From Natrialba asiatica DSM 12278 (GTDB taxonomy: Archaea; Halobacteriota; Halobacteria; Halobacteriales; Natrialbaceae): a DNA stretch of 64,000 nt. The notes beneath the pieces were generated by a model. It was not told the DNA's origin. It worked only from the letters and a program-made list of their open reading frames with translations, and made no database searches. The stretch covers positions 219,775 to 283,774 of the forward strand of contig NZ_AOIO01000040.1 of assembly GCF_000337555.1 (NCBI RefSeq), given 5' to 3'. Shown in pieces: positions 1 through 64,000 of this stretch. Each line of letters begins with the position of its first letter. The stretch's first letter is position 1. The position numbers and the translations under genes are program-made.

Positions 1-2
1 TC

Positions 3-3000
3 TCCGGCTTTCGCGATCTAGAGCGGGTCGATACCAACAGCGCCCGCGGGGGCATGTGTCTCGTGTTGGGTGAAGGGATCGCGCTCAAGGCACCGAAGAT
101 CCAGCGCTACACGCGAAACCTCGACGAAGTCGACTGGCCGTGGCTCCAGGATCTCATCGACGGCAACTACGCGGCTACAAGCGACGGTGCCGACGCGGAC
201 ACCGAAGACGAACCCGACGATGAGGACGAGAGTGAGGGGGCTGACGGCGCGACGGACGACGAGCCCCCCGAAGACGACGAGGCCATCCCAGCGAACGCCG
301 ACGGGGACGAATCGGCTGGCGTGGACGGTCCAGCGGGCCCTCCGCGGGTCGGCGAATCGAAGAAGTTCCTTCGGGACCTGATCGCCGGCCGCCCCGTCTT
401 CTCCCACCCCTGTGCGAAAGGCGGCTTTCGCCTTCGCTACGGCCGCTCGCGAAACCACGGCTTCGCGACCGCCGGCGTCCACCCCGCCGCGATGCACCTC
501 GTCGACGACTTCCTCGCGACCGGGACACAGATCAAGACCGAACGGCCCGGCAAGGCCGCCGGCGTCGTCCCCGTCGACTCCATCGAAGGACCGACCGTCA
601 AACTCGCGAACGGCGACGTCCGCCAGATCGACGATCCGACGGAGGCCAAGGAGATCAGAAACGGCGTCGAGAAGATCCTCGATCTCGGCGAATACCTCGT
701 CAACTACGGCGAGTTCATCGAGAACAATCACCCGCTCGCACCCGCTTCCTACACGCCAGAGTGGTGGATTCAAGATCTCGAAGCCGCCGGCGCGGACGTA
801 CAGGCACTCGAGGACGACCCGCGGATCGATCTCGAGCACCCCGATCCCGAGGAGGCGCTCGCGTGGGCCGCCGACTTCGACGCGCCGTTACATCCCGAGT
901 ACACGTATCTCTGGCACGATCTCCCCGTCGCGGACTTCTGTACGCTCGCGGAAGCGGTGGCGGCGGGGCGAGTCGAGAGCGAGGACGATGCTGCGGCCGG
1001 CAGGAACGATAACAGCAACGACGCCGACACCGACGACACGCTCGTCCTCGAGTTCAGCGACGCCGTTTGCGACGCGCTCGAGACGATCGTCATCGAACAC
1101 CGCCAGCGCGAGGACCTGATCGAGATCGACGACTGGCGGCCGCTCGCGCGCTCGCTCGGCTGTGAGATCCGTCGGACGGCAACCGACGGGGCCTCGCGGT
1201 CGGCGGCGAGCGGTGATGAGTCGGCCACCGATCCGACGGCGGCCGAGATGGACGTCGCGACCGCAATCGAACTCGAACGCACCTGGACCGAAACCGACCT
1301 TTCGGAGCGCGCACGAACCTGGAGCCACGAGGACGAACCCGACGGCGCGAACGCCATCGAGGCGGTCAACGAGGTCGCTCCCGTCGACATCCGCGAGCGC
1401 GCGCCGACCCGGATCGGCAACCGGATGGGCCGCCCGGAGAAGTCGGAGCGCCGAGACCTGAGCCCGCCGGTCCACACCCTGTTTCCGATCAGCGAGGCCG
1501 GCGGCGCACAGCGAAACGTCGCCGACGCGGCCAAACACGCCGAGACGATGTCGGATACGCCCGGCGTCGTCGAGCTTCGTATCGGCCGCCAGCAGTGTCC
1601 GAACTGCGGCACGGAGACGTTCAAGAACCGCTGTCCGGACTGTGAGACCCGGACCGAACCGGACTATCGCTGTCCGGACTGCGATCAATCTCTCGAGCCC
1701 GACGATGCAGGTCGCGTCGAGTGCGACCGCTGTGAGATCGATGGAACCTGCGTCGAACCCCGCGAGATCGATATCAACGACGAGTTCAGAAGCGCTCTCG
1801 AATCCGTCGGCGAGCGCGAGAACGCCTTCGAGATCCTCAAGGGCGTCAAGGGTCTGACCTCGTCGACCAAGATCCCCGAGCCGATCGAGAAGGGAATTCT
1901 CCGGGCCAAACACGACGTGTCGGCGTTCAAGGACGGCACCGTCCGCTACGACATGACCGACCTCCCGGTCACGTCCGTCCGCGCGAGCGAACTCGACATC
2001 GATGTCGGGCAACTGCAGGCGCTCGGGTACACGGAGGACGTCCACGGCGACCCGCTTACGCACGAGGACCAACTGGTCGAACTCAACGTCCAGGATATCG
2101 TCCTCTCGGACGGCGCGGCCGAGCACATGCTCAAGACCGCCGACTTCATCGACGACCTCCTCGAGCAATATTACGGCCTCGAGCCGTTCTACGAATTCGA
2201 GGACCGACAGGATCTCGTCGGCGAACTCGTCTTCGGCATGGCTCCCCACACGAGCGCGGCGACTATCGGGAGAGTGATTGGATTCACGAGCGCCGCGGTT
2301 GGATACGCACATCCGTACTTTCACGCCGCGAAAAGACGCAATTGTGACGGGGACGAGGACTGTGTCATGCTTCTCATGGACGGACTTCTTAACTTCAGTC
2401 GGAGTTTCCTTCCCGATAAGCGCGGCGGGCGCATGGACGCCCCCCTCGTCATGTCCTCGCGCATCGATCCCGCCGAGATCGACGACGAAGCCCACAACAT
2501 GGACATCGTCTCGCAGTACCCCCGCGAGTTCTACCTCGCGACGCTGGAGCAGGCCGATCCCGAGTCGGTCGATATCCAGATCGGCGAGGACACGCTGGGG
2601 ACTGACGGGGAGTACACCGGCTTCTCCCACACCCACGACACGTCGAACATCGCGATGGGGCCCGACCTCTCGGCGTACAAGACCCTGGGCTCGATGATGG
2701 ACAAGATGGACGCTCAACTCGAACTCTCGCGAAAGCTCGAGGCAGTCGACGAGACCGACGTTGCAGAGCGGGTGATCGAGTATCACTTCCTGCCGGACCT
2801 GATCGGAAACCTGCGGGCGTTCTCCCGGCAGGAGACGCGCTGTCTCGACTGCGGCGAGAAGTTCCGCCGGATGCCCCTGACCGGCGACTGTCGCGAGTGC
2901 GGTGGGCGGGTCAACCTCACCGTCCACGAGGGCTCGGTTAACAAGTACATGCAGACGGCGATTCAGGTCGCAAAGGAGTACGACTGCCGCGATTACACGA

Positions 3001-3089
3001 AGCAGCGTCTAGAGGTCCTCGAGAAGTCACTCGAGAGTGTTTTCGAGAACGACAAGAACAAACAGTCGGGTATCGAGGACTTCATGTAG
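3..3089 (+). CDS. polD2: DNA polymerase D large subunit DP2 (5'-truncated by window edge)
   Basis: Catalytic subunit of the archaeal replicative polymerase PolD. The frame is open to the window edge, so the N-terminus is missing; the visible 1028 residues are the C-terminal bulk. The catalytic aspartate motif NCDGDED is encoded at 2340-2360 and is followed by LLMDGLLNFSRSFLPDKR. Two zinc-binding clusters are visible: several CxxC pairs near 1597-1735 and a CLDCGEK...CRECGG pair near 2841-2905. The last residues QSGIEDFM fit a PCNA-interacting (PIP) box. An acidic low-complexity insert (about 180-345) is typical of haloarchaeal versions. Some haloarchaeal homologues carry an intein at the NCDGDED site; here the site is uninterrupted. 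The first in-frame ATG (54) is internal to the protein, not the true start. Confidence 0.95.
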   Translation, partial: SGFRDLERVDTNSARGGMCLVLGEGIALKAPKIQRYTRNLDEVDWPWLQDLIDGNYAATSDGADADTEDEPDDEDESEGADGATDDEPPEDDEAIPANADGDESAGVDGPAGPPRVGESKKFLRDLIAGRPVFSHPCAKGGFRLRYGRSRNHGFATAGVHPAAMHLVDDFLATGTQIKTERPGKAAGVVPVDSIEGPTVKLANGDVRQIDDPTEAKEIRNGVEKILDLGEYLVNYGEFIENNHPLAPASYTPEWWIQDLEAAGADVQALEDDPRIDLEHPDPEEALAWAADFDAPLHPEYTYLWHDLPVADFCTLAEAVAAGRVESEDDAAAGRNDNSNDADTDDTLVLEFSDAVCDALETIVIEHRQREDLIEIDDWRPLARSLGCEIRRTATDGASRSAASGDESATDPTAAEMDVATAIELERTWTETDLSERARTWSHEDEPDGANAIEAVNEVAPVDIRERAPTRIGNRMGRPEKSERRDLSPPVHTLFPISEAGGAQRNVADAAKHAETMSDTPGVVELRIGRQQCPNCGTETFKNRCPDCETRTEPDYRCPDCDQSLEPDDAGRVECDRCEIDGTCVEPREIDINDEFRSALESVGERENAFEILKGVKGLTSSTKIPEPIEKGILRAKHDVSAFKDGTVRYDMTDLPVTSVRASELDIDVGQLQALGYTEDVHGDPLTHEDQLVELNVQDIVLSDGAAEHMLKTADFIDDLLEQYYGLEPFYEFEDRQDLVGELVFGMAPHTSAATIGRVIGFTSAAVGYAHPYFHAAKRRNCDGDEDCVMLLMDGLLNFSRSFLPDKRGGRMDAPLVMSSRIDPAEIDDEAHNMDIVSQYPREFYLATLEQADPESVDIQIGEDTLGTDGEYTGFSHTHDTSNIAMGPDLSAYKTLGSMMDKMDAQLELSRKLEAVDETDVAERVIEYHFLPDLIGNLRAFSRQETRCLDCGEKFRRMPLTGDCRECGGRVNLTVHEGSVNKYMQTAIQVAKEYDCRDYTKQRLEVLEKSLESVFENDKNKQSGIEDFM

Positions 3090-3551
3090 CCGGTCGCGAA
3101 CCGCGCCTCTCAATCTCGGACTCGTGTTCCTCGAAATACCCGCTGTATTGCGGTAGTGTTTCACGATGTAGTGATCGCGCTGGAAGTCGACGAACAACGA
3201 GTGCTGGGCGCTCCGAGCGTACAGTTCGTCTCGCGGTCGTGTGCGACTGGCAATCCGAAACCGCGGCAGATAGTGGGAACTGAGTGAGGGGAGACAAAGA
3301 CACGCTTCGCGGCGATCCCACACGAACCGGAGCGTGTGGGTCTTCACCCATGCGTAGAAGGACGTGTGCAGTTTGCTGAACGCGCGATGAACCCGCATAA
3401 GAAGGCGAATCGTAGTAGTCGATAGTAGCGTAGTTCGTTATTCGGAACGGGGTCTCAAACATCCGCTACGTACAGGTAGTACAGCATTGGACAGAGTTGC
3501 TTAACAGAGAGTGACAGAAACACTATAGCTAAATAGCGCGTATCGCCGAAT
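3090..3551. other. intergenic stretch with no convincing gene
   Basis: This 460-bp gap follows the PolD gene. Two overlapping open frames of about 125 codons on the minus strand cover part of it. Their products are basic, rich in Cys, His and Phe, and lack the acidic composition and codon pattern of the neighbours. They also run into the end of the PolD gene. A decayed mobile element or lost gene is possible, but I recognise no transposase motif. Base composition falls towards the right end, near the start of the next small gene. Confidence 0.5.
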
Positions 3552-3764
3552 ATGGTCCCCAACGAAACAGCCGATGAACCCCCTTACCTCGGCAACGTCT
3601 TATTCCTCGTCGGTGCCTTCTTTATCGCTGGAATAGCAACGCTAACGGTCGTATCCATCGTAGGTATTGAGGGAATAGTCGCATACGCGATTGCAGCAGT
3701 GGCATTCGTCGCTGCATTCACCGGCCTGCTGCTGTTCTATAACTCCTATTACCTCGCCGATTGA
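3552..3764 (+). CDS. small two-helix membrane protein, unknown function
   Basis: A 70-residue protein with two predicted transmembrane segments (about residues 14-36 and 41-65) joined by a very short loop, and a short acidic N-terminus. I do not recognise the family. The start follows an AT-rich stretch (cactatagctaaatag) that could serve as a promoter. GC content is clearly lower than in the flanking genes, which may mean recent acquisition or simply a fast-evolving orphan. The hydrophobic pattern supports a real gene, but there is no homology-type evidence. Confidence 0.55.
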   Translation: MVPNETADEPPYLGNVLFLVGAFFIAGIATLTVVSIVGIEGIVAYAIAAVAFVAAFTGLLLFYNSYYLAD

Positions 3765-4026
3765 CGGCCGATAAGTCCCTTCTTCCCGAACCTCCGTTTT
3801 CGATTTTAGCACCGAGACTGCATACCGAAATCGCGCTACTACCTACTGCGATACTGAACGACCAAGCGATTACTTCTGACGTGCCTGTCTTCGGCCACCT
3901 ATTTTTGTATCGCTATAATTGGTTTATGGAACATCTCCAATGAGACGAGTATCTCTCGAAAACCGGATATTCAGGACGTCTTCGTACGGAACTGGGTTTA
4001 TACGCTTCCGAGTGGTAGCAACCCAC

Positions 4027-4326
4027 ATGAGTGAGGAACAACAAAATCCTCGGCTCGGCTTCGGCACCACCGTCTACAGCGAAGATGGGTCCCCCGTCGG
4101 TCGCATTCGCGGCTTCGACGAGGAGGGGTTCTACGTGACGATTCGAGACGGTATCGAGGGGATGAGCATTGAACACGTCCGCTCCGGCCACGAGTTCGGC
4201 GAGGCGCATCTGATGTGGCGCTGTCTCGAGTGCGGAGCGATGGACGAACTCGACAACGAACTTCCGGAGCGGTGTCCATCCTGTGGCACCGAGCGGGAGG
4301 ACCTGTACTACTGGACCGAGGACTAA
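4027..4326 (+). CDS. rubredoxin-like zinc-ribbon protein (DUF7130-like)
   Basis: A 99-residue cytosolic protein. Residues 1-55 form a small beta-rich domain (GFGTTVYSEDGSPVGRIRGF). The C-terminal part carries two CxxC knuckles (WRCLECGAMDEL and RCPSCGTERED), consistent with a rubredoxin-like zinc or iron site, and ends in YYWTED. It resembles a small conserved haloarchaeal family that I recall as DUF7130. The ATG at 4027 is preferred over an upstream in-frame start at 3919, because the extra residues are basic and do not fit the family. Function is unknown. The stop lies about 40 nt before the next gene. Confidence 0.8.
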   Translation: MSEEQQNPRLGFGTTVYSEDGSPVGRIRGFDEEGFYVTIRDGIEGMSIEHVRSGHEFGEAHLMWRCLECGAMDELDNELPERCPSCGTEREDLYYWTED

Positions 4327-4331
4327 GACGA

Positions 4332-4341
4332 GCGTTTTTAT
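4332..4341 (+). promoter_or_regulatory. TATA-like promoter of panE
   Basis: The sequence gcgtttttat lies about 27-35 nt before the panE ATG at 4367. This is the spacing expected for a leaderless haloarchaeal transcript, and it supports that start over an in-frame upstream start at 4283. Confidence 0.5.
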
Positions 4342-4366
4342 CGCGTCTGGTGCGCTACAGCCCGGT

Positions 4367-5272
4367 ATGGAGATCGTGGTCTTCGGAGCCGGGAGCCTCG
4401 GCAGTCTCGTCGGTGGACTCCTTGCACAGCCTGGCGCACACGAGGTGACGCTCGTTGCCCGCGACCCACACGCGAGTGCGGTACGGACGGCCGGCCTGCA
4501 ACTCGCGGGCGAGTTCAGCGAGACGGTCGCTCCCGCGGCGGTAACGGACGGAACCGAACTCGCAGCTGAACTCGGGGTCGTGACGGTCAAATCCTTCGAC
4601 ACGGAAGCAGCCGCCGCTGCGCTCGCGACCGGTTCGTTCGATGCCGTGCTCTCGCTCCAAAACGGGATGGGAAACGAAGCGACGCTCGCAGGCCGGCTTG
4701 ACGTTCCCGTCCTGGCCGGAACGGCAACCTACGGAGCGCTATTGCGCGAGCCCGGCGTCGTCGAGTGCACCGGACTGGGTGAGGTTACTCTCGGCCCGCG
4801 GTCCGGTGGGTCGACCCCACTTGCCGACCGCGTCGGCGAGGCATTCGCGCTGAGCCCGCTCGAAACGACCGTTGCGAGTGATATGCCGACTCGTCTCTGG
4901 CGGAAACTCGCTGTTAACGCCGGTATCAATCCGCTAACGGCGCTTACCGGAACGAAAAACGAGGCCGTTCTCGCCGATCCTGCTACTGAACTCGCCCGAA
5001 CAGCCGCCCGGGAGACGGCTCGGGTCGCCCGGGCTGACGGCGTTTCCCTCTCGGACGAGACGGCCGTTAAGACGATGACCCGCGTGGCGCGACAGACCGC
5101 GCTGAACTCGTCTTCGATGGCTCAGGATGTCCGTGCGGGCCGGCGGACGGAGATCGACGCTATCAACGGCTATGTGGTCGAGCGCGCCGATGAACTGGGT
5201 GTGTCGGTACCGGCGAATCGGACACTCACTGCGTTACTCCGTACCTGGGAGCACGACTGTGGGTTTCGATAG
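4367..5272 (+). CDS. panE: 2-dehydropantoate 2-reductase (ketopantoate reductase)
   Basis: NADPH-dependent reduction of ketopantoate to pantoate, a step towards pantothenate and coenzyme A. The 301-residue length is normal for the family. The N-terminal Rossmann motif GAGSLG is at residues 7-12. The C-terminal helical domain contains LWRKLAVNAGINPLTAL near residues 177-193, holding the family's catalytic Lys and the following conserved Asn. The start at 4367 puts the nucleotide-binding motif at the usual distance from the N-terminus and fits the TATA box upstream. It is a single gene between a zinc-ribbon protein and a convergent Fe-S scaffold gene. Confidence 0.9.
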   Translation: MEIVVFGAGSLGSLVGGLLAQPGAHEVTLVARDPHASAVRTAGLQLAGEFSETVAPAAVTDGTELAAELGVVTVKSFDTEAAAAALATGSFDAVLSLQNGMGNEATLAGRLDVPVLAGTATYGALLREPGVVECTGLGEVTLGPRSGGSTPLADRVGEAFALSPLETTVASDMPTRLWRKLAVNAGINPLTALTGTKNEAVLADPATELARTAARETARVARADGVSLSDETAVKTMTRVARQTALNSSSMAQDVRAGRRTEIDAINGYVVERADELGVSVPANRTLTALLRTWEHDCGFR

Positions 5273-5375
5273 AAGCGGAAGGAACGGTCGAATCAGCGGT
5301 CAACGGTCAGCACCGACGTATCCGGGTCGTACGCTGGGCGACACTGGGGGGCGCTGAGGGGCGCCGGTGACGCGA

Positions 5376-5735
5376 TTAGAACGGCGCTTCGGGACCTTCG
5401 TCGGTCTCGCCGTCGTCGTCGACGGTTTCGCCGGGGAACGATGGGCTCATGCCACCGCCCATGTCGTCGCCGCCGCCCATTCCGGTCTGGGCGTTGACTT
5501 GCTCGATTTCGGGGATCTCTTTGACCATCCGGCTCTTGATCGCCTGGATCGTCATCGGCGAGATCCCGCAGCCACTGCAGGCACCGCCGAGGGCGATCGA
5601 GACTTCACCCGTTTCACGGTCGAGATCCTGAATCGCCGCACTCCCGCCGTGCATCTGGATCTGTGGGAAGTTCCGTCGCAGGAAGTTCGCGACGCGGTCT
5701 TCGAGGTCGTCTCCGCCTTGGGTTTCGGTACTCAT
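5376..5735 (-). CDS. NifU-like (Nfu) Fe-S cluster scaffold protein
   Basis: A 119-residue protein with one NifU C-terminal domain (about residues 9-85). It has the paired cysteines CSGC at residues 53-56, which in Nfu proteins bridge or carry a 4Fe-4S cluster for delivery to client enzymes. The C-terminal 35 residues are a Gly/Met-rich then acidic tail (GGGDDMGGGMSP), common in haloarchaeal versions. The next gene in the same direction, a small conserved protein, starts 5' of it after a gap of 59 bp, so co-transcription is possible but not shown. Confidence 0.88.
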   Translation of the reverse strand: MSTETQGGDDLEDRVANFLRRNFPQIQMHGGSAAIQDLDRETGEVSIALGGACSGCGISPMTIQAIKSRMVKEIPEIEQVNAQTGMGGGDDMGGGMSPSFPGETVDDDGETDEGPEAPF

Positions 5736-5794
5736 ATCTCGCCGTTAGGGCTGAGCCTCCCTAAACCTTCCGTCGGTCCCCTTCGTCGCGCCGC

Positions 5795-6124
5795 TCAGGC
5801 GAATCCGAAGACGCGTTCGAGTTCAGTTTCGATAGCGTCGACGTGGCTGTCTAGAACGTCTTCGAATCGGTCCTGTTCGACGATAGTGCCGGTAAGTCGG
5901 TTGTAGGGGTCGTCGGGGAGTTCGACGTGGAACTCGCCGTCGCCGTCGTAGAAGGGTTCGCTTTCGTTTAACACCTGTTGGTCGATTGCGTGGACGAGTT
6001 CGGAGTCGTAGCGGTCGTTCATCCGGTTGAACGCGTTCTTGTAGGCTTGTTGGAGTTCGGGGAAGTAGTTCGCGTACTTGTCCTCGAATTTTTCGGGATC
6101 GAACTCGGTGTTCGTGTCTGCCAT
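5795..6124 (-). CDS. conserved haloarchaeal protein, DUF5783-like
   Basis: A 109-residue acidic soluble protein beginning MADTNTEFDPEKFEDKYANY. It resembles a small haloarchaeal family known as DUF5783, of unknown function. It is mainly alpha-helical by appearance, with a conserved-looking block (ELVHAIDQQVLNESEPFY). The ATG at 6124 is chosen because the open frame upstream of it encodes arginine- and proline-rich residues that look non-coding. It lies upstream of, and in the same direction as, the Nfu gene. Confidence 0.82.
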   Translation of the reverse strand: MADTNTEFDPEKFEDKYANYFPELQQAYKNAFNRMNDRYDSELVHAIDQQVLNESEPFYDGDGEFHVELPDDPYNRLTGTIVEQDRFEDVLDSHVDAIETELERVFGFA

Positions 6125-6310
6125 ATCGTATTCGAACGCGAGTGAGGACAAAAGTCGGACGGTTGGCCCGGCCGGTGTTCGTACCGGTCTGTATTGAAGT
6201 AGCCGCTCGTTTCGGCGACTGCCGATTCGTTGACATTGTAGGGGGTCCCTACAGATGGCGTGCGTACGCAAGCGGAACGCACACCTTCACCAGTAGCGAT
6301 ATTGTCAGCT

Positions 6311-6700
6311 ATGCCACTCGATACCCACCCCATTCCCTGGGAGAAACTGCCGCCGGAGTGGGGGCCGACCGAGTACGACGACGGTCGGTTTGCGTACCAT
6401 CATGATCGGTTCTCGATCGTGTTGGTGGCTAATCGGACGGAAGCGGCGAAGTCTCATCCTGGCTTTGGACTCTGCGGGTACTGGGAACTTCGCTACCGGT
6501 ATCTGCTCGGCGACCGGGCGGTTTCCGAGGCGATCGCTCGCGTCTCGACCCGCAGTGCTGCAGTCAGCGGCTTGCTCAAGTGTATGAATCGGGTTCACGA
6601 TTCGGTCGAGCGACCGACGGATCCGATCGAAGTGATGGAAACGCTGCGCGACATCTCGTTTTCGGATTTCGTCCCGGAGAACCGGTCTACGCCGGGCTGA
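6311..6700 (+). CDS. conserved hypothetical protein
   Basis: A 129-residue soluble protein with an aromatic-rich N-terminal half (PIPWEKLPPEWGPTEYDDGR, CGYWELRYRYLLGD) and a helical C-terminal half. I do not recognise the family. Amino-acid composition and codon use look like genuine haloarchaeal coding sequence. The ATG at 6311 is preferred to the longer form at 6260, whose extra residues look like upstream DNA. It is divergent from the DUF5783-like gene, with a 186-bp shared upstream region. Confidence 0.65.
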   Translation: MPLDTHPIPWEKLPPEWGPTEYDDGRFAYHHDRFSIVLVANRTEAAKSHPGFGLCGYWELRYRYLLGDRAVSEAIARVSTRSAAVSGLLKCMNRVHDSVERPTDPIEVMETLRDISFSDFVPENRSTPG

Positions 6701-6880
6701 TTGTGCGCGACGGCTCGGTTGCCGTGTAATCGCCTATGAACGTTGCCCGTCTCGTATAATCGGGTGCTACATTAGCAATAAATCCCATGTTGCGATATAA
6801 AATGGGTGGTCTGTTCGGTCCCGCTCGTAACCGAGTGTTTAAGCTTCCATCGGCAGTACACGTGTGCATCCCCGGTCCCC

Positions 6881-7642
6881 ATGACAGCGCCGATTCCCTT
6901 CACGATCGACTTTCACGTTCACTCGGACGACTCCTACGACGGCCACGAGCCGGTCGAACTCATTCTCGAACACGCTGCCGACATCGATCTCGACGGGGTC
7001 GTTATTACCGACCACGACGAAATCGGTGAATCGCGCCGCGCCGCTGCGCTTGCCCCCGAGTACGGGCTACTCGGGATTCCGGGCGTCGAGGTGTCGACGC
7101 GGCACGGCCATCTGCTCGCAATCGGCGTCGAGGAACGCCCCGACCCCGGCCAGCCGTTCATGGACACTGTCGCCGCCGTTCGAGAACTCGGCGGCATCGC
7201 GATCGTTCCGCATCCGTTCCAGCGAAGTCGCCACGGTGTTCGCAAACGCCGTATCCGGGATGCAGATGCGATCGAGACCTACAACTCGATGCTCTTTACC
7301 GGCTACCGGAATCGCCGCGCGCGGACGTTCGCTCGCCGGCGTGAGTACCCTGAAATCGGCGCAAGTGACGCACACTACCTGCCAAACGTCGGGAGGGCAT
7401 ACACCGAGGTACGCGTGACACCCGAAACGGACAACGGAACGCCGACAAAGGCCGATATTAACGGTGAGGACCTCGTCGAGGCCATTCTCGAGGGCCGGAC
7501 GCAGATTCGAGGGAAGCGAACGCCGATCCACAAGAGTTCGGTGCAGTACGCCAAGGGAGCGGTTCGGAAGTCAGCGTTCGTGCTGACATCGCACGCGCCG
7601 CTCGTGCCGACGGTCCCGGCGTCGATGGAGCGGTCAGGATAG
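6881..7642 (+). CDS. PHP-domain metal-dependent phosphoesterase
   Basis: A 253-residue PHP-superfamily hydrolase, predicted to use a multinuclear metal site to cleave a phosphoester; the substrate is unknown. Visible motifs are DFHVHSDDSYDG at residues 10-21 (HxH metal ligands 12 and 14), ITDHDE near 46-51, PHPFQRSRHG in the middle and GASDAH in the C-terminal half. The ATG at 6881 is chosen because it places the first motif at residue 10, usual for the family. It converges on the RecJ-like gene with a 9-bp overlap of the two 3' ends. A paralogous PHP protein lies at 24273-25073. Confidence 0.85.
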   Translation: MTAPIPFTIDFHVHSDDSYDGHEPVELILEHAADIDLDGVVITDHDEIGESRRAAALAPEYGLLGIPGVEVSTRHGHLLAIGVEERPDPGQPFMDTVAAVRELGGIAIVPHPFQRSRHGVRKRRIRDADAIETYNSMLFTGYRNRRARTFARRREYPEIGASDAHYLPNVGRAYTEVRVTPETDNGTPTKADINGEDLVEAILEGRTQIRGKRTPIHKSSVQYAKGAVRKSAFVLTSHAPLVPTVPASMERSG

Positions 7643-9178
7643 CTGGTCGCCGACGAGTTCGTCGGCGCGGTCGACGAACGCCTGTTCGTTGCCCTTCGGG
7701 ACGGTTGCGCCGGCCGCCACGTTGTGGCCGCCGCCGTCGCCGCCGACGGCCCGCGCGGCTTCACCCATCACGACCGAGAGGTCGAGGCCCTGACGAACCA
7801 GACCGTGTGTGCCGCGAGCCGAGACTTTGACCTTCTGGTTTTGCTCGCGCCCTTCCGAATCGTTCTGATCTGGCGCATCCGGATCTGGCTCGTCGCGCTT
7901 GTCGGCGAAGGCGATGATCGGCTTCGAGCGGCTGATGCCTGCGTTGCCCATCGCCATCCCGGCGACGATGCCGACGATGGTCTCCCGGATGCGATCCTCC
8001 GCGTGGAACCACTGGACGTGCTCCGCGTGGGTGACGCCCTCCTCGGTGACGAGTTCGATGCCGTTCGAGAGGTTTCGTCGGTGATCTCGTAGGAGGGTGC
8101 GGGCTCGATCCAGGGCCTCGTCACGGTCGCCGAGACAGACGCCGAGGCCGACGTCGGCGCGGTCGTAGCGCGCGGTCGCGTTGAGCAGCGTCGAGAACTC
8201 GCTGGCGTCGCGGAGTTCGGTCCCGACGGGTTCCGCGCTGAGGACGTAGGCGGTGCCGACGAGTTGGTCGATCTTCGAGGCGGGGACGCCGCGGGAGACG
8301 GCGCGTTTGACGAGGGCGCTGGCGACGGTTTGCTTTTCGTCGCCGGAGAGTTCCGCCCAGCGCCGCCAGTTGCCGTCGCCGGTGCCGTCCCCGTCACCCG
8401 TCCGTTTCAACTCGAGATCGAGGTCGTCCAGAAACGAGAGCGCGCCGCGTTCGCTGCCCGAAATTCCGGGGATGCGGACGTCGGTGGCGTACTCGAGGAG
8501 TTTCGGGAGCGGGCGGGTCTGTTTGCCGTAGAGCGCGAGATCCGTGCTGGTTTCGATGACGCCGGCTTCGACGCCCTCGGCGACGATTTGCTCGTTCGCG
8601 CCGTGGAGTTCGCCGCCCGAGGCTTGCATGTCCCCGACCGCGCCGACGACGGCGAGGGCCGCGAGGTCGCGGTTGTCGGCGCGGGCGGCGGATCCGCCGC
8701 CGTCCGTCGTCATCGTCCGCTCCGCCGTCTGCCCCGAAACGTCCGCGAGTGCCCGTGAAAGTACGTAACTCGCGCCTGCGCCGGAGAGCTCCGACGCCCC
8801 GTCGATGCCGAACAGGAGCGGGTTGAGATGATAGTGCGTTTCGCTGTCGGCCGGCTGGTGGTGGTCCGCGATGACGGGCGTGAACGCGCCCTCGCCCTCG
8901 TGGACGGTGATTTCGTCGAGCTGGCCGCTCCCGAAGTCCGTAAAGAGGACGGTGTCGTACTCGGTCGCCGCGATTGCGGCGATCGCGTCCGCGTCGAGTT
9001 GTTTCTCGAAGACGGTTTCGAAGGGAATATCCGCGCGCTCGAGCGCCTGCGAGGCGATCGCGGCGCTCGTCAGTCCGTCGGCGTCGATGTGGGAGGCGAG
9101 CAGGACGCGCTCGGCGTCGGTGAGCCGCCGTGCGCACTCGGTCGCGCGTTCCGCGAGTTCGGGGATCGGGCCAGCCAT
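7634..9178 (-). CDS. RecJ-like DHH-family exonuclease/phosphoesterase
   Basis: A 514-residue DHH/DHHA1 protein of the archaeal RecJ-like group, implicated in single-strand exonuclease activity at replication forks and in repair. The DHH domain shows SHIDADG (His30, Asp32, Asp34), FTDFG (Asp81) and ADHHQP (Asp105-His106-His107), all metal ligands of the family. The C-terminal DHHA1 motif GGGH ends at about residue 485. Between them is an acidic Gly/Asp-rich insert (near residues 260-272). It could be one of several haloarchaeal RecJ paralogues; which one cannot be told from sequence alone. It appears to be a single gene. Confidence 0.85.
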   Translation of the reverse strand: MAGPIPELAERATECARRLTDAERVLLASHIDADGLTSAAIASQALERADIPFETVFEKQLDADAIAAIAATEYDTVLFTDFGSGQLDEITVHEGEGAFTPVIADHHQPADSETHYHLNPLLFGIDGASELSGAGASYVLSRALADVSGQTAERTMTTDGGGSAARADNRDLAALAVVGAVGDMQASGGELHGANEQIVAEGVEAGVIETSTDLALYGKQTRPLPKLLEYATDVRIPGISGSERGALSFLDDLDLELKRTGDGDGTGDGNWRRWAELSGDEKQTVASALVKRAVSRGVPASKIDQLVGTAYVLSAEPVGTELRDASEFSTLLNATARYDRADVGLGVCLGDRDEALDRARTLLRDHRRNLSNGIELVTEEGVTHAEHVQWFHAEDRIRETIVGIVAGMAMGNAGISRSKPIIAFADKRDEPDPDAPDQNDSEGREQNQKVKVSARGTHGLVRQGLDLSVVMGEAARAVGGDGGGHNVAAGATVPKGNEQAFVDRADELVGDQLS

Positions 9179-9268
9179 CGGTCGAGTGTGGGTCGGCTTC
9201 GGGGATAAACGTGCGGTCCTCGGCTCGCAGCGGGGTCCGTATTCGTGTGCGTGTGCGCGTCCGATCGA

Positions 9269-10036
9269 TCAGCGATTCCGTCCGGTCACGGCGTCGACCG
9301 TCTCGCGGGCCAGCGTCTCGAAAGTTGCCTCGCTCGCGACGAGATCGACGTCGAGTTCGTATTCGGCCGCTGTCGCGGCGGTCGGTTCGCCGATGACGCC
9401 GACGACGGCTTCGTCGAGTCCCGCGAGCGCCTCCTCGCGAACGCCCCGTTCCGCGGCGGCCTCGAGGAAGTGTGCGACGGTCAGCGACGAGGTGAAACAG
9501 GCCCCATCGAGTTCACCCGCGGCGGCCGCGGCGGTCGACGCGCCGCTGCCCTCGGGGCGGACCAACCGGTAGAGGACGGTTTCGTGGCAGTACGCGCCCG
9601 CGTTCTCGAAGCCCTCGAGCAACACGTCGCTGCCGTGGTCGCTGCGAGCGACCTCGACGCGCGCGCCGTCGATCTCCGCGGCGAGTTCGGCGACGAGGCC
9701 GCTCGAGGTGAACTTGTCGGGGACGCGATCCACCGCGTAGCCTGCCTCGCGGAGCGCGTCGGCCGTCGCGGAGCCGATCGCACAGACGGTCGCGTCGCCG
9801 GGGTCCCAGCCCGCGTCGGCGACGAGTTCGGCGCCGGTCTTGCTCGTGAGGACGGCGTAGTCGGCGTCGGTTCGCGGGACGGCGTCGGTCGGCTCGACGG
9901 CGAGCATCGGGTCCGGAAGCGGTCTGACGCCGAGGGATTCGAGGCGGTCGGTCGCCACCGCGAGACGCTCGTCGTCGGGGCGGAAGACGGCGACGGTGGG
10001 TGCCGCCGCTGTTTCGGCCGATTCGGCGTCGCTCAT
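9269..10036 (-). CDS. hemD: uroporphyrinogen-III synthase
   Basis: Cyclises and inverts ring D of hydroxymethylbilane to give uroporphyrinogen III. It has 255 residues, the usual length. Sequence identity in this family is low; the call rests on the two-lobed HEM4-type pattern (AVFRPDDERLAVATDRLESL at the N-terminus, VCAIGSATADALREAG and VVGVIGEPTAATAAEYELD as the paired glycine-rich turns) and on its position. It is the last gene of hemC-sumT-hemD, and its ATG overlaps the sumT stop by 4 bp, indicating translational coupling. Confidence 0.88.
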   Translation of the reverse strand: MSDAESAETAAAPTVAVFRPDDERLAVATDRLESLGVRPLPDPMLAVEPTDAVPRTDADYAVLTSKTGAELVADAGWDPGDATVCAIGSATADALREAGYAVDRVPDKFTSSGLVAELAAEIDGARVEVARSDHGSDVLLEGFENAGAYCHETVLYRLVRPEGSGASTAAAAAGELDGACFTSSLTVAHFLEAAAERGVREEALAGLDEAVVGVIGEPTAATAAEYELDVDLVASEATFETLARETVDAVTGRNR

Positions 10037-10866
10037 CGGTCTCCTCCGGCCCCGCCGTCGGCCGCCTCGCCGTACTCGTTCCGGATGAACTCGACGACCG
10101 GCTCGCGGGTACCCGCAACGTCGCCGATCACGGTCACGGCCGGCGGCGAGATGTCCTTCTCATCGCGCACGTCGACGATGGTTTCGAGCGTTCCCGTGGC
10201 GACGCGCTGGCCGGGCCAGGTGCCGCGTTCGACGAGCGCGACCGGCGTCTCGGGGGCCATGCCGGCCTCCCGAAGCGCGGCCGTGTAATCCGGCAGTCGA
10301 CCGACGCCCATCAGGACGACGATGGTGCCGCCGGTCGCGGCCAGCGCGTCCCAGTCGACGGACGATTCGGCCTTCGTCGGGTCCTCGTGGCCGGTGACGA
10401 AGGAGACCGACGAGGCGTGGTCGCGGTGGGTGACCGGGATTCCGGCGACGGCGGGTGCCGCGATCGCGGACGTGACGGCGGGAACGACCTCGAACGGAAT
10501 CTCGTGGGCCGCGAGGTGCTCGGCCTCCTCGCCGCCGCGGCCGAAGACGAACGAATCGCCGCCCTTGAGCCGCACGACGGACTTGCCCTCGCGGGCGAGT
10601 TCGACCAGTCGCTCGTTGATCTCCGACTGGGGCGTGCGCTCGCCGCCGGCGCGCTTGCCGACGTCCTCGCGGCGGTCCTCGGGGAGCATTTCGATGATCT
10701 CCGGCCCCGGGAGCTTGTCGTGGAGGACGACGTCCGCCGATTCGAGGAGGCGTTTTGCCTTGACCGTGAGCAGGTCGGGATCGCCGGGACCGCTGCCGAC
10801 GAGGAAGACGGTGCCGGGTTCGAGTTCGAGTTCGGAGCCGGACTCGGATTCGGCCGTGCGCCCCAT
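10033..10866 (-). CDS. cobA: uroporphyrinogen-III C-methyltransferase
   Basis: SAM-dependent bis-methylation of uroporphyrinogen III to precorrin-2, the entry to sirohaem, cobalamin and the alternative archaeal haem route. The 277 residues carry the family signatures VGSGPGDPDLLTVKA near residues 23-37, RLKGGDSFVFGRGGEEAE near 100-117, and PAVTSAIAAPAVAGIPVTHR about residues 127-146. It is a stand-alone SumT rather than the CysG fusion. It starts directly after the hemC stop (0-bp gap) and overlaps hemD by 4 bp. Confidence 0.93.
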   Translation of the reverse strand: MGRTAESESGSELELEPGTVFLVGSGPGDPDLLTVKAKRLLESADVVLHDKLPGPEIIEMLPEDRREDVGKRAGGERTPQSEINERLVELAREGKSVVRLKGGDSFVFGRGGEEAEHLAAHEIPFEVVPAVTSAIAAPAVAGIPVTHRDHASSVSFVTGHEDPTKAESSVDWDALAATGGTIVVLMGVGRLPDYTAALREAGMAPETPVALVERGTWPGQRVATGTLETIVDVRDEKDISPPAVTVIGDVAGTREPVVEFIRNEYGEAADGGAGGDR

Positions 10867-12003
10867 CTACTTCCCCTCCGGCTGGTCCTCCTGATTCGGT
10901 GCAGCGCCTCCGTCGGCGTCCTCGCGCGCCGTGTCGATCAACGCCGCGGCGCCCTGGTCGGCGAGTTCAGCGGCGAACTCGCGGGCCGCTTCGGCGTGGG
11001 TTTCGATCGGCAGGTCGCGGGTCGCCGTCACCGATTCCTCGCCGTCGCGGTCGAAGACGGTCACGCTCGTGTGGACGAACTCGCCCTGGACGATCGCGTA
11101 GATGCCGATCGGGGCGATGCAGCCGCCGCCGAGTTCGGCGAGGATGGTTCGCTCGACGGTCGTTTCGACGCGGCTGCGCGGGTGGTCGATCGCGGATTGG
11201 ATCTCGCGTGCGGTTTCGCCGTCGGTCGCGGTGACGGCGAGTGCGCCCTGTCCCGGTGCGGGGACGAACGTCGTTGTCGGAAGTTCCTGGGTGTCGACGT
11301 AGTGGGTGAGGCCGCTGCGTTCGAGGCCGGCCTGTGCGAGGACGATGGCGTCGTACTCGGTGTCGACCTCGCGGCCGAGGGCCTGCTTTTCGAGTTCGGA
11401 GAGGTCGTCGAACCACTCGTCGACGGTGCGGTCGTACTCGGGCTCGAAGTCCTCGTTACCCGTATTTCCTTTCCGTTCTTTGTCGGCCTCGCTGCGTTCC
11501 TGGTGTTCGGCCTGCAGCGCGGGTGCGAGGAGTTTCTCGAGGCGAGTGTCGACGTTGCCGCGGAGCGGTTCGACGGTGAGGTCCGGCCGTTCGGACAGGA
11601 GTTGTGCGCGCCGGCGGAGACTCGAGGTACCGACGGTCGCGCCGTCCGGAAGGTCCGCGAGTGGCGATCCGTCGGGCGTGACGAGGAGGTCGCCCGGGCG
11701 GCCCCGCTCGGGGATGGCGGCGGTGACGAGTTCGTCGGGCTGTTCGGTCGGCATGTCCTTCATCGAGTGGACCGCGCCGTCGAGGTCGCCGTCGAGGACC
11801 CGCTCGTCGAGTTCGCGGACGAAGGCACCGGTCTTGCCGAGGCGGTGAATGAGTTCGTCTCGGATCTGGTCGCCGGTCGTTTCGACGGTCACGAGTTCGA
11901 CCTCGTACCGGCGGTTCTCGAGGGCTTCTTTCACGAGTGCGGCCTGGCGGCGGGCGAGGGCCGATCCCCGTGTCGCCAGTCGCAACGTCCCACGCGTTCT
12001 CAT
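10867..12003 (-). CDS. hemC: hydroxymethylbilane synthase (porphobilinogen deaminase)
   Basis: Condenses four porphobilinogens into hydroxymethylbilane on a covalently bound dipyrromethane cofactor. It has 378 residues, longer than bacterial enzymes because of a hydrophilic insertion of about 50 residues (around EHQERSEADKERKGNTGNED) characteristic of haloarchaeal HemC. The cofactor-binding cysteine lies in GGGCIAP (Cys295, equivalent to E. coli Cys242 plus the insert). The N-terminus reads LRLATRGSALARRQA as expected. The start at 12003 is preferred to 12039 because the extra residues are basic and the TATA-like box at 12025-12034 sits about 27 nt before 12003. First gene of hemC-cobA-hemD. 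Confidence 0.93.
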   Translation of the reverse strand: MRTRGTLRLATRGSALARRQAALVKEALENRRYEVELVTVETTGDQIRDELIHRLGKTGAFVRELDERVLDGDLDGAVHSMKDMPTEQPDELVTAAIPERGRPGDLLVTPDGSPLADLPDGATVGTSSLRRRAQLLSERPDLTVEPLRGNVDTRLEKLLAPALQAEHQERSEADKERKGNTGNEDFEPEYDRTVDEWFDDLSELEKQALGREVDTEYDAIVLAQAGLERSGLTHYVDTQELPTTTFVPAPGQGALAVTATDGETAREIQSAIDHPRSRVETTVERTILAELGGGCIAPIGIYAIVQGEFVHTSVTVFDRDGEESVTATRDLPIETHAEAAREFAAELADQGAAALIDTAREDADGGAAPNQEDQPEGK

Positions 12004-12024
12004 AAAGAGTAGTCCTCGCCTGAG

Positions 12025-12034
12025 GTATGAAAAG
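12025..12034 (-). promoter_or_regulatory. TATA-like promoter of the hemC operon
   Basis: On the minus strand the sequence cttttcatac is centred about 27 nt before the hemC ATG at 12003, consistent with a leaderless transcript. Confidence 0.45.
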
Positions 12035-12189
12035 CGCACGCTTGTCCGACGCTGGCCACACTGTCCGGTCCCGGGCCGCCATAGGGGCTGACTGAATCGT
12101 CACGAATGTCGTGGGTAGTCGTAGAAGCCGGCCACAGCGGCCGACAACGGGCGAATTGTCCGGGTTCGAGTAACATGTTCGGGGCGCCA

Positions 12190-12199
12190 CTTATGATCA
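12190..12199 (+). promoter_or_regulatory. TATA-like promoter of the truncated haemoglobin gene
   Basis: The sequence acttatgatc lies about 27 nt before the ATG at 12222. An 8-bp palindrome AACATGTT (12172-12179) sits just upstream and could be an operator or only chance. Confidence 0.4.
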
Positions 12200-12221
12200 A
12201 CCGGCGATAATATCGATCCAG

Positions 12222-12584
12222 ATGACAGAGACGCTCTATACGCGCCTCGGCGGCGAGGACGCGCTGACCGTCGTCGTCGACCGCTTTTACGATCGCGTTC
12301 TCGCCGACGAGCGCCTCGCCCCCTTCTTCGAGGACGTCGACATGCAACAACAGCGCGCCCATCAAGCGCAGTTCCTCAGCGCGGTCACGGGCGGCCCGGT
12401 CGAGTACACGGGCGCGGATATGGCGTCCGTGCACGCCGATCTCGACGTCGGTCGGGCCGACTTCGACGCCATCGCGACGCACCTGGACGACACGCTGGCC
12501 GAGTTCGACGTCGACGAAGCCGACCGGGAGGCCGTCCTCGCGGAGTTCGGCAGTTACGAGGACGCGATCGTCACGGCCGATTGA
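12222..12584 (+). CDS. group 1 truncated haemoglobin
   Basis: A 120-residue 2-on-2 globin that binds haem. Such proteins bind O2 or NO and are linked to nitric-oxide detoxification or oxygen handling, but its exact role here is unknown. Recognisable features are TLYTRLGGEDAL at the N-terminus, Tyr23 at helix position B10 (ligand-stabilising), and the proximal His71 in MASVHADL. It is divergent from the hemC operon, so a haem protein gene shares an intergenic region with haem synthesis genes. A TATA-like box about 27 nt upstream suggests a leaderless mRNA. Confidence 0.9.
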   Translation: MTETLYTRLGGEDALTVVVDRFYDRVLADERLAPFFEDVDMQQQRAHQAQFLSAVTGGPVEYTGADMASVHADLDVGRADFDAIATHLDDTLAEFDVDEADREAVLAEFGSYEDAIVTAD

Positions 12585-12636
12585 ATCGTCTTCGCGTCCT
12601 GGCCGATTGCTCTGGCGGGGGTGTGGGTGTACCTTC

Positions 12637-13308
12637 TCACTCGCTCACTACCGTTCGGCGCTTGTACAGATAGTACCCCGCAAGGAGCGGTTGCAGCGGC
12701 GCGACGGGGAGACTCAGAAACGCGAGCCCCAGGTAGACCCCGGGGTTCGGCCGCCACGAGTTCGGCTGCGTGCAGACGTACGCCGCATCCCGGTGGATCG
12801 CGACCGGGAACGAGCCGACGACGACCGTGCTCGCCAGCCCGATCGCAGCCGTGATCAGCCCTGGAATCACGAGAACGTACGCGATGGCTGCGACGGCTGC
12901 ACCGAGGAGCGTCGCCACCAGCGAGCCCAGAACGAGGAGCCACCAGCCGGACCACCCCGGCGGCGTCCCGAAGTATCTGTGTCGCCGGGCCAGATAGACC
13001 ACGCCCGCGACGGGGGCCCAGACGAGCGCGAAGAGCCCGTTGAGCCAGGGCCGGGGCCGCCAGTTGCCGCTCGCTTTCGGCCGCCGCCGAACGCGGCTCG
13101 CATCACAGACGATCGCGACCGTGATCCCGATCGTGAGGACCGTATAGCCGCCCGTTCCGAGCAGGAGCAGCACCTGATCGAGGCCGGGAACGCCGACTTC
13201 GAGTTCCCGTAGCACGCCGACGATACCGACCCCGGCGACGGGGGGGACGAGATACAGGAGGTGCTCCAAGATGCGCGCCCAGTCGCGGTCGGCTCGGGTC
13301 GTCGACAC
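12637..13308 (-). CDS. multi-pass membrane protein, unknown function
   Basis: A 223-residue protein with about six predicted transmembrane segments (near residues 15-35, 43-66, 85-105, 120-140, 143-165 and 192-212). No catalytic or transport motif that I recognise. Charged loops (RVRRRPKASGNWRPRPW) suggest a cytoplasmic segment after the second helix. It lies between the globin gene (convergent) and hemL (same direction, 60-bp gap), so it could be read through from hemL. Confidence 0.7.
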   Translation of the reverse strand: MSTTRADRDWARILEHLLYLVPPVAGVGIVGVLRELEVGVPGLDQVLLLLGTGGYTVLTIGITVAIVCDASRVRRRPKASGNWRPRPWLNGLFALVWAPVAGVVYLARRHRYFGTPPGWSGWWLLVLGSLVATLLGAAVAAIAYVLVIPGLITAAIGLASTVVVGSFPVAIHRDAAYVCTQPNSWRPNPGVYLGLAFLSLPVAPLQPLLAGYYLYKRRTVVSE

Positions 13309-13368
13309 CTGCGGTATCGAACCACGCCCCGCCTCATAACAGTTCGTCGTCGCGTCGCCGCGATCGAC

Positions 13369-14715
13369 TTACAGCGCGTCCTTATACGCTTCGAGCGTGT
13401 CCTCGACGTCCGCTTCGATGTGTCCGTAGCTGACGAACTGACACTCGAACTGGTTCTGCGAGAGGAACACGCCCTGCTCTTTCATCTGCCCCCAGAAGAT
13501 GCGCCGCCAGCGGTCGCTTTCGGCGGCTTTCACGTCGCCCGCGTCCTTCGGACTGAACTCGTAGCGCGGGCAGTCGGGGTCCTGTCGGGAGCCGGCCGGA
13601 CACTGGCCGTCGAGTTCGTCGCGCCCCGGCCCCTCGCGGGTGAATATCACCTTGAACATGCTGTCCGTCCCGGTGACGGTGTAACTCGGGGCCTGGTCGG
13701 CGACGATGTCGGTGAGGCCGCTGCGAAGCTGTTCGCCCAGGTCGTTGACGTGCGCGTACACGTCGTTTTCGGCGGCGAACTGCAGCGTCTCGAGGCCGGC
13801 GGCCATCGTGACGGGGTGGCCGGAGAAGGTGCCGGCCTGGAAGACGTCGCCGGCGGGCGTGAAGTGCTCGATAATCTCGGCGCGGCCGCCGATCGCGCCG
13901 ACCGGGAAGCCGCCGCCGATGATCTTCCCGAAGGTGGTGAGATCGGGCGTGACGCCGAACTCACTCTGGGCACAGCCGAGGCCGCCGACGCGGAAGCCGG
14001 TGATGACTTCGTCGAAGATGTGTAAGGCACCGTACTCGGTCGTGATCTCGCGGACGAACTCGTGGTAGCCGTCTTCGGGGTAGACGATGCCGTGGTTGCC
14101 GAGGATCGGCTCCGTGAGAACGGCCGCGATGTCCTCGCCGTGTTTCTCGAAGACCTCGCGCATCGCGTCCTCGTCGTTGAACGGCACCGGGAGGGTGTGC
14201 TCGGCGAAGGCCTGCGGAATCCCCGCCGAGGAGGGCGTTGGGCTCTCGGCGTCGCCCTCGACCAGCGTCGACTCCTGGGCCCCGTGGTAGCCGCCCTGCA
14301 TGACGACGATCTTGTTCCGGCCCGTATAGCCGCGCGCGAGTCGGACCGCGGAGGTCGTCGCCTCGGTTCCCGAGTTCACGAAGCGGATCTTTTCGACGCT
14401 CGGGACGTGGCGGACGACGAACTCGGCGAGGTCGACCTCGATTTCGGTGGGGGTGCCGTACATCGGTCCTTCGCTGGCTTTCTGCTGGATGCCGGCCTGG
14501 ACGGATTCGGGGAGGTTGTGGCCGAGCAGCAGCGGGCCGAGGCCCATGACCCAGTCGATGTAGCGGTTGCCGTCGGCGTCGATGACGTGGCCGCGGTCGC
14601 CTTTCTGGACGAAGAACGGATAGGGTTCGATCGCCGCACGAACGGCGGAGTTCACGCCGCCGGGCATCACGGAGAGCGCCCGGTCGTACAGCGCACGCGA
14701 GTTGTCGTCGGTCAT
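13369..14715 (-). CDS. hemL: glutamate-1-semialdehyde 2,1-aminomutase
   Basis: PLP enzyme converting glutamate-1-semialdehyde to 5-aminolevulinate in the C5 pathway. It has 448 residues; the PLP-binding lysine is Lys264 in [14 protein letters not shown], matching the position in bacterial GSAM. Other family blocks are [12 protein letters not shown] at the N-terminus, [17 protein letters not shown] and [12 protein letters not shown] hydrophilic segment rich in Cys and Asp ([20 protein letters not shown]) near residue 375 is an insertion relative to bacteria. The start at 14715 gives the standard N-terminus ([13 protein letters not shown]); the longer frame to 14910 looks non-coding. A second, divergent class III aminotransferase lies at 55566-57002. 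Confidence 0.94.
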
Positions 14716-14928
14716 GCGCGGGCCTAGGTAACGGAACGGCAAAGTAGTACCGAGGTTCGACTGACGGCCTCCGATTACGACGCCGTTGAACGATTGGTGA
14801 ACGAAAACAGGCACCCCCGTGATATCCTGGTCCCCGTGACATCCTGCCATCCGGAGACTGGCTGTCCGGTAGCCGGCGTGGGTCCGTCCCTCCCCCGAGT
14901 TCAGACCCACGTCGTGTCGGTTGTCGGT

Positions 14929-16647
14929 TCAGACGGCGTCCGAACCGGTCTTTCCGGTGCGGATCTGGTAGGCGCTCTCGACGGGCGTCACGAAGATTTT
15001 CCCGTCACCGGGTTCGCCGGTGTGTGCGCCCTCGCTAATTGCGTCGATAACGTCGTCGGCGGGGATGTCGGCGACGACGCACTCGATTTTGACCTTCTGG
15101 TGGAGGTCGACCGTGTACTCCTCGCCGCGCCACTGGCCCTTCTTTGCGGGCTGGGAGCCGCGACCGGAGACGTTGGTGACGGTCAGCGACGGTGCGCCCG
15201 CTTCGGCGAGCGCCTGTTTGACCTTGCCGAGGCGGTCGGGGCGGATGATCGCGGTGACCATCTTGATCTCGCCACCGTTTGGCTTGCCCCCGTCGGTCCG
15301 GATTTCTGGCTCAGCGTCGCCTGCACGCGCTGGGCTGCCGCCGTCGGTTCGAACGTCCGAGACGGTTCCGCTGCCGTCGGTGGCCACGTCCGGCTGGCCG
15401 AACTCGGGGTAGGTGTCGACGCCGTGTTCGGAGACGTCGAGGCCGTCGCGTTCGTGTTCGGGCGTGACGCGGGCCTGTCCGGCGGCTTTGAACACGAACC
15501 AGATCGCAGCGGTCGCGGCGACCGTCCAGACGGCGATGACGGCGACGCCGGCGAACTGAGCGATGAACGCCTCGGTGCGGGTCGCACCGAGATCCGCCAT
15601 GTATCCCGACGTTGCGACGAGCGGGAACAGCAGCGTGCCGAGGACGCCCGCGGAGCCGTGGACGGGGAAGACCGCACAGACGTCGTCGATCTTCAGGTAG
15701 TTTTCGACGAATCCGAAGACGAGCGGGAGTTGCGCCCCGGCGAGACCGCCGACGAGAAACGCACCCCACCAGGTCGAGGCGTCCGGAATCGCGGTGATCC
15801 CGACCAGCCCGGCGAGCAGTCCGTTCGCGACGTATAGCGTGTCGACCTTCCCCGTCTTGAGCCACGCGACGAGTCCCGCACCCATCGCACCGCAGGCCAT
15901 CGCGATCGTCGTCGTCATGGCGACGCGACCGAGCTGCTCGCCGAGGAACGCGCCCTCCTCGGAGAAGATCGCCGACGTCCCGACGTTGAAGCCGTACCAG
16001 CCGAAGGCGAGGATCAACGTTCCGAGGACGGCGAACGTGAGCGAGTGACCGGGAATGACGTTCGCGGTGCCGTCACTGTTGTACCGGTCCATGCGCGGAC
16101 CGAGGATCCACGCGGCGGTGAGGCCGGCGATACCGCCCATGCCGTGGACGATCATCCCGCCCGCGAAGTCCGAGAACGGCGTGCCCGTGAGCGTCTCGAT
16201 GTACCCGCCGGCCCAGGTGATCCCGGTGACGACCGGATAGATGACTGCGGCCAGCAGGAACGTGTAGGTGACGTACGCGCGGAGCTTCGCACGGCCGGCG
16301 ACGGCTCCCGAGACGATGGTCGCCGCCGTCATCGCGAAGACGGCGCCGTACAGCCAGTCGATCCACCCCGTCCCATCACCCGTGAACGCGGGCTCGAACC
16401 CCGCGCCGGCGACCGCGCTTTCGACGCCGATACCGACGAGGAAGAACACCGTTACGCCGACGCTCCAGGTCAGCAAGTTCTTCGTCAGCTGGTTTGCAAC
16501 GTTCTTCGAGCGCACCTGCCCTGCCTCGAGCATGGCGAAGCCGGCGTGCATGAAGAAGATCAGGAACGTGACGACGAGAATCCACGTGTAATTGATCGCC
16601 TCCATCAACGCATCGGGCTCGGTTTGGAGCACCATCGACTCCATCAT
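14929..16647 (-). CDS. ammonium transporter fused to a PII signalling domain (Amt-GlnK)
   Basis: A 572-residue single-chain fusion. Residues about 10-405 form an Amt channel ([18 protein letters not shown], the family block [18 protein letters not shown], and [16 protein letters not shown]), followed by the usual Amt tail ([15 protein letters not shown]). A 60-80-residue acidic linker then leads to a complete PII domain (residues 463-572). The PII part keeps its T-loop with the tyrosine (Tyr511, in [16 protein letters not shown]) and the ATP-binding B-loop [13 protein letters not shown] proteins normally are separate trimers that plug Amt pores according to 2-oxoglutarate and ATP/ADP; here stoichiometry is fixed by fusion. 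The start at 16647 is set by a strong ribosome-binding site; a GTG 6 codons upstream overlaps that site. Confidence 0.92.
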
Positions 16648-16651
16648 CCGC

Positions 16652-16659
16652 TCACCTCC
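16652..16659 (-). promoter_or_regulatory. strong Shine-Dalgarno sequence of the Amt-PII gene
   Basis: On the minus strand GGAGGTGA lies 4 nt before the ATG at 16647. It decides the start codon. It stands out because most genes here appear leaderless. It fits a leadered mRNA from the TATA box at 16761-16770 (leader about 90 nt). Confidence 0.75.
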
Positions 16660-16687
16660 GTCCACGCACTACCGTTCCGTATTTGTA

Positions 16688-16697
16688 GACATATGTC
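16688..16697. promoter_or_regulatory. palindrome in the Amt-PII leader region
   Basis: GACATATGTC is a perfect 10-bp palindrome, extended to a near-perfect 16-bp dyad (GTaGACATATGTCcAC). It lies about 40-50 nt before the start codon, between the putative TATA box and the ribosome-binding site. It is a candidate operator for nitrogen control of the transporter; no protein is assigned. Confidence 0.4.
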
Positions 16698-16760
16698 CAC
16701 GTCCCATCCAATCAACTTCGTGGTTATGTTCTGAATCACGTCTATCCTCGATGGACTAGC

Positions 16761-16770
16761 TATATATAAG
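16761..16770 (-). promoter_or_regulatory. TATA box, probably of the Amt-PII gene
   Basis: CTTATATATA on the minus strand, the strongest AT-rich element in this intergenic region. Transcription would start near 16735 and give a leader of about 90 nt carrying the dyad and the Shine-Dalgarno sequence. Confidence 0.5.
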
Positions 16771-17152
16771 GATTAGCGTTGATGTTCGTCTAAAAATCGG
16801 CGGATAATAGGGGCAGCCGAACAAATCTAAAGGTGGTTTAATGTGTATAAGGGTATTGGATTTTGTGTCTTTTTCGTCTCGCGGGTATCTATCCGGCGTT
16901 CGTGAACTCGAACTAACGGCGATCTGTCGCGTATCGTACCGAGATGACGACAAATTGTGTCACGACACCGCACGCGCGGCAGATGTTGCCACCCGTTCGG
17001 CAGATGGAGACATCGGTTGGACGTTCGTCCGAATGGTGGTGTCTCACACTGGGTTTGCCGTAGATGCCCACGTGTTACCGATCGAGTATCGGATCCAAAT
17101 CCGACGATACGTTCGCAGTCGGTGGGGCAATGCCCCCGAAATGGACCTCCGT
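16771..17152. other. intergenic region without a supported gene
   Basis: An AT-richer stretch between the Amt-PII promoter and the 3' end of hemB. Open frames on both strands here run antisense into hemB or encode residues without haloarchaeal bias. No RNA gene or clear terminator was recognised. Confidence 0.5.
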
Positions 17153-18157
17153 TCAACGCAGTTGTTCGGCGATGTCCTCGGCGAAGTACGTCAGAATCAG
17201 ATCCGCTCCGGCCCGCTTGATCGACAGCAGCGATTCGTGGGCGGCCGCTTCGAGATCGAGCCACCCCTTCTCCGCCGCGGCGTGGAGCATCGCGTACTCC
17301 CCGGAGACGTTGTAGGCGGCGACCGGCTGCTCGAACTCGCGGCGAACGTCGGCCACGATGTCGAGGTACGGAAGCGCGGGTTTGACCAGTAGTACGTCCG
17401 CGCCCTGCTCGACATCGAGGCGGACCTCGCGCATGGCCTCGCGGGCGTTGGCGGGGTCCATCTGGTAGTGGCGGCGGTCGCCAAAGGCGGGTGCCCCGTC
17501 GGCGGCGTCCCGAAACGGGCCGTAGAAGGCGCTCTCGTACTTCGCGGCGTAACTCATGATCGGCACGTCGTCGAACCCCTCGCCGTTGAGTTCGTCTCGA
17601 ATCGCGCCCACCATACCGTCGGTCATGCTACTCGGCGCGACCATGTCCGCGCCGGCCGCGGCGTGAGAGACGGCCGTCCGTCGGAGCGAGTCGAGCGTCG
17701 CGTCGTTGTCGACGGTCAACGACGGATCCTCGCGCGATCCAGTCTCGGTCTCGCGGATACCGGGTTCGAGCGTTCCGCAGTGGCCGTGCTCGGTGTACTC
17801 GCACAGACACACGTCGGTGATGACGTAGGCGTCCGTCTCGGCGGTAATCCGTCGCGTCGCCTCCTGGACCACGCCGTCTTCGGCCCAGGCCCGCGTCCCC
17901 TTCGCATCCTTCGATTCCGGAATCCCGAACAGCATCACCGCTTCGACGCCGGTTTCGAGCACCTCCTCGACGCGAGCGACGCTGTCCTCGATCGGCACGC
18001 GCTCGTGGCCCGGCATCGACTCGATCGGCTGGCGCTCCGCCGTCGTCGCATCGACGAACACCGGCGCGATGAGATCCGTCGGCTCGAGGCTCGTCTCGCT
18101 GACGAGCCCGCGGATCCGGTCCTGCCGGAGCCGCCGCGGGCGATGTGTGAGATCCAT
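17153..18157 (-). CDS. hemB: porphobilinogen synthase (5-aminolevulinate dehydratase)
   Basis: Condenses two 5-aminolevulinates to porphobilinogen. It has 334 residues. Both Schiff-base lysines are visible: Lys206 in SYAAKYESAFYGPF and Lys259 in LLVKPALPYLD. The cysteine cluster DVCLCEYTEHGHCG marks a zinc-dependent form of the enzyme. The ATG at 18157 (MDLTHRPRRLRQD) fits family N-termini and has an AT-rich box about 26 nt upstream (18178-18187). The much longer open frame upstream is arginine-rich and non-coding. Together with hemL, hemC, cobA and hemD nearby, most of the route from glutamate-semialdehyde to uroporphyrinogen III and precorrin-2 lies within 9 kb; hemA is not in the window. 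Confidence 0.94.
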   Translation of the reverse strand: MDLTHRPRRLRQDRIRGLVSETSLEPTDLIAPVFVDATTAERQPIESMPGHERVPIEDSVARVEEVLETGVEAVMLFGIPESKDAKGTRAWAEDGVVQEATRRITAETDAYVITDVCLCEYTEHGHCGTLEPGIRETETGSREDPSLTVDNDATLDSLRRTAVSHAAAGADMVAPSSMTDGMVGAIRDELNGEGFDDVPIMSYAAKYESAFYGPFRDAADGAPAFGDRRHYQMDPANAREAMREVRLDVEQGADVLLVKPALPYLDIVADVRREFEQPVAAYNVSGEYAMLHAAAEKGWLDLEAAAHESLLSIKRAGADLILTYFAEDIAEQLR

Positions 18158-18240
18158 ACTGGCGTTACTGACGGCATACGCAAAAGCGGTGCGTTCGCGG
18201 TCCGTCGGGGTAGATGAAAGACCGCTTTGAGCTAACTTCA

Positions 18241-18249
18241 CTTTTATGA
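18241..18249 (+). promoter_or_regulatory. TATA-like promoter of the lipoprotein gene
   Basis: cttttatga is centred about 27 nt before the GTG start at 18272, supporting a leaderless transcript and that start. Confidence 0.45.
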
Positions 18250-18271
18250 TGAAACGAAACCGTTCTGACGT

Positions 18272-19774
18272 GTGGACCGCCATCGCCGCCGCTTTCTCCG
18301 GGTCGTCGCCGGGGCCGGGGGAAGCGCCCTCTTCGCGGGCTGTACCGACCGCCTCAGGTTCGACGACTCGCCGCAACGACCCCCGGCGCAGGTGAGTACC
18401 GACCCCAACGCAGACGCCGACGCGGACGATGCAGGGGGAGTCGGAGGCTCGTTCGAACAGCCAACGATCGTCGACTTCGAGACGGCGCCGCTGACGGCCG
18501 TCGTCAACGGGAGCGTTCGCACGGACGACGGCCTCGTCGCGACGCTCGATTTCGTCGAGCCGGCGACCTCGTCCTCGCCGGCGACGCTCGCGGCAGTGGT
18601 CGAGAACGGACGGTCCTACGAACAGACGTTCGAACCGGGCCGGCTGGTCGTGCTCGACGATTCGCCCGCCAGTCGCTCGAGCGGCGACGCCGCCTACCTC
18701 GCCCCCGCCGCGGATCACCCGCTCGCCGAGACGGCGCCGCCGTTCAGCCGCGACGACGACGGCCGCTGGCGGCTCGACAGCGTTCGAGACGAGTGGTTCC
18801 CCGACACGCTCACGCTCGAGGCCGAGGAACAGGTCGAGTGCGAGTACTACCTACTGGGGCACTACCAGCGCGATTCACAGCCGATTCAAGCCGGTCGCTA
18901 CCGGTTCGGCCGGCGGGAGGGAGCGTTCACGGTGACCGTCTGGCCGACCGCGGAACCCGGTCCGGACGGCGACTCGCGGTTCGACGGGACGGACGTGCCG
19001 GCGATTCCCGGTGCGGAGAACGGAGCGATGCGGTGGTACCACGAGGCGACGCCGGAAACGCCGGTCTTTCTCGAGCCGAGTCGCGAATCGGTCGCGGCTC
19101 CGGCGCGTATCGAGTTCTCCCTCGTCAATCACGGCGACGAACGGCTGTCCGGCAACCCCCATCAGTGGCGGTTGTACAAGCTCGTCGACGGCGCGTGGCA
19201 TTCGATCGCGCCCTGGGCGATTCTGGACCCGTTCTCGTGGGTTGATCCGGGGACGACCGCGGCGTCGGAACTGTTCCTTTACGACGGCGATCCGATCGAC
19301 CGCGAGGACGCTCGGACGATTGGCCATCTCGGCGGCGGTCGGTACGCCTACACGGTCGGCTACAGCGCCGGTTCGGGGACCCACGCGGCGCTGTTCGATC
19401 TCGAGGCGCCCGAGATCCGGGTCGACCCGGAGGCGGACGCGGTGATCGACGAGGACGGAGGCGATACGCTCGTCGTCCGACTGCCGAACTACGAGGCGGC
19501 TCGCCGTCCGGCGACCGTCACCATCGATCGAGCCGATTCCTCCGACGACGCCGGCGCTGCCGCCGAACGTCTCGTTCCCGAACAGCTTCCCCGACGGCAG
19601 TTCCGCAGCTTCCGCAACTCGCTGCCGCTCTTCGACGACGGCGTCGACCGGGTGCTGGTCCGGACGGATCGCAGCACCGCGCTCGGCTGGTTCGGCTACG
19701 ACGAGGGCGTGACGCGGACGGTCGCCTACGACGGCGAGTTGTTCGAAGCGACCGGGTCGCTCGAGTCGGAGTGA
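18272..19774 (+). CDS. Tat-exported lipoprotein, unknown function
   Basis: A 500-residue secreted protein. The N-terminus MDRHRRRFLRVVAGAGGSAL continues to FAGC and combines a twin-arginine motif with a lipobox (Cys24), so it should be exported folded and anchored to the outer face of the membrane. The mature part is acidic and beta-rich, with no motif I recognise; segments such as FSLVNHGDERLSGNPHQWRL suggest Ig-like folds. The start is a GTG supported by the upstream TATA-like element. It is divergent from hemB and convergent with the asparaginase gene; no functional hint from neighbours. Confidence 0.75.
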   Translation: MDRHRRRFLRVVAGAGGSALFAGCTDRLRFDDSPQRPPAQVSTDPNADADADDAGGVGGSFEQPTIVDFETAPLTAVVNGSVRTDDGLVATLDFVEPATSSSPATLAAVVENGRSYEQTFEPGRLVVLDDSPASRSSGDAAYLAPAADHPLAETAPPFSRDDDGRWRLDSVRDEWFPDTLTLEAEEQVECEYYLLGHYQRDSQPIQAGRYRFGRREGAFTVTVWPTAEPGPDGDSRFDGTDVPAIPGAENGAMRWYHEATPETPVFLEPSRESVAAPARIEFSLVNHGDERLSGNPHQWRLYKLVDGAWHSIAPWAILDPFSWVDPGTTAASELFLYDGDPIDREDARTIGHLGGGRYAYTVGYSAGSGTHAALFDLEAPEIRVDPEADAVIDEDGGDTLVVRLPNYEAARRPATVTIDRADSSDDAGAAAERLVPEQLPRRQFRSFRNSLPLFDDGVDRVLVRTDRSTALGWFGYDEGVTRTVAYDGELFEATGSLESE

Positions 19775-19831
19775 GCGAGCGCGAGCGACGGCGGGGTTGG
19801 GCTCGCAACTCGGGTGCGATTCGGACGCGAC

Positions 19832-20947
19832 TCAGACGACCGACTCGACGCCGTCGAACGCGGCCGCGACCCGTTCGTGCGGCGTCCCTGCGTTCGCGTC
19901 CGCGTCCAAGCTCTGGTCCGAGTTCGCACCCGTTTCCCCCGCCCCGCCGGCCGACAGCACGAGTTCAGTTTTCACCCTGGCCTTCCACGGTGGAAGGTCG
20001 CCGCCGGAAATCGCGCCGGCGTCGAGAAGCGTTCGTCCGCCGCCGGGGCCGCCGTACAGGCCGGCCGAACTCCCGGCGTGGCAGCGGGAGGTGAGGACGA
20101 CGGGGTAGCCGGCGTCGATCGCGGATTCGAGTGTGGCCCCGAGTTCGCCGGTCGCGTTACCGAGTCCGGTGCCGGCGAGGACGAAGCCGTCGGCGGTCCC
20201 GTCGTCGAGTGCGCGCTCGACCTGTCTGCCGTCGACGCCCATCGCGTTCGTCACGAGTTCGACGCGCACGTCGGCGTCGATTCGCGCGCCGGCGTCCGGA
20301 ATCGCCGCGGCGTCGCTGTAGCTGCGCGGCTCGCGGAACGTTCGCAGTCCGTTCGGCGTGCGTTCGGCGACCGGCCCCGCGCCGGGCGAGGCGAACGTTT
20401 CGAGTTTGCTCGTGTGGGATTTGCGGACCCAGCGGGCGGCGTGAACGGCGTCGTTGAACGCGAGATAGCTGCCGGACCGAAATCGGTCGTCGACGACCGT
20501 CTGAACGGCTGTGAGAAGATTTGCCGGGCCGTCGGTGCCGGGCTGGTCGAAGGGACGCTGCGCGCCGGTGAACACGACCGGAACGTCGGCCGCCGAGACG
20601 AGGTCCAGGTAGTAGGCGGATTCGGCCATCGTGTCGGTGCCGTGGGTGACGACGACGCCGGTAACGCCGTCTTCGGCGGCGCGTTCGGCCGCATCGACGA
20701 TCGCCGTCGCCTGCTCGGCGGTTATCTGGAATCCCGAGCGCTGACAGACCGTCTCGACGCTGACGGTCGCGTAGTCGGCCAGTTCCGGAACGGCCTCGAC
20801 GAGTTCGTCGCCGGTACGGGTGGGCGTCTTTCCGCTCGTCTCGCTCTCGCCCGTGCTCGCGATGGTACCGCCGGTGCTGAGGATTCTGACGTGTGGCTGC
20901 GAGCGTGATTCCGACCGCGATTGTGACCGTGATCGTCCCGTCTCCAT
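19832..20947 (-). CDS. L-asparaginase, type I/II family
   Basis: Hydrolyses L-asparagine to aspartate and ammonia. In the 371-residue protein the catalytic threonine motif is STGGTIAST (Thr25 nucleophile) and the second threonine/aspartate pair lies in VVTHGTDTMAES (about residues 101-106). FTGAQRPFDQPGTDGPANL is a further family block. The N-terminus has an odd RS-repeat (GRSRSQSRSESRSQ) before the catalytic domain, on the start chosen at 20947; a longer frame to 21166 looks non-coding. GatD, the glutaminyl-tRNA amidotransferase subunit, is a relative, but GatD has an extra N-terminal domain absent here. Confidence 0.88.
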   Translation of the reverse strand: METGRSRSQSRSESRSQPHVRILSTGGTIASTGESETSGKTPTRTGDELVEAVPELADYATVSVETVCQRSGFQITAEQATAIVDAAERAAEDGVTGVVVTHGTDTMAESAYYLDLVSAADVPVVFTGAQRPFDQPGTDGPANLLTAVQTVVDDRFRSGSYLAFNDAVHAARWVRKSHTSKLETFASPGAGPVAERTPNGLRTFREPRSYSDAAAIPDAGARIDADVRVELVTNAMGVDGRQVERALDDGTADGFVLAGTGLGNATGELGATLESAIDAGYPVVLTSRCHAGSSAGLYGGPGGGRTLLDAGAISGGDLPPWKARVKTELVLSAGGAGETGANSDQSLDADANAGTPHERVAAAFDGVESVV

Positions 20948-21264
20948 ACCGCTCACCTCGCACCCCAGCGGGAAGGCTCTAGTCCAGCGCGCGGTCGGCA
21001 CGGCAAATGGGACTGTCACCGGTGGTCTGTGGTGAGCACCGTCACGCCACTCCACGGCGGCGACTGCCGGGACCAATATCCTCATCCGTACACGCCGGTG
21101 ACGAACGGATGAACTCTCGGCGCGAGTGACCGGTCGGGACGCCGCGTTTTCGACCGCCGAGACCACTACTCACGCCCGATGCGCTCGACAATGGCGACGA
21201 TACCCCGACGACACGACCACGCGAGACAGCCGGTCGATCAGACGACGCGCCGGCGGGACCACGA
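20948..21264. other. divergent intergenic region, no gene seen
   Basis: About 315 bp between the divergent asparaginase and MFS genes. The open frames present are arginine-rich shadows. It presumably holds both promoters, but no clear TATA box stands out. Confidence 0.4.
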
Positions 21265-22440
21265 ATGAGACGTTGGCGGTACAGCGAGACCGTCCTCGCA
21301 CTGTCGACGCTCGCGTTCTTCGCGACGATGGTCGGCCGCCTGGCGATCAGCCCCGTCCTGCCGATGATCAAGGACGAGTTCGGCGTCTCGAACACGGTCG
21401 TCGGCATCGCGATGACGGGCATGTGGATGGCCTATTTCCTCTCGCAGTTCCCGAGCGGTATCTTCGCCGACCGGTACGGCGAGCGCCCGATCATCCTGAT
21501 CGCCGTCGGCGGCACGGCGGCGACGAGCCTCTTCCTCGCGGTCGCCCCCGTTTTCGACGTCTTCGTCCTCGGCACGGTCGCGCTGGGTGCCGTCGCCGGC
21601 CTCCACTACAGCGTCGCCACGACGCTGCTCACCCGGACCTACGACGAGATCGGGGCCGCGATCGGCATTCACAACAGCGGCGGTCCCGCCGCCGGGCTCA
21701 TCGCGCCGCCGATCGCCGGCTGGGTCGGCGTCACCTACGGCTGGCGGCCGGCCGTCGCCATCGCGGTTCCGATTGCTATCCTGGTCTACGTCCTCTTCGC
21801 GCGGTTCATCGAGCCGACCGACCCCCGACGGCCCGACCAACCGATGCGCAACCGCTTCGACCTCGGCGCCATGATCGACCTCCTCTCTCGGCCGCAGGTC
21901 GCGTTTCCGATCTGCCTCGCCATCGCCGCCGCGTTCGTCTGGCAGGCGACCTCCTCGTTTCTCCCCACGTTCCTCGAACACCACCGGAACTACTCGACTG
22001 AACTCGCGAGCGTCGTCTTCGCCGGCTACTTCGTCGTCCAGGCGACGACGCAGGTCGGCGTCGGGGCGATTTCGGACCGCTACGGTCGCGATTTCGCCAC
22101 GGCGGGCTGTATGCTCCTGGCGTCGGCCGGGTTCGCGCTGCTCGTCGTCGGTCCAGGCTTCACCGCCGTGGCCGTCGCCGTGCTCCTGATCGGCACCGGA
22201 CTCGGTTGGGGGGCCGCCCTGCTGCCGCGGTTCATGGACGTGCTTTCGGACGCCGAACGCGGGGCCGGCTTCGGCCTCATCCGCACCGTCTACGGTTTCG
22301 TCGGCGCGCTCGGCTCGGTCGGCACCGGACTGGTAGCGGACCTCTTCAACTGGGGGGTTGCCTTCGGCATGCTCGCGGGCCTGCTGGCGCTCGTGCTCTG
22401 TGCGCTCGTCGTCAACTGGGCGCTCTCGCTCGGGTACTGA
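21265..22440 (+). CDS. major facilitator superfamily transporter
   Basis: A 391-residue integral membrane protein with about 12 hydrophobic segments. The MFS loop 2-3 signature appears as SGIFADRYGERPIILI (about residues 68-83), and a related motif follows in the second half (GAISDRYGRDFATAG). Substrate cannot be told from sequence; local genes (asparaginase, small zinc protein) give no clear link. No signal peptide other than the first helix. Confidence 0.88.
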   Translation: MRRWRYSETVLALSTLAFFATMVGRLAISPVLPMIKDEFGVSNTVVGIAMTGMWMAYFLSQFPSGIFADRYGERPIILIAVGGTAATSLFLAVAPVFDVFVLGTVALGAVAGLHYSVATTLLTRTYDEIGAAIGIHNSGGPAAGLIAPPIAGWVGVTYGWRPAVAIAVPIAILVYVLFARFIEPTDPRRPDQPMRNRFDLGAMIDLLSRPQVAFPICLAIAAAFVWQATSSFLPTFLEHHRNYSTELASVVFAGYFVVQATTQVGVGAISDRYGRDFATAGCMLLASAGFALLVVGPGFTAVAVAVLLIGTGLGWGAALLPRFMDVLSDAERGAGFGLIRTVYGFVGALGSVGTGLVADLFNWGVAFGMLAGLLALVLCALVVNWALSLGY

Positions 22441-22512
22441 CATCTGCAGTTGTGAGCGCGCTGTTGTTACGACAGCAGTAACGACCGTCGTACTACTGCT
22501 AAAACGACAATA

Positions 22513-22521
22513 TGTTTATAT
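22513..22521 (+). promoter_or_regulatory. TATA box of the small zinc-ribbon gene
   Basis: tgtttatat lies about 25 nt before the ATG at 22542 and therefore argues for that start rather than an in-frame ATG at 22512. Confidence 0.5.
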
Positions 22522-22541
22522 TACCCACCGACGAAATCCGC

Positions 22542-22697
22542 ATGATGACGGAATCAACGCGACAGAGAGGCGCAGCACGTTGTGAGGCCTGCGGCAAGGC
22601 GCTCGCGGTCTGGGTAACCTCGACCCACAAGATCGCACCGATCGGCTCCGTCGACGGCTGTCCCTGTGGCGGGTCCTCGTTTCGGCTGCTCGGCTGA
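22542..22697 (+). CDS. small zinc-ribbon protein
   Basis: A 51-residue protein with four cysteines in two pairs (RCEACGKALAVW and GCPCGGSSFRLLG), consistent with a single zinc site. I do not recognise a named family; haloarchaea have many such micro-zinc-finger proteins. The start at 22542 (ATG ATG) is supported by a TATA box about 25 nt upstream. It precedes the TrmB-type regulator gene by 68 bp in the same direction. Confidence 0.65.
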   Translation: MMTESTRQRGAARCEACGKALAVWVTSTHKIAPIGSVDGCPCGGSSFRLLG

Positions 22698-22765
22698 CCG
22701 GATCGTTCTGCGGACTCGTCTGCTGAAGGCCCCGAACTTTACCCGCTTCGAATCCTGTATCGCGT

Positions 22766-23572
22766 GTGTCCGCCGAGAAAGCCGAGGAAGCGATCAGCAC
22801 GCTCGTGGAGATCGGGCTCACGGAGTACGAAGCGCGCTGTTTCGTCGCGCTCACGCGCCTCCCGAAAGGCACTGCCAAGGAGATCAGTCAGGTTGCAGAC
22901 ATCCCTCGATCGCGGGTGTACGACACGATCGAACGACTCGACCGAAACGGATTGGTCGACGTCCAGCAGACCGAACCCCGCGAGTACAAAGCCGTGTCCG
23001 TCGAAACGGCCTGTCGGCGGCTCCGAGAGGACTTCGATTCGCGGATCAGCGCCGCCGAGAACGCTCTCACGCAGGTCGAAGAGCCGGCGTCTCGGGAGGA
23101 CGAGGGAATGTGGGCGATTTCCCAACCCGATCACGTCACCGATCGAATCGTCTCCTTTCTGGAGGAGGCTGCTGAGACGATCCATCTGGTCGTCGCCGAC
23201 ACGTCGGTCGTCGACCGCCGAACTCGTGACGGACTGGCGGCGGCAGTCGATCGCGGCGTCGACGTTCACATCGAGGTTCCCACCGCGGACGACAGGGACG
23301 CCTTCGAGAGTTCGGTTCCGGCCGACGACATCGTCGTCGCGCCCGACCTCGAGACGACCGCCACGATCTACGACGAACGGCCGGGACAACTCCTCGTTGT
23401 CGACGGCCAGTCGATAGTCGCGGTCGGGATCAGGGAGAGCGACCTTCCGGATGTCGTCAAGGAAACGGCGGTGTGGACCTACGGTAACGATCACGGCTTT
23501 GCAGCCTGGGTGCGAACGCTACTCGACAACCGGCTGGAGCAGTATGCCGACGACCGGACGGATGGCGGATGA
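22766..23572 (+). CDS. TrmB-family transcriptional regulator
   Basis: A 268-residue regulator. Residues about 10-80 form the TrmB winged helix (GLTEYEARCFVALTRLPKGT and SRVYDTIERLDRNGLV), followed by a coiled-coil stretch (RLREDFDSRISAAENALTQV) and a C-terminal effector domain beginning near residue 115. TrmB proteins in archaea often control sugar or central carbon genes; the ligand here is unknown. It does not carry the long sugar-binding C-terminus of classical TrmB, fitting the shorter haloarchaeal group. No adjacent sugar transport genes. Confidence 0.85.
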   Translation: MSAEKAEEAISTLVEIGLTEYEARCFVALTRLPKGTAKEISQVADIPRSRVYDTIERLDRNGLVDVQQTEPREYKAVSVETACRRLREDFDSRISAAENALTQVEEPASREDEGMWAISQPDHVTDRIVSFLEEAAETIHLVVADTSVVDRRTRDGLAAAVDRGVDVHIEVPTADDRDAFESSVPADDIVVAPDLETTATIYDERPGQLLVVDGQSIVAVGIRESDLPDVVKETAVWTYGNDHGFAAWVRTLLDNRLEQYADDRTDGG

Positions 23573-23655
23573 GGCCGAGCGAAAAATCCGAATCGTCAGT
23601 CCGGCGAGCGGGCGGTCAATCGGTTACACCGCAGACCCCGAGTCCGTGCTTTTAA

Positions 23656-24009
<354 letters not shown>

Positions 24010-24048
24010 ATCGGCCACTACCAACCAGTCAGACGCCTTCCCAAGGCG

Positions 24049-24213
24049 TTACTCGGCACGATCCACGTCGACCTTCTCCTTCAAGTTCTCGAGGCCGTCG
24101 GCTTCGGCGAGCTCCTGTAACCGCTCGCGGAAGTGTTCCTCGCAGAGCCCGACTTTGAGGCCATCGGATTCGGCGGCGAAGGCGGCCTCGCGGTCACAGT
24201 AGTGGCAGTTCAT
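24049..24213 (-). CDS. small zinc-finger protein, DUF6757-like
   Basis: A 54-residue protein below common ORF length cut-offs. It reads MNCHYCDREAAFAAESDGLK at the start and has a CxxC (Cys3, Cys6) followed by LCEEHF, giving a C2CH zinc site, then a helical acidic tail ending VDVDRAE. It resembles a conserved haloarchaeal family that I recall as DUF6757, of unknown function. It converges on the ferredoxin gene (40-bp gap) and lies upstream of nothing on its own strand. Confidence 0.75.
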   Translation of the reverse strand: MNCHYCDREAAFAAESDGLKVGLCEEHFRERLQELAEADGLENLKEKVDVDRAE

Positions 24214-24272
24214 ACTGCTTCGTTGGAGACACGGAACATTGAACCCTCCGCTCCCGGCCAGGATTTACATTT

Positions 24273-25073
24273 TCACGCTGTCAGATTCAGCCGACTGAAC
24301 TCGGCCTCGGTGAGACCGGCGACGCCGAGCGTCTCATCGTGGGCGTCGGTGCCGCCAGTCGCGAGGAGGTCGTATCGTTCGATGGCCCGCTCGACCGGCG
24401 TGCGATCCACCGATCGACCGTAGGGATACGCGAGTTCAACGGCGTCGAGTTCCGCGGCGTATTCCAGCGCGCCGTCCGGGTCAGGGTAGCGAAGCGGGTG
24501 GGCGAGCGAGACGAGTTGTGCGGCGTCCGCGAGTATTCGTCGGCCTTCCTCGAACGACGGGATGTCGCGGGCGACGAAGCAGGGGCCGTCGTCGCCGATG
24601 AGGTGCTCGAAGGCGTCCCCGTAGTCGTAGTCGGTGTTCGGATTGGCGTCGACGGCGCGGGCGACGTGCGGGCGGCCGAAGCCGTCGCCGACGGTAACGT
24701 CGAGGTCGATGTCGAGGCGCTCTTCGACGCGGTCGACGATGGCCCGGCCGCGCTCGATGCGGTTCTCCTGGATGCGCGCCGTCAGCGATTCGAGTTCAGC
24801 CGTGGGTTCGATGCCGTAGGCCAGGAGGTCGACGCGCCGGTCGCCCCCGTCGGAAACACCGATCTCGTCGTCGAGTTCGACGCGGAGTTCGATGCCGTTG
24901 ACGACGGTCACCCCGTCGCGTTCCGAGAGGGGAGCGTCGAACGGTTGGAGCCGATCGTGATCCGTGACGGCGACGACCGAGACGTCGGACCGGCGGGCAG
25001 CCGCGGGGATGTCCGCCAGTTCGAGGCTACCGTCGGAGCGGGTCGTGTGGACGTGCAGGTCGGCGTAGGGCAT
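24273..25073 (-). CDS. PHP-domain phosphoesterase (TrpH-like)
   Basis: A 266-residue PHP-family hydrolase. Metal-binding motifs are DLHVHTTRSDGS (residues 5-16), VTDHDRL near residues 36-42, SLAHPLRYPDP near the middle of the C-terminal half and GGTDAHDE close to the C-terminus. This arrangement resembles the bacterial RNase AM/TrpH group, active on short oligonucleotides or nucleoside bisphosphates; the substrate here is unproven. It is shorter in motif spacing than the paralogue at 6881-7642, so the two probably have different roles. Confidence 0.86.
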   Translation of the reverse strand: MPYADLHVHTTRSDGSLELADIPAAARRSDVSVVAVTDHDRLQPFDAPLSERDGVTVVNGIELRVELDDEIGVSDGGDRRVDLLAYGIEPTAELESLTARIQENRIERGRAIVDRVEERLDIDLDVTVGDGFGRPHVARAVDANPNTDYDYGDAFEHLIGDDGPCFVARDIPSFEEGRRILADAAQLVSLAHPLRYPDPDGALEYAAELDAVELAYPYGRSVDRTPVERAIERYDLLATGGTDAHDETLGVAGLTEAEFSRLNLTA

Positions 25074-25184
25074 GGCTCATGCGAGCCGTCCCGGCGATAA
25101 AGGCGTTTTCAGTGTCGGTTCGGTCGTGCGGTGACGACCCATTCTAGCTGTATTAGGTCTTGGGTGGCACTAGGAATCCATTAT

Positions 25185-25208
25185 GGACAATATTTATAAT
25201 CATTGTTC
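25185..25208. promoter_or_regulatory. TATA box enclosed by an inverted repeat
   Basis: GGACAAT (25185-25191) and ATTGTTC (25202-25208) form 7-bp arms matching at six positions. The 10-nt spacer is atttataatc, the TATA element of the gene starting at 25226. A protein bound to this dyad would occlude TBP. Confidence 0.45.
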
Positions 25209-25225
25209 ACGGACAACTGGGTGTA

Positions 25226-25513
25226 ATGCTTTCAAACGGCACCGCCGAGGTCATCGACGACCACGAGTACCCCGCGACGACCGAGGAACTGATCGAGGAC
25301 TGTGGCGACCGCGTCCTCGAACTCCCGAACGGCTCCGAGACGGTCAGCGACGTGCTCGCCCGCCTCGAGTCCGAAACCTTCGAATCGGCGGACGACGCCC
25401 ACCTCGCCGTCTACTCGGCCGTGAGCAACAAGGCCGTTGGCCGTGTCGGTTACAGCGACCGCGATCCGACGCCGGTCGGGAGTCCGTACTCGCCGGATGC
25501 CGTCTCGTTCTAG
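25226..25513 (+). CDS. conserved haloarchaeal protein, DUF5789-like
   Basis: A 95-residue soluble protein. The pattern DDHEYPATTEELIEDCGDR, then ETVSDVLARLESETFESADD and a C-terminal VGYSDRDPTP, matches the small haloarchaeal family known as DUF5789, of unknown function. The ATG at 25226 is chosen because a TATA box lies about 28 nt upstream; the frame further upstream encodes hydrophobic residues from promoter DNA. Confidence 0.78.
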   Translation: MLSNGTAEVIDDHEYPATTEELIEDCGDRVLELPNGSETVSDVLARLESETFESADDAHLAVYSAVSNKAVGRVGYSDRDPTPVGSPYSPDAVSF

Positions 25514-25695
25514 GACTGCGGCACACCCTTCTGTCCGTTCGAAACCTTCGATAACGCGTCTCCGATTCAGGCGATTACAGGCTTTCCTCATTCGCCGATC
25601 GCAGTGTCTCCTCATCCGGCCGATCGACTCCGAGGATGAGACGCCGATCGGCCGACGAACGGCAACGATTTAGATACCGAGTGCTAACTAGACAC

Positions 25696-26121
25696 ATGCC
25701 AGAACACGTCCTCGTTCCGATCGATCGGTCACAGCAATCCCGGTCGGCGCTCACGTTCGCCGTCGAGGAATACCCGGACGCGACGATCACGCTCTTGCAC
25801 GTCATCGACGTGGGAAACTTCTCCACCTACGGCACTGACGGCGCCATCTTCACGGACGAGTTCATCGATCAGCTCCGGGCGCACGGCACCGAACTCCTCG
25901 ATGACGCCCGCAGCCAGGTTGCAGATCGCGACGTGACGACCGAGACTGAACTCGAGATCGGGACGCCGGCACAGACGATTACCGAGTACGTTTCGACGCA
26001 CGACGTCGATCACATCGTCATGGGGAGCCACGGTCGACACGGCGTCAGCCGGGTGCTTCTCGGGAGCGTCGCCGAGACGGTGACGCGACGCTCGCCGGTT
26101 CCGGTGACGATCGTTCGGTGA
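25696..26121 (+). CDS. universal stress protein (UspA family)
   Basis: A 141-residue UspA-fold protein. The nucleotide-binding pattern is complete: an N-terminal HVLVPIDRS, then MGSHGRHGVSRVLLGSVAE near residues 109-127, followed by a C-terminal VPVTIVR strand. Conserved glycines and serine indicate the ATP-binding subgroup. The start at 25696 gives the usual MPEHVLVPID N-terminus. Haloarchaea have many paralogues, so no specific role is assigned. A short GGGACC tandem repeat (26142-26161) follows the stop. Confidence 0.9.
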   Translation: MPEHVLVPIDRSQQSRSALTFAVEEYPDATITLLHVIDVGNFSTYGTDGAIFTDEFIDQLRAHGTELLDDARSQVADRDVTTETELEIGTPAQTITEYVSTHDVDHIVMGSHGRHGVSRVLLGSVAETVTRRSPVPVTIVR

Positions 26122-26187
26122 GTCCGTTCTCGGTCACGGCGGGGACCGGGACCGGGACCGGCGCTCGAGGCCGGTCGCCCCGCGCCA

Positions 26188-27258
26188 TCACTTCGCCGGC
26201 GGCCACTCCCACGCGTCGGCCCGAACGACGCCCAGTAGCTTCCGTCGGCGATCCGATAGCTCCGCGAGCGCAGCGTCGAACTCCTCGTCGGAGACGGTCG
26301 GAATCCCCTCCTCGCGCAGTCGCTCGAGTTCGGGTTCCGGTGGCACTTCTTCGGCCGGATCGATGAACGCCGTGTCCAGCGTTTCGAGGTAACTGTCGAC
26401 GCTCGTGCGCGCGTTCTCGACCAGCGTCGGATCGAGTTGCTCGTCGGCCGGGACTCCGTGCCGAAAGAGCGTGAGCGCATCGTCGAGGATCGGGACGGCG
26501 ACGGCGGAGGCCTGCATGGCCTGCTCGCTGTGGTAGTAGTGCAAGATCGGGTAGGACTTGTGCTGCTCCGCAAGGAGACTGAGCTGGGAGGCGAGCGATT
26601 CGAGCGGCAACTCGAGGCCGCTGAACGGGTTCTGCGCCTCGCCGGCTCGCCCACCGTCCGGGCGGCGACCGTCGGTTTCGGAATCGTAATCGGAAGGGGC
26701 GACGTCACCGGTCCAGCTCGTCCGCACGAACGCCTCGCTGCGCTCGCCCAGCCCGGTCACGTCGCTGGCGAACGCTCGCTTTTCGGAAACCGCGCCGAGC
26801 ACCGAGAGGACGTATGAGACGCCGAGCGTGACGAAGGCCATCCCCGTCGCCGTCGTGAACGAACTGACGAGTTCCCAGACTGAACTCGTCGGCGTGTAGT
26901 CGCCGTTCCCGCTGGTGAACATCGTGTAGGCGACGTAGTAGAGCCGTCCGGCCCAGGTTGCGGGGTCGCCGGTCTGACTGTCGGCGAGGGCTGTCGTGCC
27001 CCCGGCAAAGAGGAGCGTCCAGCCGAGCCAGATGAGTCCGATCCACATCGCGAGGGTGAGCGCGAGGATGATCGGGCCGGCGAGGCTGAGCGCGCGGGGG
27101 TAGTTGTCGGTGACACGCCGAAGGCCGTGCCAGACGCCGGTCGTGAGCCGACCGGACAGCGGGCCGGAACCCCCGTCAACCCAGAGCGTCGTCCAGAGTA
27201 AGTCGACGATGACGGCGGCCAGTACGACGGTTCCGGCGAGGAGAAACAGCGGGTTCAT
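26188..27258 (-). CDS. two-helix ion channel, potassium-channel-like pore
   Basis: A 356-residue membrane protein. Two to three N-terminal transmembrane segments (near residues 3-22, 58-84 and 128-152) surround a pore-loop region with TSGNGDYTP at 115-123, a variant of the K+ filter TVGYGD. The C-terminal half (about 180-356) is soluble and helical, with no RCK domain motif seen. Ion selectivity is uncertain because the central tyrosine is replaced by asparagine. It lies convergent with the UspA gene, with a 66-bp gap. Confidence 0.75.
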   Translation of the reverse strand: MNPLFLLAGTVVLAAVIVDLLWTTLWVDGGSGPLSGRLTTGVWHGLRRVTDNYPRALSLAGPIILALTLAMWIGLIWLGWTLLFAGGTTALADSQTGDPATWAGRLYYVAYTMFTSGNGDYTPTSSVWELVSSFTTATGMAFVTLGVSYVLSVLGAVSEKRAFASDVTGLGERSEAFVRTSWTGDVAPSDYDSETDGRRPDGGRAGEAQNPFSGLELPLESLASQLSLLAEQHKSYPILHYYHSEQAMQASAVAVPILDDALTLFRHGVPADEQLDPTLVENARTSVDSYLETLDTAFIDPAEEVPPEPELERLREEGIPTVSDEEFDAALAELSDRRRKLLGVVRADAWEWPPAK

Positions 27259-27469
27259 AGATTCGTCACACTACTACGGGATGGCGGACCGTTAACGATG
27301 GGCCAGCGACGGACGACAGCGGGCGATCGATAGCGGGGGTGGGGGGTGAAAGAGCGAGGAGTGATGAAACCGGTGGAAAACGAGGATGGGCGACGAAACG
27401 GAAACGGGGGGCGATGGCGGCAGCGTCGACACTCGAACCGTCGGCGTCGGAAACGAAAGTCGAGTCGCG

Positions 27470-28030
27470 TTACTCGAGCAGGCCGAGATCCTCGAGTCGG
27501 GAGACGATCTTGTCGACCGCGTGTTCGGCGTCTTTAGGCTTCTTGCCGCCGGTAATGACGAGCTTGCCCGAACCGAAAAGCAGTGCGACGACTTCGGGTT
27601 CGTCGAGGCGGTAGACGAGACCGGGGAACTGCTCCGGTTCGTACTCGATGTTTTCGAGCCCCAGGCCGATCGCGATCGCGTTCAGGTTGAGGTTCCGCCC
27701 GAGGTCGGCCGAGGTGACGATGTTCTGGACGACGATTTCTGGGTCTTCGTTGACCTGAATCTGGAGTTCACGGAGCTTATCGAAGACGATACGAAGGCTC
27801 TCGTGGACGTCGTCAGTGCTCTTTGCCCCGGTGCAGACGATCTTCCCCGAGCGGAAGATCAGCGCTGCGGATTTTGGATTCTGCGTCCGGTAGACGAGAC
27901 CGGGGAACTGTTCTGGGTCGTAGTCGGCCCCCTCGAGGTCCATCGCGACGCTCTGGAGGTCGAGTTCCTGCCCGATGCCGGTCGACGCCACCACGTTTTC
28001 GATGTTGATGGTGTCCTTCGGATCCGTCAT
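27470..28030 (-). CDS. tbp: TATA-box-binding protein
   Basis: General transcription factor that binds promoter TATA elements and recruits TFB and RNA polymerase. It has 186 residues with two direct repeats; the segment PEQFPGLVYR occurs in each half (near residues 39-48 and 130-139), as do the ALIFRSGKIVCTGAKS and ALLFGSGKLVITGGKK strands. The acidic C-terminal end is short. Haloarchaea often have several TBPs; which one this is cannot be told here. Its own promoter has a clear TTTATAAA box. Confidence 0.97.
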   Translation of the reverse strand: MTDPKDTINIENVVASTGIGQELDLQSVAMDLEGADYDPEQFPGLVYRTQNPKSAALIFRSGKIVCTGAKSTDDVHESLRIVFDKLRELQIQVNEDPEIVVQNIVTSADLGRNLNLNAIAIGLGLENIEYEPEQFPGLVYRLDEPEVVALLFGSGKLVITGGKKPKDAEHAVDKIVSRLEDLGLLE

Positions 28031-28057
28031 AAGTCGCTTAAAAAGACGTATTTAAGG

Positions 28058-28065
28058 TTTATAAA
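28058..28065 (-). promoter_or_regulatory. TATA box of tbp
   Basis: TTTATAAA is centred about 31 nt before the tbp ATG at 28030. Two further AT-rich elements (CTTAAATA and TTTTTAAG) lie between it and the start, so alternative initiation or autoregulation by TBP is conceivable. Confidence 0.6.
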
Positions 28066-28198
28066 GCTTGGTACCGACACCTGATATATCCGGTTCATTG
28101 AGTACGGGGCGGTCTTAACCGGTAGTCGAGGCGAAGCCGACGTCGATCGTGCCACCGAAAACGGTAGGCTCATACTCGGCCCGCGGTGACGACTCATC

Positions 28199-29275
28199 GT
28201 GTACCTCCTCGAGTTCGGCGGCGAGGACGACGCCTTTGCGGCCCGGGAGGCCCGTAGCGCCGCGAGCGACGTACGACGGATCGCGCCCGGACTCGGCGTC
28301 GCGCGCGGCATCGCATCCGAGCGGGTCCGCGGACTGGCTTATACGCACCGCGCGAGCGAGTTACTGGGTCGAACCGAAACCGACGCCGACCTCGAAAGCG
28401 CCCGCGCGCTGCTTGACGCGGCGACGCTCGAGCGCGAGCCGCCGGGAACCGTCGCCGTCCGCGCGACGGACGTGCACGGCTCGACCGGTATCAGCACTGC
28501 ACGCGCCGAACGTGAACTCGGGCAGGTGTTGGTCGATCGCGGGTTCGACGTCGACCTCGACGATCCGGACCACCTCTTGCGAGCCGTGTTTTCGGCCGAG
28601 CCGGCGGACGGATCGACGGCGGGAGACAGCGATAGCGGGCACGCGAGAGACTCCGATTGGGGTTCCGTCTGTGCCCTCGGCTGGCTCGCCGCCGAGAGCG
28701 TCCGCGACTTCGGCGCTCGCGCTCCGACGGACAAGCCGTTCTTCCAGCCCGGCAGCATGGACCCGCTGCTCGCTCGCGCGGTCGCGAACATCGCCGGCGC
28801 GCGGCCCGGCCGCACCCTCTTGGATCCGATGTGTGGCACCGGCGGCGTCCTCGTGGAGGCCGGCCTCGTCGGCGCGGACGTGATCGGCACCGACGCGCAG
28901 GCGAAGATGACCGAAGGGGCTCGAAAGAACCTGGCTCACTTCCTGGATCGCGACGAGCCGTCGCCCATCGGCGTCGAGCGCGGCTCCTGGCACGTCGGTC
29001 GCGGCGACGGCACGCGCCTGCCGCTCGCGGACGACGCCGTCGACGGCGTGATCTTCGACGCGCCCTACGGCCGCCAGTCGAAGATCGACACCCACCGACT
29101 CGAGGATCTCGTCGCCGGCGCGCTCGCCGAGGCTCGCCGCGTCGCCTCGCGGGCCGTCGTCGTCGCCGACCGATCCTGGGAGCGCGAGGCGCGGGACGCG
29201 GGCTGGGAACTCGAGGCGTCCTTCGAGCGCCGAGTTCACCGATCGCTGACGCGATACGTGCTGGTGCTCGAATAG
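28199..29275 (+). CDS. tRNA (guanine(10)-N2)-dimethyltransferase, Trm11/TrmG10 family
   Basis: SAM-dependent modification of G10 in tRNA. The 358-residue protein has an N-terminal THUMP-like region (about 1-160) and a C-terminal Rossmann methyltransferase domain. Motif I is LLDPMCGTGGVLVEAG (near residues 201-216) and the catalytic motif IV is FDAPYGRQ, a variant of the usual DPPYG. FFQPGSMDPLLARAVAN just before motif I is typical of the family. An acidic insert lies at about residues 137-160. Start is GTG. Stop is 40 bp from a convergent thioesterase gene. Confidence 0.9.
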   Translation: MYLLEFGGEDDAFAAREARSAASDVRRIAPGLGVARGIASERVRGLAYTHRASELLGRTETDADLESARALLDAATLEREPPGTVAVRATDVHGSTGISTARAERELGQVLVDRGFDVDLDDPDHLLRAVFSAEPADGSTAGDSDSGHARDSDWGSVCALGWLAAESVRDFGARAPTDKPFFQPGSMDPLLARAVANIAGARPGRTLLDPMCGTGGVLVEAGLVGADVIGTDAQAKMTEGARKNLAHFLDRDEPSPIGVERGSWHVGRGDGTRLPLADDAVDGVIFDAPYGRQSKIDTHRLEDLVAGALAEARRVASRAVVVADRSWEREARDAGWELEASFERRVHRSLTRYVLVLE

Positions 29276-29315
29276 CTCGTGTTCGTGACGAGCGGTTTGG
29301 TAGGAAACAGCCGCC

Positions 29316-29759
29316 TTAGGATCTGTAATCGGCCGCGAGCGCTCGCTCTCGGAGTTGCTCGCCCTCGTCCGTTTCGACGCCGAGTTCAGGTACTGGGATG
29401 GGGGTCCCGTCGTCGTCGATCGCGACGAAGGTAAACGACGACTCGGTCGTCTTTTCGGTCTCGCCGGTTCGCGGGTTCTCGCGCCAGGCTCGAAGGGCGA
29501 CGTGGACGCTCGTTCGCCCCGCATCGTAGACGTAGGCTTCGACTAGCGCGGTGTCGCCGATCTGGACCGGCCGCTCGAACGAGAGGCTGTCGACCCGCGC
29601 GGTGACGCAGGTTTCGCCGGCAAAGCGCATCGCCGCCATCCCGCCGACCTCGTCGAGCCACTTCATCAGATTGCCGCCGTGGAGCGTGCCGTTGCTGTTT
29701 GCGTGGTTCGGCTGAACGGGAAAGCGGTTCTGAATATGGGTTTCGCGAACGGTTGGCAT
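29316..29759 (-). CDS. acyl-CoA thioesterase (hotdog fold)
   Basis: A 147-residue thioesterase of the YciA/BFIT-like group that hydrolyses acyl-CoA. Visible family blocks are NSNGTLHGGNLMKWLDEVGG (residues about 20-39), with the hotdog helix, and the following AAMRFAGETCVTARVDSLSF strand pattern. The C-terminus is acidic. Acyl chain preference is unknown. It is in line with the RFC-like gene upstream but separated by 74 bp. Confidence 0.86.
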   Translation of the reverse strand: MPTVRETHIQNRFPVQPNHANSNGTLHGGNLMKWLDEVGGMAAMRFAGETCVTARVDSLSFERPVQIGDTALVEAYVYDAGRTSVHVALRAWRENPRTGETEKTTESSFTFVAIDDDGTPIPVPELGVETDEGEQLRERALAADYRS

Positions 29760-29833
29760 ACCGGCCCTTCGCCCGACGGGGTGAAGAAATTTGCTTCACC
29801 CGCCCGCGACGCGGCATCGTAATGCCGTCCGAA

Positions 29834-30838
29834 TCAGGCGTCCCGCCCGAGTTCAGCAAGCAGGTGCGAGACGTGAATGCGATCGCTCGTTCCTTCGTGC
29901 ATCTCGAACTCGATATCCGCGGCCAGTCGGTGTATCCGGGCCAGTTTCGCCCCCTGATAGCGCTTACGTGCGAGTTCCAGAACGGAGTCGAGAACTTCCT
30001 CGCCGTCTAATCCCTCGTCGACGAGCAGGTCGTCCAGCGTCTTTCGCGCGTCGCTGAACTCGCCGGCTTCCGCGTCGTCGAGCATGGATTCGATCTCGTC
30101 GTCCAGCCCGACTTCGCCGATCGTTTCGTAGGCTGCACTCATCGTGAGTTCGCCTTCGTCCTCGACGGTCGTCTGAGCCGCCAGAATGGCCTGCCGAAGG
30201 TTGCCGTCGGCGTAGCCGGCGACGAACTCGAGGCCGTCCTCGTCGTATTCGACGGCTTCGGCCTCCACGATGCGTTCGAGGACGGTGACGATTTCGGCGG
30301 TCGTCGGCGAGCGAAAGGAGACGGGAAAACACCGCGATCGGATCGGCGGAATGAGTTTCGTCGGCTGGCGGGTAGCGACGATGAACTGCGTCGTCCGGTG
30401 GTGTTGCTCCATGATCCGGCGCAGTGCCTGCTGGAAGTCCTCGCGGACGTCCTCGGCGTTGTCGAGCAGGATCGTCTTGTACTCCCCCGAGACGGAGGCG
30501 TAGCTTGCGGATTCCTTGAGGACGCGATTGATCATGTCGCGTTTGGACATCGAGGAGCGCCCGACGAGGAACTGCGCGAACCGCGGGTCGTTCTTGATCT
30601 CGGTCTTCGTCCGACCGAAGAAGTCGGCGACGTTGATCTCGATTAGATCGTTGTCCGGGTCCGCGTGCGCTTCGCGGGCGAGTGCGCGCGCCGCTGCGGT
30701 CTTGCCGCTTCCGGGCGGTCCCTGCAGCAGGAGATTGATCGGCTCGTCGACGGCCCGCGCTAAGTACTCGCGGGCGTCGTCCTGTGGCAACTCGGCCAAC
30801 TCGGGCGCGTACGTGTCGGTCCACAGCGGCGCGTCCAT
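29834..30838 (-). CDS. replication factor C small subunit (second type)
   Basis: AAA+ clamp-loader subunit that helps load PCNA. In 334 residues the Walker A is GPPGSGKT (40-47) and the arginine-finger motif is RSRCF. Walker B reads ILLDNAED instead of the DEAD-type box, so the catalytic glutamate appears replaced and ATP hydrolysis may be reduced or absent. The N-terminus (MDAPLWTDTYAPELAELPQD) matches the diverged haloarchaeal second small subunit rather than the main RfcS. The C-terminal collar region is normal in length. Confidence 0.88.
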   Translation of the reverse strand: MDAPLWTDTYAPELAELPQDDAREYLARAVDEPINLLLQGPPGSGKTAAARALAREAHADPDNDLIEINVADFFGRTKTEIKNDPRFAQFLVGRSSMSKRDMINRVLKESASYASVSGEYKTILLDNAEDVREDFQQALRRIMEQHHRTTQFIVATRQPTKLIPPIRSRCFPVSFRSPTTAEIVTVLERIVEAEAVEYDEDGLEFVAGYADGNLRQAILAAQTTVEDEGELTMSAAYETIGEVGLDDEIESMLDDAEAGEFSDARKTLDDLLVDEGLDGEEVLDSVLELARKRYQGAKLARIHRLAADIEFEMHEGTSDRIHVSHLLAELGRDA

Positions 30839-30877
30839 CGACGGGTGCTATGGTCGGAACGGGTAAGAATCGGTCGA

Positions 30878-31990
30878 TTACTCCGCGTCAGTCGTCTGGC
30901 CGTTCGGTGTCGTTCCAATCGTGAACGTCGTCTCGATCCGATCCCCGTCCTCCTCGTACGGCGATGCCGATTCTGGTGTGTCGGGATCACCCTCGTAGAC
31001 GACCGCGGTGAGTTCAGCCTCCCCGTCGACGGAGACGTTTTCCGGGATCGAGATGCGGACCTCCTCGTGCTCGCCGGAGTCGAGTTCGTCGCTCGTGGCG
31101 AGTATCTCGCCGCTGTCGTTTTCGACGGCGACGAACCCCTCGGTGGGCGTCGCGACATCGGTGATGATGCGGTCCTCGGTCGCGTTCGTCACTTCGACAC
31201 TGGGGTCGGTGTGGAACTCGAACTCGACGAGTTCGACTGTGCCGTCGCGGTTCGTTTGGACGCTGAGGGGGTGTTCGCCCGGTGGCGTGCCGCGGGTGTC
31301 GACCTCGAAGGTGAGTTCGGTTGTCTCGCCGCCGTCAAGATCGACGGACTGCCACTCGACGAGTTGGCCGTCGAGCCGAAGTTCGACGTTCTGTTGAGCG
31401 CGGATGTCGGTCGGATTCCGTACGTTGACGGTGACGTTCATCGTCTCGTTCGTCGTCGCGGTGTCCGGAACGTCGAGCGAATCGATGACGAACGAATCGC
31501 CGAGCGCGTCGTCAGTCTCGTCTGCGGTGACCGTCGCAGTGGCGCTGACCGGATAGCCGGCGTCGAGATACGGACGGTCTTCCTCGCCGTCGCTCTCCCC
31601 GTAGGTGTACGTTTCGTCGTCGTCGGTATCCTGGTGGACCGTCGCGGTGAGTCGCCCGAGCAGTTCGCGGTCGGCATCTTCGGCTAAGTCGACCGTGACG
31701 TTCTCGTGGGTGCCTGCTTCGAGCGGATCGGAGACCGCGATCGATTCCGAGCCATCACTGTTGGCGGTAATGACGACGAATCCGCCGTCAGACAGGCTCA
31801 CCTCGTCGATCGTGACTGCCGTTCCGTTGCCCTGTTGATCCGTGAACTCGATCGATGCTTCGGGGTCTTCCTCGATCCCGAAGAGGGTGGGTGCCTGCCC
31901 GACGACGATTCCGGCGGCCAGGACGATTATGATCGCGATCAGGATGGCGACGACGCGTTTGATAGTACCGAAAGTCGATCTCGAACTCAT
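30878..31990 (-). CDS. membrane-anchored surface protein with DUF7282-like repeats
   Basis: A 370-residue exported protein with a single N-terminal hydrophobic segment (about residues 11-33), probably an anchor. Two similar acidic domains (near 45-160 and 285-365) share the pattern of strand, 'GFVAV', and 'ATSDELDSGEHE', matching haloarchaeal domain DUF7282. A middle CARDB/Ig-like domain (about 160-275) has NMTVNVRN-type strands, with Asn-rich sequons suitable for glycosylation. Start at 31990 (MSSRSTFGTIKRV) puts the anchor at the N-terminus. Likely cell-surface; function unknown. Confidence 0.72.
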   Translation of the reverse strand: MSSRSTFGTIKRVVAILIAIIIVLAAGIVVGQAPTLFGIEEDPEASIEFTDQQGNGTAVTIDEVSLSDGGFVVITANSDGSESIAVSDPLEAGTHENVTVDLAEDADRELLGRLTATVHQDTDDDETYTYGESDGEEDRPYLDAGYPVSATATVTADETDDALGDSFVIDSLDVPDTATTNETMNVTVNVRNPTDIRAQQNVELRLDGQLVEWQSVDLDGGETTELTFEVDTRGTPPGEHPLSVQTNRDGTVELVEFEFHTDPSVEVTNATEDRIITDVATPTEGFVAVENDSGEILATSDELDSGEHEEVRISIPENVSVDGEAELTAVVYEGDPDTPESASPYEEDGDRIETTFTIGTTPNGQTTDAE

Positions 31991-32150
31991 TGGGTTGGGG
32001 GTGGATAGCGACCGGGGATACGGACTCGAATGACGTAAAACGCGCCGTCCGTTCACGGGTTTCGAGTCGCTTCGAGCGACTGCTTCTCGCTCTCATCCAG
32101 AGTCACGATTCGAAGCCGGTTTAGCCGCGGCCCGTCGAACACCCTACCAG

Positions 32151-33083
32151 ATGCCACTACGCGTGACGTTTCTGGGGACGGCCGGCGCGATTCCGACGAC
32201 CGAACGGAATCCGAGCAGTATCCACGTCTCCCGCAAGGGTGAGGGGCTGTTGTTCGACGCCGGTGAGGGTACCCAGCGACAGATGATGCGCTTTGGGACC
32301 GGGTTTTCCGTCTCGCATCTGTTCGTCACGCACCTCCACGGCGATCACGTCCTCGGGATCCCGGGACTCCTCCAGACGATGGCCTTCAATGACCGCGAAG
32401 CGGCCCTGGCGATCCACACTCCCCGCGGGACGCGTCGCCAGCTCAAGGGACTGGTCAACGCCCTCAACAATCGCCCCTCGTTTCCGGTGCGCATCAGCGA
32501 AGTCGGCGACGGCGACGTCGCCTACCGCGCCGCCGAGTTCGAGGTCCGAGCCTTCGATACCGACCACGACACGAACTCGGTCGGCTACGCGCTCGTCGAG
32601 GACGACCGCAAGGGCCGCTTCGACCGCGACCGCGCCGAAGAACTGGGCGTCCCCGTCGGTCCGAAGTTCTCGAAACTCCACGAGGGCGAGGCGGTTGAAC
32701 TCGAGGACGGCACCGTCGTCGAACCCGAACAGGTCGTCGGCGAGCCCCGACCCGGCCGAACGATCGTCTACACGGGCGACACGCGGCCCACTGCGGCGAC
32801 GGTCGAGGTTGCGGACGAACCGGACCTGCTGATCCACGACGCGACCTTCGCCGCGGACCGCGCGGACCGCGCGGCCAAAACCGCCCACTCGACGGCGCGG
32901 CAGGCTGCCGAACTCGCGAGTCGCGCGGGTGCGGACCGACTCGCGCTAATGCACCTCTCCTCGCGTTACGCGGGCCATACCGGCGATCACCTCGCCGAGG
33001 CTCGCGAGGTCTTCGACGGCGAGACGTTCGTCCCCGCGGACGGCGACGAACTCGAGATTCCGTACCCAAACGCGCCCGAGTGA
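32151..33083 (+). CDS. rnz: ribonuclease Z (tRNA 3' endonuclease)
   Basis: Removes the 3' trailer from tRNA precursors. It has 310 residues, the short RNase Z form, with metallo-beta-lactamase motif VTHLHGDHVLGIPG (His61, His63, Asp65, His66). A further ligand set is YTGDTRP (Asp), and LMHLSSRYAG near the C-terminus carries the last His. The N-terminal FLGTAGAIPTTERNPSS is diagnostic. An AT-rich element (ggtttagc, near 32113) precedes the gene. It is divergent from the surface protein gene. Confidence 0.95.
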   Translation: MPLRVTFLGTAGAIPTTERNPSSIHVSRKGEGLLFDAGEGTQRQMMRFGTGFSVSHLFVTHLHGDHVLGIPGLLQTMAFNDREAALAIHTPRGTRRQLKGLVNALNNRPSFPVRISEVGDGDVAYRAAEFEVRAFDTDHDTNSVGYALVEDDRKGRFDRDRAEELGVPVGPKFSKLHEGEAVELEDGTVVEPEQVVGEPRPGRTIVYTGDTRPTAATVEVADEPDLLIHDATFAADRADRAAKTAHSTARQAAELASRAGADRLALMHLSSRYAGHTGDHLAEAREVFDGETFVPADGDELEIPYPNAPE

Positions 33084-33176
33084 CGACGGACCGTTCCGAT
33101 ACCCGCGAAGGAAATCCTCGACATCGCTCGCGACGAGTGTTTCACTGGTTCTCAGCAGCGTTGTCGCCGCGCCGGA

Positions 33177-33182
33177 TTTATA
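33177..33182 (+). promoter_or_regulatory. TATA box of the DUF460 gene
   Basis: TTTATA lies about 27 nt before the GTG at 33207, fitting a leaderless transcript and that start codon. Confidence 0.5.
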
Positions 33183-33206
33183 CTCGACTCGCCCCTATAC
33201 CCCGTC

Positions 33207-35180
33207 GTGAGTACGCGAACGAGTGCGCTCGATGCAGTCGTCTTTGGGATCGACATCCAGAGCGGCGACATACGCGGCGACGCACCGTCGTACGCGCTGG
33301 TCGAGTTCGACGGCGAAACCGTCACTCGGGACGTCGTCTCCCACCGAAAACTCAGGCGGCTGATCGACGACGAGGAGCCGGCGATCGTCGCGACGGACAA
33401 CATGTACGAGCTGGCCGCCGACAAGGACCAGCTCATCCACCTGCTCGGCTCGTTGCCGACCGGGACGAAACTGGTGCAAGTGACGGGAGCCGAACAGCCC
33501 GAGCCGCTCTCTCGCGTTGCGAAACGCCACGGCATCCCCTACGGCAAGGAACCGATGAAAGAGGCCGAGGCCGCCGCCCGCCTCGCCGCCCACAACGTCG
33601 GCCACGAGGTCTCCGCCTTTACCGACACCACGACCGTCAAAGTCTCACGCGGCCGGTCGACCGGAAGCGGCGGCTGGAGCGAGGACCGCTACACCCGCCG
33701 CATCCACGGGGCCGTCAAGCGCCGCGCCCGCGAGGTCGAATCCGAACTCGAGGACGCGAACCTCGCCTACGAGACGGATATTCGGGAAGCCTACGGCGGT
33801 TACGCGAACGCCGTGTTCACCGTCGAAGCGCGACCGAGCGACATCCCCGTTTCCAGCGCCCGCTCGGGCGACGTACGGGTCGAAATCGAGCGCGAACGCC
33901 GGGACGGGATCGAGTTCAGGCCGCTGGCAAAGCGCCGAGATCACGTCGTTGTCGGGATCGATCCGGGGACGACGACCGCGGTCGCCATCGCGGGGCTCGA
34001 GGGCGAGGTGCTGGACGTCTGGAGTTCGCGCACGAGCGATACCGCCGACGTGATCGAGTGGATCGTCGAGCGGGGGCGACCGATCGTCGTCGCGGCGGAC
34101 GTGACGCCGATGCCCGAAACGGTCGAGAAGTTCCGCCGGAGTTTCGACGCCGCGGGCTGGACGCCGGAGTCGGACCTGCCGATCGACGAGAAGCAACATC
34201 GCACGCGCGAGCAGCCCTACGACGACGATCACCAGCGCGACGCGATGGCGGCCGCCCTGTACGCCGCCGACGCCCACGAAGACCAGTTCAAGCGCATCGC
34301 CGACAAACTCCCGCCGGGGATCGACCGCGGCGAAGTGATCGCCCGCGTCGTCGCCGGCGAGGAGAGCGTCGAAGCCGTCCTCGCGGATCTCGAAGACAAC
34401 GACGGTGCGGACGAGGCGACGACCGAACACGAACCTCGCGAACTGACCGAGGACGAACGGCGGATCAAGGACCTAGAACGGCAGGTCGACCGCCTCCAGT
34501 CACACGTCGAGACGCTCGAAGGGCGACTCGAAGAGCGCGAGGATCGCATCGACGAACTCGAGGACGAACTGAGCGGTGCGCGACGGGCGGAACGCAAGGA
34601 AGTCCGCCAGAACCGCGAGGTGACGCGACACCGCCGCAAAGCCGAGCGACTCGAGTACGAACGCGACGGGGCCCGCGACCGCGTCGACGAACTCGAGGAC
34701 AAGGTCGAACGGATGAAAGCCCTCTGGAAACTCGATCACTCGAATTTCAGCGACGTGTCCGCCGAGAAGGAGGGGCTGGCTCCCGTCAAGGTCGTCGAGA
34801 AGTTCACCAAGGGAGCGATCCGCGAAGCCGACGACCAGTACGGCATCGCGATCGACGACGCGGTCTACCTTCGAGACGCGAGCGGTGCCGGGCGCTCGAC
34901 GGCCGAACTCCTCGCCGAGTTCGAGCCGCGAGTGATTCTCAAAGACGGCGGGCTCTCGGAGGTCGCAGACGAGATCCTCTTCGAAAACGAGATTCCCGTG
35001 GGTCCGGCGGGCGACGTGGCCATGCAGGAAGTCGATGAACTCGCCGTTGCGCGCGAGGAAGACATCGAGGCCGTGATCGACGACTGGCACGACCGAGCCC
35101 GCGAACGCCGGCGGGATCGGAAGGCGGCGATGGTGGATCAGCTCATCAGCGAACACCGTGCGGGCGACAACGAAGTCTAA
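33207..35180 (+). CDS. DUF460 protein with RNase H/RuvC-like domain
   Basis: A 657-residue archaeal protein. Residues 1-210 are the DUF460 N-terminal part; about 245-365 form an RNase H/RuvC-like fold with VVGIDPGTTTAVAI and a late DDDHQRDAMAAALYA that supplies acidic ligands. A long charged coiled coil (about 415-535) follows, then a C-terminal domain with the block VYLRDASGAGRSTAELL. Such proteins are proposed to be nucleases, possibly acting on RNA or in recombination, but activity is unproven. Start is GTG. The 3' end overlaps the next convergent gene by 4 bp. Confidence 0.85.
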   Translation: MSTRTSALDAVVFGIDIQSGDIRGDAPSYALVEFDGETVTRDVVSHRKLRRLIDDEEPAIVATDNMYELAADKDQLIHLLGSLPTGTKLVQVTGAEQPEPLSRVAKRHGIPYGKEPMKEAEAAARLAAHNVGHEVSAFTDTTTVKVSRGRSTGSGGWSEDRYTRRIHGAVKRRAREVESELEDANLAYETDIREAYGGYANAVFTVEARPSDIPVSSARSGDVRVEIERERRDGIEFRPLAKRRDHVVVGIDPGTTTAVAIAGLEGEVLDVWSSRTSDTADVIEWIVERGRPIVVAADVTPMPETVEKFRRSFDAAGWTPESDLPIDEKQHRTREQPYDDDHQRDAMAAALYAADAHEDQFKRIADKLPPGIDRGEVIARVVAGEESVEAVLADLEDNDGADEATTEHEPRELTEDERRIKDLERQVDRLQSHVETLEGRLEEREDRIDELEDELSGARRAERKEVRQNREVTRHRRKAERLEYERDGARDRVDELEDKVERMKALWKLDHSNFSDVSAEKEGLAPVKVVEKFTKGAIREADDQYGIAIDDAVYLRDASGAGRSTAELLAEFEPRVILKDGGLSEVADEILFENEIPVGPAGDVAMQEVDELAVAREEDIEAVIDDWHDRARERRRDRKAAMVDQLISEHRAGDNEV

Positions 35181-35437
35181 CGACCCGCGCTATCTGCTCC
35201 GTCACGCTGAACTCGGTACTCGACGGATTCGACCGGTGCGAGAAACCGGGGTACGTCCTCGAGTTCGATTTCCTCGCCGAGATCGGCGACCTCGCTGACC
35301 GGACCGTTGATGAATAGGGCGCGGCCGATGAACGCGATGGCGACGAGCCCGGGCCCGATGATGGCCGCGGGGAATGGGAGAGGGGTTGCAAGGCCGAGAA
35401 CCGCGCCGCTCCCGATACTCGCGCCGAGTGCGAGCAA
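35177..35437 (-). CDS. small two-helix membrane protein; start unclear
   Basis: A protein of about 86 residues with two hydrophobic segments, then a cytoplasmic acidic tail (VSEVADLGEEIELEDVPRFL). The only start candidate in frame is a TTG at 35437, but the frame continues upstream as TLQYYDRILLALGASIG, which looks like the natural N-terminus of such haloarchaeal proteins. No ATG or GTG precedes it in frame. Either a rare start codon is used, or a frameshift has removed the true start. Stop overlaps the DUF460 stop by 4 bp. Confidence 0.5.
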   Translation of the reverse strand: MLALGASIGSGAVLGLATPLPFPAAIIGPGLVAIAFIGRALFINGPVSEVADLGEEIELEDVPRFLAPVESVEYRVQRDGADSAGR

Positions 35438-35555
35438 GATGCGGTCGTAGTACTGGAGCGTGTTCCCCGTACGAGTTCGAGGCGGTGTAACGACAAAACG
35501 TTCCGGAGAAATGATACGGCCGTTCGAGCGGCCGACTGGGCGGTTAGCCGAGCGT

Positions 35556-35735
35556 TCAGAACATGCCGAACTGCTTGAGTACGCTCGAGACGAGGGATTT
35601 GACGACGAGTCCGAGTCCGGCGAGGACGAGCGCGATGCCGACGGCGACCATCCAATTTGCGTACGCGATCACACCGATTCCGGCGAGGAGAACGACGATG
35701 CCGACGATACCGAGCAGTCCGAGATTTTTCAGCAT
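35556..35735 (-). CDS. small membrane protein, DUF7470-like
   Basis: A 59-residue protein, almost entirely two transmembrane helices (about residues 5-24 and 28-46), starting MLKNLGLLGIVGIVVLLAGI. It resembles a short haloarchaeal membrane family that I recall as DUF7470. The ATG at 35735 is chosen because the longer frame upstream is non-coding in composition. It is divergent from the aIF1A gene. Function unknown. Confidence 0.68.
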   Translation of the reverse strand: MLKNLGLLGIVGIVVLLAGIGVIAYANWMVAVGIALVLAGLGLVVKSLVSSVLKQFGMF

Positions 35736-35850
35736 GTGCTGGCCTGCACAGGCGAGCGAAATAAACGGCGTGGTTCGGCGTCCGGACGAGAACGGGCGAC
35801 GGACGGCGAATCGATAAAGGGTTAAACCGTTCGAACCCGAATCGTGCTGC

Positions 35851-36141
35851 ATGAGCGACGACGGCGAGGGCGGTCGGAAGAACCTCCGAATGCCTGACGA
35901 GGATGAGGTCTTTGCGACCGTCACGAATATGCTCGGCGCAAATCGAGTGACAGTACGCTGTGCAGACGGGAAAGAACGGACAGCACGGATTCCCGGGAAG
36001 ATGCAAAAGCGGATCTGGATTCGCGAAGACGACGTAGTCCTCGTCGAACCCTGGGATTGGCAGGACGAGAAGGCGGACATCACCTGGCGCTACGAGAAGA
36101 GCGACGCGGACCAGTTGCGCCGGGAAGGCCACATTCAGTAG
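35851..36141 (+). CDS. eif1A: translation initiation factor aIF1A
   Basis: Archaeal homologue of eIF1A, an OB-fold protein binding the small ribosomal subunit A site during initiation. It has 96 residues; family blocks are [19 protein letters not shown] and the strand [20 protein letters not shown], followed by [14 protein letters not shown]. Length and conservation are normal. AT-rich elements (cgataaagggttaaac, near 35811) lie upstream. A T5 run within a small hairpin (CGCTTTTTAGCG, 36181-36192) follows about 40 nt after the stop and may be its terminator. Confidence 0.96.
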
Positions 36142-36560
36142 CTCGGTAGCGCCCTCGGGTTGCATCTCTTCTCGCGTTGACGCTTTTTAGCGAACGGGAG
36201 GCCCCACAGCAGTAGCCGTGCGGGCGTCCGCCGTGACGGCGGCCCTCGAAGTCACACTACGCAAAACGGTTCTCTGGCTATCGTTGCGCGTATCGTTTCT
36301 GAATGGATGTTCAACCCGGCCGGAGCGTTCCGTATGACGCCCGCTGGTGCATACTATGGCCGGAATCGATCCCGAATCGATAGCAGAAACCGGGGTGGTC
36401 TGAGCGATAGTGGTATCCTCCCGCGTTTGCTTGCGAACCGTCACAGAGTTCACGAGTTCGACGCGGTAATGACGGTCGCTGTCCTCACTAAACGGCTGCG
36501 TTCGTCATCTATGAGGTAAGATCGGCGTGATTTGAATAATCCAATAAAGTACCGAGGAGA
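36142..36560. other. intergenic region with hairpins, no supported gene
   Basis: About 450 bp between aIF1A and the P450 gene. It contains CGCTTTTTAGCG (36181-36192) and a hairpin with 6-bp arms CCGCCG-TGA-CGGCGG (36228-36242). Open frames of up to about 88 codons occur on both strands, but they lack haloarchaeal bias. GC content falls towards the P450 gene. Confidence 0.45.
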
Positions 36561-36562
36561 AA

Positions 36563-36569
36563 CTATTTA
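36563..36569 (+). promoter_or_regulatory. TATA box of the P450 gene
   Basis: ctattta is centred about 28 nt before the ATG at 36594, fitting a leaderless mRNA. Confidence 0.5.
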
Positions 36570-36579
36570 CCGCTGGCTG

Positions 36580-36593
36580 ACTGAACGGTCAGT
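36580..36593. promoter_or_regulatory. putative repressor site abutting the P450 start codon
   Basis: ACTGAACGGTCAGT is a 14-bp imperfect palindrome (arms ACTGA and TCAGT exact, 6 of 7 bp counting outwards) ending immediately before the ATG. It lies between the TATA box and the transcription start. The pattern resembles TetR-family operators; no TetR gene is adjacent. Confidence 0.5.
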
Positions 36594-37760
36594 ATGGTCG
36601 CCGTAGACAATCCCGGTATGAGCCGTCTGCCGGACCCGATTGGCTCTCCACAACGGCAATTGAACCCGTATCCGTGGTATCGAGAGATGCGTGAGACCAA
36701 CCCCGTCCGCTACGACGAGACGCGGGGGTGCTGGGACGTATTCCAGTACGATGATGTCCAGACAGTACTCACTGATTTCGAAACGTTTTCCTCCGAATTC
36801 GGGTCCGGGCTAGGCGGGGTGAGCAGGGACAGCGCAGTCGATCTCACGGACACGATGATCAAGCGCGATCCCCCGGAGCACGAACGCCTTCGAGGGGTCG
36901 TCGACGAATACTTCCAACCGGGCAACCTACGCACGTTTAGCGATGATTTCGAGGAATTAGCTCGCGACCAGCTCGATACGGTCCTCGCGGCTGGAACCGA
37001 ATTCGACTTCGCCGCAGAGTTTGCAGCGCCGATTCCGGCGAGCGTTATCGGAGAGATTCTCGGCGTCCCACGGGACAAACGCGAGGTGCTTATAGGCGTC
37101 AGACCGGGCGGCGAACACACGCAGGAAGAACTCAAAGCGTACATTACCGAGTTGGTTCAGAGGCGGAAGGAAAACCCCCGGGACGACATCCTCTCGGAGG
37201 TGATTCACGCGACTCCGGACGGGAGGGAGATGACGCCGGAGGAGATCTATAATTTCTGTGCGTTGCTGTTGCTCGCTGGGAGCCACACGACGATCACCCT
37301 CCTGACGAATGCGCTCTGGATGTTTACGAAACACGACCTCATCGCAGACATTCAGGCGGGCGTTATCGACCTTGACACTGCGATTGAGGAGGTGTTACGG
37401 TACCAACCATCGGTTCATACCGTCGAGCGGATCGCGTCGACGGACGTTGAAGTCAACGGTACTACCATTCCGGAAGGCGATCAAATCGCTGCATGGGTTG
37501 CATCAGCGAACAGAGACCCACAACAGTTTGACGATCCCGAAACGTTCGATCCGGAACGGTCACCGAACCCCCATATGACGTTCGGCAGGGGTATTCACGT
37601 CTGTCTGGGGGCACCGCTCGCTCGACTCGAAGCGAGAACCGTTCTCCCCGTATTCTTCGACCGTGTCTCCGACGTGAGCTTCGCGACCGACGAACGCGAT
37701 CCGATCGTCGGGCCGACGCTATACGGATTGCAGACGCTCCCTATCTCTGTCCAAACCTAA
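36594..37760 (+). CDS. cytochrome P450, bacterial class
   Basis: A 388-residue haem-thiolate monooxygenase. The haem ligand loop is FGRGIHVCLG with Cys337; the K-helix ExxR is in EEVLRYQPSVH; the I-helix reads LLAGSHTT (about 226-233), with the oxygen-activating threonine but His in place of the usual acidic residue. The region between helices F and G (around REVLIGVRPGGEHTQEE) seems about 15-20 residues shorter than usual, perhaps a small deletion. GC is below that of neighbours, suggesting transfer. Redox partner and substrate are unknown. An operator-like dyad sits directly before the ATG. Confidence 0.88.
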   Translation: MVAVDNPGMSRLPDPIGSPQRQLNPYPWYREMRETNPVRYDETRGCWDVFQYDDVQTVLTDFETFSSEFGSGLGGVSRDSAVDLTDTMIKRDPPEHERLRGVVDEYFQPGNLRTFSDDFEELARDQLDTVLAAGTEFDFAAEFAAPIPASVIGEILGVPRDKREVLIGVRPGGEHTQEELKAYITELVQRRKENPRDDILSEVIHATPDGREMTPEEIYNFCALLLLAGSHTTITLLTNALWMFTKHDLIADIQAGVIDLDTAIEEVLRYQPSVHTVERIASTDVEVNGTTIPEGDQIAAWVASANRDPQQFDDPETFDPERSPNPHMTFGRGIHVCLGAPLARLEARTVLPVFFDRVSDVSFATDERDPIVGPTLYGLQTLPISVQT

Positions 37761-37894
37761 TCGTCCTGCTCGCGATTGAACGGCCCCCAACGGTAACGCG
37801 AACATGCTAGGCGCTACTGGATCTGATGCTGCCGTCGTACCGGAATACGAGCGAACGAACGCCGCACGAGTGCGGATCTCGGTTCCGAGACGAC

Positions 37895-39016
37895 CTACAG
37901 GCCGGCGGCGTCTTCGATCGCGTCGGTCAGCGTTCGAACGGACTCCACGTCGTGTTCGCCCATGTGGCCGATGCGGAACGTCTTCTCGCCGAGTTCGGAT
38001 CCGTATCCGTTCGAGAAGACCATGTCGTACTCCTCGGAGACGGTGTCGATGGTTTCGGCCACGTCGATGCCCTGCGTATTCTCGATGCAACTCACCGTCT
38101 GCGATTCGTAGCCCTCCTCGGGGAACATCCCGAAGTGATCGCGGGCCCATTCGCGCGTGTACTCGGCCATCTCCCGGTGGCGCTGATCGCGGGCATCGTG
38201 GCCCTCGGAGAGCATGTGCTTCATCTGCGTGCGGTAGGCCAGCATGATCGGAATCGCGGGTGTGGAGTGGGTCTGGCCCTTCCGGTCGTAGTAATCGAGC
38301 GAGCGCTGGAAGCCGCCGTACCACGACGCCGAGTCGCTCTCGAGTTCGCGATCGTAGGCGTCGTCGCTGACGACGCAGACGCCCAGTCCCGGCGGCATGG
38401 CGAAGGCTTTCTGAACCGAGGTGAAGATAACGTCGATGTCGTGTTCGTCGATGGAGACGTAGTCCCCGCCGAGCGACGAGACGGCGTCGACGATGAAGGA
38501 CGTGTTCGGATACTCGGCGATGACGTCGCCGATCTCCTCGATCGGGTTGCGAACGCCGGTCGAGGACTCGTTCATCACGCAGGTGACGGCGTCGTACTCC
38601 GTGTCGCTCGCTTCGAGCGTCTTGCGCACATCCTCGGGTTTGACCGCCTGCCCCCACTCGTACTCGAGCGTGTCGACGTTCTTGCCGAGACGTTCGGCGA
38701 CGTTAGCTTGGCGCTCGCTGAAACTCCCGCAGGTCGTCACGAGCACGTTCTCGTCGACGAGGTTCAGGACTGAACTCTCCATGAACTCGGTGCCCGAGCC
38801 GGTGAGGATGATGACGTCGTTGTCGGTGCCGAGGAACTCCTTGGTGTCCTCGACGATGGTCGTATAGAGGTCCGTCATTCGGTCCATTCGGTGACCGAAC
38901 ATCGGCTCGCACATCGATTCGAGAACGTCGTCACGTACCTCGGTCGGGCCCGGAATGTACAACGTTTTGTCGGGATAGTCGTCTCTGTATTCGCGTTTCT
39001 CGGTCACGGAAACCAC
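37895..39016 (-). CDS. class V aminotransferase (alanine-glyoxylate / serine-pyruvate type)
   Basis: A 373-residue PLP enzyme of fold type I. The Schiff-base lysine is in FTSVQKAF, and the cofactor aspartate in SFIVDAVSSLGGD. Blocks PGPTEVRDDVLE and GSGTEFMESSVLNL are typical of the alanine-glyoxylate/serine-pyruvate aminotransferases; in archaea the physiological substrate pair is uncertain. The first possible start is GTG at 39016; a second GTG at 39007 is equally possible. It is in line with the DMT transporter gene upstream (179-bp gap). Confidence 0.87.
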   Translation of the reverse strand: MVSVTEKREYRDDYPDKTLYIPGPTEVRDDVLESMCEPMFGHRMDRMTDLYTTIVEDTKEFLGTDNDVIILTGSGTEFMESSVLNLVDENVLVTTCGSFSERQANVAERLGKNVDTLEYEWGQAVKPEDVRKTLEASDTEYDAVTCVMNESSTGVRNPIEEIGDVIAEYPNTSFIVDAVSSLGGDYVSIDEHDIDVIFTSVQKAFAMPPGLGVCVVSDDAYDRELESDSASWYGGFQRSLDYYDRKGQTHSTPAIPIMLAYRTQMKHMLSEGHDARDQRHREMAEYTREWARDHFGMFPEEGYESQTVSCIENTQGIDVAETIDTVSEEYDMVFSNGYGSELGEKTFRIGHMGEHDVESVRTLTDAIEDAAGL

Positions 39017-39195
39017 CTGAGTACGGCTTACTGCGTAGCGAGGCGGTATGGTACTTTTGATGCCGTCTTCTTTTGGCGGTCGGGAGAAGTGCTACTCTCC
39101 GATCTCGGGCTCACTGACGGTTTCTCACCTTGTCGATAGCCGCCGCGCTCCGTGAGCCGCCGTGCGGTGGTGCTGATGGCGGTGGTGGTCTTTCG

Positions 39196-40242
39196 TCAGT
39201 CTCCGTGCGGGGCAACGCGGGTCGAGTGGTCGCTCTCACTGAGACCGAGTTCACGATCACGCAGGTAGGCGTTCCCGTCCACGACGATACTGCTACCGTT
39301 ATCATCGTCACCGGCAAGCAGGGGACGCTGGGGACCGTATCCAACCAGCGGACCGCCGACGCGCCACAGTGCCTCGAGTTTACAGAGCCCAAAGCCGGTG
39401 ACGATCAGTGCGAATCCGAGGACCGTCGTCGCGGTGATCGCTTCGCCGAGGAGCGCCCAGCCGACGAGTGCGGCGATGACTGGCGTCGCGTAGTTGACGA
39501 GGCTGAGTTCGGTCGCGCCGACGCGCTCGAGGAGGACGAAGTACGCGAGGAAGCCGCCGGCGGTTGAGACGACGCCGAGATAGAGAAGCGCGCTCAGGGT
39601 CGCCGAGGGGAGCGCGACCGTAGCGAGTCGCTCGCCGGGATGGAAGGCGCTCAAGCCGTGCAACAGGCCGGCACCGACGACCATCGCCCAGGCTTGTACC
39701 GAGATCGTTGGGAGCGTTTCCTCGAGTCGTTCGAACAGAACGGACCCGAGTGCAAACACCGTGGCCGCGATGAACAGCAGTGCGACGCCGAGGATCTGTC
39801 CGTCGAGGGAGCCGCCGGGAACGGCGATGACGACGATACCGACGAGGCCGACGAGGAGGCCGGCGACGGCGGGCGCGCGGAGCCGCTGATTCGGGAGCAA
39901 GAGGAGTGCAAGCGGCGGTGTAACGATCGGGGTGAGACTCAGCACGATCGCAGACACGGCACTCGAGACGTACGACTGCCCGAGAAACAGAAACGCGAAG
40001 TGCCCGCCGACGAGCAGGCCGCCGGAGACGGCGATAGCGAGCCAATCGGTTTTCGTCTCGGGTCGCCACTCGAGTTCGCGAACGACGACCAGGCCGGCAA
40101 AGAGCACGGCGGCGATATCGAAGCGAAGCGCAGCGAACAGGATCGGGGGAAGCGTCGTCAGTCCGATTTCGATCGCACTGAACGCGCTGCCCCAGGCGAA
40201 TGCGAGGGCGACGAAGAGAACCCCAGTTCGATTGAGAATCAT
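39196..40242 (-). CDS. EamA/DMT-family transporter
   Basis: A 348-residue membrane protein with ten hydrophobic segments arranged as two EamA repeats (about residues 1-140 and 150-290). The start at 40242 (MILNRTGVLFVALAFAWGSA) gives the usual N-terminal helix. An extra hydrophilic C-terminal tail of about 60 residues follows the last helix, acidic then mixed. Substrate class is metabolite or amino-acid efflux, undetermined. It may share a transcript with the class V aminotransferase downstream. Confidence 0.85.
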   Translation of the reverse strand: MILNRTGVLFVALAFAWGSAFSAIEIGLTTLPPILFAALRFDIAAVLFAGLVVVRELEWRPETKTDWLAIAVSGGLLVGGHFAFLFLGQSYVSSAVSAIVLSLTPIVTPPLALLLLPNQRLRAPAVAGLLVGLVGIVVIAVPGGSLDGQILGVALLFIAATVFALGSVLFERLEETLPTISVQAWAMVVGAGLLHGLSAFHPGERLATVALPSATLSALLYLGVVSTAGGFLAYFVLLERVGATELSLVNYATPVIAALVGWALLGEAITATTVLGFALIVTGFGLCKLEALWRVGGPLVGYGPQRPLLAGDDDNGSSIVVDGNAYLRDRELGLSESDHSTRVAPHGD

Positions 40243-40420
40243 TTTCGAAAGAGAAGGGGCGGGACTACTTTTGCATTCGGATTTCGGCGCGTCAGTGCCT
40301 CTCGGTGCCAAATTCGCCGCTATGTGGTATCACGAATCGCGGTATCGACGCGCATAGAGAGCGGCCGCTACTCGGCCGAGAGGCGTTAAAAGAATAGGGA
40401 ATGAAAAGACGGCAGCAGCG

Positions 40421-40999
40421 TTATTCTTCGCTTTCGTTGCCGTTGCCGGTACTCTCGTTGCCGTTACCCGAACTCTCGTTGCCGTTACCGGATTCGTCAC
40501 CGTTGCCACCGCTTGGCGGCTGTTCCACTTGGATCTCGCCGTGCATTTGGCTCTCGTGGGGACGGCAGAGGTAGTTTTTCATGCTGCTCGTGACCTCGTC
40601 AATCGTGAGCGTCTGCGTTTCGCCTTCCTCGTTCATCTGGTCGGTCGAGAGGTCGTTGACGGGTTCGTCGCTGTCGTCGACGATTTCGATATTGTGGTTC
40701 TTTCCGTCAAGGTTCTCCCACGTAATTTCGTAGGACTGGCCCTCAAAGAGCACGAGAGTTGGGTTCTCTTCGTCTTCAATGGGGCTTGGTGAAACTCCTT
40801 GCCAGGCGCTCATTTCACCGCCGAGTTCGATAGTTTCGACGCCTTCCCAGTCCTCCACGTTGACCTCGTCGCCGTTGCCGTTTTCGCTGCCGTTCCCTTC
40901 GTCCGTGTCGTCGCTGCAACCAGCGACAAGCGCGGTCGTGGCCGCGGCACCCGTGATCTTCATCGCAGTCCGCCGTGAAATCGGGTTGTTTCGACTCAT
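40421..40999 (-). CDS. Tat-exported cupredoxin lipoprotein (blue copper)
   Basis: A 192-residue membrane-anchored copper protein. The N-terminus has the twin-arginine motif SRRTAMK and a lipobox AGC (Cys28). The cupredoxin domain spans about 60-160: the first copper ligand is His in GKNHNIEI, the rest are in YLCRPHESQMHG (Cys, His, Met with CxxHxxxM spacing). It probably carries electrons on the outer face of the membrane. The last 30 residues are a low-complexity Gly-Asn-Glu-Ser repeat (GNGNES). It is alone in its operon with a good TATA box. Confidence 0.85.
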   Translation of the reverse strand: MSRNNPISRRTAMKITGAAATTALVAGCSDDTDEGNGSENGNGDEVNVEDWEGVETIELGGEMSAWQGVSPSPIEDEENPTLVLFEGQSYEITWENLDGKNHNIEIVDDSDEPVNDLSTDQMNEEGETQTLTIDEVTSSMKNYLCRPHESQMHGEIQVEQPPSGGNGDESGNGNESSGNGNESTGNGNESEE

Positions 41000-41021
41000 C
41001 AACTGAGCGTTATAGGCGGAT

Positions 41022-41031
41022 ACATAAAAAT
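41022..41031 (-). promoter_or_regulatory. TATA box of the cupredoxin gene
   Basis: TTTTTATGTA on the minus strand, about 28 nt before the ATG at 40999, consistent with a leaderless transcript. Confidence 0.5.
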
Positions 41032-41289
41032 CACCATCTTCTTCCCCCACAGTGTCATGCGATTTCACACCATGGTCCTGATCTGAAGTAATATCCTATT
41101 ACCCGTCGAAACAGACGAAAAATAATATATTTATGCCGAAAATGCGGTCTTTTCTGAAATATTCACGCCCCATTCGGGCTATTCAAACCCACCACCAAAT
41201 CCGGTCGCAGCAACCGAACAGGTTCGGCTGAGGGGGAATGCCGGCTAACATATATTAGATCTTACTGTAGATGATGTGAGAAAACAACC
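41032..41289. other. AT-rich intergenic region, no gene seen
   Basis: Between the cupredoxin promoter and the M29 peptidase gene. It contains AT-rich elements (aataatatatttatg near 41130 and catatattagatct near 41248) that could be promoters, but no start codon with a plausible frame follows them. Confidence 0.4.
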
Positions 41290-41304
41290 ACCACCGTCGG
41301 TGGT
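41290..41304 (-). terminator. possible terminator after the M29 peptidase gene
   Basis: On the minus strand a stem with 6-bp arms (ACCACC-GAC-GGTGGT) is followed by GGTTGTTTTCT. It lies about 95 nt after the peptidase stop. Archaeal termination depends mostly on the T-run, which is modest here. Confidence 0.35.
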
Positions 41305-41399
41305 CGAATCACTCCCGACGGGTTCCGCTCGGGTCGCTTTGCGGCGCTCACGCGAAACCGACGACGAAACCGGTTCGACTCGTCCCGTTCGTCCGGCGC

Positions 41400-42494
41400 C
41401 TACTTCTCGAAGCCGTCTTCGAACCGGAAGGTGCCGTTCCGTTGGACGACCTCACCGTCGACCTCGATGAACGAGTTCTCGCTCATATCGACGATCATAT
41501 CGACGTGGGCGGCGCTGTCGTTCTGTTCGTTGCCCTCGCCGACGGTGTCGTCGTAGGCCCGTCCGACGGCCATGTGGACCGTATCGCCCATCTTCTCGTC
41601 GAAGAGCATGTTGTACGTGAACCGGTCGATATCTCGGTTCATGCCGATGCCGAGTTCACCGAGTCGGCGCGAGCCCGCGTCGGTGTTTAGCACCTCGGTC
41701 AGGATTGCTTCGTTTTTCGCCGCCGAGTGCGAGACGACCTCGCCCTCGCTGAACTCGAGGTACACGTCGGTGATTTCCCGTCCCTGGTGGTAGAGCGGCA
41801 TATCGAACAGGACTTCGCCCTCGACGCTATCGGGTTGTGGGGCGGTGAAGACCTCCCCGCCGGGGAGGTTGTGCTCGCCGTGGTCGTTGATCGTCGGGTT
41901 GCCGTCGACGGACATCGTCACGTCCGTCGTGTCGCCGCTGACGATGCGGATCTCGTCGGCGGGATCGAGGATTTCGACCATGTTGGCTTGGTGGGCGCGC
42001 TGTTCGTCCCAGTCCTTGTTGACGGCGTCCCAGACGAAGTTCTCGTAGCCCTCGGTGCTCATCTCGGCGAGTTGGGCGTTCGCGGGCGCGGGGAACTGGG
42101 TTAGACACCAGCGCGTCGAGAGGCGCTCCTCAAGGACCGGCCCGTGAGCCTGCTGGTAGGCCGAGCTGATTTCGGGGTCGACGTCGCTCGTCTGGGTGAC
42201 GTTGTCGCTCGCTCGGATGGCGATGTAGACGTCCGTGTGCTCGATGAGCGCGAGTTCGTGTTGGGGCGTTTCGAACTCGCCGTCGCTGGCGCGCAGGAAC
42301 GCACGCTGTTGGCGCTTTCCGGTGCGCTGGCTCGTCGTGACCGGATTCGCCCCCTGCTCCCCGATGACTTCGTAGAGTGCGACGACGAGGTCCTCGGCGA
42401 CCGGGTGCGCGTCGATGATGACGTTGTCTCCTTCTTGGAGATCGACCGAATGATTCGCGATAATCTCGGCATGGTTTCGGATTCGCGGGTCCAT
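41400..42494 (-). CDS. aminopeptidase, M29 family
   Basis: A 364-residue metallo-aminopeptidase of the AmpS/AmpT group that removes N-terminal residues from peptides. Family blocks are EGDNVIIDAHPVAEDLV, the metal-binding LPGGEVFTAPQPDSVEGEV and the C-terminal HMAVGRAYDDTVG with following NDSAAHVDMIVD. The ATG at 42494 (MDPRIRNHAEI) is the usual family start; two upstream starts in frame add non-conserved residues. It lies downstream of two membrane-protein genes in the same direction (63-bp gap). Confidence 0.9.
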   Translation of the reverse strand: MDPRIRNHAEIIANHSVDLQEGDNVIIDAHPVAEDLVVALYEVIGEQGANPVTTSQRTGKRQQRAFLRASDGEFETPQHELALIEHTDVYIAIRASDNVTQTSDVDPEISSAYQQAHGPVLEERLSTRWCLTQFPAPANAQLAEMSTEGYENFVWDAVNKDWDEQRAHQANMVEILDPADEIRIVSGDTTDVTMSVDGNPTINDHGEHNLPGGEVFTAPQPDSVEGEVLFDMPLYHQGREITDVYLEFSEGEVVSHSAAKNEAILTEVLNTDAGSRRLGELGIGMNRDIDRFTYNMLFDEKMGDTVHMAVGRAYDDTVGEGNEQNDSAAHVDMIVDMSENSFIEVDGEVVQRNGTFRFEDGFEK

Positions 42495-42557
42495 ACCGGA
42501 GATGTATTCGCAGTGTTGGGATACCATTTTCGAATCGAAAGCCTTCGCCGGTCCCAC

Positions 42558-42956
42558 TTATCGCCCCGCGTCGCCGTCTGCCAGGAAAATGCCGAGGTAG
42601 ATCGCGACCAGCGCACAGGCGATGCCGACGGCGAACGAGAGTGTGAACGGCGAGTCGAGTGTGCGTGTGCTGTCGTCGAATAGCCAGCCGCTGAATCCGA
42701 CGACGAGCAGTGCCAGCGAGGCGAGCCGGAGCACCGAGATGAGCCGGTGGCCACGGCGGCCACCATCGGCTCGCGACCGAGCGTCTGCGGGCGGCTGGCT
42801 GCGCCCGCTTTCACGTGCGCGTCGGATTGATCGCCGCGTCGTGCGCTGATCGCCGTTCGGTTCGGTTTCGACTGCGGCTCTCTCTTCGGGGTCGGTTTCG
42901 AGTTCAGTCTCGGCCTCCCGTCCGTTCGCCCCGGTTCGATTCGATTCAGATGGCAT
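42558..42956 (-). CDS. hypothetical membrane protein
   Basis: A 132-residue protein: a charged, low-complexity N-terminal 70 residues rich in Glu and Arg, then two transmembrane helices (about 74-92 and 105-126). The ATG at 42956 overlaps the stop of the upstream membrane-protein gene by 11 bp, which points to a joint transcript. No family recognised. Confidence 0.65.
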   Translation of the reverse strand: MPSESNRTGANGREAETELETDPEERAAVETEPNGDQRTTRRSIRRARESGRSQPPADARSRADGGRRGHRLISVLRLASLALLVVGFSGWLFDDSTRTLDSPFTLSFAVGIACALVAIYLGIFLADGDAGR

Positions 42957-44160
42957 CGTCGGTCCCCGTCGTGTAGTCGGGCGCGTCGGACGGACGGCCG
43001 CGGCCATTGCCGGGCTGTGTCCCCACGGTGGAAGCACCGATCGCCTCGCTATCGACGAGTTCCCGACAGAACGAGACGGTTGCGGCGGTCAGGACGAGCG
43101 ACAGCGGGACCGTCACCGCGAGGGCGACCACGACTCCGAGGACGGGTATCGCGCTCACGAGCACCGACAGGACGAGGGAAACGGCGATTCCGATGCCGGC
43201 GTGCCAGAGCGCGAACCGAAGGTACGCGCCGCCATCCGTCGCGAACTCGTACGATCGGCGGAGTGCGTCGAGAAACCGCGCGTCGGCGACGACGAACAGG
43301 AACGGAGCCGCGTAGAAGAGATAGGCCAGGACGAGCACGACGGGAATCGCGAGCACGAGCAGCAGCGGACTGATCAGCGCGAACGGGACGGCCAGCAGCA
43401 CGAGTCCGAACAGCGCCGCGTGATACAGGATGAATCGCGGCGTGTACCTGACGAGGGACGCAGCGACCGCGATCGGTTCGTCGCGGAGCCGCCGATCGAG
43501 CCCGCCGATGTAGACCGCGGCGACCATCGACGCGAGCACGGTGTAGACCACGAGGAGCACGCCGATCGTGCCGAGCGTCGCCCCGCCGATCGAGTCCGGA
43601 GAGAGCACGATCGTTTCGAACGGCGTGTCGATCGGTACGTCGATCCCGGTTTCGGTCCCGCCGTAGCTCCCACCACCGGCGGGTGTCGACGCGGGTGGCG
43701 TCTCCGTCGGCGTGACTGCCGGTGCCGACGAGCCGGCTGCACCGGTCGCCGAATCGAGTGCACTCGATGCGCCCCCCATCCCCGGACCGGGTGCGTCGAC
43801 GAACGACCAGAGTTCGAGCAACGGCTCCGGCAGCACGAATTTCGCCGAGATGGTAAAGCCGTTAGTCGGTCCCATCGCTCGCCCGAGTTTACCGAGTTCA
43901 GCGAGCGAGAGACAGAGCGGAACGAGCGCGAACGGACGGAGGTCGCCGAACCGACCGAGAACGCGCGAGACGTGGTTCCAGAAGGGGGATGACGATTGGG
44001 ATGGGGATGACGCGGGCGCTGATGGTGAACTCGATGCCGGTGACTGCGAGCCGTTCGGATCGCGACCACCATCTGCCCTGACCCCACTCGTCCCCGCCCG
44101 GTCGGTCGTTGCGGAGTACGAATCACCGTCGGTCGAACCAGAGCGAGATGCGGGGTCCAT
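42946..44160 (-). CDS. multi-pass membrane protein, unknown function
   Basis: A 404-residue protein. The first 65 residues are Ser/Pro/Gly-rich and probably disordered. Helices then begin near residue 70, with an extracellular Ala/Ser/Thr/Pro-rich loop (about 125-165), and a cluster of six or more membrane segments to residue 365. Pattern FVVADARFLDALRRSYEFAT in a cytoplasmic loop is reminiscent of glycerophosphodiester or DUF-type membrane families, but I cannot assign it. Start at 44160 gives an acidic N-terminus. Confidence 0.65.
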   Translation of the reverse strand: MDPASRSGSTDGDSYSATTDRAGTSGVRADGGRDPNGSQSPASSSPSAPASSPSQSSSPFWNHVSRVLGRFGDLRPFALVPLCLSLAELGKLGRAMGPTNGFTISAKFVLPEPLLELWSFVDAPGPGMGGASSALDSATGAAGSSAPAVTPTETPPASTPAGGGSYGGTETGIDVPIDTPFETIVLSPDSIGGATLGTIGVLLVVYTVLASMVAAVYIGGLDRRLRDEPIAVAASLVRYTPRFILYHAALFGLVLLAVPFALISPLLLVLAIPVVLVLAYLFYAAPFLFVVADARFLDALRRSYEFATDGGAYLRFALWHAGIGIAVSLVLSVLVSAIPVLGVVVALAVTVPLSLVLTAATVSFCRELVDSEAIGASTVGTQPGNGRGRPSDAPDYTTGTDDAI

Positions 44161-44293
44161 ACGCTCACAACAAATGATGGGTAGTTGAACCCATCGCTGT
44201 CGAAGACTGTGACATCCGGCTGTCGTGTGATAGTGATTCGACCGCACACGGGACATAACAGGGTATTTCTTCGGCGACGGGCTACCTCGCGCC

Positions 44294-45307
44294 ATGATCG
44301 ATCTTCGCTCGGATACCGTAACGACACCCGACGATCGCATGCGCGATGCCGCTCAGTCGGCCGCCGTCGGCGACGACGTCTACCGCGAGGACCCCACCGT
44401 CGCCGAACTCGAAACGACCGTCGCCGACCGACTCGGCACCGAGTCGGCGCTTTACTTCCCCTCCGGGACGATGGCGAACCAGGTCGCCGTCAGAGTGCAC
44501 ACCGACCGCGGCCAGGAAGTCCTGGCGGACCGCAAGAGCCACGTCGTCAAATACGAACTCGGCGGTCTCGCCGATCTCTCCGGCCTGCAGGTGCGCATGC
44601 TCGACACCGACCGCGGCGCGCCGACGCCCGAGCAGGTCGCCGCCGGTTTCGTCGAGACGGAACTCCACCGCCCGGGGACCGGCCTACTCTGTCTCGAGAA
44701 CACCCACAACGCGCGCGGCGGACTCGCGATCGACCCGGAGCGGATTGCCGCGGCGGCCGAGGCGGCCCACGATCGCGACGTTCCGGTGCACCTCGACGGC
44801 GCGCGCGTGTTCAACGCCGCGACGGCGCTCGACGTACCCGTCACCGAACTCGTCGATCCCGTCGATACCGTCATGATATCGCTCTCGAAGGGCCTCGGCG
44901 CGCCCGTCGGATCGATGGTCGCCGGCCCCGAGTCGTTCGTCGAGGACGCCCGCCGCACTCGAAAACTGTTCGGCGGCGGCATGCGCCAGGCCGGGATCAT
45001 CGCCGCTCCGGCGCTCCGTGCGTTGGAGAACGTCGCCGACCTCGAAATCGATCACGAACACGCACGCGTGCTCGCGGCGGGACTTACGGCTGTCGACGGC
45101 TTCGCCGTGCAGGAACCGGAAACGAACATCGTGCTCGCAGACGTCGAGGGCACCGGACTCGACACCGAAACCGTTCTCGACCGCCTGGCGGACCGCGACG
45201 TGCTGGCGACGGCGTTCGGCCCGACGACGATCCGGTTCTGTACGCATCGCGACGTCTCGCGGCCCGATATCGACGCGGTACTCGAGCGAATCGACGACGC
45301 GTTCTAA
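44294..45307 (+). CDS. ltaE: low-specificity L-threonine aldolase
   Basis: Cleaves L-threonine to glycine and acetaldehyde using PLP. It has 337 residues, with the start MIDLRSDTVTTPDDRMRDA typical of the family. The PLP-binding lysine is Lys199 in ISLSKGLGAPVGS, and the cofactor aspartate and arginine are in VHLDGARVFNAA. LENTHNARGG is another signature. It is divergent from the membrane protein operon. A related activity, beta-eliminating lyase on other hydroxyamino acids, cannot be excluded. Confidence 0.93.
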   Translation: MIDLRSDTVTTPDDRMRDAAQSAAVGDDVYREDPTVAELETTVADRLGTESALYFPSGTMANQVAVRVHTDRGQEVLADRKSHVVKYELGGLADLSGLQVRMLDTDRGAPTPEQVAAGFVETELHRPGTGLLCLENTHNARGGLAIDPERIAAAAEAAHDRDVPVHLDGARVFNAATALDVPVTELVDPVDTVMISLSKGLGAPVGSMVAGPESFVEDARRTRKLFGGGMRQAGIIAAPALRALENVADLEIDHEHARVLAAGLTAVDGFAVQEPETNIVLADVEGTGLDTETVLDRLADRDVLATAFGPTTIRFCTHRDVSRPDIDAVLERIDDAF

Positions 45308-45367
45308 GCCATCACCGACCGCCTGTCACGGTCGGTTGTTGGATCGAAACCGAAACCGCTCTTTACC

Positions 45368-45493
45368 CTATCGCATTCCGTCGCGGAACTCGAGGACCGT
45401 CCGCCGGAGCAGCAGGTACGAGAAGAGAATCAGCGATAACAAGATCACGACGATCGCAATGATGACCGGGTCGTCGGGGATGAACTCGAGCAT
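45368..45493 (-). CDS. 41-residue single-pass membrane microprotein
   Basis: An ORF below usual cut-offs: MLEFIPDDPVIIAIVVILLS continues as one transmembrane helix, then a basic end (RRTVLEFRDGMR). This has the charge pattern of a genuine small membrane protein, with an acidic outside start, helix, and positive inside end. It lies 69 bp after the class I aminotransferase stop in the same direction. Overlapping longer frames here are arginine- and proline-rich and rejected. Confidence 0.6.
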   Translation of the reverse strand: MLEFIPDDPVIIAIVVILLSLILFSYLLLRRTVLEFRDGMR

Positions 45494-45562
45494 ACGCGCC
45501 GGGTACAGTGTCAGTGCGCAAAATCGTTTCGACGTGGATCGGCGTGAATTCGGGATCGGCGA

Positions 45563-46747
45563 CTACCACCAGCGGTTTTCGACCAATCGGTCGATCGCCT
45601 CCCGAATCGTCGCCTCGTTCCGCGAGAACGTAAACCGAATCCAGTCGGATGCCTCCTCGGCGTCGGTGTAGAAGCTACTCCCCGGCACGGCGGCGACGCC
45701 GGCCTCCCGGATCAGCCGATAACAGAACTCGATGTCGTCCTCGTCGGTCGGGTATCGCGTCAGGATGTAGTACGCGCCGTCGGGTTTGACGGGGGCAAGT
45801 CCTGCGTCCTGCAGGCCCTCGTAGAGCAAGTCGCGACGCCGCTCGTAGGAGTCGGCGAGTTCAGTGTAGTAGGAGTCGGGGAGCGACAGCGCCTCGACGC
45901 CGGCGCGCTGGAACGGCGTTGGCGCGCAGATACTCGTGTAGTCGTGGATCTTCCGGAGTTCTTTCGAGAGGTACTCGGGTGCGAGACAGAAGCCGACGCG
46001 CCAGCCGGTGACGCTGAACGTCTTCGACATGCCGGTACAGACGACGGTTCGGTCGGCGAGGTCGCCGACTTCGACGGGGCTGACGTAGTCGTCCGTGTAG
46101 ACGATGTGCTCGTAGATTTCGTCGGTGAGGACGATGAGGTCGTGCTCGAAGACGATTTCCTCGATGCGCTCGAGTTCCTCGCGCGAGAACACCTTCCCGG
46201 TGGGATTCATCGGGGTGTTGAGCACGAGGATGCGGGCGTCCGCGGCGGCCGCGGCGAGTTCGTCGACGTCGATGGTGAGGTCGTCGGTGATGTCGATCGG
46301 GACCGCGGTCGCGCCGGCGAACTGGCTCGCCGGAATGTAGCTCTCGTAGACGGGTTCGAAGTAGACGACCTCGTCGCCGGGGCCGGCGAGTGCGAGCATG
46401 GTCGACATGAGGGCCTCGCTGGTGCCGCTGGTGATCGTGACCTCGGTTTCGGGGTCGTACGCGACGCCCTTCCACTCGGCGTAGCGCTCGGCGACGGCCT
46501 CGCGGAGTTCGGGCAGGCCCCAGGTGATGGTGTACTGGCTGTCGGTTTCGACGGCCTCCTGAGCGGCGGCCTTGATTTCGGGGGGCGTCTCGTCCTCGTC
46601 GGGGATGCCCTGCGAGAGGTTGATCGCGCCGCGGTCGATCGCCTCCCTGGTCATCTCGCGGATCACGGACTCGGCGACGCCCGCTGTTCGGGCGCTGCCG
46701 ACTGCGTCGGCCGTTTCAAGTGTTCCGGCGGGTGGTTCTCGTTCCAT
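45563..46747 (-). CDS. class I/II pyridoxal-phosphate aminotransferase
   Basis: A 394-residue fold-type I aminotransferase. The lysine is in CTGMSKTFSVTGWRVG, with NTPMNPTGKVFSREELERI and VLTDEIYEHIVY as further family blocks. Substrate specificity is not obvious. It starts 4 bp after the agmatinase-like gene and so is co-transcribed with it. A plausible role is removal of an amino group from a product of polyamine or arginine-derived metabolism, but that is inference from position. Confidence 0.9.
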   Translation of the reverse strand: MEREPPAGTLETADAVGSARTAGVAESVIREMTREAIDRGAINLSQGIPDEDETPPEIKAAAQEAVETDSQYTITWGLPELREAVAERYAEWKGVAYDPETEVTITSGTSEALMSTMLALAGPGDEVVYFEPVYESYIPASQFAGATAVPIDITDDLTIDVDELAAAAADARILVLNTPMNPTGKVFSREELERIEEIVFEHDLIVLTDEIYEHIVYTDDYVSPVEVGDLADRTVVCTGMSKTFSVTGWRVGFCLAPEYLSKELRKIHDYTSICAPTPFQRAGVEALSLPDSYYTELADSYERRRDLLYEGLQDAGLAPVKPDGAYYILTRYPTDEDDIEFCYRLIREAGVAAVPGSSFYTDAEEASDWIRFTFSRNEATIREAIDRLVENRWW

Positions 46748-46751
46748 CGTC

Positions 46752-47756
46752 TCACTCCGCGAACTGTCGTTCGAGTAGCGTAACCAGCAGGTACGCGGCG
46801 AGTTTCTGGGTGCCCTCGTCGGTGTCGTACCGGGGTGCGACCTCCATCATATCGACGGCGCTGACCGCGTCGGTCGCACCGAGCACTTCCATCGTCTTGA
46901 GCGCCTGGTGGGCCGTCAGCCCGCCCGGAACCGGCGTGCCAGTTCCCGGCGCAACGCTCGGGTCGACGCCGTCGATGTCGAAGGAGACGTACACCGCGTC
47001 GGTTCCCTCGGCCGCCGACGCGACCGCGTCCGCGACGACCGACGTGATTCCCTGGTCCTCGACGTCGCGCATCGTGTAGAGATCGAGTCCGGTCTCCTCG
47101 GCGAACTCGAAGAACTCGGGCGACTCGTAGCCGCGGATGCCGACCTGGCTGACGTTCCCGTAGTCGACGTACTCGGAGTCGGCGATCAGGGCCGTACTGG
47201 AGCCGTGGAAGTCGGTTCCGAAGACGGGACTCTCCGAGGTCGTATCGGTGTGTGCGTCGATCTGGACGAACCCGACGTCGTCGTAGTTCCTCCCCTCGGC
47301 GAAGCCGCGAACCGCGGGGAACGTACAGTAGTGGTCGCCGCCGAGCATGACCGGAAACGTCTGGGACGCGACCGTCGCCACGTGCGCGGTGATGCTCTCG
47401 GCCGTCGTCTCGCCGTCCATCGGGAAGACCGGCACGTCACCGCAGTCCGCGACGGTGAGGTCGTCGAAGTTCACCTGCTTGCCGGTCTGCATGTTCGTTA
47501 ACCCACCCTTGTAGTCCGAGAGATACGCCCACCAGCCGCTCGCTCGTCGAATCGCCGTCGGGCCGTACCGGGTCCCGGGCCGATTCGAGACCGCCCCGTC
47601 GTAGGGAACGCCGAGAACCGCCGCGTCGACGTCCGTCACATCGTCGATGTTCCGCGCGTCTCCCTTGAGAAACGTCCCCAGTCCGGCGTAGGCTAGTTCG
47701 ACGCCGGCACCGTCGACCGACTCCCGAAAGGCCGCTGCGGGATTGTAATTCGTCAC
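46752..47756 (-). CDS. agmatinase-type ureohydrolase
   Basis: Dinuclear-manganese hydrolase that releases urea from a guanidino compound. Metal ligands are visible: GGDHY (His142), QIDAHTDT (Asp167, His169, Asp171) and SFDIDGVDPSVAPGTGTP (Asp260, Asp262). It has 334 residues, close to agmatinase; guanidinobutyrase and other relatives are not excluded by the motifs. Start is GTG, overlapping by 3 bp the stop of a 36-codon upstream ORF. First conserved enzyme of an operon with the class I aminotransferase. The dyad at 47877-47890 lies in its promoter region. Confidence 0.88.
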   Translation of the reverse strand: MTNYNPAAAFRESVDGAGVELAYAGLGTFLKGDARNIDDVTDVDAAVLGVPYDGAVSNRPGTRYGPTAIRRASGWWAYLSDYKGGLTNMQTGKQVNFDDLTVADCGDVPVFPMDGETTAESITAHVATVASQTFPVMLGGDHYCTFPAVRGFAEGRNYDDVGFVQIDAHTDTTSESPVFGTDFHGSSTALIADSEYVDYGNVSQVGIRGYESPEFFEFAEETGLDLYTMRDVEDQGITSVVADAVASAAEGTDAVYVSFDIDGVDPSVAPGTGTPVPGGLTAHQALKTMEVLGATDAVSAVDMMEVAPRYDTDEGTQKLAAYLLVTLLERQFAE

Positions 47757-47863
47757 CGGTCAGCCCCCGTTTCGTGCGTCTCGATCGCGTTCCTGCCAGT
47801 ACGCCGGTCGTCCGTCGTCCGGCCGGTCGCTCGCAGCTGCGTCCACGACAGTTTGGGTGTCAT
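47753..47863 (-). CDS. short leader ORF (36 codons) coupled to agmatinase gene
   Basis: MTPKLSWTQLRATGRTTDDR begins a 36-residue basic peptide whose TGA overlaps the GTG of the agmatinase-like gene (GTGA). Its ATG lies 14 nt downstream of the GGCAA-N4-TTGCC dyad, and a TATA-like CCTTATTG is at 47915-47922. The composition is unlike nearby proteins, so it may be a translated leader rather than a functional peptide, or only chance. Confidence 0.35.
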   Translation of the reverse strand: MTPKLSWTQLRATGRTTDDRRTGRNAIETHETGADR

Positions 47864-47876
47864 AATTTCACATCCC

Positions 47877-47890
47877 GGCAAGTGGTTGCC
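47877..47890. promoter_or_regulatory. dyad GGCAA-N4-TTGCC (site A), candidate operator
   Basis: GGCAAGTGGTTGCC is a perfect inverted repeat with 5-bp arms. It sits about 25-38 nt downstream of a minus-strand TATA-like box (47915-47922) driving the agmatinase operon, and about 95 nt before the divergent regulator gene. A near-identical site lies at 54338-54351. The same TTGCCACC flank follows both. Confidence 0.55.
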
Positions 47891-47984
47891 ACCCTATCCG
47901 TTTCGCGACAGGGACAATAAGGTTACGCCATCGCCCAACCTAGTAACCCAAACCTTGGTGGTCACCCTCGCCCACTGTCTGTGC

Positions 47985-49034
47985 ATGCCACCGGAACTCG
48001 ACAGACGAACGTACGATCTCCTTCGACTCGTCGATCGCCACGGCCCGATCGGCAGCATCCAGCTCGTCGAGTTGATGCAACTCCACGGCTACGACATCAA
48101 AGACCGCACGATCCGGCTCACGCTCTCCGATCTCGACGACCTCGAACTCACCGAGAAGGTCCCCGGCCAGGGTCGGCGACTGACCCAACGCGGCCGCAAC
48201 GAACTCGAACAGGGCGACGTGAGCAGCCGCCTCGAACAGATCCGCGCCCGGATCGCCGCGCTCACGAGCCGCGTGAGCTACGATCCCATCGAGGACACCG
48301 GCGCACTCGTCGCCTCGGCCGCCCACCTCGAATCCGACGCCGTCGACGACGCGCTCGAACTCGTCTCCCGCCTCGAATCGCTCCCGCTCGGTCCCATTCC
48401 GATCTCTCTCGAGGACAGCGCACCCGGCGAACCCGGTGATACGCGATTGCTCGTCCCCTCGAGCATCACGCTCGACGGCGTCCTGCTCGCCCACGGCGTC
48501 AACGCCGACCTCACGACCGCCGGCATCCTCGAGTACGAACCCGTCCACGTCGACGACGAGTTCAGCGACGGCGACCGACAACTCCAGAGCGGCGGTCGGA
48601 TCACGCGCTACGTCGACGTGATCAACGGCGAGGGGTCGTCGATCGACGTGATCTCGCTGCTGATCGAGGCCGGGCGCACCGACGTGTTGACGCTGCTCGA
48701 AACCGAGAGCGAGGGGCCGGGACTTCTCGTCGGCGACGGCCGACAGTTCCCGATCAACCGGTACGAGGAAGCCCGCGACCTCGCGGTCGCGAGTCGTGAC
48801 GCGATCGGCGGCGTCCTCGACTTTCGCCGCCCGCGCGAACAGGACAAACTACCGAACGGCAGTTCGGCCTGGGCGTTCGGCTCGCTTACCTACGTCGGCG
48901 TCGGTGAACTCGTGCTCGCGGCGCTCAGCGAGGCCGGCCTGACCGACGAGTGGGACACGTTGTACGGCACGGTCGAACGGAACTCGTTCGAACCGGTCGC
49001 GGCGGTTGCGCCGACGGCGGCGATCGGCGATTGA
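47985..49034 (+). CDS. NrpR-like regulator, winged helix plus DUF128 (copy 1)
   Basis: A 349-residue DNA-binding protein. Residues about 1-70 form the NrpR-type winged helix (LDRRTYDLLRLVDRHGPIGS, DLELTEKVPGQGRRLTQRG); the DUF128 effector domain follows (about 95-330). In methanogens NrpR represses nitrogen genes and responds to 2-oxoglutarate; ligand and targets here are unknown. The ATG at 47985 is chosen since upstream residues are non-coding. It is divergent from the agmatinase operon. A paralogue (54552-55559) shares most of the DNA-binding domain pattern, suggesting similar operators. Confidence 0.85.
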   Translation: MPPELDRRTYDLLRLVDRHGPIGSIQLVELMQLHGYDIKDRTIRLTLSDLDDLELTEKVPGQGRRLTQRGRNELEQGDVSSRLEQIRARIAALTSRVSYDPIEDTGALVASAAHLESDAVDDALELVSRLESLPLGPIPISLEDSAPGEPGDTRLLVPSSITLDGVLLAHGVNADLTTAGILEYEPVHVDDEFSDGDRQLQSGGRITRYVDVINGEGSSIDVISLLIEAGRTDVLTLLETESEGPGLLVGDGRQFPINRYEEARDLAVASRDAIGGVLDFRRPREQDKLPNGSSAWAFGSLTYVGVGELVLAALSEAGLTDEWDTLYGTVERNSFEPVAAVAPTAAIGD

Positions 49035-49141
49035 GTCCGGTATCGCGGCTCGCGACGATAATTCGGCGAGAATAAAGATGAATTCCGGTGGCAACCGACA
49101 CGCCCGCTCGGCCAGCGGGCGACGGCTGAACTCGCGTCGCG

Positions 49142-50089
49142 CTACTCGGTGTTCGCGTCCGTTCCCTGTTCGTCTCGCTGCGCTGTCCCGTAGATCGCCG
49201 GCCGTCGGGACGCGAGCACGTCGTCGTAGTCGGTCAGTTTCTTCGCCCGTGCCCGTTCGAGCGCGCACTCGGCGCCGAGTTCGTACTCGCCGGTCGTCGC
49301 TGCCGGTCCCGCGAGGGGGACCCCCTCCGGGTCGAGAATAACGCTCTGTCCTTCGAAGGTGACGCCGCGTTCGGTGCCGGCGCGGTCCGCACACGCGACG
49401 AACACGCGATTCGAGTTCGCGTGGGCGAGCGCTTGGTGGACGCCGACGGTCCAGCCGCCGGGTCGAGTCGGAGCGTCGTCCGGCGTTCCTGGAACCCAGT
49501 TGGTCGGAACGGCGATAATATCGACGCCGGCGCGGGCCTGTGCGATCGTGAGTTCCGGAAACCAGAGGTCGTTACAGATCTGGACGCCGAGGCGACCGAA
49601 CGGCGTATCGACGACCGCGAGGTCGGTTCCGGGGTCGAACCAGCGGTGTTCCTCGTTCCAGCGGTGGACTTTTCGGTACACGGCCTCGACGCCGGACGGC
49701 GAGACGACGAGCGCGCTGTTGTAGTACGCGTCCCCGTCGGCTTCCGGTACGCCGCCGACGATCCAGGTGTCGGTATCGGCGGCGACGTCGCTCCACGCCC
49801 GGGCCGTCTCGCCGTCACGCGGTTCCGCCATCGACGCGACCTCCGTTTTTGACTCGAAGACGTACCCCGAGGTTACGAGTTCGGGGAAGACGATCAGGTC
49901 GGCGTCGGCGTGCTCGCGGACGAGTTCAACTGTGCGGTTGCGATTGCGTTCGACGGCACCGAACTCGGGGGTGAGCTGGACGGCGACGATTCGGGCGTCG
50001 GTTGCGGGGGGTGCATTCGCGTCCGTGCCCGACGCCTTCGCATCTGCGTCCGTTTCTGTTCCCGCTCCCGAATCCGGTTCCGCCGTCAC
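49142..50089 (-). CDS. carbon-nitrogen hydrolase (nitrilase superfamily)
   Basis: A 315-residue amidase with the Glu-Lys-Cys triad: Glu70 in VFPELVTSG, Lys140 in YRKVHRWNEEH and Cys172 in VQICNDLWFPE. It resembles N-carbamoylputrescine amidases and omega-amidases, fitting the polyamine context, but specificity is unproven. The first 30 residues are a low-complexity Thr/Asp/Ala linker. Start is GTG overlapping the permease stop (GTGA), so it is translationally coupled to the transporter. It is the last gene of potD-potA-permease-hydrolase. Confidence 0.86.
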   Translation of the reverse strand: MTAEPDSGAGTETDADAKASGTDANAPPATDARIVAVQLTPEFGAVERNRNRTVELVREHADADLIVFPELVTSGYVFESKTEVASMAEPRDGETARAWSDVAADTDTWIVGGVPEADGDAYYNSALVVSPSGVEAVYRKVHRWNEEHRWFDPGTDLAVVDTPFGRLGVQICNDLWFPELTIAQARAGVDIIAVPTNWVPGTPDDAPTRPGGWTVGVHQALAHANSNRVFVACADRAGTERGVTFEGQSVILDPEGVPLAGPAATTGEYELGAECALERARAKKLTDYDDVLASRRPAIYGTAQRDEQGTDANTE

Positions 50090-52086
50090 TCCCAGATCCC
50101 TCCGGAGAGCCTGTCGATAGCCGTCATCACGACGACCGTCAGGAAGATGAAGACCACGCTGGCGGCCGCGATGGTCGGCGGGTAGGAGTACCGCAGCTGG
50201 TTGAAGATCTGGATCGGAATCGTCTGAACGAGGAACAGCGACAGCAGCCACGCGATGATGTACTCGTTCAGCGAGAGGATGAACGCGAACAGCGCGCCCG
50301 AGACCACGTTCGCCCGGATCAGCGGGTACGTGATCGTCCGGATCGTCCGGAACGAGGACGCGCCGAGGTTCATCGCGGCTTCCTCGTAAGTGCGGTCGAT
50401 CTCGTCTAATCCCTGCGAGATCAGGATGAACGGGAACGGGGCGTAGAAGATCCCGTGGGCGATGATGATGCCCAGCCGCGAGCCGGCGAGCGCGAAGCCG
50501 CCGATCTCGAGTTCGAGGAAGAACACGAGGAACGCGACCCCGATGATGACCGGCGGAAGCAGAATGGGTAACACGCCGAGCGTCCCGTAGATCGTCCCCC
50601 ACCGGTAGTCGAAGCGGTCGAGCGCGAACGCGAGTCCGCCGCCGATCGTCGTGCTCAGTAGCGCGGCGGCCCCGGCGATCGTGAGACTGTTGAGCAACGC
50701 GTTTCGCCAGTCAGCGGTTCCGAAGAACTCGGCGTACCACTGCAGGGAGAACCCGCCCGGCGGGAACGTGAGGAACTCTTCGGGCGTGAACGAGACCGCG
50801 ATGATGATTGCGAGCGGGAGGACGACGTACACCATCACCGCTGCGACGTACGCTCGGAACGTCACCCAGATGATGGACTCGCGCGTGTTCGCGTCGATCC
50901 GCGTGACCACCGAGTCGAGTGCAGCCGCAAGTCGGCTCCCCGCGGCGGTCAGCCCGACCGTCGCCGCCGCGGTTCCGAGTCCGCTCCGGAACCGGGTCAG
51001 CGGTCCGGGGGCGGACGAACGCGCCGGCTGCGACCCGCCGTCCGTCGCTATTTCTTCGGTGCCGCCGAGGCTCGCCGTCGTCACGTTCGTCACGCGGATC
51101 AGCACCCAGAGGAACACCAGCACGACGACGATGAGCCCGATGCTCATCGCCGCGCCGAACGGATAGTTGCTCTCGCTCATGACCTGTTGCTCGATCAGCA
51201 CCGGCAGCGTTCGCTGTGCGGAACTGCCGAGGAGCCGCGGCAGGACGTACGAGCCGAGCGCCAGGATAAAGACGAGCGCAGTGCCGCTCATGACGCCGTT
51301 TTTCGACAGCGGCAGCGTCACTCGCCGGAACGTCTTTGCCGGTCCTGCGCCGAGGTTCTTCGACGCCTCGAGCAGTTCGCCGTCGAGATTCCGCAAGCTG
51401 CTGTAGAGGGTGAGGATCATGAACGGCAGGAAGACGTAGACCATGCCGGCGACCAGCCCCCAGTAGCCCGGGTAGAACGACTGCGGTTCGTCGAGGAGTC
51501 CGAGTGCGACGCCGGCCGAACTCAGGATTCCCCCCGAAGCCAGGATGACCTGCCAGGCGTAGGCCCGGATGACGTAGGTCACCCACAGCGAGGAGATGAT
51601 CGTAATGAGCAGCACGCTCCGCAGCCACGGTCGATTCATCCGCGCGAGATAGTACGCCATCGGATAGCCGAGCAACAGCGAGAGCCCGGCCGTGACGAGC
51701 GCGAGTTCGACCGTCAGCCAGAGCTGCCCGAGATACAGGCCGGGTTCGACGAACGGCCACGTCGACGTGAAACCGATGTCGAGGAACCGGGCGTAGTTCT
51801 CGAGCGTAAACCCGATCCGGTACCGTCCGCCAGGAATGTTCTCCCAGAAGCTGAAGACGACCAGCATACACAGCGGGATGAAGAAGACGGCGACCAGCCA
51901 GAACAGCGGATACGACAGCGCGTACCACTTCGCTCTCGATTTCAGGCCCGCACGGCCGGATTCGCCCGAACTGGACGGTTCTGCAGTGGATGCCTCTGTG
52001 TCGCTCGCAGCGGTCGCTGCGTCGGTGGTGGTGGCAGTTCCGGTTCCAGTTCCGGCATCGGACGAAGTGTCTGGACGATTCGTCAT
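50086..52086 (-). CDS. fused PotB-PotC ABC permease for polyamines
   Basis: A 666-residue permease combining both halves of a spermidine/putrescine-type transporter. N-terminal half (about 50-340) has its EAA loop EASKNLGAGPAKTFRRVTLP at 240-259; the C-terminal half (about 405-666) has EEAAMNLGASSFRTIRTITY at 568-587. Each half has about six helices. A Ser/Thr/Ala-rich 70-residue linker joins them. The N-terminal 45 residues are low complexity. PotB and PotC are usually separate; here one chain makes the heterodimer. It abuts potA (0-bp gap) and overlaps the hydrolase gene by 4 bp. Confidence 0.9.
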   Translation of the reverse strand: MTNRPDTSSDAGTGTGTATTTDAATAASDTEASTAEPSSSGESGRAGLKSRAKWYALSYPLFWLVAVFFIPLCMLVVFSFWENIPGGRYRIGFTLENYARFLDIGFTSTWPFVEPGLYLGQLWLTVELALVTAGLSLLLGYPMAYYLARMNRPWLRSVLLITIISSLWVTYVIRAYAWQVILASGGILSSAGVALGLLDEPQSFYPGYWGLVAGMVYVFLPFMILTLYSSLRNLDGELLEASKNLGAGPAKTFRRVTLPLSKNGVMSGTALVFILALGSYVLPRLLGSSAQRTLPVLIEQQVMSESNYPFGAAMSIGLIVVVLVFLWVLIRVTNVTTASLGGTEEIATDGGSQPARSSAPGPLTRFRSGLGTAAATVGLTAAGSRLAAALDSVVTRIDANTRESIIWVTFRAYVAAVMVYVVLPLAIIIAVSFTPEEFLTFPPGGFSLQWYAEFFGTADWRNALLNSLTIAGAAALLSTTIGGGLAFALDRFDYRWGTIYGTLGVLPILLPPVIIGVAFLVFFLELEIGGFALAGSRLGIIIAHGIFYAPFPFILISQGLDEIDRTYEEAAMNLGASSFRTIRTITYPLIRANVVSGALFAFILSLNEYIIAWLLSLFLVQTIPIQIFNQLRYSYPPTIAAASVVFIFLTVVVMTAIDRLSGGIWE

Positions 52087-53232
52087 CTATTCCTCCACGA
52101 TACGGCAGTCGGTGGCCCCGATGGACACCGTCACCCGGTCCCCGGGGCCTCGTTCGTCCAACCCGCTCCGTCGGACGACGACGAGTTCGCGACCGGCGTC
52201 GGTTTCGACGCGGAACTCGACGCTGCTGCCCAGGTGGCGTTTGAAGGTGATCTCGCCCTCGAAGACGGTTTCGGGTGCGGGTTGCGTGCCGCCGTCGGCG
52301 CTCGGGTTCGTACTCGCGCTGACGGTAGCGTTTGCGGCCGCGTCCGCATCCGATTCGGCCGCCCCAGCGAATCGAATTCGTTCCGGTCGCACGATGACCG
52401 AGACGTCGTCGCCGGTCGAGACGCCGTTCTGAGCCGTCGCCTGCACCGTCACATCGGCACACTCGACGGTCGCGTAGCCGTCTTCGATCGCCGTTACCGA
52501 CCCGTCGAAGATGTTCGCCGTTCCGAGGAAGTCCGCGACGAATCGGGAATCGGGGTCGTTGTACACGTCCTCCGGCGGGCCGACCTGTTCGAATTTCCCG
52601 TCGTTCATGACCGCCAGCCGGTCCGACATCGTCAGCGCTTCCTCCTGGTTGTGCGTGACGAAGACGGTCGTAATCCCGATCTCCTGTTGGATACGGCGGA
52701 GTTCGACCTGCATCTGCTCGCGCAGTTGCTTGTCCAGACTCGCCAGCGGCTCGTCTAACAACAGCGCCTTCGGCCGCGGTGCGAGCGCCCGTGCCAGGGC
52801 GATTCGCTGCTGTTGGCCGCCCGAGAGCTGATCCGGGGTTCGATCGCCGACGCCGGGCAACTCGACGAGTTCGAGCATCTCCTCGACGCGCGCGTCGATC
52901 TCCTCGTCGGTGTACTCGCCCGCCGCTTCCATCCCGTAGGCGATGTTCTCGTGGATGGTCATGTGCGGGAACAGCGCGAAGTCCTGGAAGACCATCCCCG
53001 TGTCGCGCTCGTACGGCGGCGCGTCGGTCACGTTCTCGCCGTCGATCCGAATGCTGCCGTCCGTCGGCGTTTCGAAGCCCGCAATCGTCCGAAGCGTCGT
53101 CGTCTTCCCGCAGCCGGAGGGCCCGACGAGCGTGACGAACTCGCCGCTCTCGATGTCGATGTCGACACCTTTGACCGCGAGGACGCCGCCCGGATACCGC
53201 TTCGTCACGCCCGCGAGTGAAATTCCACTCAT
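52087..53232 (-). CDS. potA: polyamine-type ABC transporter ATP-binding protein
   Basis: A 381-residue ATPase energising the fused permease. Walker A is GPSGCGKTT (37-45), the signature LSGGQQQRIALARAL (about 135-149) and Walker B LLLDEPLASLDK. The C-terminal region (about 235-381) is a TOBE domain with an Ala/Asp-rich insert. The same family includes iron and sulfate transporters, so the substrate rests on PotD and neighbours. It starts 6 bp after potD. Confidence 0.92.
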   Translation of the reverse strand: MSGISLAGVTKRYPGGVLAVKGVDIDIESGEFVTLVGPSGCGKTTTLRTIAGFETPTDGSIRIDGENVTDAPPYERDTGMVFQDFALFPHMTIHENIAYGMEAAGEYTDEEIDARVEEMLELVELPGVGDRTPDQLSGGQQQRIALARALAPRPKALLLDEPLASLDKQLREQMQVELRRIQQEIGITTVFVTHNQEEALTMSDRLAVMNDGKFEQVGPPEDVYNDPDSRFVADFLGTANIFDGSVTAIEDGYATVECADVTVQATAQNGVSTGDDVSVIVRPERIRFAGAAESDADAAANATVSASTNPSADGGTQPAPETVFEGEITFKRHLGSSVEFRVETDAGRELVVVRRSGLDERGPGDRVTVSIGATDCRIVEE

Positions 53233-53238
53233 ACCCGA

Positions 53239-54342
53239 TCAGTTGGTGATGAACTCTTCCCAGCGTTGATTGACCCAGTCCTCCTCCTCGACGTAGAGGT
53301 CGTAGTTCGGCGTGATCGCTTCGTCGGGACCCGGGCCGGCGATCTGTTCGTAGAGTTCGTCGTCGATTTCGGAGTGTTCGCGGTCGATCGTCGGACTCGT
53401 ATAGAGGTTTTCGGCGAGTCGGTCCTGGACCGCGGGCTGGCTCGCGTAGTCGATGAACTGCCGGGCTTCCTCCGACAGATCGGTGCTTTCGAGGGTGACC
53501 CAGAGCCCGGAGTCGAGTACGGATCCCTCTTCGACGAAGTTCGACTGCACCGGCGCGCCGTCGTCTTGCATGACGCGCGTGATGTCACTGTAGAGCATCC
53601 CGGCTGGGACTTCGCCGTCCCGAAGGCGCTGCTGGAAGTCCGCCTCGTTCTCGTACCACATATTCGCCTGGTCGGTGACTCCCTGTAGCTCTTGAAACAC
53701 CTCCTCGACGCCGTCGCGGTCCTGCAGGATCTCGGGGTCGTCGAACCGCAGTTCCGCGGTGATATCGAGCAGGAACGAGTTCGACGCGTAGCCGAGCAGG
53801 CCGAGCGTATTCTCGTACTGGTCGTCCCACAGCGCCTCCCAGCTATCGACCGGCTCCTCGATAACGTCCGTGTTCTGGACGAGGTTAATGTACCAGGAGA
53901 GCGCGCCGACGGCCGGAATGCCGCCGTCGCCCTCCATGACGAGGTCGTCGCTGATGTACTCCAGATTCTCGAAGTCGTCTTCACTCCAGATGTGCCACAG
54001 ATTGGAGTTTAGCCCCTTCAGAACGCCGGTCTGTGCCATGATGGCGACGTCGACCGGTGCCTGTCCGGCGCTGACGGCGTTTTCGTACTGCGTCAGCGCC
54101 TCTTCGGAGGTCGGCTGCGCCTCGGACTCGACCTCGATATCGTGTTCGTCCGAGAAGGCCGGGAACAGTTCTTCGTCCATCACCTCTTGGAACACGCCGC
54201 CGTAGACTGCAACCGTCAGCGCATTCCCGCCACTATCGAGCATCCCTATACAACCGGCAAGCCCACCGAGAGCCGCGGCGCCTCCCACCGCCGCGCTCGT
54301 GCGAAGGAACTCCCGCCGCCCGTTCGTGTTTTGTGCTGGCAT
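53239..54342 (-). CDS. potD: polyamine-type ABC transporter substrate-binding lipoprotein
   Basis: A 367-residue Tat-exported lipoprotein: RREFLRTSAAVGGAAALGGL is followed by AGC (Cys31). The mature protein has the type II periplasmic binding fold of the PotD family, with TVAVYGGVFQEVMDEELFPAF after the lipobox. It captures the substrate outside and delivers it to the fused permease. The ligand is inferred as a polyamine or related amine from homology and neighbouring enzymes; thiamine or Fe-type binding proteins are distant alternatives. The start codon lies inside the dyad at 54338-54351. First gene of the transporter operon. Confidence 0.86.
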   Translation of the reverse strand: MPAQNTNGRREFLRTSAAVGGAAALGGLAGCIGMLDSGGNALTVAVYGGVFQEVMDEELFPAFSDEHDIEVESEAQPTSEEALTQYENAVSAGQAPVDVAIMAQTGVLKGLNSNLWHIWSEDDFENLEYISDDLVMEGDGGIPAVGALSWYINLVQNTDVIEEPVDSWEALWDDQYENTLGLLGYASNSFLLDITAELRFDDPEILQDRDGVEEVFQELQGVTDQANMWYENEADFQQRLRDGEVPAGMLYSDITRVMQDDGAPVQSNFVEEGSVLDSGLWVTLESTDLSEEARQFIDYASQPAVQDRLAENLYTSPTIDREHSEIDDELYEQIAGPGPDEAITPNYDLYVEEEDWVNQRWEEFITN

Positions 54343-54351
54343 ACTATTGCC
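54338..54351. promoter_or_regulatory. dyad GGCAT-N4-TTGCC (site B) over the potD start
   Basis: GGCATACTATTGCC matches site A (47877-47890) in arms, 4-nt spacing and TTGCCACC flank, with one arm mismatch. It covers the potD start codon and lies about 28 nt downstream of a minus-strand TATA-like element (cttatgta, 54379-54386). Binding here would block initiation. Confidence 0.55.
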
Positions 54352-54551
54352 ACCTACCCACAGTATCCTGGCTATCCCTACATAAGTGTTCCCACAGTAC
54401 GGTATGACGTACCACCATTCTTTCGCCCGGAGAGGGGTTGAATGAGATTAGCGGGGTTGTGAACTTCCGAACTACCAATTCTCGCTTATGCGGGTACTAT
54501 CTGGCTATTCAGCGATAGTGCGGCGTCGATATCGAGTTCAATTTCGACGAT

Positions 54552-55559
54552 TCACGACCAGTCGTCGAGTTCAGCTCGCGGCTGAACGCGGGCGAGCGTC
54601 GTCCACTCGGTTGCCACCTCGGCTTCCACGCAGCGGGCGATGAGGCATTCGGACGCGCCGACGCAGGTGAGCGAGGCGAACGCCCAGCCGGGGTCGTCCC
54701 ACGGAAACGGCCCCGGTTCGCGGGGTCGGCGAGCGTCGATGACGCCCCCCAGGCGATCGCGGGTCGCCGCCGCGAGTTCGTGCGCCCGGTCGTAGTGAGC
54801 GAGCGGGAACTCGCGGTTGTCGGCGACCAGCAGACCGGCCTCGGCCTCGAGTGCGGCCCCGACCGACGTCCGCCGGGCTTCGATCAGCAACGACACCATG
54901 TCGACCGTCGCGCGCTCGTTCCCGATCACGTCGGTAAACCGCCGGATTGCGCCGCCGTGTGCCGTCGGATCGGGGTCCTCGTAGGGCACCGTCTCCGGAT
55001 CGGGATGGTACTCGACGACGCCGGTGGTATCGAGGTCGCTGTCGATCCCCTCCGCGAGCAAGACCCCGTCGATCGTCACGCTCGAGGGCGTCGCGATCTC
55101 GACGTACTCGGTCCCGTTCCGCTCGCTGAACTCGAGGGACGCGACGACGGGTCCGAGCGGCGAGTCGTCGATTGCGGTTAGAAGGGAGTCAACCCGCGAG
55201 CGCGCCGTCGCGGGAACGGTGACGGTGCCGACGACGACGGCACCCTCGTCCGCGAGCGGATCGTAGGTGACGCGGCTCGTCAGATCGGCGAGTCGCTCGC
55301 GAACCTGTTCGACCCGGCCGCTCACGCCGCCGCGTTCGAGTTCGGCGCGGCCGGCCGCGGTCAGTCGCCGTCCCTTCCCGCCGACCTTCTCGGTCAGGCC
55401 GGCTTCGTCGAGGTCGGCGAGCGTGAGCCGAACCGTTCGTTCGGTGAGCGAGTAGCCCCGCTCCCGGAGGTGCTCGGTGAGGTGGACGCTCCCGATCGGC
55501 TCGTGTGCGTCGAGCAGGCGAAGGATGTCGTACGTCCGCCGGTCCGGATCGCTCGTCAT
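54552..55559 (-). CDS. NrpR-like regulator, winged helix plus DUF128 (copy 2)
   Basis: A 335-residue paralogue of the regulator at 47985-49034. The winged helix (DRRTYDILRLLDAHEPIGSV, AGLTEKVGGKGRRLTAAGR) is strongly similar between the two; the DUF128 domain (about 90-320) is less so, which suggests different ligands or division of labour. It starts 6 bp after the class III aminotransferase gene and is therefore in its operon. It is upstream of, and in line with, the potD operon (209-bp gap, separate promoter). Confidence 0.85.
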   Translation of the reverse strand: MTSDPDRRTYDILRLLDAHEPIGSVHLTEHLRERGYSLTERTVRLTLADLDEAGLTEKVGGKGRRLTAAGRAELERGGVSGRVEQVRERLADLTSRVTYDPLADEGAVVVGTVTVPATARSRVDSLLTAIDDSPLGPVVASLEFSERNGTEYVEIATPSSVTIDGVLLAEGIDSDLDTTGVVEYHPDPETVPYEDPDPTAHGGAIRRFTDVIGNERATVDMVSLLIEARRTSVGAALEAEAGLLVADNREFPLAHYDRAHELAAATRDRLGGVIDARRPREPGPFPWDDPGWAFASLTCVGASECLIARCVEAEVATEWTTLARVQPRAELDDWS

Positions 55560-55565
55560 GCGTGA

Positions 55566-57002
55566 CTACTGCTGTGCGGCGGATAAATGCGTGGCGAGAT
55601 CCGCGAAGGCGTCGACGTGGACCTCGATGTCGTCCGCCGTGTGCTGGACGCTGATGGTCCACTGCTGCGAGGCGTCGTGCGGGTGCGGGATGACGCCGCG
55701 ATTGAGCATGCCGAACCAGTAGGCCTCGTGGAACTCTTCGTCGACGTGCTCCCAGTCGCGGAACGTCCGAATCCGTTCGTCGGTAAAGTACACCATGCCC
55801 TGCGAACCGGCGGTCACGACGTGGCCCTCGAGACCGGCATCGTCGATCACATCGCGGTAACCCGCGGCGAGTCGGTCGGCGAGTTCGGCCACGCGATCGT
55901 AGGCGTCGTCGGTCAGGATCTCCCGCAGCGTGACTCCGACCGCCCGGAGCGAGAGCGGGTTGCCGTTGTACGTGCCGTAATGGGCGGCACCGGTCGCGAC
56001 ACCCTCGTTCAGATCCGCTGCGATCTGGGACATGAGTTCGCGCCGGCCGCCGAACGCACCGACCGGGTAGCCGCCGCCGATCGCCTTGGCGAGCGCGACG
56101 AGATCCGGTTGGATGCCGTAGTACTCGGCCCCGCCGCCGGGTGAGAGTTTGACGCCGGTTTTGACCTCGTCGAAGATCAACACCGCATTGAACTCGTCGG
56201 CGAGTTCGCGCAGCCGCTGGAGGAAACAATTTTCCGGTTCGACGACGCCGAGATTGAAACAGGCCGGTTCGACGAGGATGCCGGCGACCTCGCCCTCGTG
56301 TGCGCGAAGCAGCCGTTCGACGCTGTCGGCGTCGTTGTACTGCCCGAGAAGGATGTTCTCCGGCACCGATTCGGGGATTCCCTGCGATTCTCTGACCGGC
56401 GTCGGGTCGGCTGCCGCCCCGGCGCGGTCGACCGGCGGCATCTTGCTCACGAGCGCCGGATCGTGCGCGCCGTGGTAGGCGCCTTCCATCCGGATGATCT
56501 TCTCGCGGCCGGTCGCCGCCCGCGCCAGCCGCATCGCGTGCATCACCGACTCGGTGCCGCTGTTCGTAAACCGCACCTGCTCGATCGCCTCCCAGCGGTC
56601 GATCAGCGGCTGCGCCGCGAACTCGAGGAGGTCGCTCGGCCGCGTGTAGAGCGTTCCGTCGTCGATTTGCTCTTTCACGGCCGCGGATAGCTTCTGGTGG
56701 GTATGGCCGACGAGTTGGGTGCCGTTGTTCAACGCGAAGTCGAGGTATTCGTTGCCGTCGACATCGATGATGGACGTTCCCTCCGCCCGCCGTGCATGGA
56801 CGGGATACGGCTCGTACGCCCGAAACGTGCTACAGACACCGGCGGGAACGATTTCACGCAGTTCGTCGGCCATCGCTTCCGAGCTCGACGTCCGTTTCTG
56901 GTACTGGTCGTACGCTCGTGCGAGCAGTTCGTCCGTCGACGTGACGTGTGGCGAGTGGGTATCGGTCATCGAATCCCGGAAATACTCTTCCGGTTCTAGC
57001 AT
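55566..57002 (-). CDS. class III aminotransferase
   Basis: A 478-residue PLP enzyme of the glutamate-1-semialdehyde/omega-aminotransferase group. The lysine is in ALAKAIGGGYPVGAF, and IFDEVKTGVKLSPGGGAEYY resembles GSAM-like enzymes, but hemL is separate at 13369-14715. Likely acts on a diamine, omega-amino acid or amine from the pathway; substrate unproven. Start at ATG 57002 is preferred because TATA-like ATATATTG lies about 25 nt upstream; a TTG at 57017 and ATG at 56969 are alternatives. The next gene, 6 bp on, is regulator copy 2. Confidence 0.87.
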   Translation of the reverse strand: MLEPEEYFRDSMTDTHSPHVTSTDELLARAYDQYQKRTSSSEAMADELREIVPAGVCSTFRAYEPYPVHARRAEGTSIIDVDGNEYLDFALNNGTQLVGHTHQKLSAAVKEQIDDGTLYTRPSDLLEFAAQPLIDRWEAIEQVRFTNSGTESVMHAMRLARAATGREKIIRMEGAYHGAHDPALVSKMPPVDRAGAAADPTPVRESQGIPESVPENILLGQYNDADSVERLLRAHEGEVAGILVEPACFNLGVVEPENCFLQRLRELADEFNAVLIFDEVKTGVKLSPGGGAEYYGIQPDLVALAKAIGGGYPVGAFGGRRELMSQIAADLNEGVATGAAHYGTYNGNPLSLRAVGVTLREILTDDAYDRVAELADRLAAGYRDVIDDAGLEGHVVTAGSQGMVYFTDERIRTFRDWEHVDEEFHEAYWFGMLNRGVIPHPHDASQQWTISVQHTADDIEVHVDAFADLATHLSAAQQ

Positions 57003-57012
57003 CTCTTGTAGC

Positions 57013-57026
57013 GGCAAGCAATATAT
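57013..57026 (-). promoter_or_regulatory. promoter of aminotransferase operon with dyad half-site
   Basis: On the plus strand GGCAAGCAATATAT; the minus-strand TATA element ATATATTG is directly followed by CTTGCC. Only the GGCAA arm of the GGCAA-N4-TTGCC dyad is present, so it is a half-site at most. Position relative to the ATG at 57002 fits a leaderless promoter. Confidence 0.4.
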
Positions 57027-57110
57027 CTTTCTCTCATTTGGAATTCAATTCGGGGCGTCGGATCGTTCGCGACCCGGCTGACGGATCGATTCGCCTTTCC
57101 GCAATGCACA

Positions 57111-57118
57111 CATATACC
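57111..57118 (+). promoter_or_regulatory. TATA-like promoter of the HDAC-family gene
   Basis: catatacc lies about 28 nt before the ATG at 57143, supporting that start over ATG 57104. Confidence 0.45.
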
Positions 57119-57142
57119 ACGACTGAGATTCCTGGGGTCTCT

Positions 57143-58255
57143 ATGGTCTCTGGAACCGCCTTCTGGCACGACAGTTTCGTCGCGCACGAACCGCCCGCCG
57201 GTGAAGGGGAAGCCGAGTGGAGCGGCCGTCTCGCAGTGAAACAACCCCACCCGGACCGGCCCGAGCGCGTACAGAACGTCAGGCACATCCTCCGCCACGA
57301 GTTCGGCGACGAGATCGAGTGGAAATCGGCACCGAGCGCGACGGACGACCAACTCCATCGCGTCCACGAACCGGCCCACGTCGACTCGATCGAAGCGTTT
57401 TGTGCCGGCGGCGGCGGACGCATCACCGGCGGGACCGGCGCGAACGAAGCGACCGCCCGGGCGGCCCGCCACGCCGCGGGTGCAGCGGCGGCCGCCGCCG
57501 AGCACGCCCTCGAACACGGGCTGGAAAACGTGCCCTACGCCTGCGTTCGGCCGAGCGGCCACCACGCCCAGCCGGCGCAGGTGGACGGGTTCTGCTTCTT
57601 CAACAACGCCGCCGTCGCGGTCGAGCAAGTGCTCGCCGACGCGACCGTCGACCGGATCGCCGTGCTCGACTGGGACGTTCACCACGGCAACGGCACGCAG
57701 GAAATCTTCTACGACCGCGCGGACGTTCTGACGATCAGCGTTCACAACGACCACGACTCCTGGAATCCCGATGCGCACCCCCAGCGCGGCACCGTGGACG
57801 AACGCGGCGTCGGCCCGGGCGAAGGATACAACCTGAACGTACCGCTGCCGCCCGGAACCGGCGACCAGGGGTACCGGACGACGATGGATCGGCTCGTCAC
57901 CCCCGTCCTCGAACAGTACGACCCCGACCTGCTCGTCGTCAGCGCGGGCGGCGACCCCGGCGTCGTCGATCCGCTCGGGCGAAACGTCGTGACGAAAGCC
58001 GGCTTCGAATCACTCGGCAGGCGCGCCCGCGAACTCGCGGCGCGCACCGCGGACGGCCGACTCGTCGTCCTGCAGGAAGGGGGCTACCACCCGAGCCACC
58101 TCGGGTACGCCATGCTCGGCACGCTCGAGGGAGCGCTCGACCTCGAGTCAGCAGTCGCCGATCCGTTCCCGTGGCTCGACGAGGATTTCGACGCGGCGGC
58201 CGACAAACTCGCCGAAATCGTCGACTACTACGCCGACTGGTGGGACTTCGAGTGA
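57143..58255 (+). CDS. histone deacetylase family / acetylpolyamine amidohydrolase
   Basis: A 370-residue zinc-dependent deacetylase. Signature blocks are RPSGHHAQ (active-site His pair), DWDVHHGNGTQEIFY (zinc Asp and His), SAGGDPGVVDPLG (second zinc Asp) and EGGYH (catalytic Tyr). This is the class II HDAC pattern used by bacterial acetylpolyamine amidohydrolases. Archaeal members may also act on other acetyl-lysines, but adjacency to Pot-type transport, agmatinase and aminotransferases favours acetylated polyamines. The ATG at 57143 has a TATA box about 28 nt upstream. Divergent from the class III aminotransferase operon. Confidence 0.86.
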   Translation: MVSGTAFWHDSFVAHEPPAGEGEAEWSGRLAVKQPHPDRPERVQNVRHILRHEFGDEIEWKSAPSATDDQLHRVHEPAHVDSIEAFCAGGGGRITGGTGANEATARAARHAAGAAAAAAEHALEHGLENVPYACVRPSGHHAQPAQVDGFCFFNNAAVAVEQVLADATVDRIAVLDWDVHHGNGTQEIFYDRADVLTISVHNDHDSWNPDAHPQRGTVDERGVGPGEGYNLNVPLPPGTGDQGYRTTMDRLVTPVLEQYDPDLLVVSAGGDPGVVDPLGRNVVTKAGFESLGRRARELAARTADGRLVVLQEGGYHPSHLGYAMLGTLEGALDLESAVADPFPWLDEDFDAAADKLAEIVDYYADWWDFE

Positions 58256-58296
58256 GCGACCCGACGGAGACTAAAACTGATTTTTCACCTTGCGCT

Positions 58297-58371
58297 GACT
58301 ATAATGTGTTTGCCACCGTTGGTCAAAATGCGCCTCGATCACCGGCTCACCGCGGTGGGAATCGGCCGGTG
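58297..58371 (+). other. promoter-like element with structured RNA potential
   Basis: actataatg (TATA-like, 58298-58306) is followed at TATA+27 by an ATG opening only a 14-codon frame. Then CACCGGC (58340-58346) pairs with GCCGGTG (58365-58371), with an inner palindrome CACCGCGGTG (58348-58357). TTGCCACC between them repeats the flank of the dyads at 47.9 and 54.3 kb. It could encode a small RNA; not proven. Confidence 0.3.
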
Positions 58372-58389
58372 AACTCGAGGGCTGTCAGG

Positions 58390-58565
58390 TAGCATCCCCC
58401 CCACATCCCCCCATCCACCATCGCCATGCCCTGATCACCCCCAACCACTCCCCAATCCGATCACCCCCGATCATCCTCTCCCTCCCGCTCGCCGCCTCCC
58501 CACCGCAGCCGTCTCCGCTGTTCGCCACCCGCTGGCGTCCTCGTCTCTCCTCCACCTTTCGCCGC
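58390..58565. other. C-rich, G-quadruplex-prone intergenic tract
   Basis: A strand-asymmetric stretch with runs of four to six C on the plus strand (at least four such runs) and few purines. The minus strand has matching G runs. It separates the convergent HDAC-family and phosphoesterase genes. No open frame with coding character covers it. Confidence 0.5.
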
Positions 58566-58602
58566 TTCGACTGCCCGCTCCCGCGGCAGTCGACTCATGT
58601 CT

Positions 58603-59172
58603 TCAGACGACGACCGACTCGACGAGTTCACCGGTCGGCTCGCGGATTTCGCCGGTGAGAGTGGGACCGTCCGTGTCGCTATCACTGTCGCCATCAGCCG
58701 TTTCGAGAACGGCGTATCCCGGCCGATGCCCGCGTGGCTGGGCGTAGCTACCGGGATTCAACAGGAGACAATCGTCCGTCCGGACGGCCGTCGGGCGGTG
58801 GGTGTGTCCCGAGACGACGACGTCGGCGTCCCGCGAGCGGCCGAACATCGCCAGTCCCGTCTCGCCGCCGTCGCGGCGGTGCGTAACCGCGAAGCGAACG
58901 CCGCCCGCCTCGACGACGCGGGCCGCCGGCAACCGGTCGCGAACCGCCGCGCTGTCCGCGTTGCCGTGGACTGCAAACAGGGCCGCACACTCGTCTTGCA
59001 ACGCCTCGAACGCCGCTGAACTCGTGAAATCGCCCGCGTGAATTACGACGTCCGCGTTTCGGACTGCACGCAGCACGTCTCCGTCGAGTTCGTGTCCGTC
59101 GGCGCTGTGGGTGTCCGAGAGAACGGTGATCGTCGTCGCCGATGATTCGGTGTCGGTGTCGGTGTCGGTCAT
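58603..59172 (-). CDS. YfcE/MJ0936-like phosphoesterase
   Basis: A 189-residue calcineurin-fold metallophosphoesterase. Ligand motifs are LSDTHS, HAGDFTSS, VHGNAD and the C-terminal SGHTHRP, followed by LLNPGSYAQPRG. These small archaeal/bacterial enzymes hydrolyse phosphodiesters; cellular substrate unknown. The N-terminus has a TDTDTDT repeat encoded by GTCGGT hexamers. The start at 59172 avoids extra non-conserved residues (a further frame reaches 59202). Divergent from the CDF transporter. Confidence 0.87.
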   Translation of the reverse strand: MTDTDTDTESSATTITVLSDTHSADGHELDGDVLRAVRNADVVIHAGDFTSSAAFEALQDECAALFAVHGNADSAAVRDRLPAARVVEAGGVRFAVTHRRDGGETGLAMFGRSRDADVVVSGHTHRPTAVRTDDCLLLNPGSYAQPRGHRPGYAVLETADGDSDSDTDGPTLTGEIREPTGELVESVVV

Positions 59173-59333
59173 GGCTCCGTCTACGAACGCCGTCCGTGGC
59201 ATGGGTTTCGGTGTGGTGGTGATAGTGCTACTGTCGGTTTCGTCGGTTCCGCATCGAGGATGGACTCTCAGCAGCCGCGACCCTGCTCGTGTCCGGCATA
59301 CCTCTTTGGGAACCTGTCTCGATAGTGAACCTG

Positions 59334-60296
59334 ATGGCTACCAGTACCGCCGTCGTCCTCGCTGCGCTGTTTGCAAACGCCGCGATCGCGGTCCTCAAAT
59401 TCGGCGGCTTCGTGCTCACCGGAAGCCCCGCGATGCTATCGGAGACCTATCACTCGATCTCGGATACGGGCAACCAGGTCTTCCTGCTGATCGGCATCCG
59501 CTACGGCGCCCAGGAGCCCACGCGATCGCACCCGTTCGGCCACGGCAAGGCCCAGTTCTTCTACAGCTTCCTCGTGAGCGTCATGCTGTTCGGCATCGCC
59601 GGCTGGGAGAGCGCGACACACGGTTACAGCGCACTGCAAGCCGGCGAGGTCCACCGGGCGAACGAGTCGGTGACGCTGCTCGGCGCGACGTTCGACCCGA
59701 TCTACGTCAACTACGCGGTGTTGCTCGGGGCGATCGCCTTCGAATCCTACGCGTTCTGGAAGGCCTACCAGGGACTCACCGCCCAGATGGAGGAATACGG
59801 CTGGGAGTCGTTTCGCGAGGCGTTCCGAAAGACCAGCGACGTGACGACGCTGACCGCACTCACCGAGGACACCATCGCGCTCGTCGGTGCCGGTATCGCC
59901 CTCCTCGGCATCTACCTCTCTCGAACGTACGAAAACCCGATCTACGACGCCGGCGCTGCGCTCGTTATCGGCATCCTGCTCATGGGTTTCGCCGTCGCCC
60001 TGGCCTGGCAGAACAAGCGCCTCCTGCTCGGCGAGAGCTTACCCGCCCCCGCCGAAAACGAACTCCGCGCCATCGTCGCCGGCTGGGACGGCGTCACCGA
60101 ACTCGTCGACTTTCGCACCGTCTACTTCGGTGCCGAAGAGTTACTCGTCACCGCTGATGTCGCGTTCGAATCCGAACTCGATGCGGCGACGATCGACGAG
60201 CGGATCACCGCCATCGAACGGGCGCTGAAGGAACACGACGATCAGATCCAACGCATCTACATCGAACCCGAAACGTCGCAGTCCGACCGCCTCTGA
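59334..60296 (+). CDS. cation diffusion facilitator transporter
   Basis: A 320-residue metal/proton antiporter with six helices and a C-terminal cytoplasmic ferredoxin-like domain (about 225-310). The metal site of helix 2 is in SETYHSISDTGNQ (His and Asp, HxxxD), as in the Mmt1/ZnT9-like subgroup. Probable substrates are divalent cations such as Zn, Mn or Fe; not determined. ATG at 59334 gives a first helix at the N-terminus; the frame upstream is non-coding. Confidence 0.89.
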   Translation: MATSTAVVLAALFANAAIAVLKFGGFVLTGSPAMLSETYHSISDTGNQVFLLIGIRYGAQEPTRSHPFGHGKAQFFYSFLVSVMLFGIAGWESATHGYSALQAGEVHRANESVTLLGATFDPIYVNYAVLLGAIAFESYAFWKAYQGLTAQMEEYGWESFREAFRKTSDVTTLTALTEDTIALVGAGIALLGIYLSRTYENPIYDAGAALVIGILLMGFAVALAWQNKRLLLGESLPAPAENELRAIVAGWDGVTELVDFRTVYFGAEELLVTADVAFESELDAATIDERITAIERALKEHDDQIQRIYIEPETSQSDRL

Positions 60297-60333
60297 GCGC
60301 GTCGTGACCGCAGGCGCTGACCCGAGACGAACC

Positions 60334-60340
60334 CTTTTAT
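60334..60340 (+). promoter_or_regulatory. TATA box of the helicase gene
   Basis: cttttat lies about 28 nt before the GTG at 60365; fits a leaderless transcript and fixes the start. Confidence 0.5.
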
Positions 60341-60364
60341 CGGAGGGGGAACCAATCACCTATC

Positions 60365-62536
60365 GTGTCCGAGACAGCCGGGTACATGCGCTTTTTCCCG
60401 TACGACGAGCCGTACGAGAATCAGCGCGAGGCGATGGACCGCATCCACAACGCGCTCACACGCGGGCAAAACGTACTCTTCGAGGGTGCCTGCGGGACCG
60501 GTAAGACGCTCTCTTCGCTGGTCCCCGCCCTCGAGGTCGCCCGCGAACAGGACAAGACCGTCGTCATTACGACGAACGTCCACCAGCAGATGCGCCAGTT
60601 CGTCGCGGAAGCCCGCGCGATCACCCGCGAGGAGTCGATCCGCGCCGTCGTCTTCAAAGGCAAGGGCTCGATGTGCCACATCGACGTCGGCTACGAGGAG
60701 TGCCAGACGCTCCGGGACAACACCCGCGCCCTCGTCGACGCCGAACAGGACAAACGGCAACTCGAACGCCGCCAGCGCGAACTCCTCCAAGAGAGCCAGG
60801 ACGGCGACGGCGGCGCGGCCGACGCCCGCAGCGCCGTCATGGACGAACTCGAGTCCATCGAGGAACGCCTCGACGACCTCGAAGACCAGAACGTTTGCGA
60901 GTACTACCGGAACAACCTGACCGAAGACACCGAGGCGTTCTTCGGCTGGCTCTTCGAGGACGTTCGCACCCCGGACGAAATTTACGACTACGCAGAGCAG
61001 CGCCAGCTTTGCGGCTACGAACTCCTGAAGGAGGGCATCGAGGGCGTCGACCTCGTCGTCTGCAACTACCACCACCTGCTCGATGCCACGATCCGCGAGC
61101 AGTTCTTCCGCTGGCTCGGCCGCGATCCCGATGACGTGATCGCCGTCTTCGACGAGGCCCACAACGTCGAGGACGCCGCCCGCGAGCACGCAACCCGGAC
61201 CTGCTCCGAACGCACGTTCGAGTCCGCGCTGGATGAACTCGCAGACTCGGACGACCCCCGCGCCGAGGACGCCGTGAACGCGCTCTCCGCATTTCATCGG
61301 GCGCTCGTCGAAACCTACGAGGATTCCTTCGGCTTCGGCGAGCGCGAACGGATCGGCGAGAGCTGGGAGGACGTCCCGATCGCCAACGAGGGCCGACGCG
61401 ACGACCTCACGCTCGAGTTCTTACGGCGCTACTCGGGGCAGGGGATCGAGACGGATCTCGAGGCGGCGATGAAACTCGGCCAGGAGTTAGACGAGGAGTA
61501 CGAAGAGGCCTACCGCGAGGGCGAGACGGCGACGCGAACGGAGTGTCAGACGCTCCAGGCGGCGGCGTTCGTCAGCGCGTGGATGAACGAAGGGGCGAAG
61601 GAAGGCCTCTATCCGGTCGTTTCCGTTACCCGAGACGCGGGAACCGACGAGATTTACGGCCGCGCGGAGCTGTACTCCTGTCTGCCCCGGCAGGTCACCG
61701 GCCAGTTGTTCGACGAGGTGTCCGCAACCGTTCTGATGAGCGCAACGCTGCAGCCGTTCGACGTGACCGAGGACGTGTTGGGGCTAGAGAAGCCGGTGAC
61801 GATGGCCTACGGACTGCAGTTTCCCGCGGACAACCGCCGGACCTACGCCGTCGAGACGCCGCCGCTTTTCTCTTCGGACCGGGACGACTCGGCGGTCCAG
61901 GCGGCTGTCACGGAAACGATCCACGACGCCGTTCGCATGACGCCCGGGAACACGCTCGCCTTTTTCCCGAACTACGGGGAAGCGAGTCGGTACGCCGAAC
62001 GACTCGAGAACCGTTCGGAACGGCAGGTCTACCTCGACGAGCCCGGTGTTGCCGTCGAGGAGTTGCGACAGGAGTTCATCGCGGCCGACGACGCCGTCCT
62101 CTGTACTTCGTTGTGGGGGACGCTCGCGGAGGGTGTGAGCTTCGACGGCGAGGATGCCCGAACCGTACTCGTCGTCGGCGTTCCGTACCCCCACCTCGAC
62201 GACCGGGCCGAGGCGGTCCAGGAGGCCTACGACGCGGCCTTCGAGGGAACCGAGACCGGCTGGCGATACGCGGTCGAGATTCCGACCGTCCGCAAGACCA
62301 GACAGGCGCTCGGCCGAGTCATCCGCTCGCCCGAAGACATCGGCGTCCGCGCGCTACTCGACCGACGCTACTCGAAGCAGGCGAAATCTGATCTCGGCAA
62401 GTACAGCGTCAACAGTACCTTTCCGTACGAACAACGACAGGAGCTACTCGATATCGGCTCGGACAAACTCAAGTTCGCAATGCGAAACTTCTACGGCGAC
62501 CACGGTTGCTACAGTGGCGACCCGCCAGCACCCTGA
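60365..62536 (+). CDS. XPD/Rad3-type Fe-S DNA helicase
   Basis: A 723-residue superfamily 2 5'-3' helicase, for repair or transcription-related unwinding. Walker A is EGACGTGKT (about 40-48) and the DEAH box is FDEAHN (262-267). Four cysteines (104, 113, 178, 216) are spaced as the 4Fe-4S ligands of XPD. Motif VI is QALGRVIRSPEDIG. An acidic stretch near residues 140-175, between the second and third cysteines, is longer than in other XPDs. Start is GTG with a TATA box 28 nt upstream. Confidence 0.9.
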   Translation: MSETAGYMRFFPYDEPYENQREAMDRIHNALTRGQNVLFEGACGTGKTLSSLVPALEVAREQDKTVVITTNVHQQMRQFVAEARAITREESIRAVVFKGKGSMCHIDVGYEECQTLRDNTRALVDAEQDKRQLERRQRELLQESQDGDGGAADARSAVMDELESIEERLDDLEDQNVCEYYRNNLTEDTEAFFGWLFEDVRTPDEIYDYAEQRQLCGYELLKEGIEGVDLVVCNYHHLLDATIREQFFRWLGRDPDDVIAVFDEAHNVEDAAREHATRTCSERTFESALDELADSDDPRAEDAVNALSAFHRALVETYEDSFGFGERERIGESWEDVPIANEGRRDDLTLEFLRRYSGQGIETDLEAAMKLGQELDEEYEEAYREGETATRTECQTLQAAAFVSAWMNEGAKEGLYPVVSVTRDAGTDEIYGRAELYSCLPRQVTGQLFDEVSATVLMSATLQPFDVTEDVLGLEKPVTMAYGLQFPADNRRTYAVETPPLFSSDRDDSAVQAAVTETIHDAVRMTPGNTLAFFPNYGEASRYAERLENRSERQVYLDEPGVAVEELRQEFIAADDAVLCTSLWGTLAEGVSFDGEDARTVLVVGVPYPHLDDRAEAVQEAYDAAFEGTETGWRYAVEIPTVRKTRQALGRVIRSPEDIGVRALLDRRYSKQAKSDLGKYSVNSTFPYEQRQELLDIGSDKLKFAMRNFYGDHGCYSGDPPAP

Positions 62537-62567
62537 TTTGGCACGGGCGCTTTCGACGCTCGCTTGC

Positions 62568-62936
62568 TCACTCGATCGTCACGTGTCCAACACCGCCAAT
62601 CAGCATCACAACGTACGTTCCGCCGTCCTCAACTGCTACTTCGAACGACTCCTCGTCCGCCGTGATCGTCCGAGTATCGATGATGCCGTTTTCTTCGTGA
62701 TCCAGTCGAAATCCGATCCCCTCGCGTTCGAGGTCCGAGCTCCCGTTCTCGCCGTCACCGAGCGGAAATATCTCCTCGATCTCCACCGTGATTGCCAGTT
62801 CCGATCCCGCGTCGGCGCTGAACTCGACGACTTCGTCCTCGCCGATCGTCGTATCGACGCCACCGCCGGCAAGGAGCCCGGTACAGCCTGCAAACGGGAC
62901 GGTTGCAGCGAGTGCCACGACAGAACGTCGGTTCAT
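62568..62936 (-). CDS. small exported lipoprotein
   Basis: A 122-residue protein with a short signal sequence ending in a lipobox (MNRRSVVALAATVPFAGC, Cys18), then an acidic beta-rich domain. The signal is short with a weak twin-arginine, so export route is uncertain. Function unknown. In line with, and 68 bp after, the rhodanese gene, so possibly in the sulfur operon's transcript. Confidence 0.68.
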   Translation of the reverse strand: MNRRSVVALAATVPFAGCTGLLAGGGVDTTIGEDEVVEFSADAGSELAITVEIEEIFPLGDGENGSSDLEREGIGFRLDHEENGIIDTRTITADEESFEVAVEDGGTYVVMLIGGVGHVTIE

Positions 62937-63004
62937 AGAACAGAGACGCGATAGTAGCCACGAATAGTTTCTGGCCGAACTGCCGTGTCTCGTGTGCCTT
63001 CCCG

Positions 63005-63331
63005 TTACTGCGGCTGAAGGCTGGATTCGGACGCGGCCGACTCCCAGGCCTCGTACCCGCCGTCCATGCTCGCAACGGATTCTGCGTCGCCGTACTCGTC
63101 GATGAGTCGAGCGGCCTGGATCGAGGTCTTGCCGATATAGCAGTAGACGATAACCTCGTCGGCCCAGTCGCGGTCGACGACCGTCTCCTCGAGTTCGTCG
63201 ATCGTGACGTGTTCGGCACCGGGGAGATGGCCGTCGTCGTAGGCCGCGTCCTCGCGGACGTCGATCAGGTCGAGTTGGTCGTCGCTGTCGAGGCGGTTGC
63301 GGACCGTTTCGGGGGAGAGTTCGTCGATCAT
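63005..63331 (-). CDS. single-domain rhodanese sulfurtransferase
   Basis: A 108-residue rhodanese that transfers sulfane sulfur. The active-site cysteine is Cys64 in VYCYIGKTS; the family blocks LIDVREDAAYDDGHLPGAEH and MDGGYEAWE are present. It follows tusA (24-bp gap) and the YeeE/YedE gene in the same direction, forming a thiosulfate/sulfane-sulfur handling set. Confidence 0.9.
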   Translation of the reverse strand: MIDELSPETVRNRLDSDDQLDLIDVREDAAYDDGHLPGAEHVTIDELEETVVDRDWADEVIVYCYIGKTSIQAARLIDEYGDAESVASMDGGYEAWESAASESSLQPQ

Positions 63332-63355
63332 TGTCTGAAGTATCGTTCGGAGGGA

Positions 63356-63649
63356 CTATTGTTTTTGGAGGTAGATGCGATAGGTTGCGTCGCCGCTTCG
63401 CCACACCTTCGCTTCGGCGTCGTCGCCGACGGCTCGGGGGACGTTTTCGGTGCAGGGGACGTGGTCCGTCTCCTGGACGAGGAGGTCGCCCGGTTCGAGC
63501 CGCTGGAGGCCCTTTTTGGCCTCGACTTGCGGGTACGGACAGACCTCGCCCATCATGTCCTGGACGAGGTCGGCCTCCTCGAAGAGTTCGGCTGCGTCGT
63601 CGTCGCTCAGTTCGTCCGGGGTGTTCGTTACGTCGTCGATTGATGGCAT
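63356..63649 (-). CDS. TusA-family sulfur carrier
   Basis: A 97-residue protein whose core has the CPYP motif (Cys37-Tyr-Pro, sulfur-carrying Cys) in GEVCPYPQVEAKKGL, a SirA/TusA fold. An N-terminal extension of about 30 acidic residues precedes it. TusA proteins accept persulfide sulfur from rhodaneses. Context with a YeeE/YedE transporter suggests thiosulfate uptake, as with bacterial YeeE-YeeD. Preceded by three 11-bp direct repeats. Confidence 0.88.
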   Translation of the reverse strand: MPSIDDVTNTPDELSDDDAAELFEEADLVQDMMGEVCPYPQVEAKKGLQRLEPGDLLVQETDHVPCTENVPRAVGDDAEAKVWRSGDATYRIYLQKQ

Positions 63650-63672
63650 GTGTCTGTGTGTGCGTATGTGCG

Positions 63673-63705
63673 TGTGCTGATTCTGTGCTGATTCTGTGCT
63701 AATTC
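63673..63705. repeat. three tandem 11-bp repeats upstream of tusA
   Basis: TGTGCTGATTC occurs twice in direct succession (63673-63683, 63684-63694) and once more with one change (TGTGCTAATTC, 63695-63705). The 11-bp period is about one helical turn. A run of alternating purine-pyrimidine (about 63649-63677) adjoins. Lies between yeeE/yedE and tusA. Confidence 0.7.
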
Positions 63706-63763
63706 GGCGGTAGTTGACGACCGATTCGACCGGAGACGGGGCCGGACGGGCGAGGACGGCGCG

Positions 63764-64000
63764 TCAGATGGCACAGCCGACCTCGCGGTAGATCCAGTGG
63801 GTCATCACGTAGACGCCGGCGACGATGCCGACCGCGGCGATGAACGAGTGGACCGACAGCTCGGCGATGCCCGAGTAGATGTTCCCGATGTTACAGCCGG
63901 GGGCGAGTCGGGAGCCGGTTCCCATGAGGAGCCCGCCGACGACCGCGTTCGGGAGTCGCCGGCGCTTCGGCACGCGGACCGCGAAGTCCCCGCTCCAGAG
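63764..64000 (-). CDS. YeeE/YedE-family thiosulfate transporter (5'-truncated by window edge)
   Basis: The C-terminal 78 residues of a sulfur-compound transporter; the frame is open to the window edge, so most of the protein is missing. The motif GSRLAPGCNIGNIYSGIAEL carries the conserved cysteine region of YeeE/YedE, followed by a transmembrane helix and a short tail ending GCAI. It precedes tusA and rhodanese in the same direction, supporting a thiosulfate import role. Confidence 0.85.
   Translation of the reverse strand, partial: LWSGDFAVRVPKRRRLPNAVVGGLLMGTGSRLAPGCNIGNIYSGIAELSVHSFIAAVGIVAGVYVMTHWIYREVGCAI

Follow-up and report, generated by a model that had tools for sequence, protein, structure and literature searches.

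The window, a stretch of 64,000 nucleotides from Natrialba asiatica DSM 12278 (contig NZ_AOIO01000040.1, positions 219,775 to 283,774), carries on its reverse strand a gene in which an ammonium transporter (Amt) is fused to a PII protein (14929..16647). Counted from the ATG at 16647, the product comprises 572 amino acids. The ATG is preceded by a Shine-Dalgarno-like sequence (GGAGGTGAG, 16651..16659, reverse strand), which was read from the sequence, and further upstream a TATA-like element on the same strand (CTTATATATA, 16761..16770), recognized by eye only, is a probable archaeal promoter. The uninterrupted frame spans 14929-16665 if the in-frame GTG at 16665 is taken as the start codon; the ATG with its Shine-Dalgarno-like site is the more likely start and the GTG is less favoured. 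The gene is located between hemB (porphobilinogen synthase, 17153..18157) upstream and hemL (glutamate-1-semialdehyde aminotransferase, 13369..14715) downstream, all three on the reverse strand within positions 13369-18157 of the window. Both neighbours were assigned to their families by inspection and are given for context. This placement in a haem gene cluster is shared by many of 80 related loci from several haloarchaeal families, of which 57 have hemL on the downstream side and 40 have hemB on the upstream side.

As proposed in the preliminary description, Amt and PII are encoded in one chain: Pfam matches to Ammonium_transp (residues 28-419, E 1.6e-94) and to P-II (residues 468-572, E 7.1e-28) are both full-length and lie in a single frame. 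A frameshift between the two parts, which the same description had named as an objection, or an assembly artefact could be ruled out, since the fused frame is unbroken in 172 of the loci read and the fusion proteins of the nearest named relatives, N. aegyptia and N. taiwanensis, which were sequenced separately, are 98% identical to it. For the Amt and PII domains alike, dN/dS values of about 0.08-0.24 were obtained, which indicates that purifying selection acts on both. AlphaFold2 models of 59 fusions gave a mean pLDDT of 81, with low confidence at residues 407-447 and, over the T-loop, at 494-515; the stretch 407-447 is presumably disordered.

The Amt channel domain (PF00909, 15409..16584, reverse strand) matches profile positions 2-399 of 399 with a score of 317 bits against a curated cut-off of 23, and its predicted fold agrees with solved Amt structures. 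The equivalents of the pore residues F107 and F215 (Phe gate), W148, D160 and the twin histidines H168 and H318 are kept, while the equivalent of Ser219 is a threonine in every haloarchaeal Amt examined. By domain and pore residues, the fusion belongs to the Amt/Mep/Rh family, and ammonium transport is predicted. The C-terminal region of the Amt part (24 residues, 15400..15471, reverse strand) corresponds to the tail of E. coli AmtB, RVPEEQEREGLDVNSHGENAY. Conservation is highest in this docking tail, with a mean column identity of 87% over 129 fusions; outside the linker, the conservation of Amt tail and PII amounts to 85-87%.

The nearest solved structures found for the Amt part by Foldseek are the ammonium sensors Ks-Amt5 (6eu6) and Sd-Amt1 (8qj3), with about 31-32% identity. 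For this reason, a non-transporting sensor of the Ks-Amt5 type with PII as its output was considered, and the equivalents of Glu31, Asn47 and Thr109 of the Ks-Amt5 intramembrane ammonium site, as well as of F27, are indeed kept. This reading was rejected on residues and is regarded as quite improbable: in the fusion, Gln24 is replaced by His, Asp50 by Thr, T51 by Trp and T112 by Ser, two of the three bulky pore-blocking residues of Ks-Amt5 are non-aromatic (Y30 is Leu, F34 is Gln), the protein is the only Amt of its genome, and the residues that are kept are common to the GlnK-paired split Amts of haloarchaea and methanogens. Two classes of haloarchaeal Amts can be distinguished by residues 40 and 66 (GTG numbering; loci L003-L244), both part of the Ks-Amt5 intramembrane ammonium site, which are either Gln/Asp, as in Ks-Amt5, or His/Thr. 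The His/Thr class comprises 169 of 170 fusions, and the split Amts are divided into 41 Gln/Asp and 36 His/Thr proteins. The Gln/Asp pair is also present in methanogen Amts that partner GlnK, so the Ks-Amt5 ammonium site may not be specific for sensors.

The two domains are connected by a linker of 47 amino acids (15268..15408, reverse strand), which is rich in Gly, Asp and Glu, contains TDGG repeats and has pLDDT values mostly below 50. Across the fusions, the linker has a length of 23-71 residues (median 33), and its Gly/Asp/Glu-rich composition recurs with a varying number of TDGG repeats. The linkers are disordered according to the models and never shorter than 23 residues; fully extended, 23 residues would reach up to roughly 75 Å, which is probably enough for ordinary docking.

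The GlnK-type PII domain (14932..15267, reverse strand; PF00543, 97 bits, profile positions 2-102 of 102) is complete. Its T-loop region (19 residues, E. coli positions 37-55, 15103..15159) contains the equivalents of Gln39, Arg47 (residue 507 from the ATG, 513 from the GTG) and Tyr51, and the residue map places the nucleotide-binding B-loop TGEPGDGK, with the equivalents of G87-D-G-K90, at 14998..15021 (both on the reverse strand), in agreement with the T-loop tyrosine and B-loop noted previously. In 135 distinct fused PII domains, the equivalents of Gln39, Arg47, Lys58 and G87-K90 are invariant. The equivalent of Arg103 is kept and that of Arg101 is Gln; this exchange is probably harmless because nearly all free haloarchaeal PII proteins (63 of 67) share the Gln. 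In the Foldseek search, the PII part matched Haloferax mediterranei GlnK2 with 76% identity (4ozj/4ozl/4ozn, the best solved relative, 4ozn being the ATP complex). From the effector residues, trimerization and the binding of ATP, ADP and 2-oxoglutarate are predicted. A degenerate PII domain was ruled out by the intact effector residues of the 135 fused domains together with the dN/dS values given above.

The genome (4.4 Mb, 99.8% complete) encodes a single PII and a single Amt, both as parts of the fusion gene. A second, free glnK, the presence of which the preliminary description had proposed to check, was searched for in this genome and not found. Among 125 Natrialbaceae genomes, 117 possess PII and the same 117 possess Amt, and the remaining eight have neither; none of the 125 has one without the other. 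A repeat search of six of these eight genomes again yielded neither. Nearly complete genomes of the family that lack both include one of the same genus (G045) as well as G030-G033 and G099.

By frame length, as called in two agreeing searches and counted by hand, about 111 of the 117 PII-bearing family genomes contain the fusion and six contain only a free PII beside a free Amt; about ten of the fused genomes hold an additional PII, and in about 101 the fusion is the sole PII. A fusion-wide profile was run against 393 genomes of the phylum; these include 62 haloarchaea that do not belong to the Natrialbaceae, of which 32 have an unbroken fusion. Outside the haloarchaeal order, all 22 listed places spanning both parts (hand count) contain stop codons and thus represent adjacent separate genes; within the phylum sample, the fusion is therefore a haloarchaeal trait. 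The earlier statement that the two proteins are usually separate in haloarchaea has to be revised in view of these numbers. In public annotations, the fusions are named 'ammonium transporter' only.

A free PII could in principle be produced from the fusion gene as a second product by initiation at Met469, an in-frame ATG at the third codon of the PII part. This codon is not preceded by a Shine-Dalgarno sequence, a site of this kind near the PII start was detected in only 3 of 141 fusions versus 63 of 68 split genes, and the equivalent of Met469 is Leu in 22 of 172 fusions. The sequences thus indicate that the glnK ribosome-binding site has been lost in the fusions, internal translation of a free PII is unlikely, and a gene with two products is the least probable of the readings considered, with very little chance of being correct.

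Where the genes are split, glnK lies downstream of amt in the same orientation, with a median of 13 nt between the amt stop codon and the PII start. In 15 of 81 split loci, both genes are in the same frame, and in three genomes (G235, G291 and G212) a single stop codon separates an in-frame pair. The N-terminus of free GlnK reads MSD..LPNDGG-IKMV, and by homology the linker is the tail of a free Amt joined to the N-terminus of a free GlnK. A tree of 100 Amt and PII pairs was calculated from the concatenated proteins by a quick search under LG+G4, which assumes that both parts travelled jointly. The fused/split label switches 13 times on this tree, of which at least 10 switches are forced by well-supported branches and some may include lateral transfer. 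A single origin of the fusion was rejected by the tree, as the fused proteins do not form one clade (AU p 1e-5 without L043). Most fusions belong to one Amt subclade; the other contains L043, which arose as a fusion independently. According to this tree, the interchange between fused and split state happened at least about 10 times, which suggests that the tether changes little in function.

Free PII genes were also observed beside fused genes in seven loci (L213, L131, L065, L141, L007, L011 and L012; two copies in L213), several of them with linker-like N-termini. These are apparently partial duplications, which would restore a soluble PII. In two Halosimplex loci (L137 and L143), a free PII is found in place of the fusion, 126-168 nt past the amt stop codon, and its N-terminus bears a linker remnant (RTDGG..PNDGE or RTDGG..PNDGG). 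Both are candidates for the fission of a fused ancestor.

The fusion may be nearly neutral and work exactly as the separate adjacent pair does, with joining and splitting as drift by loss and gain of stop codons between close neighbours. The at least 10 state changes, the lack of a single clade of fused proteins, the short and sometimes in-frame spacing with one stop codon, and a linker that is merely two old tails joined all fit this explanation. On the other hand, fusions are the prevailing form in a whole family, the docking tail is kept and the glnK start signal is lost, and a free PII is absent in about 101 of the 125 family genomes, which leaves no room for a soluble role. Near-neutrality is considered a possibility, to which clearly less than an even chance is given.

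The reading that is favoured, and considered likely, is that the fusion acts as a single-chain Amt/GlnK gate, in which the tethered PII plugs its own channel trimer. The chains would trimerize via the Amt part, and the three PII domains, held below the membrane on flexible 47-residue tethers, would form the usual PII trimer. In a nitrogen-poor cell, bound ATP and 2-oxoglutarate would hold the T-loops away and ammonium could enter. At falling 2-oxoglutarate, with ADP in place of ATP, the T-loops and their Arg47 equivalent would enter the cytoplasmic exits and shut the same Amt trimer. PII would then be an obligate gating domain, always present 1:1 with the channel. As the only PII of the cell, with the start site of glnK lost, it could not serve as a soluble messenger. 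A further PII that could relay the signal to other targets is certainly missing.

Gating in place is plausible because the protein is a single chain with an intact PII, there is no free glnK, and the linker is long, flexible and spares the docking motif. The joint presence or absence of Amt and PII in the family genomes likewise speaks for it. Two features of the AmtB-GlnK pair are retained, the C-terminal docking motif of Amt and Arg47 of the T-loop. A soluble GlnK that is reversibly recruited to the membrane has no counterpart here, with a single chain, no other PII and no internal start signal. The fusion would therefore be expected to work like the AmtB-GlnK pair, yet it is not a member of the two-protein system. 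The trimer geometry, the gating and the effector response of the fusion are inferred.

Effector control of this kind is documented for separate proteins. In Archaeoglobus Af-GlnK3, the exchange between Gln39 and Lys58, with ADP versus ATP/Mg/2-oxoglutarate, decides if the Amt pores can accommodate the T-loops (PMC3198391), and in E. coli ADP and 2-oxoglutarate alone govern the association of GlnK, without covalent modification (PMC4274968). The latter is of importance because GlnD is missing from archaea (PMC10714827), although for Haloferax, GlnK uridylylation has been reported, as cited in PMC3831643. Haloferax GlnK binds AmtB following ammonium shock (PMC3831643).

Alternatively, the main role of the tethered PII might be to keep glutamine synthetase, or a different PII target, at the mouth of the channel and in this way to couple uptake to assimilation, and not to plug the pore. 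H. mediterranei GlnK activates glutamine synthetase in vitro (PMC3831643), M. mazei GlnK1 is reported to bind glutamine synthetase too (PMC10651883), glutamine synthetase genes are present in the genome, and the linker would allow the reach. Against this, no sequence pointer to glutamine synthetase docking was found beyond the ordinary PII residues, a T-loop inside the pore cannot simultaneously hold the enzyme, and the family genomes without Amt are also without PII. Such a scaffold role is regarded as unlikely in comparison with the single-chain gate.

PII proteins are soluble sensors that bind many targets. The fusions constitute a large natural group in which PII is available at one target only, while close relatives keep the genes apart. 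Comparing fused and split relatives is thus a natural way to test what share of PII signalling consists in channel gating, and the fusion offers a system of fixed stoichiometry for transport, binding and structural work. Tentatively, the Natrialbaceae may have largely given up the diffusible PII messenger and kept PII as a built-in channel gate, where the tether could keep a salt-labile contact between PII and channel workable in a multimolar-salt cytoplasm; this is viewed as possible rather than likely. For E. coli, Marsh et al. (2013, PMC4009401) note that AmtB and GlnK come apart in high salt.

The fusion itself is already catalogued: Marsh et al. (2013, PMC4009401) list AmtB-GlnK among the complexes with subunits known as a gene fusion, which bears out the remark in the preliminary description that such fusions have been noted in some databases. 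This was the only mention retrieved, and no work on the function of an Amt-PII fusion was found in the open-access literature, so its view of the regulatory consequence as unstudied stands within this literature. What is new is how widespread the fusion is, that it occurs without any free PII, that the start site of glnK has been lost, and that genes have fused and split repeatedly.

With E. coli AmtB-GlnK (2NS1, 2NUU) and Archaeoglobus Amt/GlnK3, the fusion shares the Amt fold, the docking motif, the PII residues Gln39, Arg47 and Lys58 and the B-loop, and a T-loop plug under the control of ADP, ATP and 2-oxoglutarate would be expected here as well. In contrast to these pairs, it is one chain with a 47-residue linker, from which PII cannot dissociate. 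The gene order also differs, being amt-glnK in haloarchaea, with PII C-terminal in the fusion, and glnK-amtB in E. coli. The AmtB1/2 and GlnK1/2 proteins of H. mediterranei (PMC3831643; 4ozj/4ozl/4ozn) belong to the same subfamily, and the linker is homologous to the tail of this type of Amt and the N-terminus of this type of GlnK; there, two separate proteins are present, and GlnK is recruited to the membrane upon ammonium shock and, as mentioned, acts on glutamine synthetase in vitro.

Among bacteria, surveyed in a plasmid collection, fusions with an N-terminal Amt and a C-terminal PII, annotated simply as 'ammonium transporter', were likewise found on Bacillota plasmids (L245-L248) of Ruminococcus albus 7 (pRUMAL02), Enterococcus raffinosus, Monoglobus and Subdoligranulum. 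They are about 33-37% identical to the haloarchaeal fusions, with an unrelated linker and altered T-loops that lack Tyr51, and presumably arose independently. The Monoglobus fusion directly follows a gene for glutamine synthetase III.

Ks-Amt5, an Amt-histidine kinase (6eu6, PMC5764959), also carries a C-terminal signalling domain on an Amt. It is a sensor, as is the Sd-Amt1 receptor (8qj3/8qj4), and neither the high-affinity ammonium site of Ks-Amt5 nor its pore block is conserved in the fusion. Unlike in these sensors, the extra domain of the fusion is proposed to be an input or gate rather than an output. In M. mazei, an archaeal Amt, AmtB1, is bound and probably inhibited by GlnK1, which is brought to AmtB by the 61-amino acid adaptor sP36 (PMC10714827), whereas in the fusion a covalent tether is used.
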